A stretch of 50,208 nt of DNA from Deltaproteobacteria bacterium (GTDB lineage Bacteria; Myxococcota_A; Polyangia; Polyangiales; Houyiibacteriaceae). Position 1 is the first letter of the stretch. Every line of letters starts with the position of its first letter. The stretch covers positions 1-50,208 of the forward strand of contig JAFDAJ010000006.1 of NCBI GenBank assembly GCA_019313915.1, in the 5' to 3' direction. The position numbers and the translations under genes are program-made. The notes beneath the pieces are model-generated. The model was not told the origin of the DNA and searched no databases. It saw only the letters and a list, made by a program, of their open reading frames with translations. This document shows, in pieces, positions 1 through 50,208 of the stretch.

Positions 1-2039
1 CCGACGTGTTCGACCGGGAGGTTCCGGTGCCGGGACTGATCACAAACGCCGCTCCGGCATACGAGGAGGTTGGGATCGTTTCCCCAGGGCGCGACGCGTT
101 TTGGTACCGCAAGACGTTCACGGTGAATGGCTCTGCCGCCGCCATCGCGCGACTGCGGATCCACAAGGCCAAGTACGGGACCAAAGTGTGGCTGAACGGT
201 GAGGAGCTCGGCATGCACTTCGGCTCCTACACGCGGCAGGAGTACGAGGCGTCCAAGGCGATTCGCTTTGGGGAGCCCAACACGCTGCTCGTGCGCGTCG
301 GTGCTGACCGGGACAAGGTGCCTCCGACCATACCCGCTGCGCAGGATGCAGAAAAAGAACGCTTCATCCCGGGCATTTGGGATGACGTCGACCTGGTGCT
401 GAGCGGAGCGCAGACGATCGAGCGTGTGCTGGTCGAGCCCGATGTGGCCGGGTCACGGGTTCGGATCCGGACGACGGTTCGAAACCGCGGCACACGGGCC
501 GTGACAGCACGAGTGCAACATGACGTGCGCGAACGGGTCAGCGGTGACGCCGCAGCCGAGCCCCTCACGACTGAGGTCCAGCTAGAAGCAGGTGCCGAAG
601 TGACAGTGAGCATCGAGATTGCGCTAGACGCCATGCATCTGTGGTCTCCCGATGATCCGTTCCTTTACCTCGTGCACGCGCGCCTCAACACCAACGGAAA
701 CCTGAACGACGAGGTGCGGTCGCGTTTCGGGATGCGGTCCGTAGAGTGGCGCGCTGGCGCCGATAAGGGCTTCTATTTGAACGGCAAGCGCACGTATCTG
801 CGAGGCTCGAATTTATCATTGCACCGCTTCTTCGAAGATCCCGAGTGCAAGATGTTGCCATGGGATGAGAACTGGGTCCGTGAGCTCCTTTCGGGACACC
901 CCAAGGAGCTCTCCTGGAACTCGATGCGGATCTCGATCGGTCGCCTCCCGCGGCATTGGTACGATATCGCTGACGAGGAGGGCATCCTTCTCGTGGACGA
1001 GTTCCAGTGGTGGTCGATAATCGACGCAGAAGCGTCGGCGTCGTGGTCGGTCGACGAGCTCGAGGCCGAGTTCACCTCGTGGATCTTGGATAACTACAAC
1101 CACCCCTCGATCATGCAGTGGGACGCGTCCAACGAGACCCCGGACCGGAGGTCCACCGAAGTCATCGGTCGTGTGCGAGGGCTCGATCCAACGCGGCAGT
1201 GGGAAAACGGCGGCTATAACGAGCCGCAAGGGCCTAACGACCCGATCGAGGACCATCACTACCTGTTTCAATTCCTATCCTCACCATCGGAACCGTACGA
1301 GTTTACGCGCATCGACGAAAAGTCGGGCATGCCGCCTGGTGTGCTGACGTATGACGCGCCCGATCACCCGTACATCCTCAACGAGTACGGCTGGGTCTGG
1401 ATCAACCGTGATGGCACGCCGACGACCCTCAGCCGCAGCAACTACGAAGGCTGGTTGGGCGATGCGGTGTCCGATCCCGCCGCAACGCGCGAAACGTACG
1501 CATACCTCGTCAGCGGGCTCACCGCGTTCTGGCGAGCCAAACGCGGCTACGCCGGGGGGGTCCAGCACTTCACGTATCTCGGCCATTCCCGTCCGGTAAC
1601 CGGCCAAACCAGTGACAACTTCTTGGATGTTTCATCACTCACGCTCGAGCCACGCTGGCAGCGGTATGCGCGTAGCGCGTTTGCGCCGGTGGCGGTCTAC
1701 ATCGACTCCTGGGAAGACACCTACGCGCCTGATAGCCTCGCCAGTATTCCGATCCTCGCGATCAACGACACGCACGAAACGCAGACGGCGGAGCTAGAGC
1801 TGCTTGCCGTGAGGGACGACGGAACGGTGCTCGCATCGTCCACGATCGAGAGCCTGACACTCGAGCCGCTGGGCTCTTATGAAGGCACGCTCGAAATCAC
1901 CATCCCGGCGCAGTCGCGCTTTGTCTTATTCGCCGAGCTGCGACCGGACAGTGCCGACCATCGAACCGTTTGGAGCCGGCGCAAGATCGGCTATACGCAT
2001 CCCGGTGAGGCGATTCCCGACCCCCCATTTGCCCGCTAG
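1..2039 (+). CDS. Glycoside hydrolase family 2 protein, 5' partial
   Basis: The reading frame is open at the left edge (first whole codon at base 3), so the N-terminus lies outside the window; about 678 residues are visible. Order seen: a sugar-binding jelly-roll (WYRKTF, VWLNGEELG), an immunoglobulin-like domain, and a TIM barrel starting near NGKRTYLRGSN. In residue numbers counted from base 6, the acid/base candidate is E377 in WDASNETPD, after NHPSI, and the nucleophile candidate is E460 in ILNEYGW. The 83-residue spacing fits family 2 (beta-galactosidase, beta-glucuronidase, beta-mannosidase). The exact sugar cannot be read from sequence. It is convergent with the metalloprotease gene, 33 bases away. 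A signal peptide cannot be judged because the start is missing. Confidence 0.88.
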   Translation, partial: DVFDREVPVPGLITNAAPAYEEVGIVSPGRDAFWYRKTFTVNGSAAAIARLRIHKAKYGTKVWLNGEELGMHFGSYTRQEYEASKAIRFGEPNTLLVRVGADRDKVPPTIPAAQDAEKERFIPGIWDDVDLVLSGAQTIERVLVEPDVAGSRVRIRTTVRNRGTRAVTARVQHDVRERVSGDAAAEPLTTEVQLEAGAEVTVSIEIALDAMHLWSPDDPFLYLVHARLNTNGNLNDEVRSRFGMRSVEWRAGADKGFYLNGKRTYLRGSNLSLHRFFEDPECKMLPWDENWVRELLSGHPKELSWNSMRISIGRLPRHWYDIADEEGILLVDEFQWWSIIDAEASASWSVDELEAEFTSWILDNYNHPSIMQWDASNETPDRRSTEVIGRVRGLDPTRQWENGGYNEPQGPNDPIEDHHYLFQFLSSPSEPYEFTRIDEKSGMPPGVLTYDAPDHPYILNEYGWVWINRDGTPTTLSRSNYEGWLGDAVSDPAATRETYAYLVSGLTAFWRAKRGYAGGVQHFTYLGHSRPVTGQTSDNFLDVSSLTLEPRWQRYARSAFAPVAVYIDSWEDTYAPDSLASIPILAINDTHETQTAELELLAVRDDGTVLASSTIESLTLEPLGSYEGTLEITIPAQSRFVLFAELRPDSADHRTVWSRRKIGYTHPGEAIPDPPFAR

Positions 2040-2040
2040 C

Positions 2041-2082
2041 GGCGACGGTGGCAGCGCCAGTGCCAGCCGGCGTCAGCGCCAG
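2041..2082. terminator. GC-rich hairpin between convergent genes
   Basis: The short space between the GH2 stop and the metalloprotease stop is unusually repetitive (gccagtgccag, gcgtcagcgccag). It contains a perfect GGCG-TCAG-CGCC hairpin at 2069-2080 that covers the metalloprotease stop codon. A role as a bidirectional terminator is inferred from position; there is no clear U tract. A related motif occurs on the opposite strand at another convergent junction, near 30977-30990. Confidence 0.25.
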
Positions 2083-3671
2083 CGGGGGTGCGTGTATCGG
2101 CTGAAGGCTGCCCCGAGGATGATCGCCTCCCGGATTGCGGCTGGCTCTTTCAGTGACGCGACCAGGGCTTGACCGATCGTGCCGGATGGCAGGCGTCGCG
2201 GGGGCTCCGCCTTTTCCGCTTCCGCTCCGATCCCAACGATCGACCGCCGCGCCGCCTGTAAGATCTGATCATGCAGTGTCGGTTGTTCCGCTGCGGCCAA
2301 CACTGCTGCGGCCATGATCCAGCGCACGTCGGCGTCGACAGTTTCGCCGCGCGCGAGGTCGCTGCTGAGGCGTTCGACTTCGGCGTGCTCGGCGTGCATG
2401 TAGGCGAGGCCGGGGATGTCTCGGAGATGAAAGCCCTCGAGCTCGGGCCACGGGCGTTGGATGAGCGCGTCGATCATCGAGTCCGCAATCGAGTGGAGGG
2501 CTTCGTCTGAAAGCCCGACCCATTGTCCTCCGAGTGGCAGGTAATAGAAACGCACGTCGGCGTGTTCGGCTTCCCATTGCTCCCAGAGCGTGTCCGCCTC
2601 TTTGTGCCGGCCCAGGTGGTGCAAGACTCGCGTGGCCATGTAGAGCCGCAGCCGCGCGGGTGGATGTTCGTCGATGAGAGCGTTGTCTTGGAGGATTGCC
2701 GCCGTCCGCTGGGGCGAGCTGGGGTTGCGGAATGCACGCCGCATCGTTGCGACGTACGCGGGCCCCAACATGACGGTACCCATCACGTCCGCGAAGATTT
2801 CAGGAAGCCAAGCGCCAAAAACCTGCTGGAGCCACGCGCCGTCGAGCTCGCCGGAGGACATCGGCAACTCGACCTCGTGGGGCAAGCCGAGCCGCGCATG
2901 CAACTCGCGATCGAGCGGTTCGAGGCTGAAATAGAAATCGTGGGCCACCTCGTGCGCGATCGCCGGCCACCGCCAAAGGCTGTGCTCGAAGCCTACGGGC
3001 AAGCGCAACGGGGCCACGCGTGTCGACGCGAAGCTTGGAACGATCGACAGATCCCAGTCGCCGGTCACCACGACTGGCTGGCTCGTCCTCAGGTCGAGCC
3101 CCCGTGCGCGCGCGAATTCGAGGATGGGCGCGTAACAAGCGTCTGCCATTGCGTCTGCATCCCCGACAAACGACGAGGCGCCATGCATGCGTTGCTGCGC
3201 CATCGTCTTCAGGTACCGAAGCAGCGCGTCGAGCCCGCGGAGGACGGCGGTCTCCTGAACGATCGTCGACAGCGTCGGGCTGCTCCCAAGTGACCGGTCG
3301 ATCATGTCGAGGCGGCCGAGCAGATCCTCACGCAACGCGGGGACGAGGCGCACCAATCGCGAATCGCTCTCTGCGCGTGTGAGCAAACGCGAGGCCTCTT
3401 GCTCGAGTCGATCGAGCTGCGCGCGGGCCGCCGCCAGGAAGTCCAGATCGGTCGGCCGCTTTGCGACGGCAGGCTCGTGCCTGGGTTTCGGTCGTGGCTC
3501 GCGGGCCGGTCGCGGCTGCTGCGGCCCCGGCGCCCTGGCGGTCGTTTCCGTCGATGTGCTTGCCTGCTCCTGTTTTTTCTTCTGACGGTTCCGCCATCGC
3601 TTGAACAGCGGGTAAAGGATGTAGATCAGGAGTGCGATCTCACCGAGATGTTCTGTGAGAAACTCCCTCAT
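2073..3671 (-). CDS. Membrane-anchored HEVAH metalloprotease-like protein
   Basis: A 532-residue protein. One N-terminal membrane segment (about residues 9-24, EIALLIYILYPLF) is followed by a basic stretch (KRWRNRQKKK) and a Pro/Arg-rich linker to about residue 72, which suggests N-out/C-in topology. A helical region spans 75-160. The gluzincin-type zinc site is HEVAH at 240-244, with E291 of EIFAD as likely third ligand and HPPARLR at 336-342 resembling the HPP..R motif of M48-like peptidases. The protease fold is an inference from these motifs; I do not recognise a named family. It is the last gene of the nfeD-nfeD-floA operon. Its ATG lies 6 bases after the stop of a possible 51-residue gene, consistent with translational coupling. 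Confidence 0.75.
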   Translation of the reverse strand: MREFLTEHLGEIALLIYILYPLFKRWRNRQKKKQEQASTSTETTARAPGPQQPRPAREPRPKPRHEPAVAKRPTDLDFLAAARAQLDRLEQEASRLLTRAESDSRLVRLVPALREDLLGRLDMIDRSLGSSPTLSTIVQETAVLRGLDALLRYLKTMAQQRMHGASSFVGDADAMADACYAPILEFARARGLDLRTSQPVVVTGDWDLSIVPSFASTRVAPLRLPVGFEHSLWRWPAIAHEVAHDFYFSLEPLDRELHARLGLPHEVELPMSSGELDGAWLQQVFGAWLPEIFADVMGTVMLGPAYVATMRRAFRNPSSPQRTAAILQDNALIDEHPPARLRLYMATRVLHHLGRHKEADTLWEQWEAEHADVRFYYLPLGGQWVGLSDEALHSIADSMIDALIQRPWPELEGFHLRDIPGLAYMHAEHAEVERLSSDLARGETVDADVRWIMAAAVLAAAEQPTLHDQILQAARRSIVGIGAEAEKAEPPRRLPSGTIGQALVASLKEPAAIREAIILGAAFSRYTHPRWR

Positions 3672-3677
3672 CGTCCG

Positions 3678-3833
3678 TCAGCGCTTGCGCGGCCTTTGGT
3701 ACATCAGCACTCGGCGTTCGAGCGGGCCTTCGCCACGCTTCGTGATCAGATCCGCCAAGATCAACCGCGCCACGAATGTCCGCGGTTGAGCCAGCAGGGT
3801 GCCTAGCGGCAAGGGCTTAGATTGGGCCTTCAT
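3678..3833 (-). CDS. Possible 51-residue basic protein in flotillin operon
   Basis: A small frame starting with ATG inside the last codons of floA (17-base overlap) and stopping 6 bases before the metalloprotease start. The product ([17 protein letters not shown]...) is basic, has no membrane segment and matches no family I know. It fills an otherwise empty 145-base gap, and its stop sits just upstream of the next ATG, as expected for translational coupling. Against it: there is no clear ribosome binding site of its own and the composition is not distinctive. It may only be a chance frame. Confidence 0.35.
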
Positions 3834-4803
3834 CGTCCGAGCCGCCGGTTGACTTACTGATCGAATCGCGCATCTCGGTGTCCGCTGCCACGTTGCGGAG
3901 GTTGTAGTAGTCAATGACGCCGAGGTTGCCTTCCTTGAGCGCGTCGGCCATCGCCGCGGGGATCTGGGCTTCGGCCTCGACCAGCTTGGCGCGCATGTCC
4001 TCTACCTTGGCGCGCATCTCTTGCTCGAGGGCAACCGCGAGCGCACGTCGCCCCTCGGCGCGGGCCTGAGCGACCTGTTTGTCCGCTTCTGCTTGCTCGG
4101 TCATCAATTTAGCACCGATGTTGGTGCCGACATCGACGTCGGCGATATCGATGGAAAGAATGTTGAACGCCGTGCCACTGTCCAATCCACGCGAGAGCAC
4201 GTTCTTGGAGATAGCGTCCGGGTTTTCGAGAACCTCGGCATAGTTTGACGCCGAGCCGATCGTGGAGACGATGCCTTCGCCGACGCGTGCGACGACGGTT
4301 TCCTCGGTGGCGCCACCGACCAGCCGGTCGATGTTGGACCGAACGGTAATTCGTGTGACGACCAGGAGCTGAATGCCGTCCTTTGCGACGGCAGTGATCT
4401 TGGGTGTCGTGATGACTCTGGGGTTGACGCTGGTCTGCACAGCTTCGAGGACGTCACGTCCGGCAAGGTCGATTGCCGCCGCTTGCTGGAAGTCCAACTG
4501 GATGCCCGCCTTGTCCGCGCTGATCAGCGCAGTGACCACCCGCTCGACGTTACCCCCAGCAAGGTAGTGAGACTCCAGCGTGTTCGTCGCAACCTCGCGG
4601 CCGGCCTTCACCGCGGCGATGCGAGGGTTGACGACAGCGCTCGGCGACACGCGCCGCAAGCGCATGCCGATCAGCTCACCAAAGCCGACCTTCGCTCCGC
4701 TCGACCACGCCGCGATCCAGAGCCTGACCGGGATCAACCAGACCAACAGGACGAAGAGGATGATGATGAGGACAAAAATCAGTGCAGCTGGTGCGAGGGA
4801 CAT
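3817..4803 (-). CDS. floA: Flotillin-like protein FloA
   Basis: A 328-residue member of the FloA (YqfA, UPF0365) family, which scaffolds ordered membrane microdomains in bacteria. The N-terminal hydrophobic segment (about residues 5-27) anchors it in the membrane. It is followed by the SPFH-like region ([35 protein letters not shown]) and a C-terminal Ala/Glu/Arg-rich coiled coil (about 225-290). The end ([19 protein letters not shown]) is typical of FloA. Length is as expected (about 330). The ATG follows a good ribosome binding site (GGAAGGAAG). The short nfeD gene ends 12 bases upstream, so these genes form one operon, the usual flotillin-NfeD pairing. Confidence 0.95.
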
Positions 4804-4815
4804 GGGACTTCCTTC

Positions 4816-5286
4816 CTAGGTTGCATCGGGGATGCGCACGACGACGCGCGGCCCTTCGACGGACATGACTTCGACTTCCTGGTTGCTGTCGACGTATTCC
4901 CCTTCGGTCATCACGTCGACTTCGTCCGATCCAAAGCGGACCCGTCCGATGGGCCGGAGCGGGGTGACAGTGACTCCTCGGCGCCCGAGGAGATCGCTCC
5001 GATCTTCTTGGGCGATTGCCTCTGCCTGGCTGTGCTCGAGGACCATCTTCCGTCCGAGGCGGCTCTTTGGCAACCAGTACAACATCGCGCCGGCGGTCAG
5101 GACCGAAGCGCCGCCAACCACGCCGCCCCAGAGGGGCCCAAGCTCTGTCCACGCGGCGATCGCCCCCGCCGCGAGCGCCAGCAAACCCAGGGCGCCGGCG
5201 ACGCCGAAGCCGGGGATGACCGCCACTTCGGTGAAGACCAGCACAAGCCCGAGCACGAGGACGACGATGATGACGGCTATGGTCAC
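4816..5286 (-). CDS. Short NfeD-family membrane protein
   Basis: A 156-residue protein with hydrophobic segments over about the first 65 residues (IAVIIVVLVLGLVLVFTEVA and two more), then a soluble C-terminal NfeD domain, an OB-fold (LLGRRGVTVTPLRPIGRVRF, YVDSNQEVEV). Short NfeD proteins lack the protease domain and partner flotillins; they are thought to regulate or localise them. The start is GTG, overlapping the TGA of the long nfeD gene by 4 bases (GTGA), with a strong GGAGGA ribosome binding site. This implies tight translational coupling. FloA follows after 12 bases. Confidence 0.9.
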   Translation of the reverse strand: MTIAVIIVVLVLGLVLVFTEVAVIPGFGVAGALGLLALAAGAIAAWTELGPLWGGVVGGASVLTAGAMLYWLPKSRLGRKMVLEHSQAEAIAQEDRSDLLGRRGVTVTPLRPIGRVRFGSDEVDVMTEGEYVDSNQEVEVMSVEGPRVVVRIPDAT

Positions 5287-6752
5287 GCGTCCTCCTCGGA
5301 GCGCACGACGAGGGCCGGTCCCTCTGTGCCGATCACCCGGACACGCGACCCGCGAGCAATGAACTCACGTTCACTGGTCGCTTCGTGACGTTCTCCGTCG
5401 ATGATGATCTTTCCGGCGGGCCGCAGGTCCGTCAGCGCTTCCCCGTTTTTTCCCACGAGGTCGGACGCGCTCGGCGCGGAGAGAAAGCCCGTTTCGGCGT
5501 CTTCCAACACCAAGGCCCTGCCCATCGCGGTCCGCGACAGCAGGCGCATGAACACCAGGGCCAGGACGAACGCCCCGAGCAGCGAGAGCAAGACACGGGT
5601 CATCGCGTCCGCGAGCACACCGGTCTTGAACGAGACGTCGATTGGGATGCCGATCAACGCGAGCACCAACGCGGCGATGACGAAGATCAGGCCGAGCACG
5701 CCAGGCACGCCAAGCCCTGGCACGAAAAAGATCTCGACCACGACGAGAACGACGCCGGTCAGGAATAGCAATGCTTCCTCCCACCCGACGAGGTGCACGA
5801 CCGCGTGGCCGCCAAAGAACAGCGCGAGTGCGATGAAGCCGACTAGCGTGAAGCCGCCGACGCTTCGCGTGTAGAACGCGACCATCAGGCCGAGCATCCC
5901 GACCGAAAGCAGCAACCCGCTCACCGTGGGCTCGGTCAGCCAGCGCGCGATCTTCTCGCCCCAGTTGAGCTCTGACTCTACGATCTCGGGGTCTTCGAGA
6001 TTGAGGAGCTGCATCACCGCGTCGAGATCTGCGGCCTGTCCGTCGGCCATGCCCATTTTGATGGCTTGGCCGGTGTCGAGCGTGAGCAGTTTGCCAGCTT
6101 CAACGATGCCATCGATGACGACCTCGGCATCGACCATGGCCTCCGCGATGTCCCCGCGCCTGCCGTTGGCTTCGGCGGTCGTGCGCATCTCGGCGCGCAT
6201 GTACGACACCATCTTCTCGCCCACTGCTTCGGCTTGGCCGCCCGGTGCGGCCTGGACTGGAGTAACCGCGCCGATCGTCGCGCCTGCGGTCATGAGCACG
6301 TTGTCACACGCGAGACTGATCAATGCGCCCGCGCTGATCGCGCGCGGGTGAATGAATGCGACTGTACGGGGCTCGGCTTCGAGCAATGCGTCGCGAATCT
6401 GGATCGCAGCGTCGACGCGCCCACCGAGCGTGTTGACCTCGATCACGATCGCCGCTGCATCGGGGTTGGTCTCGATCGCGCGGCGGACGAATGCTGCAAG
6501 GCCGAGTTCGACGGTGCGGTCGATCGCGATGACGACGACCTTGCTCCCAGGAGGCGCGTCGATCGGAAGGGCTTGCACGTCGCCTTCCACGTTCGCGCTG
6601 GGCGCCGGCCGATAGCCGGAACCAGCGTCGGCCTCGTCTGCCGGACCGGCCTTCTGGCCGAAGGTCACCTGCGCGGTGCAAAGGAATACACTGGCGATCA
6701 GAAAGCCGCGGAAGCTCAATCGCGGGTAATTGGCCCACCTCACGCGATGCAA
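5283..6752 (-). CDS. nfeD: Long NfeD, ClpP-class membrane serine protease
   Basis: A 489-residue long NfeD (NfeD1b/YqeZ-like) protein. A signal segment (about 12-31) is followed by a ClpP-class serine protease domain (about 70-240). The oxyanion Gly-Gly lies in VNTLGGRVDAA, the likely nucleophile is S140 in RAISAGALIS, and the likely catalytic Lys is K180 in GEKMVSYMRAEMR. The 40-residue spacing agrees with the Ser-Lys dyad of the characterised archaeal homologue PH1510. Four or so membrane helices (about 265-410) and a C-terminal OB-fold NfeD domain follow. The start is taken as TTG at 6752, preceded by GGGAG at good distance; GTG at 6743 is the alternative. The upstream acyl-CoA dehydrogenase stop is one base away, so the two may share a transcript. 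Confidence 0.92.
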   Translation of the reverse strand: MHRVRWANYPRLSFRGFLIASVFLCTAQVTFGQKAGPADEADAGSGYRPAPSANVEGDVQALPIDAPPGSKVVVIAIDRTVELGLAAFVRRAIETNPDAAAIVIEVNTLGGRVDAAIQIRDALLEAEPRTVAFIHPRAISAGALISLACDNVLMTAGATIGAVTPVQAAPGGQAEAVGEKMVSYMRAEMRTTAEANGRRGDIAEAMVDAEVVIDGIVEAGKLLTLDTGQAIKMGMADGQAADLDAVMQLLNLEDPEIVESELNWGEKIARWLTEPTVSGLLLSVGMLGLMVAFYTRSVGGFTLVGFIALALFFGGHAVVHLVGWEEALLFLTGVVLVVVEIFFVPGLGVPGVLGLIFVIAALVLALIGIPIDVSFKTGVLADAMTRVLLSLLGAFVLALVFMRLLSRTAMGRALVLEDAETGFLSAPSASDLVGKNGEALTDLRPAGKIIIDGERHEATSEREFIARGSRVRVIGTEGPALVVRSEEDA

Positions 6753-6753
6753 C

Positions 6754-7965
6754 CTAGCTCCCTTGGGACCCTAGCTCAATGCCGTACTTCTTGAGAATCG
6801 CGCGCGCGAGGGCGGACTTGTGCACCTCGTCCGGCCCGTCGTAGATCCGCGCGGCCCTTTCGTGGCGAAAGAACCACGCCAGAGGGGTGTCGTCGGTCAT
6901 ACCGAGGCCGCCATGCACCTGAATCGCCCGGTCGACCACTTGCTGCAGAATCCCAGCGACCAGGAATTTGATTGCCGAGATCTCGCTGCGGGCTGCCCGG
7001 GTCCCCTCGCGATCGATTTTCCAAGCTGCTTGGTAGACCATTAACCGTCCGGAATCGATCTCGGCGCGGCTCTCGGCGATCCAATGTTGTATGGCCTGCT
7101 GTGCCCCGAGCGGGCGTTTTGGCGCCACCATGCGTCGCGAGGCGCGCTCGCACATCAGATCGAAGGACCGTTCGCAAATCCCGAGCCATCGCATGCAGTG
7201 GTGGATTCGCCCGGGGCCGAGGCGCTCCTGGGCGATCGAAAAACCAAAGCCCTCCTGTCCGAGCAAGTTCTCGACGGGGACTCTGCAGTCTTCGTATGCG
7301 ATCTCCGAGTGACTTTGCCAGCCGTATCCAACATCGCCCATGATCGAGAGGCGCCGGATGTGGTGGAAGCCGGGGTTCTCGGTCGGGACGATGATCTGGC
7401 TGGCGCGCATATGGGGTGGCGCGTCCGGATTGGTGACCGCCATGACGATCGCGAAATCGGCGAGGTGCCCTCCCGTGGTGAACCACTTGCGCCCGTTGAT
7501 GACGTAATCGTCACCGTCGCGAACGGCGGTGGTGTCCATCCAGGTCGGGTTGGAGCCGGCTCGATCCGGTTCGGTCATCGAGAAGCAGCTCCGGATTTCT
7601 CCGGCAGCCAATGGCTGGAGCCAGCGCGCCTTCTGCGGTTCGGTTCCGAACCTGTGGAGGATCTCCATGTTGCCCGCGTCTGGGGCCTGGCACCCGAAGA
7701 CGTAGTGACCCATGGGGCTCCGGCCGAGCGTTTCGCTCATGTGCGCGTGCGGGAGGAAACCGAGGCCCATCCCGCCGTACTCGGTCGGCATCTGTGGAGC
7801 CCAGAGGCCTGCGGCTTTGCACTTCTCGCGCGCATCGTTCGCGGCGGGCAAGACCTCTTCGAACGACTGACGCGCCGCCGCTTCGAGCGGATACACCTCG
7901 GCTTCCATGAACTCACGGGCTCTGCGCAAAAGGTCTTCGAGCTCGGGCGGTGTACTGAAGTCCAT
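6754..7965 (-). CDS. ACAD10/11-type acyl-CoA dehydrogenase
   Basis: A 403-residue acyl-CoA dehydrogenase starting at MDFSTPPELE, just after a GGAGG site; the frame continues upstream for 79 codons, but that part overlaps the promoter region and is not family-like. Features seen: FAD/acyl-CoA motif CFSMTEPDRAGSNP, RLGPGRIHHCMRW near 249-260, QVHGGLGMTDD, and IYDGPDEVH near 374-382. The position of the usual catalytic Glu (YEG in medium-chain enzymes) is Asp (D376), a mark of human ACAD10/ACAD11 and bacterial LvaC-like proteins. From family knowledge these act on 4-phosphorylated acyl-CoA in 4-hydroxy acid breakdown. The divergent neighbour at 8026 resembles the kinase half of ACAD11, which supports that role here (inference). 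Confidence 0.9.
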   Translation of the reverse strand: MDFSTPPELEDLLRRAREFMEAEVYPLEAAARQSFEEVLPAANDAREKCKAAGLWAPQMPTEYGGMGLGFLPHAHMSETLGRSPMGHYVFGCQAPDAGNMEILHRFGTEPQKARWLQPLAAGEIRSCFSMTEPDRAGSNPTWMDTTAVRDGDDYVINGRKWFTTGGHLADFAIVMAVTNPDAPPHMRASQIIVPTENPGFHHIRRLSIMGDVGYGWQSHSEIAYEDCRVPVENLLGQEGFGFSIAQERLGPGRIHHCMRWLGICERSFDLMCERASRRMVAPKRPLGAQQAIQHWIAESRAEIDSGRLMVYQAAWKIDREGTRAARSEISAIKFLVAGILQQVVDRAIQVHGGLGMTDDTPLAWFFRHERAARIYDGPDEVHKSALARAILKKYGIELGSQGS

Positions 7966-8025
7966 CGATAGCCTCCGGATTGGGCAGAGCATGATAAGCT
8001 CCGCACCTTCTGAAAGCGAGGACGT

Positions 8026-9078
8026 ATGCCGCCGGTGCCCCCAAAAAATTCTGGCCCCGTTCGAGAGGCGCATCGCTTCGATGAAGCACGACTCGATGAC
8101 TGGATGGCGGGCCATGTCGATGGGTACACGGGCGCGCTTCAGGTTTGTCAGTTCAAGGGCGGGCAATCCAATCCCACCTATTGGCTTGCCGACCGCGAGC
8201 ATCAGTACGTCTTGCGCAAGAAGCCGCCCGGCAAGCTCTTACCCTCGGCGCATGCGGTCGACCGTGAATACCGCGTGATGCGCGCGCTTGGCGATACCGA
8301 CGTGCCCACCGCGATCATGTATGCGCTCTGCGAAGACGACTCGGTCATCGGCACCCCCTTCTTCGTCATGGAGTACGTTGAGGGGCGCATCTTCTGGAAC
8401 GTGCAGCTTCCCGATCTCGCGGCGGACGAGCGCCCCGCGATCTACGAGGAGCTTACCCGCGTGTTGGCCGCGATTCACAATGTCGATCTCGCGGCGGTGG
8501 GCTTATCGGACTTCGGGCGACCTGATGCCTACGTTGCGCGGCAAGTGAAGCGGTGGACCAAGCAGTACCTCGCCTCTCAGACCACGGACGTGGAGCAGAT
8601 GAAGACTCTGATCGACTGGATGCCCGCCAACATTCCCGACGACGAGGCGACGACGCTGGTGCACGGTGACTATCGGCTGGACAACTTGATCTTCCATCCG
8701 ACCGAGCCCCGAGCCCTCGCGGTCATCGACTGGGAGCTCTCGACGCTCGGCCACCCGCTTTCGGACTTGGCGTACACCTGCATGCTGTACGACGTGACGC
8801 TTCCAAAGCTCGGTGGACTGGCGGGCGTCGACTTCCAAGCCACGGGCATCCCTACCGAGGACGCCTTCGTCGCGCGATACTGCGAGTTGGTCGGTCGCGA
8901 CGGTGTGCCCGACCTCAGCTACTACAAGGCGTTCTCGCTTTTTCGCCTCGCGGCGATCGCGCAAGGCGTGTACAAGCGGAGCCTAGACGGCAACGCCAGC
9001 TCTCCGGAGGCGTCGATGTTTGGAGCGGCGGTGCCCCACTTCGCGGATATCGCGTGTAGGCTGGCAGGAATCGGGTAG
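8026..9078 (+). CDS. ACAD11-type phosphotransferase (APH fold) kinase
   Basis: A 350-residue aminoglycoside-phosphotransferase-fold protein. It shows GGQSNPTYWL, YVLRKKPPGKLLPSAH with the probable ATP-binding Lys, the Brenner loop HGDYRLDN (213-220) and metal-binding VIDWELST (D235), then IGHPLSDLA-like LGHPLSDLAY. This closely resembles the N-terminal kinase domain of mammalian ACAD11 and, more distantly, bacterial LvaA, which phosphorylates 4-hydroxyacyl-CoA. It is not an antibiotic resistance gene. It is divergent from the matching dehydrogenase, with 60 bases between starts, which probably hold both promoters. A Dabb-domain gene follows after 4 bases. Confidence 0.9.
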   Translation: MPPVPPKNSGPVREAHRFDEARLDDWMAGHVDGYTGALQVCQFKGGQSNPTYWLADREHQYVLRKKPPGKLLPSAHAVDREYRVMRALGDTDVPTAIMYALCEDDSVIGTPFFVMEYVEGRIFWNVQLPDLAADERPAIYEELTRVLAAIHNVDLAAVGLSDFGRPDAYVARQVKRWTKQYLASQTTDVEQMKTLIDWMPANIPDDEATTLVHGDYRLDNLIFHPTEPRALAVIDWELSTLGHPLSDLAYTCMLYDVTLPKLGGLAGVDFQATGIPTEDAFVARYCELVGRDGVPDLSYYKAFSLFRLAAIAQGVYKRSLDGNASSPEASMFGAAVPHFADIACRLAGIG

Positions 9079-9082
9079 GGCG

Positions 9083-9388
9083 ATGATCGAACGAATTGTG
9101 TTGTTCAAGTTGAAAGACGAATACTGCAACGACGCCGCGCGCGCCGAGTTTGCGGAGCGAACGAGAGCCGACCTCAGCGCCCTCCAAGACGTCCGCGGCG
9201 TCACCGTAGGCGTCCCCGCCGACGAGGCCTCCGAGCAGAGCTGGGACATCAGCATCGTTGCCCGCTTCGACTCCATGGACGACATGCAGAACTACATGGT
9301 CGACCCTGCCCACCGGTCCTACGTCGACAACTACGCAACCCCCCGCATACAAGTCCGCAAAGCCTGGAACTTCAGGGTGGTCGCATAG
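9083..9388 (+). CDS. Dabb-family (stress-responsive A/B barrel) protein
   Basis: A 101-residue protein made of one dimeric alpha/beta-barrel (Dabb) domain: MIERIVLFKLK at the start, WDISIVARFDSMDDMQNYM in the middle, and HRSYVDN towards the end. Dabb proteins are small dimers of mixed or unknown function; some are cyclases or plant stress proteins. The ATG lies 4 bases after the kinase stop, so it is probably co-transcribed and perhaps coupled with the kinase. In the Pseudomonas levulinate operon the kinase LvaA needs a small partner, LvaB. Whether this unrelated small protein plays such a part is speculation. purB follows after 33 bases. Confidence 0.85.
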   Translation: MIERIVLFKLKDEYCNDAARAEFAERTRADLSALQDVRGVTVGVPADEASEQSWDISIVARFDSMDDMQNYMVDPAHRSYVDNYATPRIQVRKAWNFRVVA

Positions 9389-9421
9389 GGACGGCCGGTC
9401 TGCTAGCTTCGCCGCCCCACA

Positions 9422-10723
9422 ATGATTCCACGCTATAGCCCAGCCGAATTCCAAGCTCTCTGGTCTCAGAAACACAAATACGAGGTTTGGTTTGACGTCG
9501 AAATTGCCGCCTGCCGCGCGATGGAAGGTGCCGGTCTCGTTCCTGCGGGGACCGCCGACGAAGTCAGCCCGTTTCGCGCGCAGCTAGACCCCGACGCAAT
9601 CGACGAAATCGAGAAGGTGACCCGCCACGACGTGATCGCCTTTCTTACGCACGTTGAAGAGATCGCGGGCGAGCCCGCTCGGTGGCTGCACCGAGGCATG
9701 ACCTCGTCCGACGTGCTCGATTCGGCTCTGGCGCTGCAGTTGGTCGAAGCCACCGACAAGCTGTTGGTCCGATTGGACGCGGTGCTCGAAGCGCTGCGCG
9801 GTCGCATCGAGGAGCATCGTAGCACGCCGGCCATTGGCCGGTCGCACGCCATTCACGCCGAGCCGGTGACTTTCGGGCTCATCTTGGCAGGGCACTACGC
9901 CGAGCTTGCGCGCGGACGAAAGCGACTCTTGGTGGCGCGGGAGGAAATCGCCGTGGGAAAGATCGCCGGCGCCGTCGGAACCTACGCGCACCTCACACCC
10001 GCCATCGAGGCCGAGGCCCTGGGCTCGCTCGGCTTGCGACCAGAGACCGTGTCCACCCAAGTTGTCGCCCGTGACCGCCACGCCGCATACGTCTCGGCGC
10101 TCGCCGTCATTGCTGCGGGTATCGAACGGTTCTCGACCAACGTTCGTCATTGGCAACGCAACGAGGTCGGCGAAGCCGAAGAGCACTTCAAGAAGGGCCA
10201 AAAGGGCTCGAGCGCAATGCCGCACAAGCGGAACCCCGTGCTGACCGAAAACCTCTGCGGGCTCAGCCGTGTCGTGCGCGCCGCCGTCGTCCCCAGCCTC
10301 GAGAACGTGTCGCTCTGGCACGAGCGTGACATCAGCCATTCGTCGGTGGAGCGCATGATACTACCCGACGCGACTGCGACGCTTGGCTTCATGTTGGACC
10401 GCGTCCGTGGGGTGATCGCCGATTTGGTGGTCTACCCTGACCGCCTCCGGCAGAACCTCGACCAGACAGGCGGCCTTTGGGCGAGCGAGGGCATTCTCCT
10501 CGCACTGGTTGGGCAAGGTCTTGGCCGACAGGAGGCGTACGTGCTCGTCCAGCGCAACGCGATGAAAGCATTTGAAGGGCAGGGCGAGTTTCGCGCGCTC
10601 CTTCAAGATGACGCAGACATTCGGAAGCATCTTTCCGCTGATGAGGTCGACCGCGAGTTCGACTTGAATCACGCACTTGCCCACGTAGATACGATCATCG
10701 ATCGCGTGCTGGAAGGAGCCTGA
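9422..10723 (+). CDS. purB: Adenylosuccinate lyase
   Basis: A 433-residue lyase of the fumarase/aspartase superfamily. It cleaves SAICAR to AICAR and adenylosuccinate to AMP, releasing fumarate. The family signature [10 protein letters not shown] lies near residue 264, with the mobile loop serines. TSSDVLDSA and the catalytic-type His region [13 protein letters not shown] are also present. Full length compared with bacterial PurB. No good ribosome binding site is seen before the ATG. It heads a purB-purC-purS cluster; purC starts 1 base after its stop. Confidence 0.96.
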
Positions 10724-10724
10724 G

Positions 10725-11696
10725 ATGACCGTCTCGCCGGAAGCGCTACGAGAAGGGCTGTCGAAAACGCTCGAGGGAACGAACTTCGAGTCGCTCGGGC
10801 ACAAGTACGAGGGCAAGGTCCGCGACTGCTACACCGCAGAGGGCAAGCGGTACATCGTCGTCACCGACCGCATCAGCGCGTTCGATCGCGTCCTCGGAAC
10901 GCTTCCTTATAAAGGGCAGGTGCTCAACGGCCTCGCCGCCTGGTGGTTCGAGGAGACCAAGAGCATCGTTCCCAATCACGTCATCGATGTGCCCGATCCC
11001 AACGTCATGGTGGGCATCGAGTGTGTGCCGCTTCCGGTCGAAATGGTTGTCCGCTCGTACATCACGGGCGTCACCTCCACCAGCATCTGGACGCACTACG
11101 ACAACGGCACGCGCGTGTTCTGTGGCCACGAGCTTCCGGACGGCTTGAAGAAGCATCAGAAACTGCCGGACCCGATCCTGACCCCGAGCACCAAAGCCGA
11201 AAAGGGCGATCACGACGTCTCGGCCTCGCGCGAAGAGATCTTGGCGATGGGCCGGATCAGCACAGAAGACTTCGACGAGGCCGCCGGATATGCGATGGCG
11301 TTGTTCGCGCACGGGCAGAAGGTTTGCGCGGAGCGCGGCTTGATCCTCGTCGACACCAAGTACGAGTTTGGCAAGACACCGGACGGAAAGATCGTCGTCA
11401 TCGACGAAATCCACACCCCCGACTCATCGCGATTCTGGTACACGAAGAGCTACCAGGAGCGATTCGAAGCGGGTGAGGATCCGGAGAGTTTCGACAAGGA
11501 ATACGTCCGCCGCTGGCTCGCGAGCAACGGCTACAAGGGTGACGGCCCAGCGCCCACGATTCCCGACGACGTGCGCGTCGAGGCATCCCGCCGGTACATT
11601 CAAGCATGCGATGAGATTCGCGGCACAGCGTTCGCGCCAGACACGACGGATCCATTGCAACGCATCGCAAAGAACTTAGGGTTGGAGGCATCATGA
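10725..11696 (+). CDS. purC: SAICAR synthase
   Basis: A 323-residue phosphoribosylaminoimidazole-succinocarboxamide synthase, which joins aspartate to CAIR in step 8 of purine synthesis. Seen: GKVRDCY (nucleotide loop), [25 protein letters not shown], and [15 protein letters not shown] near the end of the catalytic region. The length of about 320 fits the longer, yeast-like bacterial type. The ATG is preceded by AAGGAG at 7 bases. The stop overlaps the purS ATG by 4 bases (ATGA), showing coupling. Confidence 0.97.
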
Positions 11697-11935
11697 AAGC
11701 GAACATCTTCGTCACTCTGAAGCGCGAAGTCTTGGACCCGCAGGGCGATGCGGTCCGCCGCTCGCTCAGCTCCCTAGGCTTCGAAGAAGTAAAATCCGCC
11801 CGCGTCGGCAAGTTCATCGAGCTCGAGCTCGACGGCAACGACAAAGCCTCCGCCGACTCCCACATCCAATCCATGTGCGAAAGGCTCCTAGCCAACCCAG
11901 TAATAGAAGACTTCCACTACGAAATCCTCGATTAG
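11693..11935 (+). CDS. purS: FGAM synthetase subunit PurS
   Basis: An 80-residue PurS, the small dimeric subunit bridging PurL and PurQ in three-part formylglycinamidine ribonucleotide synthetase. Seen: [51 protein letters not shown], all standard for the family. It overlaps purC by 4 bases and has a TTGGAGG ribosome binding site. purQ and purL are not in the window, so they lie elsewhere. The TAG stop is the first three bases of the long inverted repeat that follows. Confidence 0.96.
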
Positions 11936-12058
11936 TGTGCGGATCTTTTTCCTTGTGGTCGGCTTTCGTCCTCGTCGCTCCGCTGCGAGGCACATGAGTG
12001 CCTCTCACTACGCTCCTGCGGGCGCGCTCAACCACAAGAAAAAATCTCTCGCACACTA
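11933..12058. repeat. 126-base imperfect inverted repeat after purS
   Basis: The outer arms pair tagtgtgcg (11933-11941) with cgcacacta (12050-12058), then continue with tttttccttgtggt against accacaagaaaaaa. The GC-rich middle pairs poorly, and the tip is a perfect 7-bp stem gaggcac/gtgcctc with loop atga (11987-12004). The left arm contains the purS stop codon. It could be a strong terminator for the pur operon or a copy of a REP/MITE-like dispersed element. No second copy was noticed in this window. Confidence 0.7.
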
Positions 12059-12084
12059 GGTTTGTGGAGCACACACTAGAACGC

Positions 12085-12666
12085 ATGACCGTTGTCGGGT
12101 TGCCGGATGTTCGGAGCGTGCTTGGGGGGCGGATGCCTCGGGAGCTTGCGGAGCATGAGAAGTGGGCCGCCGTAGCTGTGCTGCTGCGGGAGCGAGCTTC
12201 CGGGCCGGAGGTGTTTTTCATTCGGCGGGCCGAGCATCCACGTGACCCTTGGTCAGGGCACATGGCGTTTCCGGGCGGCCGACAGGATGCGCAGGACGCG
12301 ACGCTTTTGCACACGGCGATGCGGGAGACTCAGGAGGAGGTCGGTCTCGACTTGTCGCGCGAAGCCGAGCACATCGGGCAGCTCGATGACCTCCAGGCAA
12401 TTGCGCGCGGCAAGCCTCAAGAGACCGTGATTCGTCCATTCGTTTTCGAGGTCCACCGCGAATCCCCAATCCAAGTCGATGAGACCGAGGTGGCCGAGGC
12501 CCTTTGGACGCCACTGCTTCCGCTGTACCGGGGGGAGGCCGACACCGTCCGTCCCTATCAGTGGCACGGCGCGCAGATCGACTTCCCCGCGTACGACGTC
12601 GACGGTCGTGTCGTTTGGGGCCTCACCTATCAGATGCTGCACTCTTTCTTCCGGATTCTGGGGTAG
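12085..12666 (+). CDS. Nudix hydrolase, CoA diphosphatase type
   Basis: A 193-residue Nudix protein. It carries SGHMAFPGGRQDAQDATLL running into TAMRETQEEVGL, the Nudix box arrangement seen in CoA pyrophosphatases (NudL/NUDT7-like), which split CoA and derivatives to 4'-phosphopantetheine and 3',5'-ADP. The first acidic residue of the box is Asp, as often in this subgroup. The start at MTVVGLPDV is preferred; the frame extends 29 codons upstream into the inverted repeat. The next gene, yggX, begins 35 bases after the stop on the same strand. Confidence 0.88.
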   Translation: MTVVGLPDVRSVLGGRMPRELAEHEKWAAVAVLLRERASGPEVFFIRRAEHPRDPWSGHMAFPGGRQDAQDATLLHTAMRETQEEVGLDLSREAEHIGQLDDLQAIARGKPQETVIRPFVFEVHRESPIQVDETEVAEALWTPLLPLYRGEADTVRPYQWHGAQIDFPAYDVDGRVVWGLTYQMLHSFFRILG

Positions 12667-12701
12667 CCACCGGCCGCCCCGGTGCTAGGTTCTGCCCAGT
12701 A

Positions 12702-12992
12702 ATGCCTGAAGCCGATCCGAACCGACTGGTCCATTGCATCAAGCTCGACCGAGAGCTCCCCGGTCTTGCGAAGCCGCCCTTCCCAAACGAGATGGGCCAG
12801 CTCGTCTTCGAGAAGGTCTCGAAAGAGGGATGGGACCTGTGGCTCGAGGAGAGCGTTCGCTACATCAACACCTACCGGGTCGACCTCTCTTCTCGTGAGG
12901 GCGCCGAGTTCATGTTCAAGCAACTTCGTATTTGGCTTGACCTCGAGGAGGGTGACCAGGCAGCGACCGCCTGGTCGGCCCCGAACGAATAG
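12702..12992 (+). CDS. yggX: Fe(II)-trafficking protein YggX family
   Basis: A 96-residue protein matching the YggX family: HCIKLDRELPGLAKPPFPNE with conserved C12, VFEKVSKEGWDLWLE, and YINTYRVDLSSREGAEFM. YggX protects iron-sulfur clusters from oxidation and is linked to labile iron handling. The start MPEADPNRL was chosen because homology begins here; upstream codons in the frame belong to the Nudix gene read out of frame. It probably shares a transcript with the Nudix gene. Confidence 0.9.
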   Translation: MPEADPNRLVHCIKLDRELPGLAKPPFPNEMGQLVFEKVSKEGWDLWLEESVRYINTYRVDLSSREGAEFMFKQLRIWLDLEEGDQAATAWSAPNE

Positions 12993-13021
12993 CCACCCCT
13001 CATCGGGCAAGCCGGTTCGCG

Positions 13022-13600
13022 CTAACGAAAGTTCTGGACCGACCAGAAATCTCCGTTGGTGGTCTCGTAGAATCCGCACGCGACCATGCTGTGCGATGGG
13101 TTCGTCATGTTGATGTAGTGGCCGTGTTCCGAAAACGGCTCTCCCGGGCCTTCGCTCCACATCGCTTGAAGACAGCCATTGATGACGTGGTCGGTCGAAC
13201 GCCACCCGGGGCATTCGTTTTGTGCCCTGCCACTTGGTGAGCAGATGTTATCGATGAAACCGGAATGAGCGCTTCGCGTGCTGTCATATTCGGAGTGTTC
13301 GTTCGCGCACCCTTCCGCTTCGGTCCAACGCTGCAGTGGTGGGAGGCATTGACACTCCCAACGAAGCTGGTTGATGCGTGTTACGCAGTCGGCATGTGGG
13401 TCGCCAGTGCTGGTGAGGGCCTCAGGCTGACAGTTCGCAATCGGCGCGTTGAGCGGGCCACCGGTACAGTCGGCAATGAATCTGGGGTCGCCGGGCGTTC
13501 CGCCCGCTCCGGTTCCGTCCACGTCCGGTCCCTGAAAGAAGTCGCCGCATCCGACGGCAAGCAAGCAAAGCGTTAGTAGTGTGGTTTTCGCAACGCGCAT
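13022..13600 (-). CDS. CAP/SCP-domain lipoprotein (copy 1)
   Basis: A 192-residue lipoprotein with signal peptide 1-17 and lipobox LAVG-C18. The mature part is a Cys-rich CAP (SCP/PR-1) type domain: CVTRINQLRWECQCLPPL, NEHSEYD, AHSGF, AQNECPGW, CLQAMWSEGPG, GHYINMTNPSHSMVACGF. Many cysteines suggest disulfides outside the cytoplasm. CAP proteins bind sterols or lipids or act as hydrolases; the role here is unknown. It lies 9 bases downstream of a close paralogue, from which it differs mainly in a shorter linker. Probably co-transcribed. Confidence 0.82.
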   Translation of the reverse strand: MRVAKTTLLTLCLLAVGCGDFFQGPDVDGTGAGGTPGDPRFIADCTGGPLNAPIANCQPEALTSTGDPHADCVTRINQLRWECQCLPPLQRWTEAEGCANEHSEYDSTRSAHSGFIDNICSPSGRAQNECPGWRSTDHVINGCLQAMWSEGPGEPFSEHGHYINMTNPSHSMVACGFYETTNGDFWSVQNFR

Positions 13601-13609
13601 GAGCCCCCC

Positions 13610-14278
13610 TCAGTCGAAGTTCTGAACACCCCAGACATCTCCCGATGGCGTCGTAAAGAAGCCGCAAGCGACTTGCGTGTAGGACGTCGTGGCCATGCTC
13701 TCGTAGTGGCCGTTGACCGTGTCAGGGTCACCGTCCTCGGGCCCTTCGTCCCACATTGCCTGCAGGCAACCGGCGATCACCTGGTCGTTCGACGGCCAAC
13801 CCGGGCACTCGTTTTGCGCGCGCCCCCCGCTGCCACATGGCAAATCGTAGAAGCTTGCGTGCGCGCCGTTGACGCTGTCGTAGGCGGCGTTGCCGTCGGT
13901 GCAGTCCTCTCCGTCGACCCATCGAGTGAGCGGTGGCAGGCACTGACACTCCCAGCGGAACTGATTGATTCGCGCCACGCAGTCAGCGTGTATGTCGCCA
14001 CTGCTCGCCAATGGGTCCGGGTTGCAGTCCGAGATCGGCACCGCGAATGGCCCGTTCGCACAGGGCCCAGAATCGCCTCCGGTTCCGCCGCTGCCCCCGG
14101 TTCCGCCAGTGCCAGTGCCAGCGTCAGTGCCAGCGTCAGTGCCAGCGTCAGTGCCAGCGTCGGTGTCTGAGCCGGCATCCTGGCTACGCCCGGGCCCGAC
14201 ATCATCGCCAGAGCCGATGACGCCTTCACACCCCAGCGCCAACGCGAGCAGCGCAACAAGCCAAGCACGAGTCCCCAT
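13610..14278 (-). CDS. CAP/SCP-domain lipoprotein (copy 2) with DAGT linker
   Basis: A 222-residue paralogue of the downstream gene. Signal peptide 1-16 and lipobox ALG-C17 are followed by a linker with repeated Asp-Ala-Gly-Thr units and a Gly/Thr-rich stretch, encoded by a 12-base minisatellite. The CAP-type domain has CVARINQFRWECQCLPPL, AHASFYD, AQNECPGWPSNDQV, CLQAMWDEGPEDG and GHYESM. DAGT-type linkers are common in myxobacterial surface lipoproteins and act as spacers. A clear tandem duplication with the 192-residue neighbour. Confidence 0.83.
   Translation of the reverse strand: MGTRAWLVALLALALGCEGVIGSGDDVGPGRSQDAGSDTDAGTDAGTDAGTDAGTGTGGTGGSGGTGGDSGPCANGPFAVPISDCNPDPLASSGDIHADCVARINQFRWECQCLPPLTRWVDGEDCTDGNAAYDSVNGAHASFYDLPCGSGGRAQNECPGWPSNDQVIAGCLQAMWDEGPEDGDPDTVNGHYESMATTSYTQVACGFFTTPSGDVWGVQNFD
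14117..14164. repeat. 12-base minisatellite in CAP lipoprotein gene
   Basis: Four head-to-tail copies of gccagcgtcagt, the last with one change (gccagcgtcggt). They are preceded by degenerate gccagt units. Read on the minus strand they encode the DAGT linker repeats. The unit is a multiple of three, so slippage would change linker length without breaking the frame. Confidence 0.9.
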
Positions 14279-14300
14279 ACTGTTTTCAGTCTAGCAATAC

Positions 14301-14314
14301 GGGCGGCCCCGCCC
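14301..14314. promoter_or_regulatory. GC hairpin and possible CAP-gene promoter
   Basis: A small self-complementary element, gggcggccccgccc, lies between the DCC gene stop and the CAP lipoprotein start, both on the minus strand. It could end DCC transcription. Just inside it, on the minus strand, TTGGGC and TAGACT are spaced by 17 bases, a weak sigma70-like pair that could start the CAP transcript. Both readings are inference from a single site. Confidence 0.22.
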
Positions 14315-14357
14315 AAACGGGTAAGACATTTGCTTACACCGAGTTGCGCCTGCCCAC

Positions 14358-14765
14358 TTACGGCAGAAAACGCGAGCGGACTTCCGCTGGGGGGACCGGG
14401 CAGTGATCATATTTCCCAAAAACACGGTATCGAATGCGGGCAACGATGCCATAGAAGAAATCCGTCAACCACGCCGGCAAGAACCGAAACCAAGAGAGCG
14501 CCCTGGCTGGATATGGCATCTGTTGCATCGCCAGCGCCGCGGCTCGGGATCGCAACAACACCTCGCCGCGTCTGACGTAGACCACGGTCTCGATCTCGGT
14601 TGGGAACTCAGGATGAAGCTTCCGGGCGACCTCGGCGGTCTCGCCCTGCAACGGAGCAAAGTGAAACACATGGCCTTCGTCGATGCGAAGGATGTACTGG
14701 ACGATGCCGTTACACATCGCGCACACGCCATCGTAGAACAGCACGTGCGGAGGAAGATCGTTCAT
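14358..14765 (-). CDS. DCC-family (DUF393) thiol-disulfide protein
   Basis: A 135-residue DUF393 protein. The DxxCxxC motif is YDGVCAMCNG (D12, C15, C18), followed by HFAPLQGETA and, towards the C-terminus, ALSWFRFLPAWLTDFFYGIVARIRYRVFGK. The family has a thioredoxin-like redox motif but no settled function. The start at MNDLPPHV is chosen because the motif begins soon after it in relatives; the frame extends 29 codons further upstream without family resemblance. It faces away from the molybdopterin gene across 165 bases. Confidence 0.87.
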   Translation of the reverse strand: MNDLPPHVLFYDGVCAMCNGIVQYILRIDEGHVFHFAPLQGETAEVARKLHPEFPTEIETVVYVRRGEVLLRSRAAALAMQQMPYPARALSWFRFLPAWLTDFFYGIVARIRYRVFGKYDHCPVPPAEVRSRFLP

Positions 14766-14930
14766 CGAGGCTCTAGTAGCAGGGGTGCCGAAATACTGGC
14801 GCAAATTCGACACGCTACGCTCGGCCTGAACGCCCGCAGCGCCTGCTGACAAATCGCAGGCTTACGCCGCCCCGCAGGCGGGACTAGGATTGCTGAGTCA
14901 TCGTCCACGGCGGAAGCGCGAGGTTTATCT

Positions 14931-17204
14931 ATGCCGGGTTCCTGGGAAAAAACAGCCTGTATTCTCTGCGAGTGCAATTGCGGTCTCGAAGTTCAGATCG
15001 GAGGGGAGGGCGATCGGCACTTCACCCGAATCCGGGGTGACAAGGCGCACCCTGCATCCAAGGGCTACGCCTGCGAGAAGCCCCATCGGCTCGACTACTA
15101 CCAAAACGGGCCTGACCGAATCACCTCACCGCTTCGCCGCAAGGATGACGGGACCTTCGAGGAGATCGACTGGGACACCGCGATTCGTGAGGTCGCTGGG
15201 CGCCTGGCTGCGGTTCGCGACGAGCACGGCGGCGAAACGATTTTCTACTATGGCGGCGGCGGCCAAGGGAACCACCTTCCTGGCGCCTACGCGACAGCGA
15301 CCCGCCGCGCGCTCGGCTCGCGGTATCGCTCGAGCGCGTTGGCGCAGGAGAAGACCGGAGAGTTTTGGGTCGGCGGACGCCTGATGGGGAGCATGACCCG
15401 CGCGGACTTCGAGCACTGCGAGGTCGGCCTCTTCATTGGTAAGAACCCGTGGCAGTCCCACGGCCTTCCACGCGCGCGCGTGACGCTCAAGGAGATGGCC
15501 AAGGACCCCAAGCGAACCATGGTCGTCATCGATCCCCGTCGAACGGAAACCGCCGAGATGGCGGACATCCACCTGCAGGTGAAGCCGGGAACCGACGCAT
15601 GGTTGCTCTCCGCGCTTGGAGGGGTCCTCGTCCAAGAGGAGCTGATCGACCGCGCCTGGATCGAGGAGCACGTCGACGGCGCTGAAGACGTCATGGCTGC
15701 CTTGCGTGAGATTACCGTTGCCCAGTACTGCGAAATTTCGGGCGTTTCCGAAGAGCTCGTTCGTGAAACCGCCCGCCGCATCGGAGGGGCAGAGAGCGTC
15801 GCGATCTTCGAGGATCTGGGCATCCAGATGAACCGCTATTCCACACTCAATAGCTACCTCAACAAACTGCTCTGGGTGCTCACGGGCAACTTCGCGAAGC
15901 GCGGAGCGCAGTACATTCCGGCGCATATCGTTCCCATCACGGGCAAGCTCGATAAGCTGGCCGCCGGGGCCGAGCCTAAGCGCAGCCCCGTGGCCGGCGA
16001 GCGGATCATCGCCGGTCTGACGCCTTGCAATTCGATTGCGGACGAGATCCTCACCGATCATCCGAAGCGGTACCGGGCGATGATCGTCGAAAGCGGCAAC
16101 CCGGCACATTCGGTGGCGGATAGTCAGCGCATGCGTGAAGCACTGAGCTCTCTCGATACCCTCGTCGTCATCGACATCGCGATGACCGAGACCGCTCGCT
16201 TGGCCGACTACATCCTTCCTACGGCCACCCAGTACGAGAAGGCCGAGGCGACCTTCTTCAACTTCGAGTTTCCGGCAAACTATTTTCACGTTCGGCGGCC
16301 AGTGTTCGGTGCCCCCGAAGGTGTCCTTCCTGAAGCCGAGATCCACGCCAGGCTCTGCGAAGCGCTAGGCGCATATACGCACGAGGACTTGGCGCCCTTG
16401 CATGCGGCCGCCAAGCAAGGCCGCGCCGCGCTTCTTCCCTTGTTTTTCGGAAATGTCCTCAGCAATCCGAAGCTCTCTCCGATGGCTCCGGTCATCTTGT
16501 ATCGGACGCTGGGCCCGCATCTTCCGGCCGGCCTGCAGTCTGCTGCGGTGGTCTGGGGCCTCGCACATCAAGCCGCGAGAGAAAACCCAGGCTCGCTCCG
16601 TCGTGCAGGATTCGACGGCGACGGCTTCGAGCCTGCAGAGAAGCTCTTCGATGCGATCTTGGACAGCCCATCGGGAGTGGTGTTCGCAGTCGACGAGCAG
16701 GATGAGAACTGGGCGCGAGTGAAATCTCCGAACGGCAAGATCCAAGCTCTAATCCCCGAGTTGCTGGAGGAGCTTGCGAGTCTAGGTAACGCGAGCACAG
16801 GTACGGGAGATAGCGCGTTCCCCTTCGTGTTGTCCGCAGGAGAACGGCGCTCGTTCACGGCCAACACGATCCTCCGCAATCCCGAATGGCGAAAGAAGGA
16901 TCGGGACGGGTCGGTTCGCATCAATCCCGACGACGCTTCGCAACTGGGCGTTGGCAGCGGTGATCGCGTTCGCCTGACCACCAAGCGAGGCTCGGTGGAG
17001 GTGCAGGTCGAGGTTTCCGCAATGATGCAAGCCGGTCACGTGTCTTTGCCGAATGGTCTTGGTCTCGACCACACGACGCAAGGCGGCACCCGCATTCAAA
17101 CGGGCGTCGCGCCAAACGAGCTAACGTCAACCGAGGACCGGGACTGGCTCGCAGGAACCCCGTGGCACAAGCACGTCGCTGCGCGCATCGAAGCGCTCGC
17201 CTAG
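14931..17204 (+). CDS. Molybdopterin oxidoreductase (BisC/formate DH-like)
   Basis: A 757-residue molybdopterin-dependent oxidoreductase of the DMSO-reductase superfamily. An N-terminal Fe4S4 site (CILCECNC, C-x2-C-x3-C, then GYACEK) precedes the catalytic region (DWDTAIREVAGRLAAVRDEHGG, FIGKNPWQSHG, VVIDPRRTETAEMADIHLQV). The C-terminal molydopterin dinucleotide-binding beta-barrel has INPDDASQLGVGSGDRVRL, HVSLPNGLG and AGTPWHKHV. In the usual Mo-ligand region (RSSALAQEKTGEFW) I see no Cys or Sec. No Tat signal is present, so it is likely cytoplasmic. Substrate unknown. No electron-transfer subunit is adjacent. The ATG follows a GAGG site. Confidence 0.88.
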   Translation: MPGSWEKTACILCECNCGLEVQIGGEGDRHFTRIRGDKAHPASKGYACEKPHRLDYYQNGPDRITSPLRRKDDGTFEEIDWDTAIREVAGRLAAVRDEHGGETIFYYGGGGQGNHLPGAYATATRRALGSRYRSSALAQEKTGEFWVGGRLMGSMTRADFEHCEVGLFIGKNPWQSHGLPRARVTLKEMAKDPKRTMVVIDPRRTETAEMADIHLQVKPGTDAWLLSALGGVLVQEELIDRAWIEEHVDGAEDVMAALREITVAQYCEISGVSEELVRETARRIGGAESVAIFEDLGIQMNRYSTLNSYLNKLLWVLTGNFAKRGAQYIPAHIVPITGKLDKLAAGAEPKRSPVAGERIIAGLTPCNSIADEILTDHPKRYRAMIVESGNPAHSVADSQRMREALSSLDTLVVIDIAMTETARLADYILPTATQYEKAEATFFNFEFPANYFHVRRPVFGAPEGVLPEAEIHARLCEALGAYTHEDLAPLHAAAKQGRAALLPLFFGNVLSNPKLSPMAPVILYRTLGPHLPAGLQSAAVVWGLAHQAARENPGSLRRAGFDGDGFEPAEKLFDAILDSPSGVVFAVDEQDENWARVKSPNGKIQALIPELLEELASLGNASTGTGDSAFPFVLSAGERRSFTANTILRNPEWRKKDRDGSVRINPDDASQLGVGSGDRVRLTTKRGSVEVQVEVSAMMQAGHVSLPNGLGLDHTTQGGTRIQTGVAPNELTSTEDRDWLAGTPWHKHVAARIEALA

Positions 17205-17205
17205 C

Positions 17206-17601
17206 TCAAAGCTGATCTCGGGCGTTCTGCAGAAGACGCCGCGCTTCGGTCGCGACCTCTTCGATCGGCGCGTCGGGCACGAGGTCGAACATCGCCTTGG
17301 GATCGGCAAACGATACCAACGCTCCGTCGCCGGACTCCTGGACCACGACGTTGCACGGCAAGAGCAAGCCGATGAACGACTCCCCTTGAAGGGCCTTATG
17401 CGCCAGTTTCGGATTGCAGGCGCCAAGGATGACGTACGGGCGGAAATCGACGTCGATCTTCTTCTTGAGCGTCTCTTGCACGTCGATCTTGGTGAGCACG
17501 CCAAAACCGTTTGCCTTGAGCGCCTCGGTTACCTTCTCGAGGGCTTCGTCCACCGAGACGCCATCGAGTTGTTTGGAAAACGCATAGCTTGGGTCAGTCA
17601 T
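17206..17601 (-). CDS. DUF302 protein
   Basis: A 131-residue DUF302 protein: EALEKVTEALKANGFGVLTK, VILGACNPKLAHKALQ, IGLLLPCNVVVQE. The family forms a small alpha/beta dimer of unknown function, often near redox or sulfur genes; the CNP and PCNV cysteines are conserved. Its stop is 1 base from the stop of the convergent molybdopterin gene. A good CAGGAG ribosome binding site precedes the ATG. Confidence 0.9.
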   Translation of the reverse strand: MTDPSYAFSKQLDGVSVDEALEKVTEALKANGFGVLTKIDVQETLKKKIDVDFRPYVILGACNPKLAHKALQGESFIGLLLPCNVVVQESGDGALVSFADPKAMFDLVPDAPIEEVATEARRLLQNARDQL

Positions 17602-17660
17602 CGAAAGTCTCCTGGGCTCGAGCGTGACTCAATCGACTCCGGCGCGCTAGACTCGCTCGC

Positions 17661-18740
17661 GTGTACAAGACGCTCACTGCCCAGACGCTCCATTACTTTG
17701 CGCGACCCCAGGAGCGCGTGCTTCGCGCGCCGTTGACCACCGCAGCCGCCTGGAAGCGGAGCGACCTCGCGCAGCCGGACGCATGGCGCGAGGCGCTCAC
17801 CGACGCCGACATTGCCGAGATCGAACAGGCGATCGCCGCCGCCAAGCGGACGAGAAAGTCGATGGGAGATCTAACGAAGGACGACTTCCCTTTGCCAACA
17901 TTCTCGAAGAAGATCGACCGTTGGAGAGAAGAGGTGCGAGGCGGGCGCGGCTTTCAGGTGCTTAGCGGCGTACCGGCCGAGCGTTGGCCCCAGAGCGACA
18001 CGGAGCTCTTCTTCTGGTGCTTTGGTCAGCACTTTGGAACCCCAGGTGCACAGAACCCGCAGGCGGACCTATTGGGGAATGTCAGGGACACCGGCGAGAG
18101 CCCAGACGAAGTGCGCCACTACCGCACGAGCGTGAACATCAACTATCATTGCGACGCCGCCGATGTGGTGGGGCTCCTGTGTCTTCATAAAGCCAAGCGC
18201 GGGGGCCAGAGCCGCCTCGCCAGCTCGGTCTCGGTGTACAACGAGCTCTTGCGTCGGCGGCCCGACTTGGTCGACCGTTTGTACGAACCCTTCATGATGG
18301 ACACCAAGGGTGAAGGCGGCGTCCAGTACATCCCGATTCGCCCATGCTCTTTCGACGTTGGCCGACTGCGCACCTTCTACCACACCGACTACTTCCGCTC
18401 GGCCGTCGGCTTCGACGGACAGTTGTTGCTCTCCGGCGAGGACCGCGCGCTGCTCGACCTCTACAACGAGATCGCCGACTCTCCCGAGTTCCACCTCGAC
18501 ATGGACCTCGAGCCCGGCGACGTGCAGCTCGTTTCGAACCACACGGTTCTCCATGCGCGCACGGATTACGAAGACCACCTCAAGCCCGAGCTCAAGCGTC
18601 ACCTCCTGCGGCTCTGGATTTCGCTTCCGGCGCGGGCGTCCTTGGCTACGCACCTCCGCACGCAGCGCAGCCGTATCGAGATGCTCACCACGCTCGTAGG
18701 TTCCAAGCTCAGCCACGCAATTCGGCGCGCCGTCAATTGA
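17661..18740 (+). CDS. TauD/TfdA-like Fe(II)/2-oxoglutarate dioxygenase
   Basis: A 359-residue TauD-family oxygenase. The iron-binding set is H163 and D165 (NINYHCDAAD) and H298 (SNHTVLHAR), with R313/R317 (KRHLLRLW) as the likely 2-oxoglutarate-binding arginine. Also seen: KRGGQSRLASSV and EPGDVQLVSN. The length is at the upper end for the family. The relatives are the broad TauD-like oxygenases of secondary metabolism and degradation rather than proven taurine dioxygenases, so no substrate is assigned. The start is GTG with no obvious ribosome binding site. The stop is 1 base from that of the convergent methyltransferase gene. Confidence 0.88.
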   Translation: MYKTLTAQTLHYFARPQERVLRAPLTTAAAWKRSDLAQPDAWREALTDADIAEIEQAIAAAKRTRKSMGDLTKDDFPLPTFSKKIDRWREEVRGGRGFQVLSGVPAERWPQSDTELFFWCFGQHFGTPGAQNPQADLLGNVRDTGESPDEVRHYRTSVNINYHCDAADVVGLLCLHKAKRGGQSRLASSVSVYNELLRRRPDLVDRLYEPFMMDTKGEGGVQYIPIRPCSFDVGRLRTFYHTDYFRSAVGFDGQLLLSGEDRALLDLYNEIADSPEFHLDMDLEPGDVQLVSNHTVLHARTDYEDHLKPELKRHLLRLWISLPARASLATHLRTQRSRIEMLTTLVGSKLSHAIRRAVN

Positions 18741-18741
18741 G

Positions 18742-19485
18742 CTAGGGCACGCGGCCAGCGATCACGTAGTGGTAAGGAAGCTCCTCCTGGACCACCTCCA
18801 CCGCAAAGCCAGCTCCTTCGAGCTCGCGCATGACTGTATCGTAGGTGAGCCGCATCTGCGGCGGAGGCCCCTCGGGGCTGTCGATCGTGAAATCGACGAT
18901 CAGCAATAGACCCCCGGGTCGAAGGGCTGCCAGGAGCTTTTCAGCGTAGTCCACGCGTCCGGAGATGTGGTGCCAGGTATTCGCGACGAGGATCCTATCG
19001 ACCGACCGAGGCGACAGCCCGGGGTCGTCTGGGGCTACCATTTCGGGCCGTACGTTCGGAAGCCCTTCCCGCTCGATTCGCGAGGACATCCAGTTGATCG
19101 AAGAGCGGCTGATATCGAGAGCGAGCACGTGGCCTTCACGGCCGACCGCCTCGGACAGATAGCGAAGGAAGTACCCGGTTCCGGCCCCAAGATCGACGAC
19201 GGTCATGCCGACCCGGCACTCGAGGAGCTCGATGACCCCCTCTGGCCTCTGCCATTCGTCTCTTTGCTGCTCATCGAGCTGCTCGGAGTAGGCTTGGAGA
19301 TGGGGACAGCCGCGCTCGGAGCCGCTCGAGTGCTCGTGGGTCGGCGCTGGGGCGGCAGCAGCAGACGCGTTTTGAGACGATCTTCCATTGCAAGCAGCGC
19401 ATAGGGCTGTCACAAGCGCGAGTAGGGGAATTGCTCTCGGGGGCATTCGGATCGCTCGATTCGAGGGATTTACAATTAGCGACAT
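18742..19485 (-). CDS. Putative lipoprotein SAM-dependent methyltransferase
   Basis: A 247-residue protein. The N-terminus has Arg residues, a hydrophobic stretch (IPLLALVTALCAAC, cysteine at 32) and then a Ser/Ala/Pro-rich linker, as in lipoproteins; the lipobox CAAC is not ideal at -3. A class I methyltransferase domain follows: VVDLGAGTGYFLRYLSE (SAM loop), VLALDISRSSINWM, DRILVANTWHHI, LLAALRPGGLLLIVDF. The start at 19485 follows GGGGG; an alternative ATG is at 19446. A methyltransferase outside the cytoplasm would lack SAM, so either the export call is wrong or the fold has another use. Confidence 0.75.
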   Translation of the reverse strand: MSLIVNPSNRAIRMPPRAIPLLALVTALCAACNGRSSQNASAAAAPAPTHEHSSGSERGCPHLQAYSEQLDEQQRDEWQRPEGVIELLECRVGMTVVDLGAGTGYFLRYLSEAVGREGHVLALDISRSSINWMSSRIEREGLPNVRPEMVAPDDPGLSPRSVDRILVANTWHHISGRVDYAEKLLAALRPGGLLLIVDFTIDSPEGPPPQMRLTYDTVMRELEGAGFAVEVVQEELPYHYVIAGRVP

Positions 19486-19565
19486 CTTTGACCCCCGTAA
19501 ATGACTTCGCATATTTAGACCACGAAAATGTGCGCTTCCTAACCCCGCGCAGGTACGAGAACAAT

Positions 19566-19593
19566 TGCGTGTACATACCCTGGGACTATGCTG
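19566..19593 (+). promoter_or_regulatory. Possible sigma70-like promoter for pal-tol operon
   Basis: TTGCGT (19566-19571) and TATGCT (19588-19593) are separated by 16 bases, 46 bases before the pal ATG. The site lies in the 153-base space between the divergent methyltransferase and pal genes, the only gap long enough for a promoter in this operon. The match is moderate. Confidence 0.35.
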
Positions 19594-19638
19594 GCGCTCG
19601 TGCTCTCTGAGTTCAGAGGGGGAAAGAAAAGGAACTCC

Positions 19639-20139
19639 ATGAAGACACATCTCAACTCATCTCTCACCGTGCTGGTGTGCCTCACCCTTTTCGCGACCAT
19701 GTTGGTTGGTTGCAAGAAGGACGCCGAGGAGCCGGAAGCCGAAGACACCACCGGCTCCGAGATTCCCGAGCCGGAACCCGAAATCGCCGTCGAGCCGGTC
19801 GAAGAGCCGTGCGTCGTCGAGACTGTGTACTTCGCCTTCGACTCGTCTGAGCTCGACAGCAGCGCGCGCGCCGCGCTTCAGGAAGCCGTGGAATGCTACC
19901 GCGGCCAGCAGGATCCGGGCCTGTCGCTGCTTCTGACCGGTGCGGCCGATCCGCGCGGTACCGAGGAGTACAACATCGCGCTTGGTGAGCGTCGCGCTCA
20001 GGCTGTCCGCAGCTACCTCGTGTCGCTCGGGTTGGATGGCAGCAGTGTCTCCACCACCTCGGTCGGCGAGGAGATGGCGTCCGGTACCGACGAGGCGGGC
20101 TGGGCTCGCGACCGTAACGTTGCCGGCTCCGAGAACTGA
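19639..20139 (+). CDS. pal: Peptidoglycan-associated lipoprotein Pal
   Basis: A 166-residue lipoprotein. Signal peptide 1-24 with lipobox MLVG-C25 is followed by an acidic Glu/Pro linker and an OmpA-like domain (about 68-160): VYFAFDSSELDSSARAAL, LTGAADPRGTEEYN, ALGERRAQAVRSYL. The Asp and Arg that bind diaminopimelate are kept. The C-terminal end (WARDRNVAGSEN) differs from the usual NRRVEI-like ending. The start at MKTHLN is preferred over an upstream frame start because it gives a proper signal peptide and follows AAGGAA. First gene of the tol operon. Confidence 0.93.
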   Translation: MKTHLNSSLTVLVCLTLFATMLVGCKKDAEEPEAEDTTGSEIPEPEPEIAVEPVEEPCVVETVYFAFDSSELDSSARAALQEAVECYRGQQDPGLSLLLTGAADPRGTEEYNIALGERRAQAVRSYLVSLGLDGSSVSTTSVGEEMASGTDEAGWARDRNVAGSEN

Positions 20140-20175
20140 CCCGTTGGGGTGTGCGCTCGTAGGGGGTAGCCATTG

Positions 20176-20895
20176 ATGCTTTCGGTCTTCCTTCAAACGA
20201 GCGCACCGCAAGAGCTCAATCCCTGGGCGCTCGTGATCGGCGCTTCGCCGGTCGTCCAGTTCGTTCTGGTGATCCTCGTCTTCATGATGGTGATGTGTCT
20301 GTACATCATCGGGGCGAAGTGGATTCGTTTGAAGCAGGTCACTGATCAGAGTCGAGGGTTCCTTCAGCTTTTCTGGTCCGAAGAAAAGGTTCGCACGTGG
20401 AACGCCAAGGCGATGAACGAAATCCACGGCCAGTCGGCGAGTTACGATCGATCGCCCATCGCGACGGTGTTTCGCGCGGGGTACCGTGAGCTCGCACGCA
20501 TCGCGCGAACCGGGCGTCCGACCAAAGGGGACGTCGAAAATGTAGAGCGGGCGCTTCAGAGAGCGCAAAGCGCAGAGCTAACCCGGCTCGAAAACAAGGT
20601 GTCGTTCTTGGCGACGACCGCTTCGACAGCGCCCTTCATCGGCCTTTTCGGCACCGTCTGGGGCATCATGAACTCGTTCATCGCGATCCACGGTGAGAAG
20701 AGCGCCGGGCTCGACGTCGTTGCGCCGGGGATCGCCGAAGCGCTAATTGCGACAGCCATCGGTCTTGCGGCGGCGATTCCGGCCGTGATGGCCTACAACT
20801 ACTTCGTCCGGCGCATTCGCGTGGTTGACAGCGAGACGGCCGCATTTGCAAGCGACTACCTGAATATCATCCGCCGTCACTTGTTGGTGGAGTAG
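20176..20895 (+). CDS. tolQ: Tol-Pal proton channel subunit TolQ
   Basis: A 239-residue MotA/TolQ/ExbB protein with three membrane segments: about 22-48 (VVQFVLVILVFMMVMCLYII), a middle one with the TolQ pattern TTASTAPFIGLFGTVWGIM, and a third with EALIATAIGLAAAIPAVMAY. With TolR it forms the proton-driven motor that energises TolA. ATG at 20176 is preferred over a TTG one codon upstream. TolR follows 3 bases after the stop. Confidence 0.94.
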   Translation: MLSVFLQTSAPQELNPWALVIGASPVVQFVLVILVFMMVMCLYIIGAKWIRLKQVTDQSRGFLQLFWSEEKVRTWNAKAMNEIHGQSASYDRSPIATVFRAGYRELARIARTGRPTKGDVENVERALQRAQSAELTRLENKVSFLATTASTAPFIGLFGTVWGIMNSFIAIHGEKSAGLDVVAPGIAEALIATAIGLAAAIPAVMAYNYFVRRIRVVDSETAAFASDYLNIIRRHLLVE

Positions 20896-20898
20896 TCG

Positions 20899-21324
<426 letters not shown>

Positions 21325-21327
21325 GCG

Positions 21328-22146
21328 ATGACCGAGGTCAGCGATTGGCGAGCACTCTCTCTGCTGGAGACCGAGCAGCCGACGCTAACGGAGATAGCGG
21401 GAGGCATTGGGTTCACGTTGGCCGCCTTCGTCGGATTACCCATGCTGGCCTTGCTCAGCGGATTCTTGCTCGGCGGGGTGGAGTCATTGTTCGGGGCGGG
21501 CGTTGATGATCTGCCGCCCGCGCCGATCCAAGTGATCGAGACGCGGTTCGTGCGTCTTGGAAAGCGCCGGGAGCCTCGGAGATTGCCCAGCAAGGAGATC
21601 CCCGATGCGCAGCAGACCGCCCCGGTCCCCCAAGCCCCCGACTCCGAGCCGATGGCCGCGGTGCCTACCGGCAAGAAGGAAAAGGGCCTCGCGAAGCCGA
21701 AGAAGAAGCGCAGTCAGCGCGACGACGACTTGCTTTCACAGCTTGGTGAGCGGGCGGGTGCCATCTCCGAGCTGACGAAGGGGCCAGAGCTCGAAGGCGA
21801 CCCGGATGGGATCGTCGAAGGCACCAAGGCGAGCGGGGACGAGCTGGAGATCTACCTCGGCAAGCTCTACTCGTACTTTCGAAGAGGTTGGCAGGTTCCC
21901 ACGTTGCTCACCGACGACGAACTGCAGGAGCTTGCCTGCGTGGTTGAGCTTTCGGTCACAAAAGACGGCCGAGTCGGCGACTACGAAGTGAAGCGCCCGA
22001 GCGGGAATGAAGCATTCGACGAGTCCGTTCGTCGGAGGATGAGTCAGGCACAGGGCGCCGAGCTTCCAGGGCCACCGGAATCGGTCGCGCATCGAATTTT
22101 GGGGGACACGATCTCTTTGCGTTTCTTTGGACGCCATGCTCGCTGA
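21328..22146 (+). CDS. tolA: TolA/TonB-like energy transducer
   Basis: A 272-residue protein with one membrane helix at about 24-49 (GGIGFTLAAFVGLPMLALL), a short Pro/Lys-rich middle (KKEKGLAKPKKKR) and a C-terminal TolA/TonB-like domain (LGKLYSYFRRGWQVPTLL, VVELSVTKDGRVGDYEVKRP, FDESVRRRM). The long helical repeat arm of enterobacterial TolA is missing, so the reach across the periplasm would be shorter. Assigned as TolA from position between tolR and tolB. Starts 3 bases after tolR. Confidence 0.85.
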   Translation: MTEVSDWRALSLLETEQPTLTEIAGGIGFTLAAFVGLPMLALLSGFLLGGVESLFGAGVDDLPPAPIQVIETRFVRLGKRREPRRLPSKEIPDAQQTAPVPQAPDSEPMAAVPTGKKEKGLAKPKKKRSQRDDDLLSQLGERAGAISELTKGPELEGDPDGIVEGTKASGDELEIYLGKLYSYFRRGWQVPTLLTDDELQELACVVELSVTKDGRVGDYEVKRPSGNEAFDESVRRRMSQAQGAELPGPPESVAHRILGDTISLRFFGRHAR

Positions 22147-22154
22147 GGTTTCAC

Positions 22155-23471
22155 ATGACTTGGATTGAATTTCGCCATCGATGGCTTCGGGCCGCCCTGG
22201 TACTGGGCCTTGCGTTCGGGCCGATTGCCCTTTCGGTAGTGCCGGCCAACGGCCAAGAGGAAGCGCTTCCCCTTCCCGAGGACAAGATCGTCGTAGACAT
22301 CGATGCCCCCGACGAAGATGTATTCCGCATCGGTGTTCCAAATCTGATTGGGAAGTCGACCCAGCACACCGCGACGGGCGGGGCCGTCCTGCAAAACGAC
22401 TTCCGCCTCATGCCCGGTTTTCGCGTCATCGGCCCGACGTCGGTCCGGCATGACTACGCCAGTCTGGGCCTGGCCGTCGACCTCGGCGCTTGGGCGATGC
22501 TGGGCGCCAATGGCGTGATCAAGGGCCAGGTGTTCGGAGACGCTGCTGCGCTGAGCGTCGAGCTTCGCTTCTATCAATCGAGCGGAGGGGGAGTCCCCGT
22601 GCTTCGCCGTACCTATCGGGGGCCCGCCACCGAGCTTCGCAAATGGATGCACACCTTTGTCAACGAGGTCATCGGGGTCGTGACCGGCACGTACGGGCCG
22701 TTTGGGACCGAGATCGCGTTCGCGCGCAAGCACCGGCCAGGGCACAAGAGCGTGTACGCGGCGGGCATGGACGGTTACGGCGTTCGGAAGGTGTCGAGTG
22801 GGCAGGGAATCTCGATGCTTCCTACGTTTGGCAAGGGCTCGATTTGGTACACGCGCATGACCAAGCAGGGGACGTTCATCACGAACACGCGCGTCGGCGG
22901 TAAGCGAGTCATCGGTGGCAAGGGCATCACGATGGCGCCCGCGATCTGTGGCGAACGCATGTACTTTTCGTCGTCGCGGTCTGGCAATTACGAAATCTAC
23001 AGCGCGAGCCTCGAGGGCAAAGGGCTGCGGCGTCTGACTCGCAGTCGAGGGATCGACGTGAGCCCCACCTGTGGACCGGGCGGCAAGCTTGCGTTCGTGT
23101 CGGACCGTCATGGCAGCCCGCAGATCTTCGCCATGAAGAACGACGGGACGAACGTGCAGCGCGTGACGTTCCGCGGGAGTCACAACCAAACACCGGTTTG
23201 GTGCCGAGACTCGAAGCAGCCGCTCATCGCGTTCAGTGGACGCGACAAGAACTTCGACATTTTCACGGTGAACCTGGAGACCCAGGAGTACCACCGGCTC
23301 ACGCAAGGCCAGGGCGACAACAAGGACCCGGCCTTCTCGCCCGACTGCCGTTTGATCGCGTTTTCGTCGAACCGTCGCGGCTCGCCGGGGGTATATCTTT
23401 CCGGGCAAGACGGCCTGGACCAGAACCAAGTGATTGCAGGCACCGCCGAAACGGTTCGCTGGGCGCGCTGA
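22155..23471 (+). CDS. tolB: Tol-Pal beta-propeller protein TolB
   Basis: A 438-residue exported protein with signal peptide to about residue 33 (ALSVVPANG). The N-terminal TolB domain reads DVFRIGVPNLIG, DFRLMPGFRVIGP, GVIKGQVFGD. WD40-like/PD40 propeller blades follow (TEIAFARK, YAAGMDGYGVRKV, YFSSSRSGNYEIYSASLEG, LAFVSDRHGSPQIFAMKNDG, PDCRLIAFSSNRRGSPGVYL). TolB binds Pal and TolA in the periplasm. Length matches the family. Last of the five tol-pal genes; 51 bases separate it from the next gene. Confidence 0.93.
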   Translation: MTWIEFRHRWLRAALVLGLAFGPIALSVVPANGQEEALPLPEDKIVVDIDAPDEDVFRIGVPNLIGKSTQHTATGGAVLQNDFRLMPGFRVIGPTSVRHDYASLGLAVDLGAWAMLGANGVIKGQVFGDAAALSVELRFYQSSGGGVPVLRRTYRGPATELRKWMHTFVNEVIGVVTGTYGPFGTEIAFARKHRPGHKSVYAAGMDGYGVRKVSSGQGISMLPTFGKGSIWYTRMTKQGTFITNTRVGGKRVIGGKGITMAPAICGERMYFSSSRSGNYEIYSASLEGKGLRRLTRSRGIDVSPTCGPGGKLAFVSDRHGSPQIFAMKNDGTNVQRVTFRGSHNQTPVWCRDSKQPLIAFSGRDKNFDIFTVNLETQEYHRLTQGQGDNKDPAFSPDCRLIAFSSNRRGSPGVYLSGQDGLDQNQVIAGTAETVRWAR

Positions 23472-23522
23472 GCCGTACAAGCCCCTTGGCTTGGCGGTGA
23501 TGGGCCTCTATTCTCCAGCGCA

Positions 23523-25739
23523 ATGTCGGTTTGGAAGCGAGGATGCCTCGCGACGGTTGCCCTCTTCGCTTTGCTGCTCCCGGCCCTGTGGGCCGTGCTT
23601 GGGGGTGGCGACTTGCAGATGGATGGTCAGATCACGACTACTCCGCTCGACCGCGGCCTCTTGAGTGCGCGCAACGAAGCGCAGCGCGGGGTCACGGACA
23701 GCTCCGAGACGCGCGTGCTGTTTGGCGACCTTCACGTGCATTCGACGCTCTCGGTCGACGCGTTTCAATGGAGCCTCCCCTTGATGGGCGGGGAAGGCGT
23801 GCATCCCCCCGCCGACGCATGTGACTTCGCGCGCTTCTGCTCCCAGCTCGACTTCTACTCGCTCACCGATCACGCCGAGGCGCTCACGCCTCGCACCTGG
23901 AAGATGATCAAGGACTCGGTGCGTCAGTGCAACGCGGTTGATGCCGAGAGCGAGCAACCCGATTTGGTTGGGTTCACCGGCTTCGAGTGGACGCAGATCG
24001 GTTCGACCCCCGAGACCCACTACGGACACAGAAACGTCATCTTCAAAGATACCGATGACGATCGGGTTCCCGCGCGCCCCATCGCGTCGCCGGGCCTGGC
24101 CGCGCAAGCGATGTCCGACATGAACTCCATCACCGCCAACCTCTCCATTCCTTTCCGAGCATTCCCGAACGAGCAACCCTACAACGACGTTGCGGCGCAC
24201 GTTCTCGAGATCGTTCGCGTGGATGACTGCCCGGAGGGGGTGGCTTCTCCGGATCTTCCAACCGATTGTCGCGAGAGCGCGGCAACGCCGGATGTGCTCT
24301 TCCGCAAGCTTGGGGAATGGGGCATGACCTCCATGGTGATCCCGCACGGCACCACTTGGGGCTTCTACACGCCGCCTGGGTATCTTTACGACAAGCAGCT
24401 CCAGGCCAAACACGACGACCCGAAGTGGCAACGACTCATCGAGGTGTTTTCGGGGCATGGCAATTCGGAGGAGTACCGACCCTTCCGCGCGGCAGAGCAG
24501 GGCGAGGACGGGCAGACCTGCCCGGAGCCCACCGAAGGCTACGAGCCATGTTGCTGGCGTGCCGGCGAAATCATCCGAAGCCGCTGCGAAAACCCTTTGT
24601 CCGAGGAGTGCGATGAGCACGTCGACGAGGCGCGGCAGAACTACCTCAGGGTCGGGGTTGCGGGTCACCTGACGTTACCCGGGACCGATGTTACCGAATG
24701 GGGCAACTGCGGTCAGTGTACCGACTGTTTCAACCCGAGCTTCGCGTATCGTCCGGGTGGTGCGGTGCAGTACATCCTGTCGCGCGGGAGCTTCGACGGC
24801 GAGGGGGAGCCGCGCCACACGACGCTCGGCTTCATCGCCTCGAGCGACAATCACACGGCTCGGCCGGGTACAGGCTACAAGGAATACGAGCGCCGCAAGA
24901 TGACCGAAGCACGCGGACCCTCGACCGAGGAGTGGAAGAAGGTCTTGTTTGGTGATCCTGCAAAGGCGAGTCAGTCCGTGTCGCTGTCCCCCGCGTCAGT
25001 GAACGCCAAACCGCCGTTCCGCAGGGTGTGGCTGGAGCGTCAGGCTTCGTTTTTTCTCACCGGTGGGCTCGTCGCCGTGCACGCCAAAGAGCGCACACGC
25101 GACGCGATTTGGCAGGCATTGTTCGATCGGCAGGTGTACGGGACATCAGGGGACCGCATCTTGCTTTGGTTCGATCTCGTCAATGCGGGTGAGGAACGCG
25201 TGCCGATGGGTAGTCAGCTCGAGTTTGAGGGAACCCCGAAGTTCCGGGTTCGCGCGGCGGGAGCGTTTGCGCAGCTTCCCGGTTGCGCTGACGAGGTGAC
25301 CGAGGCGCTGGGGGCCAAGCGAGTCGATCGCATCTGTGCCGGTGAGTGCTACCGTCCGTCCGACGAACGCCGCCGCATCACGCGCATCGAGATCGTTCGA
25401 ATCGGGCGTCAAATGAAGCAAACCGAAGCGGTCGAAGAGCTGATCGAGGATCCCTGGCTGACCATCCCGTGTCCGGCCGGCACTGAGGTCTGCGAGGTCG
25501 AGTTCGAAGACCCCTGGTATTCGTCCGCGGGCCGTGAGGTTCTCTACTACGTTCGCGCGATTCAGGAGCCAACGCTCGCAGTGAACGCAGGCTTGCTTCG
25601 TTGCGACGGCGACGAGTGTGATCCGTGCTACGGCGACTACCGCGTGCCTTTCGACGAGGACTGTCTGTCGATGAACCAAGAGCGCGCTTGGTCTTCTCCG
25701 ATCTATCTCACGGCACCGGATGTGCCGGCGAGTCCGTAG
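23523..25739 (+). CDS. DUF3604 PHP-like exported protein
   Basis: A 738-residue DUF3604 protein. The N-terminal hydrophobic segment (about 10-27, LATVALFALLLPALWAVL) is a signal or anchor. A PHP-like metal-binding start follows: FGDLHVHSTLSVDAF and SLTDHAEALTP, then GFEWTQIG, HYGHRNVIF, MVIPHGTTWGFY, HTTLGFIASSDNHTARPG. Histidines and acidic residues suggest a metallohydrolase, probably a phosphoesterase-like fold; the substrate is unknown. Cysteine-rich insertions (CPEPTEGYEPCCW, CGQCTDCF) fit an exported protein with disulfides. It follows tolB by 51 bases and may be read from the same transcript. Confidence 0.88.
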   Translation: MSVWKRGCLATVALFALLLPALWAVLGGGDLQMDGQITTTPLDRGLLSARNEAQRGVTDSSETRVLFGDLHVHSTLSVDAFQWSLPLMGGEGVHPPADACDFARFCSQLDFYSLTDHAEALTPRTWKMIKDSVRQCNAVDAESEQPDLVGFTGFEWTQIGSTPETHYGHRNVIFKDTDDDRVPARPIASPGLAAQAMSDMNSITANLSIPFRAFPNEQPYNDVAAHVLEIVRVDDCPEGVASPDLPTDCRESAATPDVLFRKLGEWGMTSMVIPHGTTWGFYTPPGYLYDKQLQAKHDDPKWQRLIEVFSGHGNSEEYRPFRAAEQGEDGQTCPEPTEGYEPCCWRAGEIIRSRCENPLSEECDEHVDEARQNYLRVGVAGHLTLPGTDVTEWGNCGQCTDCFNPSFAYRPGGAVQYILSRGSFDGEGEPRHTTLGFIASSDNHTARPGTGYKEYERRKMTEARGPSTEEWKKVLFGDPAKASQSVSLSPASVNAKPPFRRVWLERQASFFLTGGLVAVHAKERTRDAIWQALFDRQVYGTSGDRILLWFDLVNAGEERVPMGSQLEFEGTPKFRVRAAGAFAQLPGCADEVTEALGAKRVDRICAGECYRPSDERRRITRIEIVRIGRQMKQTEAVEELIEDPWLTIPCPAGTEVCEVEFEDPWYSSAGREVLYYVRAIQEPTLAVNAGLLRCDGDECDPCYGDYRVPFDEDCLSMNQERAWSSPIYLTAPDVPASP

Positions 25740-25742
25740 CTG

Positions 25743-26567
25743 CTAGCGGTCGTCGCAGTCGGCCGGGCCGAGCTCACGCACTTTGCGCAGCTCCTTCTTG
25801 GCCTTGGGAACGAGCGGCGATTTTTTGTGGTTTTTCAGCAGCGCCTTGAGAGCGGTGCCCGCATCGTTGCACGACCGCACCTCCAGAAAGGCTTGCGCCA
25901 TGTCGTAGAGAGTTTCGTCGATCGCATCGCCATTGCGGTAGGTGGACACGATTTTTTGAAATTCCCCGAGCGCGGCGGCGGCTTGGCCCTGCTTCAGGTA
26001 GCTCGAGCCGATCATGTACTGCGCGTTGTCCGCGTGAGCGTCTTTGGGGTACCGCTCCACGTAGGCTCGCGCGAGGGCGCGCGTGTACGAATGCTTGTTG
26101 ATGCGAAACGACTTCGTGAGCGCTTCCCAGTGGGCAGTCTTGCTCTTCGGAATCTCGTCGGAACCGAGGGCGACATCCATGCCAGCGGCGCGTGCGACCT
26201 CGCTCAATCGGCGCTGAAGCTCGAGGCTGCGTTCGGCATTGGCTTGGCTCGCTCCTGAGCTCTCGTTGCGAAGCTCAGCGATCTCGCCTTCCATCGTCGC
26301 TTGACGCTTCTGGATCTGCTCGATCTGCAGCCCTTGGTCCGCGCTGTTGCGGCGAAGGACCCGGCTTGCCTCCGCGAGCGCTTCTTCGAGCTCTTTTCGT
26401 TTGGCCTCCAGGTCATTCTCGAGCGAGTCGAGTCGCTCCTGGCTCGTTGCGATGTCGGCCTGCATTTGGCTAATGCAGCCCGTCGTCGAGGTGATAAATA
26501 GCGGTAGCGCGACCAGCCCCGAGAAGAGGCTTGGGCGCAACCGGCCGAACGGTCCAGACATCCCCAT
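25743..26567 (-). CDS. cpoB: CpoB/YbgF-like coiled-coil TPR lipoprotein
   Basis: A 274-residue protein. Signal peptide with lipobox-like STTG-C31, a long heptad-rich coiled coil (about 38-145, RLDSLENDLEAKRKELEEAL) and C-terminal TPR repeats (AYVERYPKDAHADNAQYMIG, YLKQGQAAAALGEFQKIV, AFLEVRSCNDAGTALKAL), the YbgF/CpoB architecture. CpoB links Tol-Pal to peptidoglycan synthesis. In the usual order it follows pal on the same strand; here it is on the opposite strand, 3 bases from DUF3604. Start choice is uncertain among 26573 (GTG), 26567 and 26561 (ATG). Confidence 0.85.
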   Translation of the reverse strand: MGMSGPFGRLRPSLFSGLVALPLFITSTTGCISQMQADIATSQERLDSLENDLEAKRKELEEALAEASRVLRRNSADQGLQIEQIQKRQATMEGEIAELRNESSGASQANAERSLELQRRLSEVARAAGMDVALGSDEIPKSKTAHWEALTKSFRINKHSYTRALARAYVERYPKDAHADNAQYMIGSSYLKQGQAAAALGEFQKIVSTYRNGDAIDETLYDMAQAFLEVRSCNDAGTALKALLKNHKKSPLVPKAKKELRKVRELGPADCDDR

Positions 26568-26580
26568 CACCACCCCGTTT

Positions 26581-26586
26581 AGTATA
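26581..26586 (-). promoter_or_regulatory. Possible -10 box upstream of cpoB
   Basis: On the minus strand the 39-base gap between the ATPase stop and cpoB contains TATACT, a near-perfect -10 element, 13 bases before the ATG at 26567. No good -35 is seen. A very short leader would result. Confidence 0.25.
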
Positions 26587-26606
26587 GATGGGTTATTCGT
26601 GCCATT

Positions 26607-27221
26607 TTATGAGTCGGGGCGCAGCCAGCCGTTGTCGTCGACGATCCTCTGAAGTTGCCCGAGGCCGTCCTGGAGCTTCGCGAAGAACGACCTCGAATGC
26701 GGAACGAAGTTGAAATTCGGGTGTTCTGACCAGAGCTTGCGAAGGCGCATATCGAGGCGCCGGGCCTCTTCGTTGCTCTCGGTGCGCGCAGGATTCCCCC
26801 CCTCGATCGAGATGTCCCCCACGGCTGCCGATTCGAAGAAGATGACGGCATCGTAGCGTGTGAGCTCTCGTTTCAGGCTCGTCCCGAGGCTCTCGAAGAA
26901 TCCCTCGGGCGCGTCGTCTGGCCAGAATGCCGCGCCATCGATGGTGCCGCGGTCGCACAGCAGGACACGGCCGGGGTAGAGCGCGCCCTGCACGTCTTCC
27001 AATCCCACTTGGGCGTGGAAGATCGCCCGCTGCGTTGCGGCACGCGCCTTGGTCTCACCCACGCGGGGGAAGCCGCCCATGAACAACATCGTCGCCGTCT
27101 CGGGCACGACCACTATCTTGTCGCCAATCTCGCGCCGGAACAAATCGGCGGCGGTGGTCTTTCCTCCGCCCGGGCCGCCGGTCAATACGATTCGAAAGTG
27201 GTTTCGGTTCGAGGCGTTCAT
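26607..27221 (-). CDS. AAA_28/TTD14-like P-loop ATPase
   Basis: A 204-residue P-loop protein. Walker A GGPGGGKTT is at about residues 14-22. Also seen are VVVPETATMLFMGGFP, LLCDRGTIDGAAFWP (Walker B-like, similar to nucleotide kinases), and RYDAVIFFES. This pattern fits the AAA_28 group (related to eukaryotic TTD14), whose members resemble small-molecule kinases; no substrate can be named. The start at MNASNRNHF is chosen since the frame above has no family match. It is divergent from the D-aminoacylase gene with 90 bases between. Confidence 0.8.
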   Translation of the reverse strand: MNASNRNHFRIVLTGGPGGGKTTAADLFRREIGDKIVVVPETATMLFMGGFPRVGETKARAATQRAIFHAQVGLEDVQGALYPGRVLLCDRGTIDGAAFWPDDAPEGFFESLGTSLKRELTRYDAVIFFESAAVGDISIEGGNPARTESNEEARRLDMRLRKLWSEHPNFNFVPHSRSFFAKLQDGLGQLQRIVDDNGWLRPDS

Positions 27222-27311
27222 CGTCGACGCTACGATAGCCGATTCTGCCTCATTCGTGCAGGTCGAAAGCCTTTGTCGATGGTGCGCGTTTGATGTAATC
27301 GATATCTTCAC

Positions 27312-28931
27312 ATGCCCACGAGCTCACGCGACCGAAAAACCCTTCTTCGGAATGGTCTGATCGTCGACGGCACGGGTCGAGCGCCACGGCCTGGCAGTGT
27401 GTTGCTAGATGGCGGACGCATCGCTGCCATGGGTGACCTGCCTCAGGAAGCGGCCACCACCATCGACTGCAGCGGAAAAGTCATCGCACCGGGTTTCATC
27501 GATGCCCACTCGCATATGGATTTCTTCTCGGTGAGCAAGGATCCGCATCACTTCGATTCGTTTACGGCGCAGGGGGTCACCACCTTCGTCGCGGGCAACT
27601 GCGGGTTCAGCCCATTTGGATTCGCCCCACAGACCAAGCACCGGGGCCTCCTCGAGAACTCGTTGTTTAAAGCCGGAACGGACGCCCTCAATTGGAACAC
27701 TTTTGCGGAGTACCGCGAGGTGCTCGAGGGCCTCGGACTGACGCACAACTTCCTTCATCTGGTCGGCCACGGTGCGGCGCGCACGTCGCTTTCGGGGTTC
27801 GAGGCGCGTCCCTTGAGCCCAGCGGAGTACGCACAGATGCTCAACCTCCTCGACCGTGCTCTGAGCGAAGGCGCTGCGGGCGTGTCGCTTGGACTGCAGT
27901 ACAAACCGGGCGTTTTCGCGAAGCTCGAAGAGCTGGACGACGTGGCCCATCTGGTGAAGCGGCACGACAAGCTGTTGACGGTCCACGCCAAGGCTTACTC
28001 ATCGTTTTCGGGGACGTACCCGATGGTTCCGTTCGGACGCGCCCACAATCTCAAAGCGATCGACGACATGCTCGGGGTGGCGCGACGCACTGGCGTCCGC
28101 CTGCAGTTCTCGCACCTGATTTTCGTCGGGTCATCGACGTGGAAGACGGTCGACGAGGCGATCGACCTATTCGACCGCGCCATCGCCGACGACGTCGACG
28201 TGTGCTTCGACATGTTTCCGTATCGATGCGGCGCGACGCTGCTCAATACGCTGCTGCCCGAGTGGTTCATGGCCCGAATGCCCGACGCGCTACGCAGTCC
28301 ACTTGCGCGGGCGCGTCTGTGGGTGGAAGCCGAGGTCGGATTTCGGACCGTGGGCTTTGGTTACGAACAGATGCAGATCACCAATGCGTGCTCCCCCGAG
28401 TACGACGAGCACAACGGCCGATTCCTTCCGGACATCGCGGCTCGCGTGAGGAAATCCAACTTCGAAACGATGCTGGACATCCTCGACAAGAGCAACATCG
28501 AGGCGCGGGGGCTCTTCCACCGGTACTACAACGACGAGATCATCGACCGATTGATGCGGCACCCGGCCGCGATCTTTGCCTCCGACTCCTGGCCAGAGCC
28601 GGGCGGCCATCAAAATCCCGCCGCGTATGGAACGTTCCCGAGGTTTCTCCACATCGCGCGAGAGCGTGGCAACATCTCGCTCGAATCCGCCGTGCACAAG
28701 ATGACCGGTTCCGCCGCCACCCGCTTCCGGCTGAACGAGCGTGGGCGTCTCGAAGAGGGATACGCTGCCGATGTCGTCGTGTTCGATTGGAACGCGGTTG
28801 CAGATGGCGCAAACGAGTCGGGCGACGCAGCGCCTTCCGGGGTCGAGCACGTGTTCGTGAACGGCGAGCCGATTCTAGAGGCCGGACAGGTGCGCGCGGT
28901 ACGGGGGGCGGGGGAAGTGCTGCTGTCCTAG
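27312..28931 (+). CDS. N-acyl-D-amino acid deacylase-type amidohydrolase
   Basis: A 539-residue amidohydrolase of the D-aminoacylase group, which removes acyl groups from N-acyl-D-amino acids using zinc. Seen: LLRNGLIVDGTGRAPRPG, APGFIDAHSHMDFF (metal-binding HSH), TTFVAGNCGFSPFG, HLVGHGAAR, GLQYKPGVFAKLEEL, FSHLIFVGSSTWK, and the closing NERGRLEEGYAADVVVFD. Length fits. It shares the family with the 586-residue protein at 39617 but is clearly different in sequence. It is convergent with an AraC regulator, 22 bases apart. Confidence 0.87.
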   Translation: MPTSSRDRKTLLRNGLIVDGTGRAPRPGSVLLDGGRIAAMGDLPQEAATTIDCSGKVIAPGFIDAHSHMDFFSVSKDPHHFDSFTAQGVTTFVAGNCGFSPFGFAPQTKHRGLLENSLFKAGTDALNWNTFAEYREVLEGLGLTHNFLHLVGHGAARTSLSGFEARPLSPAEYAQMLNLLDRALSEGAAGVSLGLQYKPGVFAKLEELDDVAHLVKRHDKLLTVHAKAYSSFSGTYPMVPFGRAHNLKAIDDMLGVARRTGVRLQFSHLIFVGSSTWKTVDEAIDLFDRAIADDVDVCFDMFPYRCGATLLNTLLPEWFMARMPDALRSPLARARLWVEAEVGFRTVGFGYEQMQITNACSPEYDEHNGRFLPDIAARVRKSNFETMLDILDKSNIEARGLFHRYYNDEIIDRLMRHPAAIFASDSWPEPGGHQNPAAYGTFPRFLHIARERGNISLESAVHKMTGSAATRFRLNERGRLEEGYAADVVVFDWNAVADGANESGDAAPSGVEHVFVNGEPILEAGQVRAVRGAGEVLLS

Positions 28932-28953
28932 GCCCTTCAGTGTCAACGTCAGG

Positions 28954-29964
28954 TCAGTGTTGCCGTGTGCGCCAGGTCCCCGGGGGAACGCCTTTCCATC
29001 GCTTGAACGCGCTGATGAATCCCGCCGTGTTTGCAAAGCCCAGGCGCTCCGCGACAGCGTCAACGCTCAGGCCCGCCGTCCCAAGCAACTGCTCTGCTAA
29101 CGTTTCGTGCACCTCGTCGACAAGCACGCGGAACGACGTGCCTTCGTCTGTGAGACGTCGGCGGAGGCTGCGGGACGTAGTGGCCAACTCTTTGGCAATG
29201 CGCTCCATGTCGGGTGATTGCCCCGGCTCCCTCAGCAGCATGTGCCGAACGCGGCCCGCAATCCCTTCCCGTGCCTGGCGCGCCGCAAGAAGCTCCTCGC
29301 ATTGCGCTTCGGAGAGCTTCGCGGTGTGGATGTTGGCTTGGGGCATGGATCTGTCGAGCAACGAAGCTTCGTACTCCATCACGGTACGTTTCGCGCCGAA
29401 GACCGGACGCACTCCAAGCAGCTCTTCGTAGCGCGCTGCGTAGCTTGGTTCGTCGAATCGGAGTTCGAGACCGACGAGGGGAAGGGGCTCCCCAAGTAGT
29501 TGCGCCCACATGTGGAAGACCGCCGAGAGGTCTCGCTCGACGAGTGCACGCCGTGCAGGCTCCGGGACTCTGGCGCCGTCGAGGATCATGCGGAGCCGGC
29601 CAGCGCTTTCCTCGATCTCGAACTGCGAGAACGCGTACGTCAGATTGAGATAGCGAAGCCCTAGCTCGAGCGCGTCACGCACGGTCGGACTGCTCATCAC
29701 CGCGTAGCCCCAGATGCCGTATGCCGTCACGTGGTATCGACTGCCTGACTCGAGGCCGATCTCCGGCACGTCTGGTAGGGCTTGGACGATGTTGGTGACG
29801 AGCTCCAGCTCTTGTCGACCCGTGATCTCCGCGCTGGGGTCGTCGAGCGATTCAGGGTCGATACCGGTCCCTTCCAGACACACCCCCAGCGGCAAGCCGT
29901 GTTCTGCGGCCAGCTCGGTCATCAGCCTCACGCTGTAGGTTCCCCGTCGATAGTCCCAGTGCAT
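28954..29964 (-). CDS. AraC-family transcriptional regulator
   Basis: A 336-residue regulator. The N-terminal ligand-binding domain is of the arabinose_bd type (YSVRLMTELAAEHGLPLGVC, YHVTAYGIWGYAVMSSPTV, LNLTYAFSQFEIEE), as in OruR-like regulators. The C-terminal HTH_18 domain (about 240-336) has ELATTSRSLRRRLTDEGTSF, LLGTAGLSVDAVAERLGFA and SAFKRWKGVPPGTWR. The ligand is unknown. Neighbours on either side are a D-aminoacylase (convergent) and an HSL-type hydrolase (divergent, 118 bases), either of which could be its target. Confidence 0.92.
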   Translation of the reverse strand: MHWDYRRGTYSVRLMTELAAEHGLPLGVCLEGTGIDPESLDDPSAEITGRQELELVTNIVQALPDVPEIGLESGSRYHVTAYGIWGYAVMSSPTVRDALELGLRYLNLTYAFSQFEIEESAGRLRMILDGARVPEPARRALVERDLSAVFHMWAQLLGEPLPLVGLELRFDEPSYAARYEELLGVRPVFGAKRTVMEYEASLLDRSMPQANIHTAKLSEAQCEELLAARQAREGIAGRVRHMLLREPGQSPDMERIAKELATTSRSLRRRLTDEGTSFRVLVDEVHETLAEQLLGTAGLSVDAVAERLGFANTAGFISAFKRWKGVPPGTWRTRQH

Positions 29965-30082
29965 CTTGGTATGTGGCTTCGGTCTTCTTTGAAACTAGCA
30001 AGATTTCGCCAGGGGTCACGTTTGCGGGTTGCCGCTAAGGCGGCCACGTGAACCTCGCCGATTACGAGCTAGAAGAGCGAGC

Positions 30083-30985
30083 ATGGCCATCCGACTCCCC
30101 GCCAGACTCATACGTGCCCTCATCCGCTTCATGCTAAAGCCCTTTCTCGGTCCTCCGTTCCCCGTCTTCTTCCAGCGGGTCTGGCTGCGCATCGCGTCGA
30201 GCGCCAATCCACCAGCTCGGGCTGCGTCGATGGCACGGCTAGATATCGGGGGCATGTCTGCGCTCCGCGCTTGGCCTAAGGCAACCAAGCCAGAGCAGGC
30301 GGTGCTCTATCTGCACGGCGGCGGTTACTGCGTTGGGAGTTGGGGGACGTACAAGGGCCCGATCACACATCTAGCCGTCGCCGCCGCCGCGGTGGTGTAC
30401 GCGCCCAACTACCGCTTGGCCCCCGAACACCCGCACCCCGCCGCCCTCGACGATGCGCTGGAGGCGTATCGATGGCTTCTGGGGCAGGGGGTATCACCGA
30501 ACCGTATCGCGTTGGCGGGCGATTCGGCGGGTGGCGGTCTTGCACTTGCTACGGCCATCGCGATTCGTGACGCGGGTCTGCCGTCGCCCGCGTCGATTGT
30601 ACTGCTCTCGCCTTGGGTTGACCTGCGGGGCGACTCTCCCTCCATGACGAAGAACGTCCGCATCGACCCGATGGTGAGGCCAAGCTGGTCTCGGGCGTGT
30701 GCGTCGATGTACCTGGGCGGTCGTGACCTGGACCATCCGGCATGTTCACCGCTTTTCGCCAGTCACAAAGGCTTGCCGCCGATCCTGATTCAGGTGGGAA
30801 GCGACGAGATCATTCTCGATGACTCGACACGCCTCGACGCTCGATGCCGCGAGGCAGGTGTCGACGTCACCTTGCAGCAGTTCGAAGGTCTCTGGCACGA
30901 CTTCCAAACCCACGCGGGCATCCTCCAGGCAGCAGACGACGCGATGACGAAGATCGCGGAGTTCCTACACGCTCACTGGCGCTGA
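30083..30985 (+). CDS. HSL-type alpha/beta hydrolase (esterase)
   Basis: A 300-residue hormone-sensitive-lipase family hydrolase. Oxyanion motif LHGGGYCVG (about 78-86), nucleophile elbow GDSAGGG (S148), acid D241 in VGSDEIILDD, and H272 in LWHDF complete the triad. Such enzymes cleave short- to medium-chain esters or lactones. An N-terminal helical stretch (LPARLIRALIRFMLKPFLG) is the usual cap. The start at MAIRLPARL is preferred over an upstream in-frame start. Divergent from the AraC gene and convergent with the dehydrogenase gene, 12 bases away. Confidence 0.9.
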   Translation: MAIRLPARLIRALIRFMLKPFLGPPFPVFFQRVWLRIASSANPPARAASMARLDIGGMSALRAWPKATKPEQAVLYLHGGGYCVGSWGTYKGPITHLAVAAAAVVYAPNYRLAPEHPHPAALDDALEAYRWLLGQGVSPNRIALAGDSAGGGLALATAIAIRDAGLPSPASIVLLSPWVDLRGDSPSMTKNVRIDPMVRPSWSRACASMYLGGRDLDHPACSPLFASHKGLPPILIQVGSDEIILDDSTRLDARCREAGVDVTLQQFEGLWHDFQTHAGILQAADDAMTKIAEFLHAHWR

Positions 30986-30997
30986 CGCTGACGCGGG

Positions 30998-32410
30998 CTA
31001 CGGGAAGATGCCGTCCAGCGTGTACGCGCTCGCCACGCTCTCGATTGCGTGCACGTATGCTGATGTGCGGAGGTCGGGGAGTGCTCTGCGTTTCCATGGC
31101 TCGCGGATCTTTTCGTACGAAATAGCCATCGTGTTTTCGAGTGCTGTGCGGACGAAATCGATTTCGTTGGGTGCTTGTAAGAGCAGCGCGGCGTCTTCGG
31201 GGGGTAGAGTCTTTCCGGTTAGATGGGTGAGGACCTGGAGCAGTCGGTTGTTTGCGATCTGCTGGTAGCGGCGGGTCATGCGCTCGAAGCTCACGTGGGA
31301 GAGGTTCTTGATCCACTCGAAGTACGACACCACAACGCCGCCTGCATTCGCGTACACGTCGGGGACCACCACGGTGCCCATTTCGCGCAGGATCGCATCA
31401 GCTTCGGGATCCACCGGACCGTTGGCAGCTTCGACGATGACTTTCGCCTGAATTCGTGGCGCGTTGTCGGCCGTGATTTGATGCTCGAGTGCTGAAGGGA
31501 TCAGGACGTCGCACGCCTCTTCCAGGATGGCGTCCGGATCGGCCGAGTATCGAGCCTCTGGAAAACCTCTGAGCGAGCCGGTTTCGCCGCGGTGCAGAAG
31601 GACCGCTTCCACGTCCAGCCCGCCCTCGTCGTAGAGCGCGCCATCACTGACCGACACACCGACGACGATCGCATCTCGTTCGATCGCAGCGCGCGCCGCG
31701 TGAAGTCCGACCTTTCCGAGGCCCGGCACGATGATGCGCTTCCCGGCCAACCCGGTCTCCAAGCCCAGCGGTCTCACATCCTCTTTTTCCGCTAGGAACT
31801 GCTCGAGCGCGATGACCGCGCCCAGGCCTGTCGCTTCCCGGCGTCCAGCCACACCGTGTAGACTGATTGCCTTCCCCGTGACGCACGCCAGGCCATTCAA
31901 TGTGTCCGGTCCGTAGGCCTTATAGGTGTCGTAGATCCAACCCATTTCGCGTTCACCGGTACCGACGTCAGGTGCCGGCACGTCGACGTCGGGGCCGATG
32001 AAGCGTTTGCGAATGAGCTCGGTCGTATACCGCCGTGTTACGCGTTCCAGAAACGATGTGGACTCTGTTCGCGGGTCAACGCACACGCCCCCTTTTGCGC
32101 CACCAAAGGGAACGTCGACGACTGCACACTTGTAGGTCATCAGGGCGGAGAGGGCCATGACCTCGCTTTGCGCGACGTCGAGCGCGTAGCGAATGCCTCC
32201 CTTGGTCGGGAGCCGATGGTGGCTGTGCTCCGCGCGGTAAGCCTCCACGACCACGATCTCCCCGCTGTCCCTTCGAACTGGAAACCGAAGCCGATAGACC
32301 GCGTTGCACGCGCGGATCTGGCTGAGGATGTCCGGCGCCACATCCGTGTGACGCGAAGCCATGTCGAAGTAGTGGTTGACGTCGTCGAAGAAGTCCGAGT
32401 TGGAGGTCAT
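30998..32410 (-). CDS. Glu/Leu/Phe/Val dehydrogenase
   Basis: A 470-residue amino acid dehydrogenase, probably glutamate dehydrogenase. Seen: HHRLPTKGGIRYA, LMTYKCAVVDVPFGGAKGGV with the catalytic Lys, DVPAPDVGTGEREM, the NAD(P)-binding IIVPGLGKVGLHAARAA, ANGPVDPEADAILREMG and PDVYANAGGVVVSYFEW. It interconverts glutamate and 2-oxoglutarate plus ammonia. The ATG at 32410 is used; another at 32422 would add four residues. The frame runs further upstream without homology. It is divergent from mscS across 69 bases. Confidence 0.93.
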   Translation of the reverse strand: MTSNSDFFDDVNHYFDMASRHTDVAPDILSQIRACNAVYRLRFPVRRDSGEIVVVEAYRAEHSHHRLPTKGGIRYALDVAQSEVMALSALMTYKCAVVDVPFGGAKGGVCVDPRTESTSFLERVTRRYTTELIRKRFIGPDVDVPAPDVGTGEREMGWIYDTYKAYGPDTLNGLACVTGKAISLHGVAGRREATGLGAVIALEQFLAEKEDVRPLGLETGLAGKRIIVPGLGKVGLHAARAAIERDAIVVGVSVSDGALYDEGGLDVEAVLLHRGETGSLRGFPEARYSADPDAILEEACDVLIPSALEHQITADNAPRIQAKVIVEAANGPVDPEADAILREMGTVVVPDVYANAGGVVVSYFEWIKNLSHVSFERMTRRYQQIANNRLLQVLTHLTGKTLPPEDAALLLQAPNEIDFVRTALENTMAISYEKIREPWKRRALPDLRTSAYVHAIESVASAYTLDGIFP

Positions 32411-32479
32411 GGCCGGGAGCATACTCTTTCTCTCGCCTCGAGGGGGGCGCGGCGGTACGCTGGCGGCGTGGAAGACTTC

Positions 32480-33358
32480 ATGATGGATGGCAGGACCTGG
32501 CTCGGGATGATGCCCGATACTCAAGCCAAGGTTCTCAAGTCGTTAGTGGTAGTATTGTTCTTCCTGCTGGTTCGGTCCGCGGTGATGCGGATCATGCTGA
32601 GGAACGTCACCGACGTCAGGCAGCGGTACAGTTGGAGCCGCGGAGTCACCTCCACCATCGCAATCCTGATCGTGATCTTCTTGGGAGTGATTTGGTTTGC
32701 GGGTCTCGAACGGATCGCGACCTTTGCCGGCATTCTAGGCGCGGGCTTGGCGGTGGCCTTGCATGACACCATCGCAAATATTGCCGGGTTTCTCTTCATC
32801 ATGCTTCGCCGCCCGTTCGAAGTCGGCGATCGCATCGAGATCGGGGGAGTCGCCGGCGACGTGATCGACATTCGGTTGTTCCAGTTCAGCCTCCTCGAGA
32901 TTGGCAATTGGGTCGACGCGGACCAGAGCACGGGTCGGATTCTGCAGGTGCCCAACGGGCAAGTTCTGCGATCCGTGACTGCGAGCTTCAACAAGGGCTT
33001 CGACTACATCTGGCACGAGATTCCGATCCTCATCACCTTCGAGAGCAACTGGAAAAAGGCGAAGGGCATTCTCCAAGATATTGTCGACGACGACCGCTTC
33101 GTCGTTGCCGAGGAAGTGGAACGCCAAGTGCGGCGGGCAGCGTCGCGGTATCTCATCTATTCCGGGAAGGTCACGCCGATCGTGTACACCACCGTGCGCG
33201 ATAGCGGCGTCTTGCTCACGGTGCGATACATGACGAAGCCGAAGACCCGCCGCGGCACCGAACAACAGCTCTGGGAGCAGATACTCGAGCGCTTCGCCGA
33301 GAACGACGATATCGAGCTGGCGTACCCCACCGTCCGCTACTACGACCAATCTCAATGA
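32480..33358 (+). CDS. MscS-family mechanosensitive channel
   Basis: A 292-residue small-conductance channel protein. Three membrane helices: about 17-38 (LVVVLFFLLVRSAVM), about 56-76 (AILIVIFLGVIWFAG), and the pore helix ILGAGLAVALHDTIANIAGFL. The beta domain signature is RPFEVGDRIEIGGVAGDVIDI and the motif PNGQVL follows. It releases solutes on osmotic downshock. GTG at 32468 is an alternative start. Its stop overlaps the next gene's ATG by 4 bases. Confidence 0.92.
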   Translation: MMDGRTWLGMMPDTQAKVLKSLVVVLFFLLVRSAVMRIMLRNVTDVRQRYSWSRGVTSTIAILIVIFLGVIWFAGLERIATFAGILGAGLAVALHDTIANIAGFLFIMLRRPFEVGDRIEIGGVAGDVIDIRLFQFSLLEIGNWVDADQSTGRILQVPNGQVLRSVTASFNKGFDYIWHEIPILITFESNWKKAKGILQDIVDDDRFVVAEEVERQVRRAASRYLIYSGKVTPIVYTTVRDSGVLLTVRYMTKPKTRRGTEQQLWEQILERFAENDDIELAYPTVRYYDQSQ

Positions 33359-34206
33359 CCCAGCGGCGCACAGAGACGGGGCCTCGGCTGTCGTACCAAG
33401 TCTTCGGCTCGCAGGGCGCACCGGTCCTGTTCGTCATGGGGTTCGGGATGCCCGGTGCGGTGTGGGGACCTCAGGTCGATGAGCTCCAGAACGATCACCG
33501 CTGCTGCCACTACGACCACCTGGGCGTCGGCGAGAGCGATCGCGGGCCGTTTCTCCGAACGATCCCTGCGATGGCCGACGATGCGGTGCGGATCCTAGAT
33601 GACCTGTCCTGGGACCGGGCTCATGTCGTTGGGGTTTCGATGGGGGGCATGATCGCCCAGGAGCTTGCGCTCCGTTCCGCGGACCGTTGCGAAAGCCTGA
33701 CTTTGGTTGCAACGCACGGTGGCGCGCCCGTTGCGGCGCTCCCGACTCTCCGTGGGTTGAGGTTCTTCGTTCAAGGGCTCTTCGGCGGTCCGAAGAACCG
33801 AATGCGTTCACTGCCGCGTCTGCTCTATACAGACGAGTTCCTCGAATCGATCGGGCCAAAGGCGCTCCGTTCGCATCTGGATGTGCGCCTGGGGCATCCG
33901 CCCGCCCTCCGCACGGTGCTAGGCCAGCTCTATGCAGTGTGGAGACACTCGACCGAGTCGCGTCTCTCGCAAATCCAGTTGCCGACCCTTCTCGTTCGGC
34001 CCGGAAAAGACATTCTGATTCGGCCGACGCAGACCGATCGATTGGCCGAGCGCATTCCCAACACCCGAGTTCTGCGGTTCGACGATGCGGGGCATGGGGT
34101 AACCTTCCAAAAAGCAGCAGAGCTGAACGCAGCATTGCGTGCTCACTTCGCCGAGCACGGCTCCGACCAGATCGAGTCGAGCTTCCTTGCCGCGGCGCGT
34201 GTCTAG
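33355..34206 (+). CDS. Alpha/beta hydrolase
   Basis: A 283-residue alpha/beta hydrolase. HG-type oxyanion region LFVMGFGMPGAVWG, YDHLGVGESDR, nucleophile elbow GVSMGGM (S95), acid D219 in PGKDILI and H247 in DAGHGVTF form a full triad. The substrate is not evident; it could be an esterase or carbon-carbon bond hydrolase. The ATG overlaps the mscS stop (ATGA), so the two are translated together, an uncommon pairing. Confidence 0.88.
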   Translation: MTQRRTETGPRLSYQVFGSQGAPVLFVMGFGMPGAVWGPQVDELQNDHRCCHYDHLGVGESDRGPFLRTIPAMADDAVRILDDLSWDRAHVVGVSMGGMIAQELALRSADRCESLTLVATHGGAPVAALPTLRGLRFFVQGLFGGPKNRMRSLPRLLYTDEFLESIGPKALRSHLDVRLGHPPALRTVLGQLYAVWRHSTESRLSQIQLPTLLVRPGKDILIRPTQTDRLAERIPNTRVLRFDDAGHGVTFQKAAELNAALRAHFAEHGSDQIESSFLAAARV

Positions 34207-34266
34207 AGCGATGAGCGACGCATGCGTCAGTGACAGCATCGGTGCCACGGGGTAGGTTGCGTCTCG

Positions 34267-35178
34267 ATGAGACGACTACTCTTGTTCATTGTCACCCTGA
34301 CGTTGGCCGCCTGCGACGGCGGCGCATCCAAGACCAAGCATGCCCTGGTGATCGGCATCGATGGTCTGCGTGTCGATGCGCTTCAGCAGGTCTCCACTCC
34401 AGCGATGGACGTGTTAATCGCCGACGGCACCGTGACCTACGAAGCCATTGCAGGTGGTGAGCTAGGTACGGTCACCGAGCAACGAACTCTGAGCGGACCT
34501 GGGTGGAGCAGCATCTTGACTGGCGTCTGGGTCGACAAGCATGGGGTCGAGGACAACGGGTTCGATGATGCGCGATACGACGAATATCCGCACTTCTTCG
34601 CGCGCGTTCGAGAGAAGAATCCCGCTGCATACCTCTCGTCATTCGTGACCTGGGGGCCCATCAACGACGACATTCTCGCTTCGGCTGAAGCCAATGCAGC
34701 CTTCTCGCCACAGGACGCAGGCAACTCGGCCGAAGGAGATTCCGCAGTGACCGCAGCAGTCGTTGCACACCTGGCAGCGGAAACTCCGGATGTGGTCTTC
34801 GTACAGCTAGACGACATCGACTATCAAGGCCACCGTGCCGGATTTTCCCCGATGGCTCCCGAGTATGCAAGTGCGGTGGAGACAGTCGATTCGCAAGTTG
34901 GAGAGATGGTCGATGCGATTGTTGCGCGGCCCACGTACTCGATGGAAGACTGGTTGGTCGTGTTGACGACGGACCACGGCGGCAACGGCGTCCTTCACGG
35001 GCTTCAGAGCGACGAGGAGCGAACCATCTTCATCATCGCGAGCGGTGGTTCCGCTGTCCGTGGCCGGGTGGTTTCTCCCGGGCCCGGTCACACCGCCGTC
35101 CCTCCAACGGTGATGAAACACCTCGGGCTCGAGGTGGACGACGCATGGGGATGGGAGAGCGAGCCGTTCGGCCTCTAG
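34267..35178 (+). CDS. Alkaline phosphatase-superfamily phosphodiesterase lipoprotein
   Basis: A 303-residue lipoprotein (LTLAA-C16) of the type I phosphodiesterase / nucleotide pyrophosphatase group. Metal-site motifs: ALVIGIDGLRVDALQ, RTLSGPGWSSILTGVWVDKHG (nucleophile region), QLDDIDYQGHRAGF, TTDHGGNG and GPGHTAVPPTVMKHLG. It likely hydrolyses phosphodiesters or phosphate esters in the periplasm or at the outer membrane. It is convergent with the permease gene, 3 bases away. Confidence 0.88.
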   Translation: MRRLLLFIVTLTLAACDGGASKTKHALVIGIDGLRVDALQQVSTPAMDVLIADGTVTYEAIAGGELGTVTEQRTLSGPGWSSILTGVWVDKHGVEDNGFDDARYDEYPHFFARVREKNPAAYLSSFVTWGPINDDILASAEANAAFSPQDAGNSAEGDSAVTAAVVAHLAAETPDVVFVQLDDIDYQGHRAGFSPMAPEYASAVETVDSQVGEMVDAIVARPTYSMEDWLVVLTTDHGGNGVLHGLQSDEERTIFIIASGGSAVRGRVVSPGPGHTAVPPTVMKHLGLEVDDAWGWESEPFGL

Positions 35179-35181
35179 TAC

Positions 35182-37551
35182 TCACTCCCTGGTTTTGAGA
35201 ACACCGATCAGGTCTAAGCGATCGAGCTTCCTGCGGACTAATAGCGCGCTAGCGACCCCGGAAAGCAGGACCACCGCCACTGCGAAGGCGTAGGTTTGAT
35301 TCGAGATGATGAACGGGATTCGGAACAGCTCGGGGTCCGCCCAAGTCGCGATGAGAGCCTTGGCGCCGATGGTTCCGAGGACGAGGCCCACCGGAATGGC
35401 GAGCGCGATTTGCACGGCTTGCTCTCCGAGCAAGATGGATGAGATTTCGCCGCGGGTGAACCCGAGCACGCGCAGCGTCGCCAAATCCCGGCCTCGCATG
35501 GACAGACTCACGCGGGCATTGTTGTACACGATGGAGATGGCGATGGCGGTTGCGAACAAGGTCATGATGAACGTCATCACCTTCATCGTTTCGTCGGTTT
35601 GTTTCTCGAAGCTCGCGATCGCATCGCGCTTTCGCGACACCGCCTGGATGGCCGGGATGTCGTTCAAGCGGGACTGAACCTCGCTCTCCATGGGCGAATC
35701 GATCCGGAGTAGGGCAGACGAAAACCTAGGGGACTCCCGCAGGAGCCGATGTAGATTCGCTTTGGACACGTATCCTTGAAGACCGAAGCCTTCCTCGATG
35801 AGCCCCGCTACCGTGATCTCCCGGTCTCCGCGATCTCCCTCCTTGAGCTCGATCTGAATTGTATCCCCGGCTTTCACGCCCAGGATATCGCCGAGAACGC
35901 TCGTCAGCAGAACGCCCTCCTCGGGGATGGGCACGTGCTTGAAATCGAGGCTGAATAGCTGGCGAAGGCGCGCGTCCTTCGGGATGCCCATGAGCAGCGT
36001 ATCACGCCAATGATGCCCTGAGCGCATCCGAACGGCAGTCGCCCGAATCCCCTCGACCTCTTCGACCCCCGGCACGTGTGCAAGATGTCCGAGTCCGCGC
36101 TCCGGCATCGCGTCCAGGAAGCTCACCGTGAGGTCCTCGCGTTGTTGACGCTCGAACTGCACCATCATCATCGGACCGTAGGCGTCGTAGCCGAATCGCC
36201 CCAAGATCACGATCGACAACGCAAGCGCCATTCCGAGGGAAGAAAGCGCAGTCCGTCCCGGGCGCCGCCAGATTTCTCGGAACACCATGAGCTCGGTCTG
36301 GGAGAGCCACTTGGTCACTCCCCATCGTTCGACCGCTCCGGTCTTGTACTTGGCTGGCGCTGGGGGACGCATGGCAGCGGCAGGCGGCAGCAGAACGGCG
36401 GCGCGGACAGCCAGCGAAGCCCCCAAAGCGCCGGCAAGAAGACTGAACAGAATCGCGTTTGCGCTAACCGTCAGATCGACCTGCTGCGGCATCTGGGGAA
36501 GTCGAAAGAACTCCGCATACATCGCGAGCATCCCTTTACCCAACCAGACCCCCAATCCGAGCCCGATTAACGCCCCTACGCTGACGATGATCGCCACCAT
36601 CTTGAAGTAGTGCAGAGCGATGCTCGTGTTGCGGTAACCTATGGCTTTCAGCACCGCGATTTGTGGGCGCTGCAAGGTGACCAATCGGCTGAAGACGACG
36701 TTCAGTAGGAACGCTGCGACGCCGAGAAAGACCCCCGGAAGGAAGATGACGAGCGTCTCTATGCCTTGAATCTCGCTGGTCAGAATCGAGTGAGAGAGTT
36801 GGTGGTCGCGAGCGAACGCACCGAGCCCACCATACGGTTTGAGCACTCGGTCGATCGCGCCCAGCACGGCGTCTTCGTTGGCGCTTGGCTCGAGTTTTAC
36901 GACCACGTCGTTGAATGCCCCCTCCATTTGATAGGCGGCTGCGATCGCGTCTTCGAGCATCCACATGGGAGTGAATCGCGCGTCGTCCGGCATGAGAAGG
37001 CCCGTGTCGACTGCAAACACGTATTCGGGAGACAGCGCGTGCCCAACGATCAGCAGCTCGCGAAGCTTGCCGTTGATCACCGCCGAGAGGTGATCTCCGG
37101 GCTCGAGGCCGTGTGCGTCGGCAAACGGCTCGTTGATCAACACTTCGTCGTAGCGCCCAGGCTCCAAGTTGCGGCCAGCACGAAGGACTAAACCATTGAG
37201 CGGAGCTTTGCCGTTGGGCGGGAGCGAGATGAGATCGCCACGAGCGGGTGAAATGAGATCGTCCATGGGCAGGCGCACCCGCTCCACGATTCGGGGGTAC
37301 GCGCGGGCTACGCCGGGAAGCTCCGCAATCTGGGCAGCAACGGATTTAGGGGCTCGCTCGAGATGCACGAACACATCGGCGAAGCGATTCGTTTCGTAGT
37401 AGAGGTCGCGCGAATTATAGAGCGCGCGCCATGCGCTTTGCAGCGAAATGTAACAAGCCACGCCCGACGCGACGACGACCGCAATCGTCAGAGCCTGACC
37501 CCGCAGCCGAATCACCTCGCGAAAGAGCTTTCGGTCGAGGACGCGCATCAT
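35182..37551 (-). CDS. FtsX-like ABC transporter permease, no adjacent ATPase
   Basis: A 789-residue permease with two FtsX halves. A first membrane helix (about 20-38, LTIAVVVASGVACYISL) precedes a MacB-type periplasmic domain (RVRLPMDDLIS, EPGDHLSAVI), an FtsX unit (about 265-395, FLPGVFLGVAAFLLNVVFSR), a linker and a helix near 425-460, a second periplasmic domain, and a final FtsX unit (about 655-785). These permeases work with a LolD/MacB-type ATPase to move lipoproteins or other envelope substrates. No ATPase gene flanks it, so the partner is elsewhere or absent. Confidence 0.9.
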   Translation of the reverse strand: MMRVLDRKLFREVIRLRGQALTIAVVVASGVACYISLQSAWRALYNSRDLYYETNRFADVFVHLERAPKSVAAQIAELPGVARAYPRIVERVRLPMDDLISPARGDLISLPPNGKAPLNGLVLRAGRNLEPGRYDEVLINEPFADAHGLEPGDHLSAVINGKLRELLIVGHALSPEYVFAVDTGLLMPDDARFTPMWMLEDAIAAAYQMEGAFNDVVVKLEPSANEDAVLGAIDRVLKPYGGLGAFARDHQLSHSILTSEIQGIETLVIFLPGVFLGVAAFLLNVVFSRLVTLQRPQIAVLKAIGYRNTSIALHYFKMVAIIVSVGALIGLGLGVWLGKGMLAMYAEFFRLPQMPQQVDLTVSANAILFSLLAGALGASLAVRAAVLLPPAAAMRPPAPAKYKTGAVERWGVTKWLSQTELMVFREIWRRPGRTALSSLGMALALSIVILGRFGYDAYGPMMMVQFERQQREDLTVSFLDAMPERGLGHLAHVPGVEEVEGIRATAVRMRSGHHWRDTLLMGIPKDARLRQLFSLDFKHVPIPEEGVLLTSVLGDILGVKAGDTIQIELKEGDRGDREITVAGLIEEGFGLQGYVSKANLHRLLRESPRFSSALLRIDSPMESEVQSRLNDIPAIQAVSRKRDAIASFEKQTDETMKVMTFIMTLFATAIAISIVYNNARVSLSMRGRDLATLRVLGFTRGEISSILLGEQAVQIALAIPVGLVLGTIGAKALIATWADPELFRIPFIISNQTYAFAVAVVLLSGVASALLVRRKLDRLDLIGVLKTRE

Positions 37552-37592
37552 CGATGCATGACCGTGAGCCTCTTAACCTGTATGTGTCAACC

Positions 37593-37619
37593 CCCACGAC
37601 CCAGTGTCAGTCTCGTGGG
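37593..37619 (-). terminator. Hairpin downstream of DUF4442 gene
   Basis: A 7-bp stem cccacga/tcgtggg with a 13-base loop, in the 86-base gap after the DUF4442 stop on the minus strand. There is no U tract. Position suggests transcription termination of the CBS-DUF4442 pair before the permease gene. Confidence 0.35.
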
Positions 37620-37637
37620 ACTGAGTGCATGCGAAGC

Positions 37638-38147
37638 TCAGCGCTTCTTCGGAACCCAGGCCCAGATCATCTCGACGCGGATCGGTTCGATGCCGGACTC
37701 GTCGGTCACCCGGCATTGTACTAGCACCTCGCCCTTGGGCTCGGATGCGATCGCCGCGCGTTGCGCATCGGTGAGCGTTGCCTCAGCGCGCATCCCGCCC
37801 TTGGCGCGCTTCAGATATTCGATCTTCACGCTCTTGATCACCGGGATTGCGCTGTCGGGCACGTTCATACCGACGACGAAGCCCGTCGCGCTCTCGGCGA
37901 TGAGCCCCATTGCCATCGCATGCACACCGCCGATGTGGTTCTGAACCCGCTTCTTGTTTTGAACCGAGACGACGGCCCGCTCAGAAGTGAGTTCTTCCAC
38001 CTTGAGTCGAGCCGTGCCGACGAACTTCACAGTGCGACCGAGGGCCAGCGTTACCGCTTGCTGGTCAAACGGCCCGGCTACCTTCCTGATTTTCTGAATG
38101 GTCTTCGCGAGTCGGTTCGCCGGTTTATCCGCGTCGCCCGGGCTCAT
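37638..38147 (-). CDS. DUF4442 hotdog-fold protein
   Basis: A 169-residue protein of the DUF4442 group within the PaaI/YiiD thioesterase-like hotdog fold. Seen: FVGTARLKVEELTSERAVV, QNHIGGVHAMAMGLIAES (hotdog helix), VKIEYLKRAKGGMRAEATL, EVLVQCRVTDESG. It may be an acyl-CoA thioesterase, but catalytic residues are not certain. The ATG overlaps the CBS gene stop (ATGA), so it is coupled to it. Confidence 0.85.
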   Translation of the reverse strand: MSPGDADKPANRLAKTIQKIRKVAGPFDQQAVTLALGRTVKFVGTARLKVEELTSERAVVSVQNKKRVQNHIGGVHAMAMGLIAESATGFVVGMNVPDSAIPVIKSVKIEYLKRAKGGMRAEATLTDAQRAAIASEPKGEVLVQCRVTDESGIEPIRVEMIWAWVPKKR

Positions 38148-38611
38148 TTGCCGTAGGACCCGCCAAGGTGGTCGTAAGGGTCCACGCCTTTGCCGAGGGT
38201 CTCCTCGTAATCGAGCTTGTCAATGATGCGTTCGAGACCTTCGACCACGTAGGCGAAAAAGTCGCGGCTGGACAGAATACCGACCGGTTTTCCATTCTCG
38301 GTCACCGGCAGGTGCCGCACCCCCATCGCGAGTTGCATCTCCGCGCACTTGCGTACGTGGGTGCCGACATCCACGTCGACGACCTCCGCGGTCGCAACCT
38401 CCGACACCAGCGTTGCGGTCGGATCCTTCCCCTCGGCCACGACGCGGCTGACCACGTCGCGCTCGGAGAGAATGCCTTTCATTACCCCGCCTTCGACGAC
38501 GAGCACCGCGCCTACGTGGTTCTGAGACATCAATCGGGCGGCATCAGCCACGGAATCGCCGGGCTTCACCGTAATCATCTCGGTCTTCATCAACGAGCTA
38601 ATAATCGCCAT
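38144..38611 (-). CDS. CBS-domain protein
   Basis: A 155-residue protein with two CBS motifs. The first is MITVKPGDSVADAARLM to GILSERDVVSRV. The second is VVDVDVGTHVRKCAEMQLA to PVGILSSRDFFAYV. CBS pairs bind adenosyl nucleotides and sense energy state. The start at MAIISSLMK is supported by an excellent GAGGAGG site; an upstream in-frame start is not used. Coupled by a 4-base overlap to the hotdog gene. Confidence 0.92.
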   Translation of the reverse strand: MAIISSLMKTEMITVKPGDSVADAARLMSQNHVGAVLVVEGGVMKGILSERDVVSRVVAEGKDPTATLVSEVATAEVVDVDVGTHVRKCAEMQLAMGVRHLPVTENGKPVGILSSRDFFAYVVEGLERIIDKLDYEETLGKGVDPYDHLGGSYGK

Positions 38612-38696
38612 GCGCTTGCCTCCTCGTAGTGACGGCGAAGCGTACCTCACCTATACCCGGTAGGCATGCGACGATGAACCGTTGCTGGTGATGATG

Positions 38697-39620
38697 TTAT
38701 AGGCCGTTCAACGCATCGACGACTTCAAACAGATCCCCGATGTTGTAGAAGTCCACTGCGACGAAGTTCGGAAGAGCCTCGCCTTCCTGTTCGCACTGCC
38801 GCGCGCGATCGATGAGCAACGGGTTGTAGTTGACCATCTCGGCGAACTCGGGCCTTCCGCCAAGGGTCGCCGTGAGGAAGTGGTTCAGAAGGAAGAGCGG
38901 GTTCGCCGGGTCGCCGCGGTTGGGGTCGCAGACGAAGTCATCGGGGGTCGAGAATGAGAAAGGCGTCTCCCAAGCGTGGTCGTCGAAGTACATCAACCAC
39001 GGGAACTCGGCTTCTTGTGACTCCCCTTGAAAGACCACCAGGCGAGTGTTGGCTTCGATGAGCTCGCCGAGAGTGGGCCACGGCTTGCCAACCTCGTGGG
39101 CGTACACGAAGTCGAGCAACCCGCTGTCGTCGAATGCCTCCGCGGTCTGTGCGTGCGTGATGTAGCTCTCGAGTATGATCGGAATGACTTCGTCGGGGTT
39201 CGCTTCGAGGAAAGTCGTGATCTCTCCGAGTCCTTCGAGCAACGGCTGGCTCCCCGCGATGCAGAACTGATGGCAGAGCAGCAGCTCGCCGTCCTCCTCG
39301 TAGGTGTCGAGCATGAGCCCGCGAATGCCGTCGTTGAGCTGTCGTGTAATGCCAAAGTTCTGGTTCGGCAGAATCCAGGGAGGTTCGACTTCGTCGTTCG
39401 ACATGGCGTTGTGCGTCATCGGGTACGCAACCTCGTCGAACCCACGGTCGCAGAGCTCTTCGTGTCCGTTGCACTTGGGATCGGGCTGTGACGCGTCAGG
39501 CTCCATCCCGCTGTCGGTCCCGGCGTCGGTTTCGTTGGTGCCGCTGGTGCTGCTGCACGAAACGCACATCCATGCTCCAAGGAGCGTTAGGGCCGCCGTG
39601 CGGATTGATAGCGATGTCAT
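38697..39620 (-). CDS. PI-PLC-like lipoprotein
   Basis: A 307-residue lipoprotein with lipobox region MCVS-C22 and an acidic, Asp/Ala/Gly-Thr containing linker (TDAGTDSGMEPDAS). The domain resembles phosphatidylinositol-specific phospholipase C X-type proteins: YPMTHNAM (H70), DGIRGLMLDTYEEDG (R100, D105) and LLCHQFC (H117), which match the two catalytic histidines and the barrel acid. EVIPIILESYI and FLLNHFLT also fit. Real substrate unknown. It starts inside the end of the deacylase gene (4-base overlap), with a GGAG site. Confidence 0.82.
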   Translation of the reverse strand: MTSLSIRTAALTLLGAWMCVSCSSTSGTNETDAGTDSGMEPDASQPDPKCNGHEELCDRGFDEVAYPMTHNAMSNDEVEPPWILPNQNFGITRQLNDGIRGLMLDTYEEDGELLLCHQFCIAGSQPLLEGLGEITTFLEANPDEVIPIILESYITHAQTAEAFDDSGLLDFVYAHEVGKPWPTLGELIEANTRLVVFQGESQEAEFPWLMYFDDHAWETPFSFSTPDDFVCDPNRGDPANPLFLLNHFLTATLGGRPEFAEMVNYNPLLIDRARQCEQEGEALPNFVAVDFYNIGDLFEVVDALNGL

Positions 39621-41377
39621 GCGCTACTCCCTGCCCGCACGAGCCGTCCTGGTCGCGCGCCCGTCAGCTTGCCGTCCTTGGCGATCACATCACCGTTCAC
39701 CAAGGTCGCAACGTAACCGCTCGCGTACTGCATCAAGCGTTGTCCTCCGGCGGGCAAATCCTTGAGCATGGTCGGGTGCAGGAGCTGGAGATTGTCGAAG
39801 TCGATGATGTTGATGTCGGCCCGCCGTCCTGGCTCGAGGAGCCCCCGGTCGTTCAGGCCGAGAAAGCGGGATGTGTCGTTTGCCTGCATTTGAATGATAC
39901 GCTCCAGTGGAATGCGGCCCTGGTCGCGGTCGCGCGCCCAGTGCGTCATCAGAAAGGTCGTGAAGCTCGCATCGCAGACGGTGCCAACGTGTGCGCCGCC
40001 ATCGCTCAAACCCGGGAGCGCGAGCGGGTGGGTGAGCATCTCGTGCACGACGTCGAGGTTCATGCCCGTGTAGTTGTAGACGGGGAAGTAGAGGAGAGCC
40101 TTGCCGTCTTGTTCGAGCATTGCATCGTAGATCAGGCCCAGCACCGGCTCGCCTTGGCTCATTGCGGTGGCTCCGAAGCTCTCGGCAGCCGATGGTTCGT
40201 AGTTGGGCTTCTCCCCGAGGCGGAAGAGCCGCATCGCGACCATGTCGAGATTGGACAGGAAGTAGTCCGCAAGCGGGGGGAGCATGCTGCCGTCGCCGGC
40301 GACGGGCTCGCTCTTTTCCTGAATCATGCGTGCCCTGAGCTCCGGGTCGCGCATCGCCTTCACGCGCTCCTTCAACGGAAGCTGGCTTATCGCCTTGTAG
40401 CTCGGGAAGCCCATGAACGGATGGAACGTCGCTTGGAGCCCCAGCATGACGCCGATGCCGCGTGCACCGACCTGACAACGAACGTCGAAGCCCTGCTCGG
40501 TGGCCTTCGACGCGCGGTCGAGGATCCACTTCCACTGCTCGGGGCTGTGGTCGCGCTGCATCGTCGAGACGCTCATCGGTCGGCCGCCGGCCGCGCCCAG
40601 CATTTGTTCGAGAACGCCCCACTCGGCGTCGAAGTGGTCGTCACCGTGCAGGATGTTGAAATCGCTTACGGCCTGCAGCACGCCGTAATCCAAGCCCACG
40701 AATGCCTCGGCGATCCCAGCGAGCTCCTTGCCGTCCGCTTCTGAAGCGGGAGTCCAGTCGCCCACGGCGCTTCTGTGGTTGTCGCTTCGTCCGGTGCTGA
40801 ATCCAATAGCACCCGTTTCGAGCGCGGCGCGCAGCAGTCGCCGCATTTCGGCGATGTCTTCCGGCGTCGCGGCTTCGTCGTGCACCCCGCGCTCCCCCAT
40901 CACGTAGACCCGAAGCGCGTCATGCGGGACGTGTGCGAGGAAATCGATCGTGTGCGGCATCCGGTCGAGGACATCCATGTACTCCGGGAAGCTTTCCCAG
41001 CCCCAGCTAATCCCTTCGGACAGCGCCGTGCCCGGGATGTCTTCGACGCCCTCCATGAGCTCGATGAGCTTGGCGTGGTCCGTGGGTCGAACTGGAGCGA
41101 AGCCCACCCCGCAGCTCCCCATCGCGCAGGTCGTGACGCCATGGATCGATGAAGGCGCGAGCTCCTCGTCCCAGCTGATCTGCCCGTCGTAGTGTGTGTG
41201 AATGTCGACGAAGCCAGGCGCGACGATTGCGCCGTCCGCATCGATGGTCTCGGCGGCGGAGCCGTCGCACTTGCCGACGTCGACGATCCTACCCTCCTTG
41301 ATGCCTACGTCGCCCGAGTACCGATCCCCGCCGGACCCGTCTACGAGCGTGCCACCAACGATTTTCAGGTCATACAT
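39617..41377 (-). CDS. N-acyl-D-amino-acid deacylase family protein
   Basis: A 586-residue amidohydrolase. Seen: [38 protein letters not shown] (metal-binding HTH), [32 protein letters not shown], the [16 protein letters not shown] end of the active site and the closing [16 protein letters not shown]. The family includes D-aminoacylases and related amide hydrolases. It lies 15 bases downstream of the TauE/SafE gene and overlaps the PI-PLC-like gene by 4 bases, so the three form an operon. Confidence 0.9.
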
Positions 41378-41392
41378 CCGCGTTCTCCCGGC

Positions 41393-42154
41393 CTAGAGCA
41401 GCTGCGCACTATATCTGACGATCAGCGAGATTGCAGCAGCGATGAGGAGCACCAACACGACCATCTTGAAACTCCGCTCGTCGACCTTGTGGTGCACCCA
41501 CTCACCCACCAGGATGCCGAGCGGAACGGTCGGGATGAGCAGCAAGATGTCGAGCGCGACCTCCCGGTCATAGTCTCCGGCGAGTAAAAAGCGCACGACC
41601 AGGACCACGTTGAGGACGATCCACACCATGCTGAGGGTGCTGCGAAAGGCCTTCTTCGTGAGTCCCTCGCGCCCGATGGCGTAGACGAGCATCGGCCCAC
41701 CCGCGGCGTAAATCCCGTGAATGACTCCCGCCCCCAACAGGGCCGCCACCGAAGCGGGTCTCGAGATGGGTCTGTCCACAGCGGCATTCGCGAGCCGCAG
41801 ATGGTGCAAATCCCGAGCGGACAGCGCAAGGACCATCAGTCCGAACGCGAGCCCGAGCCACGGCCCTCCGACCTTGGTCAGAAGGAGAAAGGCGAGCCCC
41901 ATCCCGACGATCATCAGCGGCAGGACCCGTTTGAGCAGCAAGCTCCAATCGATGCCATCGCGATGCCGAATGACGATGTACCCGGTCTGAAAGAAGGACA
42001 GCGGGACCATCAGCCGAATGACTTCCTCGAGGCCGATGAGCTGGGCCCCGAAGGTCACACAGACCAGCATGGCTCCGAACCCGGTCGCCGTCTGAACCGC
42101 GTAGGCGGCGACGACGACGATAGCGAAGAGCAGGAATACGAGCTCGATCGTCAC
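41393..42154 (-). CDS. TauE/SafE-family sulfite/anion exporter
   Basis: A 253-residue membrane protein with about eight helices, of the TauE/SafE family: ELVFLLFAIVVVAAYAVQTA, TGFGAMLVCVTFGAQL, ALLGAGVIHGIYAAGGPMLV, FRSTLSMVWIVLNVVLVV, and TVPLGILVGEWVHHKV. Such proteins export sulfite, sulfoacetate or other small anions. The start is GTG. It heads the minus-strand operon with the deacylase and lipoprotein; the paired acyl-CoA dehydrogenase genes are divergent across 89 bases. Confidence 0.9.
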   Translation of the reverse strand: MTIELVFLLFAIVVVAAYAVQTATGFGAMLVCVTFGAQLIGLEEVIRLMVPLSFFQTGYIVIRHRDGIDWSLLLKRVLPLMIVGMGLAFLLLTKVGGPWLGLAFGLMVLALSARDLHHLRLANAAVDRPISRPASVAALLGAGVIHGIYAAGGPMLVYAIGREGLTKKAFRSTLSMVWIVLNVVLVVRFLLAGDYDREVALDILLLIPTVPLGILVGEWVHHKVDERSFKMVVLVLLIAAAISLIVRYSAQLL

Positions 42155-42243
42155 TTCGGAATCCCGGTGCAGAGCTTCCTACAGGGTTTCCCTGCATTCG
42201 TACAGGTTGGTCTTTTGCTGCTGTCTGTGGCACCCCTACGCCC

Positions 42244-43422
42244 ATGGACCTGACGTTCAGCGAGGAAGAAGAGGCATTTCGGCAGGAAGTTCGCGCCTGG
42301 ATTCCGGAGGCGATGCCCGAGGAGATGCGCGAGAAGGCGCGCGGAGCAGGCGGGTTCACCCCCGAAGATTCCGCGACGTGGCACCGCATTCTCCACGAGA
42401 AGGGCTGGGCTGCGCCGCACTGGCCGAAGGAAGTTGGTGGCACCGGTTGGGACGCCGCGCGGCGTTTCATTTTCAACGAGGAAATGGAGCTGGCCGGTGC
42501 CCCGCAGCTTTCGGTATTTGGTTTGTCGATGGTCGCTCCCCTGATCATCAGCTTTGGCACCGACGCCCAGAAGAAGCGATTCCTCCCGAAGATCCTCAGC
42601 GGCGAGGAATTTTGGTGTCAGGGCTATTCGGAGCCGGGCTCCGGAAGCGATCTCGCGTCGCTGCGCACGACGGCCGAGGATGCGGGTGACCATTTCATCG
42701 TCAATGGCCAGAAAACGTGGACGTCCTACGCGCAATACGCCGACTGGGTGTTTTGCCTCGTGCGCACGGATCAGTCCGTGAAGAAGCAAGCCGGGATCAC
42801 GTTCCTCTTGATCGACCTCAAGAGCCCCGGTGTCGAGGTCAAGCCCATGTTGACGCTCGGACACACGCCGGCGTTCTGCGATACCTTCTTCGACAACGTG
42901 AAAGTGCCGAAGGAGAACGTGGTTGGTGGCATCAATCAAGGCTGGACGATGGCCAAGGCTCTCTTGGGCCACGAGCGAACGTTGCTTGCGATGATCGGTC
43001 CCTCGCGAAACGTCCTCCAAAAGGTGAAGCGCATCGCGGCGAGCAAGACCGTCAATGGACGGCCGATGCTCGAGGATCCGTTGTGGCGCGCGAAGATCGC
43101 ACGGCTCGAGATGCGGTTCCGCGCGCACACGATGGTGAGCTATCGGGCGCTGGCCGACCAGCAGAAGGGTAAGATGCCCGGGCCCGAGTCTTCGATCCTG
43201 AAAGTAGTCGGGACCAAGCTCATCCAAGAGCTCACCGAGCTTGCGATGGAGGTCATGGGTGAGAGCTCTCTCACTTGGTACAACGAAGGCCTTTGTCCTC
43301 CGGTCGAGGAATCGATCGGCCCCTACTTCTGCTACGAACGAGCCGCCACGATTTACGGTGGCTCGAACGAGATTCAACGCAACGTCATCGCGAAGATGAT
43401 TCTCCAGCTGCCGAGCAGCTGA
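42244..43422 (+). CDS. Acyl-CoA dehydrogenase (FadE26/28-like, catalytic partner)
   Basis: A 392-residue acyl-CoA dehydrogenase. Seen: WPKEVGGTGWDAARR, CQGYSEPGSGSDLASLRTTA, VNGQKTWTSYAQYAD, and the end IYGGSNEIQRNVIAKMIL. The usual late catalytic Glu is replaced by Gly (YGG), while E244 in LLGHERT lies where isovaleryl-CoA-type enzymes and mycobacterial FadE26-like subunits have their base. With the adjacent, degenerate partner it likely forms an alpha2beta2 enzyme, as known for steroid side-chain ACADs of mycobacteria. Substrate not determined. Confidence 0.92.
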   Translation: MDLTFSEEEEAFRQEVRAWIPEAMPEEMREKARGAGGFTPEDSATWHRILHEKGWAAPHWPKEVGGTGWDAARRFIFNEEMELAGAPQLSVFGLSMVAPLIISFGTDAQKKRFLPKILSGEEFWCQGYSEPGSGSDLASLRTTAEDAGDHFIVNGQKTWTSYAQYADWVFCLVRTDQSVKKQAGITFLLIDLKSPGVEVKPMLTLGHTPAFCDTFFDNVKVPKENVVGGINQGWTMAKALLGHERTLLAMIGPSRNVLQKVKRIAASKTVNGRPMLEDPLWRAKIARLEMRFRAHTMVSYRALADQQKGKMPGPESSILKVVGTKLIQELTELAMEVMGESSLTWYNEGLCPPVEESIGPYFCYERAATIYGGSNEIQRNVIAKMILQLPSS

Positions 43423-43454
43423 ACGGCGAAACGGACTTAGGAGTATTTCGACCC

Positions 43455-44591
43455 ATGGATTTCGAGCTCGATCAAGATCAACAAATGCTTGCCAAGACGG
43501 TGGGCGATTTCGCCAAGAACGAATCGCCCGTCGCTCGGTTTCGCCAGCTTCGTGACACCGATATCGGGTACGAGCCCGCAGCGTGGCGCAAGATGGGCGA
43601 GCTCGGGTGGATGGGTGTTCCGTTCGCCGAGTCCGTCGGTGGCTTCGGCGGAAGTTTCGTCGAGTGCGCACTCATTATCGAGAACCTCGCCAGCACCCTC
43701 GTTCCGGAGCCCTATCTTGCTTCGGTCGTGCTCGGTGGGATGACGCTGGCGCGAGCCGGCAACGCCGCACAGCATGAGGCGTACCTGACTCCGATGATCG
43801 AGGGCGAGACCACCTTGGCTCTGGCGTACTCGGAGGCTCAGAGCCGGCATGACGTGAGCTCAGTCGAGACGACTGCAACCCCGAACGGCAGCGGCTACAA
43901 GCTTTCCGGCGAGAAAGTCTGGGTGCTCAACGGGCATCACGCCGATCACCTGATCGTCTCGGCGAAAGCACCCGGCGGCGTGACGCTCTTCGTCGTGCCG
44001 CGCGATGCGGACGGTGTGAACGTGATGGTGGCGAAAACGATCGACGGTCAGAAGGCGGCCTTCATCCGATTCGAAGACGTCACGGTCGATGGGGACTCTC
44101 GCCTGGGCGAGGAAGGCTCAGGAGCCGCCGTGCTCGACCGCACCATGGACTACGCCGCTGCGGCAGCGGTTGCGGAGGGCGTCGGGATCACAACGACGAT
44201 GCTTCGCATGACCGTCGACTATCTCGGCACCCGTGAACAGTTTGGTGTGAAGATCGGGTCGTTCCAAGCGCTCCAACACCGTGCGGTCGACATGTACGCC
44301 GAGACCGAGCTTCTTCGCTCGATTTCTATCGCGTCGATGGTTCGTGCCGACGAAGACGACACCCGCACACGGCGCGCTGACATCTCCGCCGCGAAGTACC
44401 AGTTGGCGACCGGAGGGATTTGGGTCGCCCAGCAGTCGTTACAACTGCACGGTGGCATTGGGGCGACCGACGAGCACGACATCGGGCTCTACTTCAAGCG
44501 GATGTACGCGCTCAACGCGCTCTTCGGCGACCAGGAGCACCATGTGGCTCGGTTCGCAAGCGACCCGACGTTTGCTGAAGTGGCTGTCTAA
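43455..44591 (+). CDS. Acyl-CoA dehydrogenase-like partner subunit
   Basis: A 378-residue ACAD starting at MDFELDQDQQM after TAGGAG; the frame upstream belongs to the previous gene read out of frame. Seen: YSEAQSRHDVSSVETTATP in place of the usual FAD motif, LSGEKVWVLNGHHADHLIV, RMTVDYLGTREQFGVKIGSF, LHGGIGATDEHDIGLYFKRM and LFGDQEHHVARFA. Both catalytic-base positions lack Glu, as in non-catalytic beta subunits of heterotetrameric ACADs. It follows the first subunit by 32 bases on the same strand. Confidence 0.9.
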   Translation: MDFELDQDQQMLAKTVGDFAKNESPVARFRQLRDTDIGYEPAAWRKMGELGWMGVPFAESVGGFGGSFVECALIIENLASTLVPEPYLASVVLGGMTLARAGNAAQHEAYLTPMIEGETTLALAYSEAQSRHDVSSVETTATPNGSGYKLSGEKVWVLNGHHADHLIVSAKAPGGVTLFVVPRDADGVNVMVAKTIDGQKAAFIRFEDVTVDGDSRLGEEGSGAAVLDRTMDYAAAAAVAEGVGITTTMLRMTVDYLGTREQFGVKIGSFQALQHRAVDMYAETELLRSISIASMVRADEDDTRTRRADISAAKYQLATGGIWVAQQSLQLHGGIGATDEHDIGLYFKRMYALNALFGDQEHHVARFASDPTFAEVAV

Positions 44592-44595
44592 GCAG

Positions 44596-45360
44596 CTATT
44601 GGCTCTGCAACGCGTTGGCGAGACGCAGCATTGGGCTTTGATCGACGCGTAGGATCCCCTGCTGGGGGCGATCGAGATCGAGCGCCAGGCAGAACACGAC
44701 GCCAAAGGCGATGATCAACGGGATCATCGCCCTCGCTCTTCGCGACCCGGCCAGCGATGCCTGATAGCCCATCGTGAGCATCCCGAGAGCCATGACGCAG
44801 GCGAGACTGATCCAAACGAACGGCGGAACGCGGTCATGCACGCCCATGGTGACGCGCTCGGCATGCACGTTCTTCAACTTGCTCAGCGCATCCATGTAGA
44901 AGCGCACATTGGTGTGCTCGCGATGGGCGACAGCTTGCCGCCATAGCTCGTGCTGAATCTCCTCCGACCTGCGGACGATTTGCGCGATCGGCAAGTCCGG
45001 CTGAGAGAACGTGTCGAACGCACGGATTCGAGCGTACTCGGCGAGCTTCTCGTGTGCGGACGTCGTCGCTTCGAGCGGGAGAAGCATTGCTCGGTCGTAG
45101 GCCATTTGAACCGCTTTCACGTCCTCACGCACGAGCGCCTTTCGCGCGCTGTGTTTGGTGTGGGCCATGTTGAAAGTCATCGCGAGCGTGAACGCAAGGA
45201 GCCCGAGCGTGGCTGCCACCACGGTTCCGACGGGTGCCTCGTGCTCACTATCGTGGCGCTGCGCTTCCTTCGCGCCCAACCACCGACCGAGCGAGAAGGC
45301 GAGCCACGACAGGAAGACGACGGCGCTCAAGAGCCCCAGAAACTCGAGAAGTGCGCTCAA
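44596..45360 (-). CDS. DUF4239 (bestrophin-like domain) membrane protein
   Basis: A 254-residue membrane protein with helices near 5-25 (LLSAVVFLSWLAFSL), 45-65 (GTVVAATLGLLAFTLAM), 183-200 (VWISLACVMALGMLTM) and 212-230 (MIPLIIAFGVVFCLAL). Between them lies a long helical region. LGLLAFTLAMTFNMA matches the DUF4239 group, whose function is unknown. The start appears to be TTG, overlapping the TGA of the lipoprotein gene upstream (TTGA), so it depends on that gene's translation. It ends 4 bases from the convergent ACAD stop. Confidence 0.83.
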   Translation of the reverse strand: MSALLEFLGLLSAVVFLSWLAFSLGRWLGAKEAQRHDSEHEAPVGTVVAATLGLLAFTLAMTFNMAHTKHSARKALVREDVKAVQMAYDRAMLLPLEATTSAHEKLAEYARIRAFDTFSQPDLPIAQIVRRSEEIQHELWRQAVAHREHTNVRFYMDALSKLKNVHAERVTMGVHDRVPPFVWISLACVMALGMLTMGYQASLAGSRRARAMIPLIIAFGVVFCLALDLDRPQQGILRVDQSPMLRLANALQSQ

Positions 45361-47324
45361 GGTTGAGGCTCTTCCTCGCTAGCCAAGCCGGGGGCCGACG
45401 AGAATCGCACGTACCCACGGTAGGTCCCGATGAAGATGCTGTTTCTCGGGCCGAACGAGAAGGTGCCCCAGATGTTGTTGAAGACCTTCTTGCCGTAGTC
45501 TTTCTTGCCAAGGGTCTTCTTTTTTACGATGCCGCTGACGTTGTCGTTGAAGTCATCGCCTTCGAAGACTCCCTTGATGCTGAAGACGCGCCAGCCGGTA
45601 TGGAAATCGAGGGCCGTGAGCTGCCAATCGTGATGGCCTTCCGCCAACATGTCCCGGTGGTAGACGTAGAAGAGCCCGTTGGCCGTCGAAAGCTTCGGGG
45701 TCGCCGTCTTGCCGTCGAAATGTCCCACGGCGGGCCAGTCTTTACGATGGACATATTCATCCTTGGTCTCGTCGTAGTCGAAGCGTGCGATCCCTCCGGC
45801 GGTGGGGTTCTCAATGAATGGGTCAACGTAGCCATAGGTGTTGCCAACAATCAGATGATCTCCGTAAGCCACGACCGAGTTTTCGACGGCTCCGGCTCCA
45901 GACTCGAAGAGCGGTAACTTGCTCACCAGCGTGCCGTCCTTCTGCCGAAAGACGTTCAGATTGACGTGTCCGGGCGCGTTGTCGACAATCGCCACGAATC
46001 GGTCGTCGATCAAGGTCGGCGTCGTGCCGCTTCCGTTGTTGAGGTGTCCCGGTTTGATCTTGCGATCGTTGTCGTAGAACAGGTCGTCCTTCGCGTAGTT
46101 CGGCGCCCAAGCTGGGTCTAGCTCGATGTGCCTCGTCTTCTCGTTGAACCAGAGCTTGTAGAGCCCGACGTTCGTCACGACGTAGATGCCGTCGGGGCCG
46201 ACGGAGAAGGAGTTCTGGATCTGCTCGAAGGGCTCATCGTGAATGATGTCGAAGATCTTCATGGCCTCTTTTCGGTGCTCCGCGAGCTTGTCGACCAGGG
46301 TCCCGTCCCTTTCGGACTGCTTGATGCGCTCGATGTATTCCTCGGCGCCTTCTGGCATCTCATTCCCGTAGTAGTGATGTATCTTGTGGCTCAACGCGAA
46401 GTGCGCGATCGACGTGGTGTAGACGGGCGGGCAAACGCCTTTGGCTTCGTCGACATGGATAATCCCCACGACTCCAAATTTCGACGTGAACCACACGCGC
46501 CCCTGGGCGTCCGGCATGAGGGCTGTCAGATGGTTCTCCGGATGCTTCATCGCATGGTCGATCCAGCTGCCCTTGCGGATTTCGCGGTTGAGGTCCAGCA
46601 GGACCATTTCTTCTCGGAGGACTCGGCGGTCACGGATGGGGATCCGAATGACCGTGTTGTTGGCGCCCGGCACGTACATGTTGCCGTTCACATCCAAATA
46701 CGAGTAGGCCCCGCCGGAGGTGTCCCGGAACATAGCCATGCGCGCGGACTTCTTGGCAAGCTCGAGGGCCTTGCTGCCGCGACCGGGTAGGGCGACGTGG
46801 TCGAGCACGCGCGCTTCGCCGGAGATGTCGACGATGAGAAGCATTGCCGAGTCGCGACCAAACGAAATCGTCACGACCGTGTTGTCATCGAGAAAGGTAT
46901 AGAGGGGCGACATTCCGGACAGCTTCGTGCCCTTCTCGAGCACGTGGAAGTACTCCACCTTTGCGTGATTCGGCATGGGGCCGGGCTCGACGCTCACATC
47001 GGTGGCGAAGCTGTTCTCATGCATCGTCGCTGCATAGCGACTCGACAGCTTTGGATGCTGCCAATGATCGGGCGGCGGGAGCGGTTGCGGTAGCGTCTTG
47101 CCATGGAGCGACGTCCATTCTTCGTACCACTTGGTTTCGACCGTCGCTTGCTGGCTTACGTGTTTGAAATGCTTGTCTTTGGTCTTGTACTGGTAACAGC
47201 CCTTGTTGGCGCCTCCGACCTCCGCGCCCCTCATCGTCTTGCTCTTGCCGCATCCACCAGCGACGCCCGCGATCAGCAGCAGCCCTAGGCACAACGACAA
47301 CCTGTTTCGCACATGTGTGTTCAT
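45357..47324 (-). CDS. Propeller-like lipoprotein of unknown function
   Basis: A 655-residue lipoprotein with signal peptide and lipobox GVAGG-C25, starting at MNTHVRNRL after a GAGGTGGGG site; the frame runs 72 codons further but that part has no such features. The mature protein contains repeated beta-rich units typical of a propeller (YTFLDDNTVVTISFGRDS, YLDVNGNMYVPGANN, NSFSVGPDGIYVVTNVGLYK, TLIDDRFVAIVDNAPG, SVVAYGDHLIVGNTYG, GTFSFGPRNSIFIGTYRG). Similar quinoprotein-like or DUF-type proteins occur in ACAD/steroid-rich genomes, but I cannot name a function. Translationally coupled to the DUF4239 gene. Confidence 0.8.
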   Translation of the reverse strand: MNTHVRNRLSLCLGLLLIAGVAGGCGKSKTMRGAEVGGANKGCYQYKTKDKHFKHVSQQATVETKWYEEWTSLHGKTLPQPLPPPDHWQHPKLSSRYAATMHENSFATDVSVEPGPMPNHAKVEYFHVLEKGTKLSGMSPLYTFLDDNTVVTISFGRDSAMLLIVDISGEARVLDHVALPGRGSKALELAKKSARMAMFRDTSGGAYSYLDVNGNMYVPGANNTVIRIPIRDRRVLREEMVLLDLNREIRKGSWIDHAMKHPENHLTALMPDAQGRVWFTSKFGVVGIIHVDEAKGVCPPVYTTSIAHFALSHKIHHYYGNEMPEGAEEYIERIKQSERDGTLVDKLAEHRKEAMKIFDIIHDEPFEQIQNSFSVGPDGIYVVTNVGLYKLWFNEKTRHIELDPAWAPNYAKDDLFYDNDRKIKPGHLNNGSGTTPTLIDDRFVAIVDNAPGHVNLNVFRQKDGTLVSKLPLFESGAGAVENSVVAYGDHLIVGNTYGYVDPFIENPTAGGIARFDYDETKDEYVHRKDWPAVGHFDGKTATPKLSTANGLFYVYHRDMLAEGHHDWQLTALDFHTGWRVFSIKGVFEGDDFNDNVSGIVKKKTLGKKDYGKKVFNNIWGTFSFGPRNSIFIGTYRGYVRFSSAPGLASEEEPQP

Positions 47325-47421
47325 CACCCCACCTCGCTTCACCGGAGAGGCGTGATGCCACAGCGCCCTAGGAAATGAAAGCGCCATGGCTTTCGCGCAG
47401 CAACCATCGTAGATTTCGGCC

Positions 47422-47904
47422 ATGGCGGACTTCAACTGGAACGATCTGGAGGCGATCAAGCGCCTCAAGTACAAGTACCAGCGCTGCCTCGATACCAAGC
47501 AATGGGACGAGCTTCGCGAGTGCTTCACCGAGGACGCCAAGGCGGCCTATAGCAGCGGTAAGTTTTCCTTCGACGGCCGGGATGCGATCATGAAATTCCT
47601 GCAAGGCGCGATGGGGGCCGACAGCTTCCATTCGAGCCACGTAGTGAGCCAACCGGAAATCGATTTCGTCGATGAACGCAACGCTACCGGGCGTTGGTGT
47701 CTTCAGGACTACGTGATCGACACCAGCTTCGACATGATCATTCACGGCGCTGCCTTCTACGAAGACGAGTATCTCAAGGGCGACGACGGCGCCTGGCGGA
47801 TCTCCAAGACAGGCTACCAGCGCACCTACGAGGAGATGCTGCCTCGAAAGTCAATCGAAGGACTCACGCTGACCGAAAGCCGCTGGCAAGAGAAGGGCAG
47901 CTAG
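47422..47904 (+). CDS. SnoaL/NTF2-like protein
   Basis: A 160-residue protein with the cone-shaped NTF2/SnoaL-like fold: IKRLKYKYQRCLDTKQWDEL, CFTEDAKAAYSSGKFSFDGR, HSSHVVSQPEIDFVDERNAT, IHGAAFYEDEYLKGDDGAWR. The family includes ketosteroid isomerase-like enzymes, dehydratases and binding proteins. The YKYQRCLD helix and the Asp in CLDTK are typical. No substrate can be given. It is divergent from the lipoprotein gene and convergent with the cyclophilin gene, 5 bases apart. Confidence 0.86.
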   Translation: MADFNWNDLEAIKRLKYKYQRCLDTKQWDELRECFTEDAKAAYSSGKFSFDGRDAIMKFLQGAMGADSFHSSHVVSQPEIDFVDERNATGRWCLQDYVIDTSFDMIIHGAAFYEDEYLKGDDGAWRISKTGYQRTYEEMLPRKSIEGLTLTESRWQEKGS

Positions 47905-47909
47905 CGAGA

Positions 47910-48425
47910 CTAGTCGTGAACGGTGACTTTGATCATCTGCACCGGAGTGTTCGGTCGATCGCCGGGGCCGGTCGGTGTTGATTCGATCTTCTGGACGACG
48001 TCCATCCCGCTCGTCACTTTGCCGAACACAGGATGCTTGGAAGCGCCTGGGCTGAACCAGTCGAGGTAGGCGTTGTGCACCGTATTGATGAAGAACTGGC
48101 AGCCGCCGCTGTTGGGACGACCCGTGTTGGCCATCGATAGCGTACCTGGCTCGTTGGAGAGCTTGGCGTTATCTGGGTGCTCGTCCTCAATGGTGCCCTT
48201 CGGGCTCTCGCCGGTGCCGGCGCGTGGGCTGTTGGGGTCGCGGCTGTGCGGGCACCCAAACTGAAGCATGAAGCCGTTGATGACCCGGTGGAAGTGAAGG
48301 CCATCGTAGAACCCGCTCTTGGCGAGCTCGACGAAGTTCCCTGCGGTCGTCGGCATGAGGTCGGTGAACAGCTCGATTTCTACGTTTCCGAGCGAGGTTT
48401 CGAGCGTTGCTGTTGGGTTAGCCAT
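47910..48425 (-). CDS. Peptidyl-prolyl cis-trans isomerase, cyclophilin type
   Basis: A 171-residue cyclophilin, without a signal peptide and so likely cytoplasmic. Active-site motifs: [19 protein letters not shown] (catalytic Arg in FHRV), [20 protein letters not shown] and [14 protein letters not shown]. It has an insert between the first two blocks ([20 protein letters not shown]) common in bacterial single-domain forms. It catalyses proline isomerisation in folding. Confidence 0.95.
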
Positions 48426-48462
48426 GGGCCAGGCCTATCAGCTTTCCCCGGCGACGCCAGTC

Positions 48463-50208
48463 TCAGTCGACGGCAAGCGAGTTGCACACGCGGAGCAGAT
48501 CGTTGGCTGCGGCCGCGAGCCCTGAGACGGACAGATTGGCTTCGGCGGCGTCGAGATCCGAGTTGAGACTGTCCGCTGAATCTACATCGAGGTCGCCATC
48601 CGAGGCGGCGCGGGCGATGGCAGCACGGCTCTGATCAATCAGGACCTGGATCTGGCGAATGTCCTGGTTCGCCGAGGCAGGCGACGCATCCGCGATTGTT
48701 GCCGCGTTCCGTGCGCGGACCCCTGCCGCACAGCTTGCATCCTGAGCCAGCAGGTCGTTGCGGATGGGCTTGTACCGCGAGATGCCGCCGATGATGTCGG
48801 CTACCTCTGGGTTGTCGAGATTGAGCGCCTTGCCAGAAACACGGCGTACCGGTGAGCTGGCAGTGTAGATCCCGCCGTCGGGCCCAATGGTCGTCACGGC
48901 GATCGATTCCTCCCGGCCCTCTGTAAACGAGCGAAGCTCGCCGGTGACGCGATCCAGTAGGCCGACCCCGACCTTCAACATGACGGGGGTACCGAGGACG
49001 GATACCCCGCCACCGATACTGACGGCAATGCCGTTGGCCGTGATCGTAGGGGTGAGCGCATTGAACTCGATCTCTACGTCCGGGTCACCGCTGAAGGCGT
49101 CCAATGTGGCCGTCCAGTCCAGGCGTGCGCTGCTCCCAAGATCGGTCAGTTTGAAAACGTCACTGCGGGTGACCGCGTAGAGCTCGGCATTGTCCGGAGA
49201 GACCGCAATGGATGCGGCTATTGCTTCGCCAACGTTGTGGCGCCAAAGCTCGTTGAGCTCGCTGTCGAGCGCGATGAGGTTTCCGAGATTGTCGGAGACG
49301 TAGACTCTGCTTCCATCTTCACTGATCGAAGGTGTCGAGCCAGTGCCACCCATGAACTCGGCCGAGTTGAGAATGCGGAACTCCAGCCCGCCGTCACCGT
49401 CATCTGCCAACTCGAGCGAGTAGATCGCGCCGAGTTCAGAAAGACCATCCATCGTGCCGTCGGCTTCGTCGTCCGCGGTAGCCGCCACGACGATTAGGCC
49501 CGTATTGGGATCGATGGCGAAGAAGTTGGTGACGAGCGAGCCGCCGCCAAAGATGACGTCGATGATCACGGAGAAGAAGCTCAGCCCACTCGGGGTTGTG
49601 CCAAAAACCGCGTCGGTGAGCGCGTTGCTGGCATCGACGATATTTTGTGGAATCGGAGGAACATCACTCACCGCGGGCGAACCTGGGATCTGTCCCATCG
49701 GCGCGACCTGTGCCCCGGTCAGCCTGTTGAAGGCAAGCAGCTCTCCGTTCATCGTGAGGCCGATCACCGAGTCGGTTTGCGGATGGTAGTTGAAACCGAA
49801 CGAGTGCGTGGTCGAGCGCTCGCCCGGCACGACGGGAGGCAGCGTCAAGCCCGTGTCTTCTCGCCAAATTTCCGACCCGTCCGGCCTGAGGGCCATCGCC
49901 TCAGTATAGGTCATGTGATAAATGATCTGCTGCCCGGGGCTGTCGGGGTCGTTCAAGACCAAAATGGCGCCGCCGCCGGCGTTGCTGCCGTTGCCCTCGA
50001 TTTCCCAATTCAGTTCGCCGGTTTCGGCATTGAGCGACACCAGCGAGACATCGAATTGTGGCAACGGTGGGAACAGCGGACTGAAGTAGAGGTTGCCCGC
50101 GTTGTCGAACGTCGGCCCCTCAGGGATGTAGAAATTGGTGTCCGAAACCCAGTCGAGCTCCATCCTCGGCGCGGTGGCCACCCAGACGTTATCCGTGTTG
50201 TTCGGCCC
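48463..50208 (-). CDS. PQQ-like beta-propeller protein, N-terminus cut off
   Basis: The frame is open to the right edge, so the true start lies beyond the window; about 581 residues are visible. Propeller repeats include PEGPTFDNAGNLYFSPL, VIGLTMNGELLAFNRLTG, TPSISEDGSRVYVSDNLGNL and AASIAVSPDNAELYAVTR. The last 90 residues leave the propeller for a helical region flanked by two cysteines (ASCAAG and RVCNSL), with an acidic DGDLDVDSAD patch. Probably exported, but no signal is visible. Function unknown. Confidence 0.78.
   Translation of the reverse strand, partial: GPNNTDNVWVATAPRMELDWVSDTNFYIPEGPTFDNAGNLYFSPLFPPLPQFDVSLVSLNAETGELNWEIEGNGSNAGGGAILVLNDPDSPGQQIIYHMTYTEAMALRPDGSEIWREDTGLTLPPVVPGERSTTHSFGFNYHPQTDSVIGLTMNGELLAFNRLTGAQVAPMGQIPGSPAVSDVPPIPQNIVDASNALTDAVFGTTPSGLSFFSVIIDVIFGGGSLVTNFFAIDPNTGLIVVAATADDEADGTMDGLSELGAIYSLELADDGDGGLEFRILNSAEFMGGTGSTPSISEDGSRVYVSDNLGNLIALDSELNELWRHNVGEAIAASIAVSPDNAELYAVTRSDVFKLTDLGSSARLDWTATLDAFSGDPDVEIEFNALTPTITANGIAVSIGGGVSVLGTPVMLKVGVGLLDRVTGELRSFTEGREESIAVTTIGPDGGIYTASSPVRRVSGKALNLDNPEVADIIGGISRYKPIRNDLLAQDASCAAGVRARNAATIADASPASANQDIRQIQVLIDQSRAAIARAASDGDLDVDSADSLNSDLDAAEANLSVSGLAAAANDLLRVCNSLAVD

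Follow-up and report, generated by a model that had tools for sequence, protein, structure and literature searches.

A head-to-head pair of ACAD11-related kinase and acyl-CoA dehydrogenase genes in one bacterial family, and repeated loss of the dehydrogenase

Two adjacent, divergent genes in the DNA analysed here (the window, 50,208 nucleotides from a Deltaproteobacteria bacterium of the Houyiibacteriaceae) encode a phosphotransferase-type kinase and an acyl-CoA dehydrogenase (ACAD) that are best explained, with a probability of roughly 60%, as successive enzymes of 4-hydroxyacyl-CoA conversion, paired within one bacterial family, of which the dehydrogenase has become dispensable in many close relatives. 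Within this explanation we infer the substrate, the chemistry, the cooperation of the two enzymes and the backup by paralogues; the genes with their motifs, their places in the trees and their arrangement, the losses and the purifying selection were observed directly. The features concerned are collected in Table 1.

Table 1. Features of the gene pair and its immediate surroundings, in window positions
Feature	Position	Strand	Details
ACAD 3'-end element	6751..6783	-	last 10 codons (GIELGSQGS, stop) plus 3 bp
ACAD of the ACAD10/11-LvaC group, sister clade II	6754..7965	-	403 aa; R248, H256, R259, predicted phosphate pocket; D376, predicted base
Divergent intergenic region	7966..8025	.	60 bp
ACAD11/3dxp-type (clade kI) kinase, putatively of 4-hydroxyacyl-CoA	8026..9078	+	350 aa; D215 (HGD), N220, E81, R172, D235
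Dabb (A/B barrel) protein	9083..9388	+	101 aa; starts 4 bp past the kinase stop

Both reading frames are intact, that of the ACAD running from an ATG at 7965, and the genes lie head to head across a gap that measures 60 bp in six same-genus genomes. Alignment of the six shows conservation of both ribosome-binding regions and of a central TATCATGC element within the gap, and the ACAD start at 7965 is conserved in them together with its ribosome-binding site; a start at 8202, which would give a protein of 482 aa, overlaps the kinase and was discarded, relatives favouring 7965. Chance similarity is ruled out by the Pfam matches of the ACAD (Acyl-CoA_dh_1/N/M, E 4e-39) and the kinase (APH, E 1e-55); an NCBIfam search of the pair gave sub-cut-off matches only. 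Both genes are under purifying selection: five pairs of ACAD sequences gave dN/dS values of 0.05-0.09, and nine pairs of kinase sequences 0.05-0.11. The reading frames, coordinates and motifs quoted in a first-pass annotation were all recovered, as was the divergent order of the genes. The resemblance that it had noted to both domains of ACAD11 is borne out by phmmer scores against the mouse protein of 299 bits (ACAD) and 287 bits (kinase), D376 corresponding to mouse D753.

The pair's neighbours in the window are nfeD genes, the Dabb gene, purB and purC. The ACAD is immediately followed on its own strand by nfeD1b, nfeD and a third gene, which we take to be flotillin-like, at 3817-6752. In most stretches from the genus (L143-L149, L023, L024, L029) the Dabb gene adjoins the kinase; it is missing from G007 and G017, where purB directly follows the kinase, and in L150 and L151 a relative lies at a distance of some kb from the pair. 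No evidence was found for equating the Dabb gene with LvaB, the small partner of LvaA. None of the neighbours that were scanned with Pfam looked like an acyl-CoA synthetase. Two more ACADs in the window (42403-44552) show weak similarity, of 25-26% identity, to P0001.

The two proteins are about equally similar to mouse ACAD11 (41% identity for the ACAD, 42% for the kinase). Compared with solved structures, the ACAD scored highest against 4hr3 (305 bits), ACAD11 (299-304) and the mutant 8v3v (297), the next structure reaching 184; for the kinase the best scores were those of 3dxp (398 bits), ACAD11 (283-287) and 9o56 (181). Quick trees were built from 116 ACAD and 92 kinase rows and careful trees from 38 rows each, LvaA, LvaC and ACAD10 not being among the rows. 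In these trees mouse ACAD11, 4hr3, plasmid relatives and three paralogues from the window's own genome form one ACAD clade (I; support 100/100), and the window ACAD falls with the great majority of its close matches in a sister clade (II). The branch that sets the window ACAD outside clade I has support of 100/100, and a grouping of the window's family with clade I is rejected in the careful tree (AU p 0.013). The kinases likewise split, into kI, which includes the window kinase, 3dxp and ACAD11, and kII, which includes 9o56 and the partners of clade II ACADs (99/99 in the careful tree, 99 SH-aLRT in the quick tree). Kinship with ACAD11, proposed earlier for both genes, thus holds for the kinase, which groups with the ACAD11 kinase and 3dxp (99/99); for the dehydrogenase simple orthology has to be given up, as it lies outside the ACAD11 clade and three further ACADs encoded in its genome stand nearer to ACAD11.

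Several inner forks of the trees are without resolution. The careful ACAD tree does not recover the window's family as a single clade (4% of bootstrap trees), which leaves it unproven that the head-to-head pair arose only once; in the quick tree the family's 15 rows stand together (98). An AU test of the window kinase with kII (p 0.215) was set aside as uninformative on kII membership, since what it effectively tests is whether the remaining kI rows group together as a clade. A third, distant and long-branched kinase-ACAD pair, kinase first and with HCMR and the Asp present, was encountered on a plasmid of Rhodococcus sp. ZPP (L163).

Among the genomes compared, the head-to-head arrangement of a clade II ACAD with an ACAD11-type kinase was seen in one bacterial family only. 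A pattern search matched 594 genome stretches, of which 592 were confirmed. In the best 80 of these 592, a clade II ACAD is followed by a co-directional kII kinase in 56 and diverges from a kI kinase in 3; the other 21 have no kinase in the stretch, some stretches being short. For two of the three divergent loci, L060 and L070, the records seem identical to those of the relatives G008 and G031. An adjacent divergent pair is found in 14 of 57 relatives (G000, G001, G003, G008, G009, G012, G021, G022, G023, G025, G026, G029, G030, G031), which represent six genera, all of the window's family. The kinase and the ACAD are 1.8 kb apart in G019 and on different contigs in G028 and G032; separate contigs also carry the two enzyme types in G034 and G053, from the same order. 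Across 143 genomes of the phylum, hand-read counts of pairs within 2.5 kb, which are lower bounds, give at least 4 divergent (all in the window's family), at least 17 co-directional and at least 2 convergent pairs (G127, G095). The nfeD and purB flanks of the window's genus are absent from the four other-genus stretches that were read (L150, L151, L152, L159) while the pair stays, and thus its adjacency outlasts its neighbours. Mixing of the branches is not unique to this family, since clade I ACADs are co-directional with kI kinases in Sphingobium (L160), Burkholderia (L161), Azoarcus (L164) and L176, and are paired with kII in Deinococcus (L165). When any such kinase and any such ACAD are counted, the 57 relatives comprise 39 genomes with both, 2 with the kinase only, 6 with the ACAD only and 10 with neither (Fisher p 1e-5; E thresholds 1e-30 for the kinase and 1e-60 for the ACAD), and the 143 phylum genomes 63, 1, 16 and 63, respectively (p 4e-24; 1e-45 and 1e-60), kinship being ignored in both tests.

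Of the 19 genomes of the window's genus, 16 encode the kinase; six of these encode this ACAD too, and the other ten have lost it. The fixed two-gene route that had been envisaged at first is at odds with this distribution: as the kinase persists without the ACAD in 10 of 16 genomes, the two are not obligate partners. At least five changes are needed on the kinase gene tree, three of them forced by well-supported branches. In all ten ACAD-less genomes about 33 bp from the ACAD 3' end survive, with substitutions, as a remnant between the kinase and nfeD (in G010 the contig breaks off early in nfeD). G007 also keeps the ribosome-binding region of the ACAD and, in mutated form, its last 21 codons; in G018 a start codon stands in frame with the last nine ACAD codons, making a 19-codon reading frame, and in G016 similar DNA is out of frame. 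A YGLELGS-like C-terminus in ACADs of other genera (L038 and L042, with a similar one in L046) indicates that the remnant is true ACAD sequence.

By ungapped comparison the mean identity of the remnant among the ten genomes is 87.5%, as against 35% in the 30 bp towards the kinase and 62-69% in the direction of nfeD. A 21-bp core occurs once each in the same-genus genomes that have it (16 of 19), except for G017, which has two kinase copies and two cores; a reversed control gave 0. The three same-genus genomes without the core lack nfeD and the kinase as well. A search for nfeD in six genomes without the element or without adjacency (G004, G011, G014, G019, G028, G032) found none, which for G004, G011 and G014 implies that the whole region is lacking or unassembled. 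The ACAD 3' end probably carries expression signals of the nfeD operon. A hand-read TTGAGC-17-TAGGTT promoter within it was rejected as proof, being unlisted in a promoter scan, with a ribosome-binding site equally possible.

The kinase stays under purifying selection where the ACAD has gone, its dN/dS being 0.050-0.105 in 6 ACAD-less pairs versus 0.052-0.102 in 3 pairs with the ACAD, although many dS values are high. The window's genome also encodes the three clade I paralogues (contigs C88, C99 and C1), which carry HCMR or HAMR with the Asp and are 53-58% identical to ACAD11, so that ACAD11-like reactions in this organism need not hinge on the divergent pair. At least one clade I-like paralogue (E<=1e-60) is found in 9 of the 10 ACAD-less genomes, the tenth, G017, being 85% complete. 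Another ACAD may thus serve as the kinase's partner where the adjacent one is lost, and the dehydrogenase is probably dispensable because ACAD11-like paralogues can perform the same step. The same facts lend some credit to a different, though distinctly less probable, division of labour, wherein a real 4-hydroxyacyl-CoA kinase has an ACAD11-like paralogue elsewhere as its main partner, and the ACAD next to it plays an accessory part, on a different chain length or stereoisomer. Retention of the paralogue and unchanged constraint on the kinase fit this scheme, as do the kI kinases that are co-directional with ACAD11-clade ACADs in L160, L161, L164 and L176. It sits less well with the persistence of the adjacency over six genera despite different flanks, and with the phosphotransferase that the C99 paralogue has alongside it. 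That locus (L140; contig C99, 1210-5300) encodes on one strand a TetR protein, an SDR, the ACAD (HAMR), the phosphotransferase, which is outside kI and kII, and a DUF6285 protein. The last is possibly LvaB-like; a literature search on DUF6285 found no paper.

Support for the reading of the pair as successive 4-hydroxyacyl-CoA enzymes comes from the active sites. In mouse ACAD11, R626, H634 and R637 are described as contacts of the 4-phosphate and D753 as the base, from mutation and modelling, and the phosphate-pocket residues as tested by mutation in ACAD10/11 (PMC12440821). The equivalents in the window ACAD are R248, H256, R259 and D376, and as mouse R631 and H597 are matched also, all six positions checked agree. 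The four residues recur in an HCMR or HAMR context in 76 of the 78 rows scored (L060-L139; 74 HCMR, 2 HAMR), the remaining two presumably being unrelated ACADs (L093_6711, L103_3301). The Asp in place of the catalytic Glu, first taken for a divergent trait, is a hallmark of the ACAD10/11-LvaC group, ACAD10/11 and LvaC being reported to share it (PMC12440821). The kinase has the HGD Asp (D215), the loop Asn (N220), the alphaC Arg-Glu (R80/E81), the DxE site (D235) and R172 as the equivalent of R176; that of the published R86 is placed only approximately, the mouse mapping there being two positions off.

With the phosphate-pocket residues of ACAD11, the catalytic Asp and the main kinase residues all present, and with the kinase in the ACAD11 clade, conversion of 4-hydroxyacyl-CoA by phosphorylation and then phosphate elimination is the best inference. 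The kinase would transfer phosphate from ATP to the 4-hydroxyl of 4-hydroxyacyl-CoA by means of D215. In the FAD-dependent ACAD, D376 would take the C2 proton while R248, H256 and R259 hold the phosphate, whose expulsion would leave a 2-enoyl-CoA for beta-oxidation with no net oxidation. The pair, which would have been assembled in one bacterial family from an ACAD11-branch kinase and a sister-branch dehydrogenase, probably lets the cell burn 4-hydroxy fatty acids. That the ACAD is an ordinary alpha,beta-dehydrogenase, incidentally adjacent to a kinase with some other substrate, is improbable: both superfamilies are broad and the function of the ACAD is a prediction from sequence, but the three pocket residues and the Asp, present throughout the clade, are absent from eight ordinary ACADs of the window's genome (L013-L020), and the kinase and ACAD co-occur strongly. 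It is more improbable still that the kinase phosphorylates another CoA-bound or free alcohol, away from C4, with the pair acting on a hydroxy acid that is related yet different, for although APH-type kinases are catalytically diverse, with several weak matches here, and chain length and position are unreadable from sequence, this kinase lies inside the clade of the ACAD11 kinase, which is reported to need a CoA ester (PMC12440821).

The 4-hydroxy acid route is already known, and the arrangement and partner combination are a lineage-specific variant of it. The head-to-head cross-branch pairing and the repeated dehydrogenase loss in close relatives seem new to the literature, our searches of which found nothing on bacterial clades of these enzymes or on a head-to-head pair. 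Work on ACAD10/11 is recent (2024-2025), and the bacterial side has been described mainly via the levulinate operon. The window's family shows at least two old dehydrogenase branches and at least two kinase branches that can be re-paired, and natural genomes with the kinase kept and the dehydrogenase deleted make the choice of partner directly testable. At about even odds, we suggest a modular catabolism, in which kinases and dehydrogenases of two old branches swap partners, were re-paired here as a head-to-head unit, and then suffered several ACAD deletions that left the last nine codons as signals of the nfeD operon and the kinase working with another ACAD.

Mammalian ACAD10 and ACAD11 (PDB 8v3u, 8v3v, 2wbi) are like the window pair in their two domains and tested active-site residues, and their kinase is of the same clade. 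Mammalian ACAD11 joins kinase and ACAD in one chain, whereas the window has two genes on opposite strands and an ACAD, 41% identical, of the sister clade. Since in bacteria the two are described as normally separate genes, as with LvaA/LvaC and a Burkholderia pseudomallei pair (PMC11342911), nothing here is "split"; the "divergent" of the initial label stands. LvaA and LvaC of the Pseudomonas putida levulinate operon are, like the window proteins, a separate kinase and ACAD, LvaC having the catalytic Asp (PMC12440821). Their reported identity to ACAD10/11 is 29% for LvaA and 56-62% for LvaC (PMC11342911), against 42% and 41% for the window kinase and ACAD, so that neither window protein looks like a direct orthologue. 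The lva genes stand together with a synthetase, LvaB and LvaD in one operon (PMC6692424), unlike the divergent pair among its nfeD, Dabb, purB and purC neighbours. The Burkholderia pseudomallei kinase and ACAD (Q63VL0/Q63VL1), likened to the window pair by their published description, replace the ACAD10 domains in vitro (PMC11342911). At the Burkholderia arboris locus L161 a kinase of the window's branch is co-directional with an ACAD11-clade ACAD. In co-directional loci such as L063, L079 and L108 the ACAD is of clade II, 57-68% identical to the window's and with the same motifs, whereas its 9o56-type kinase, downstream on the same strand, is of the other clade and 29-40% identical to the kinase of the head-to-head pair.
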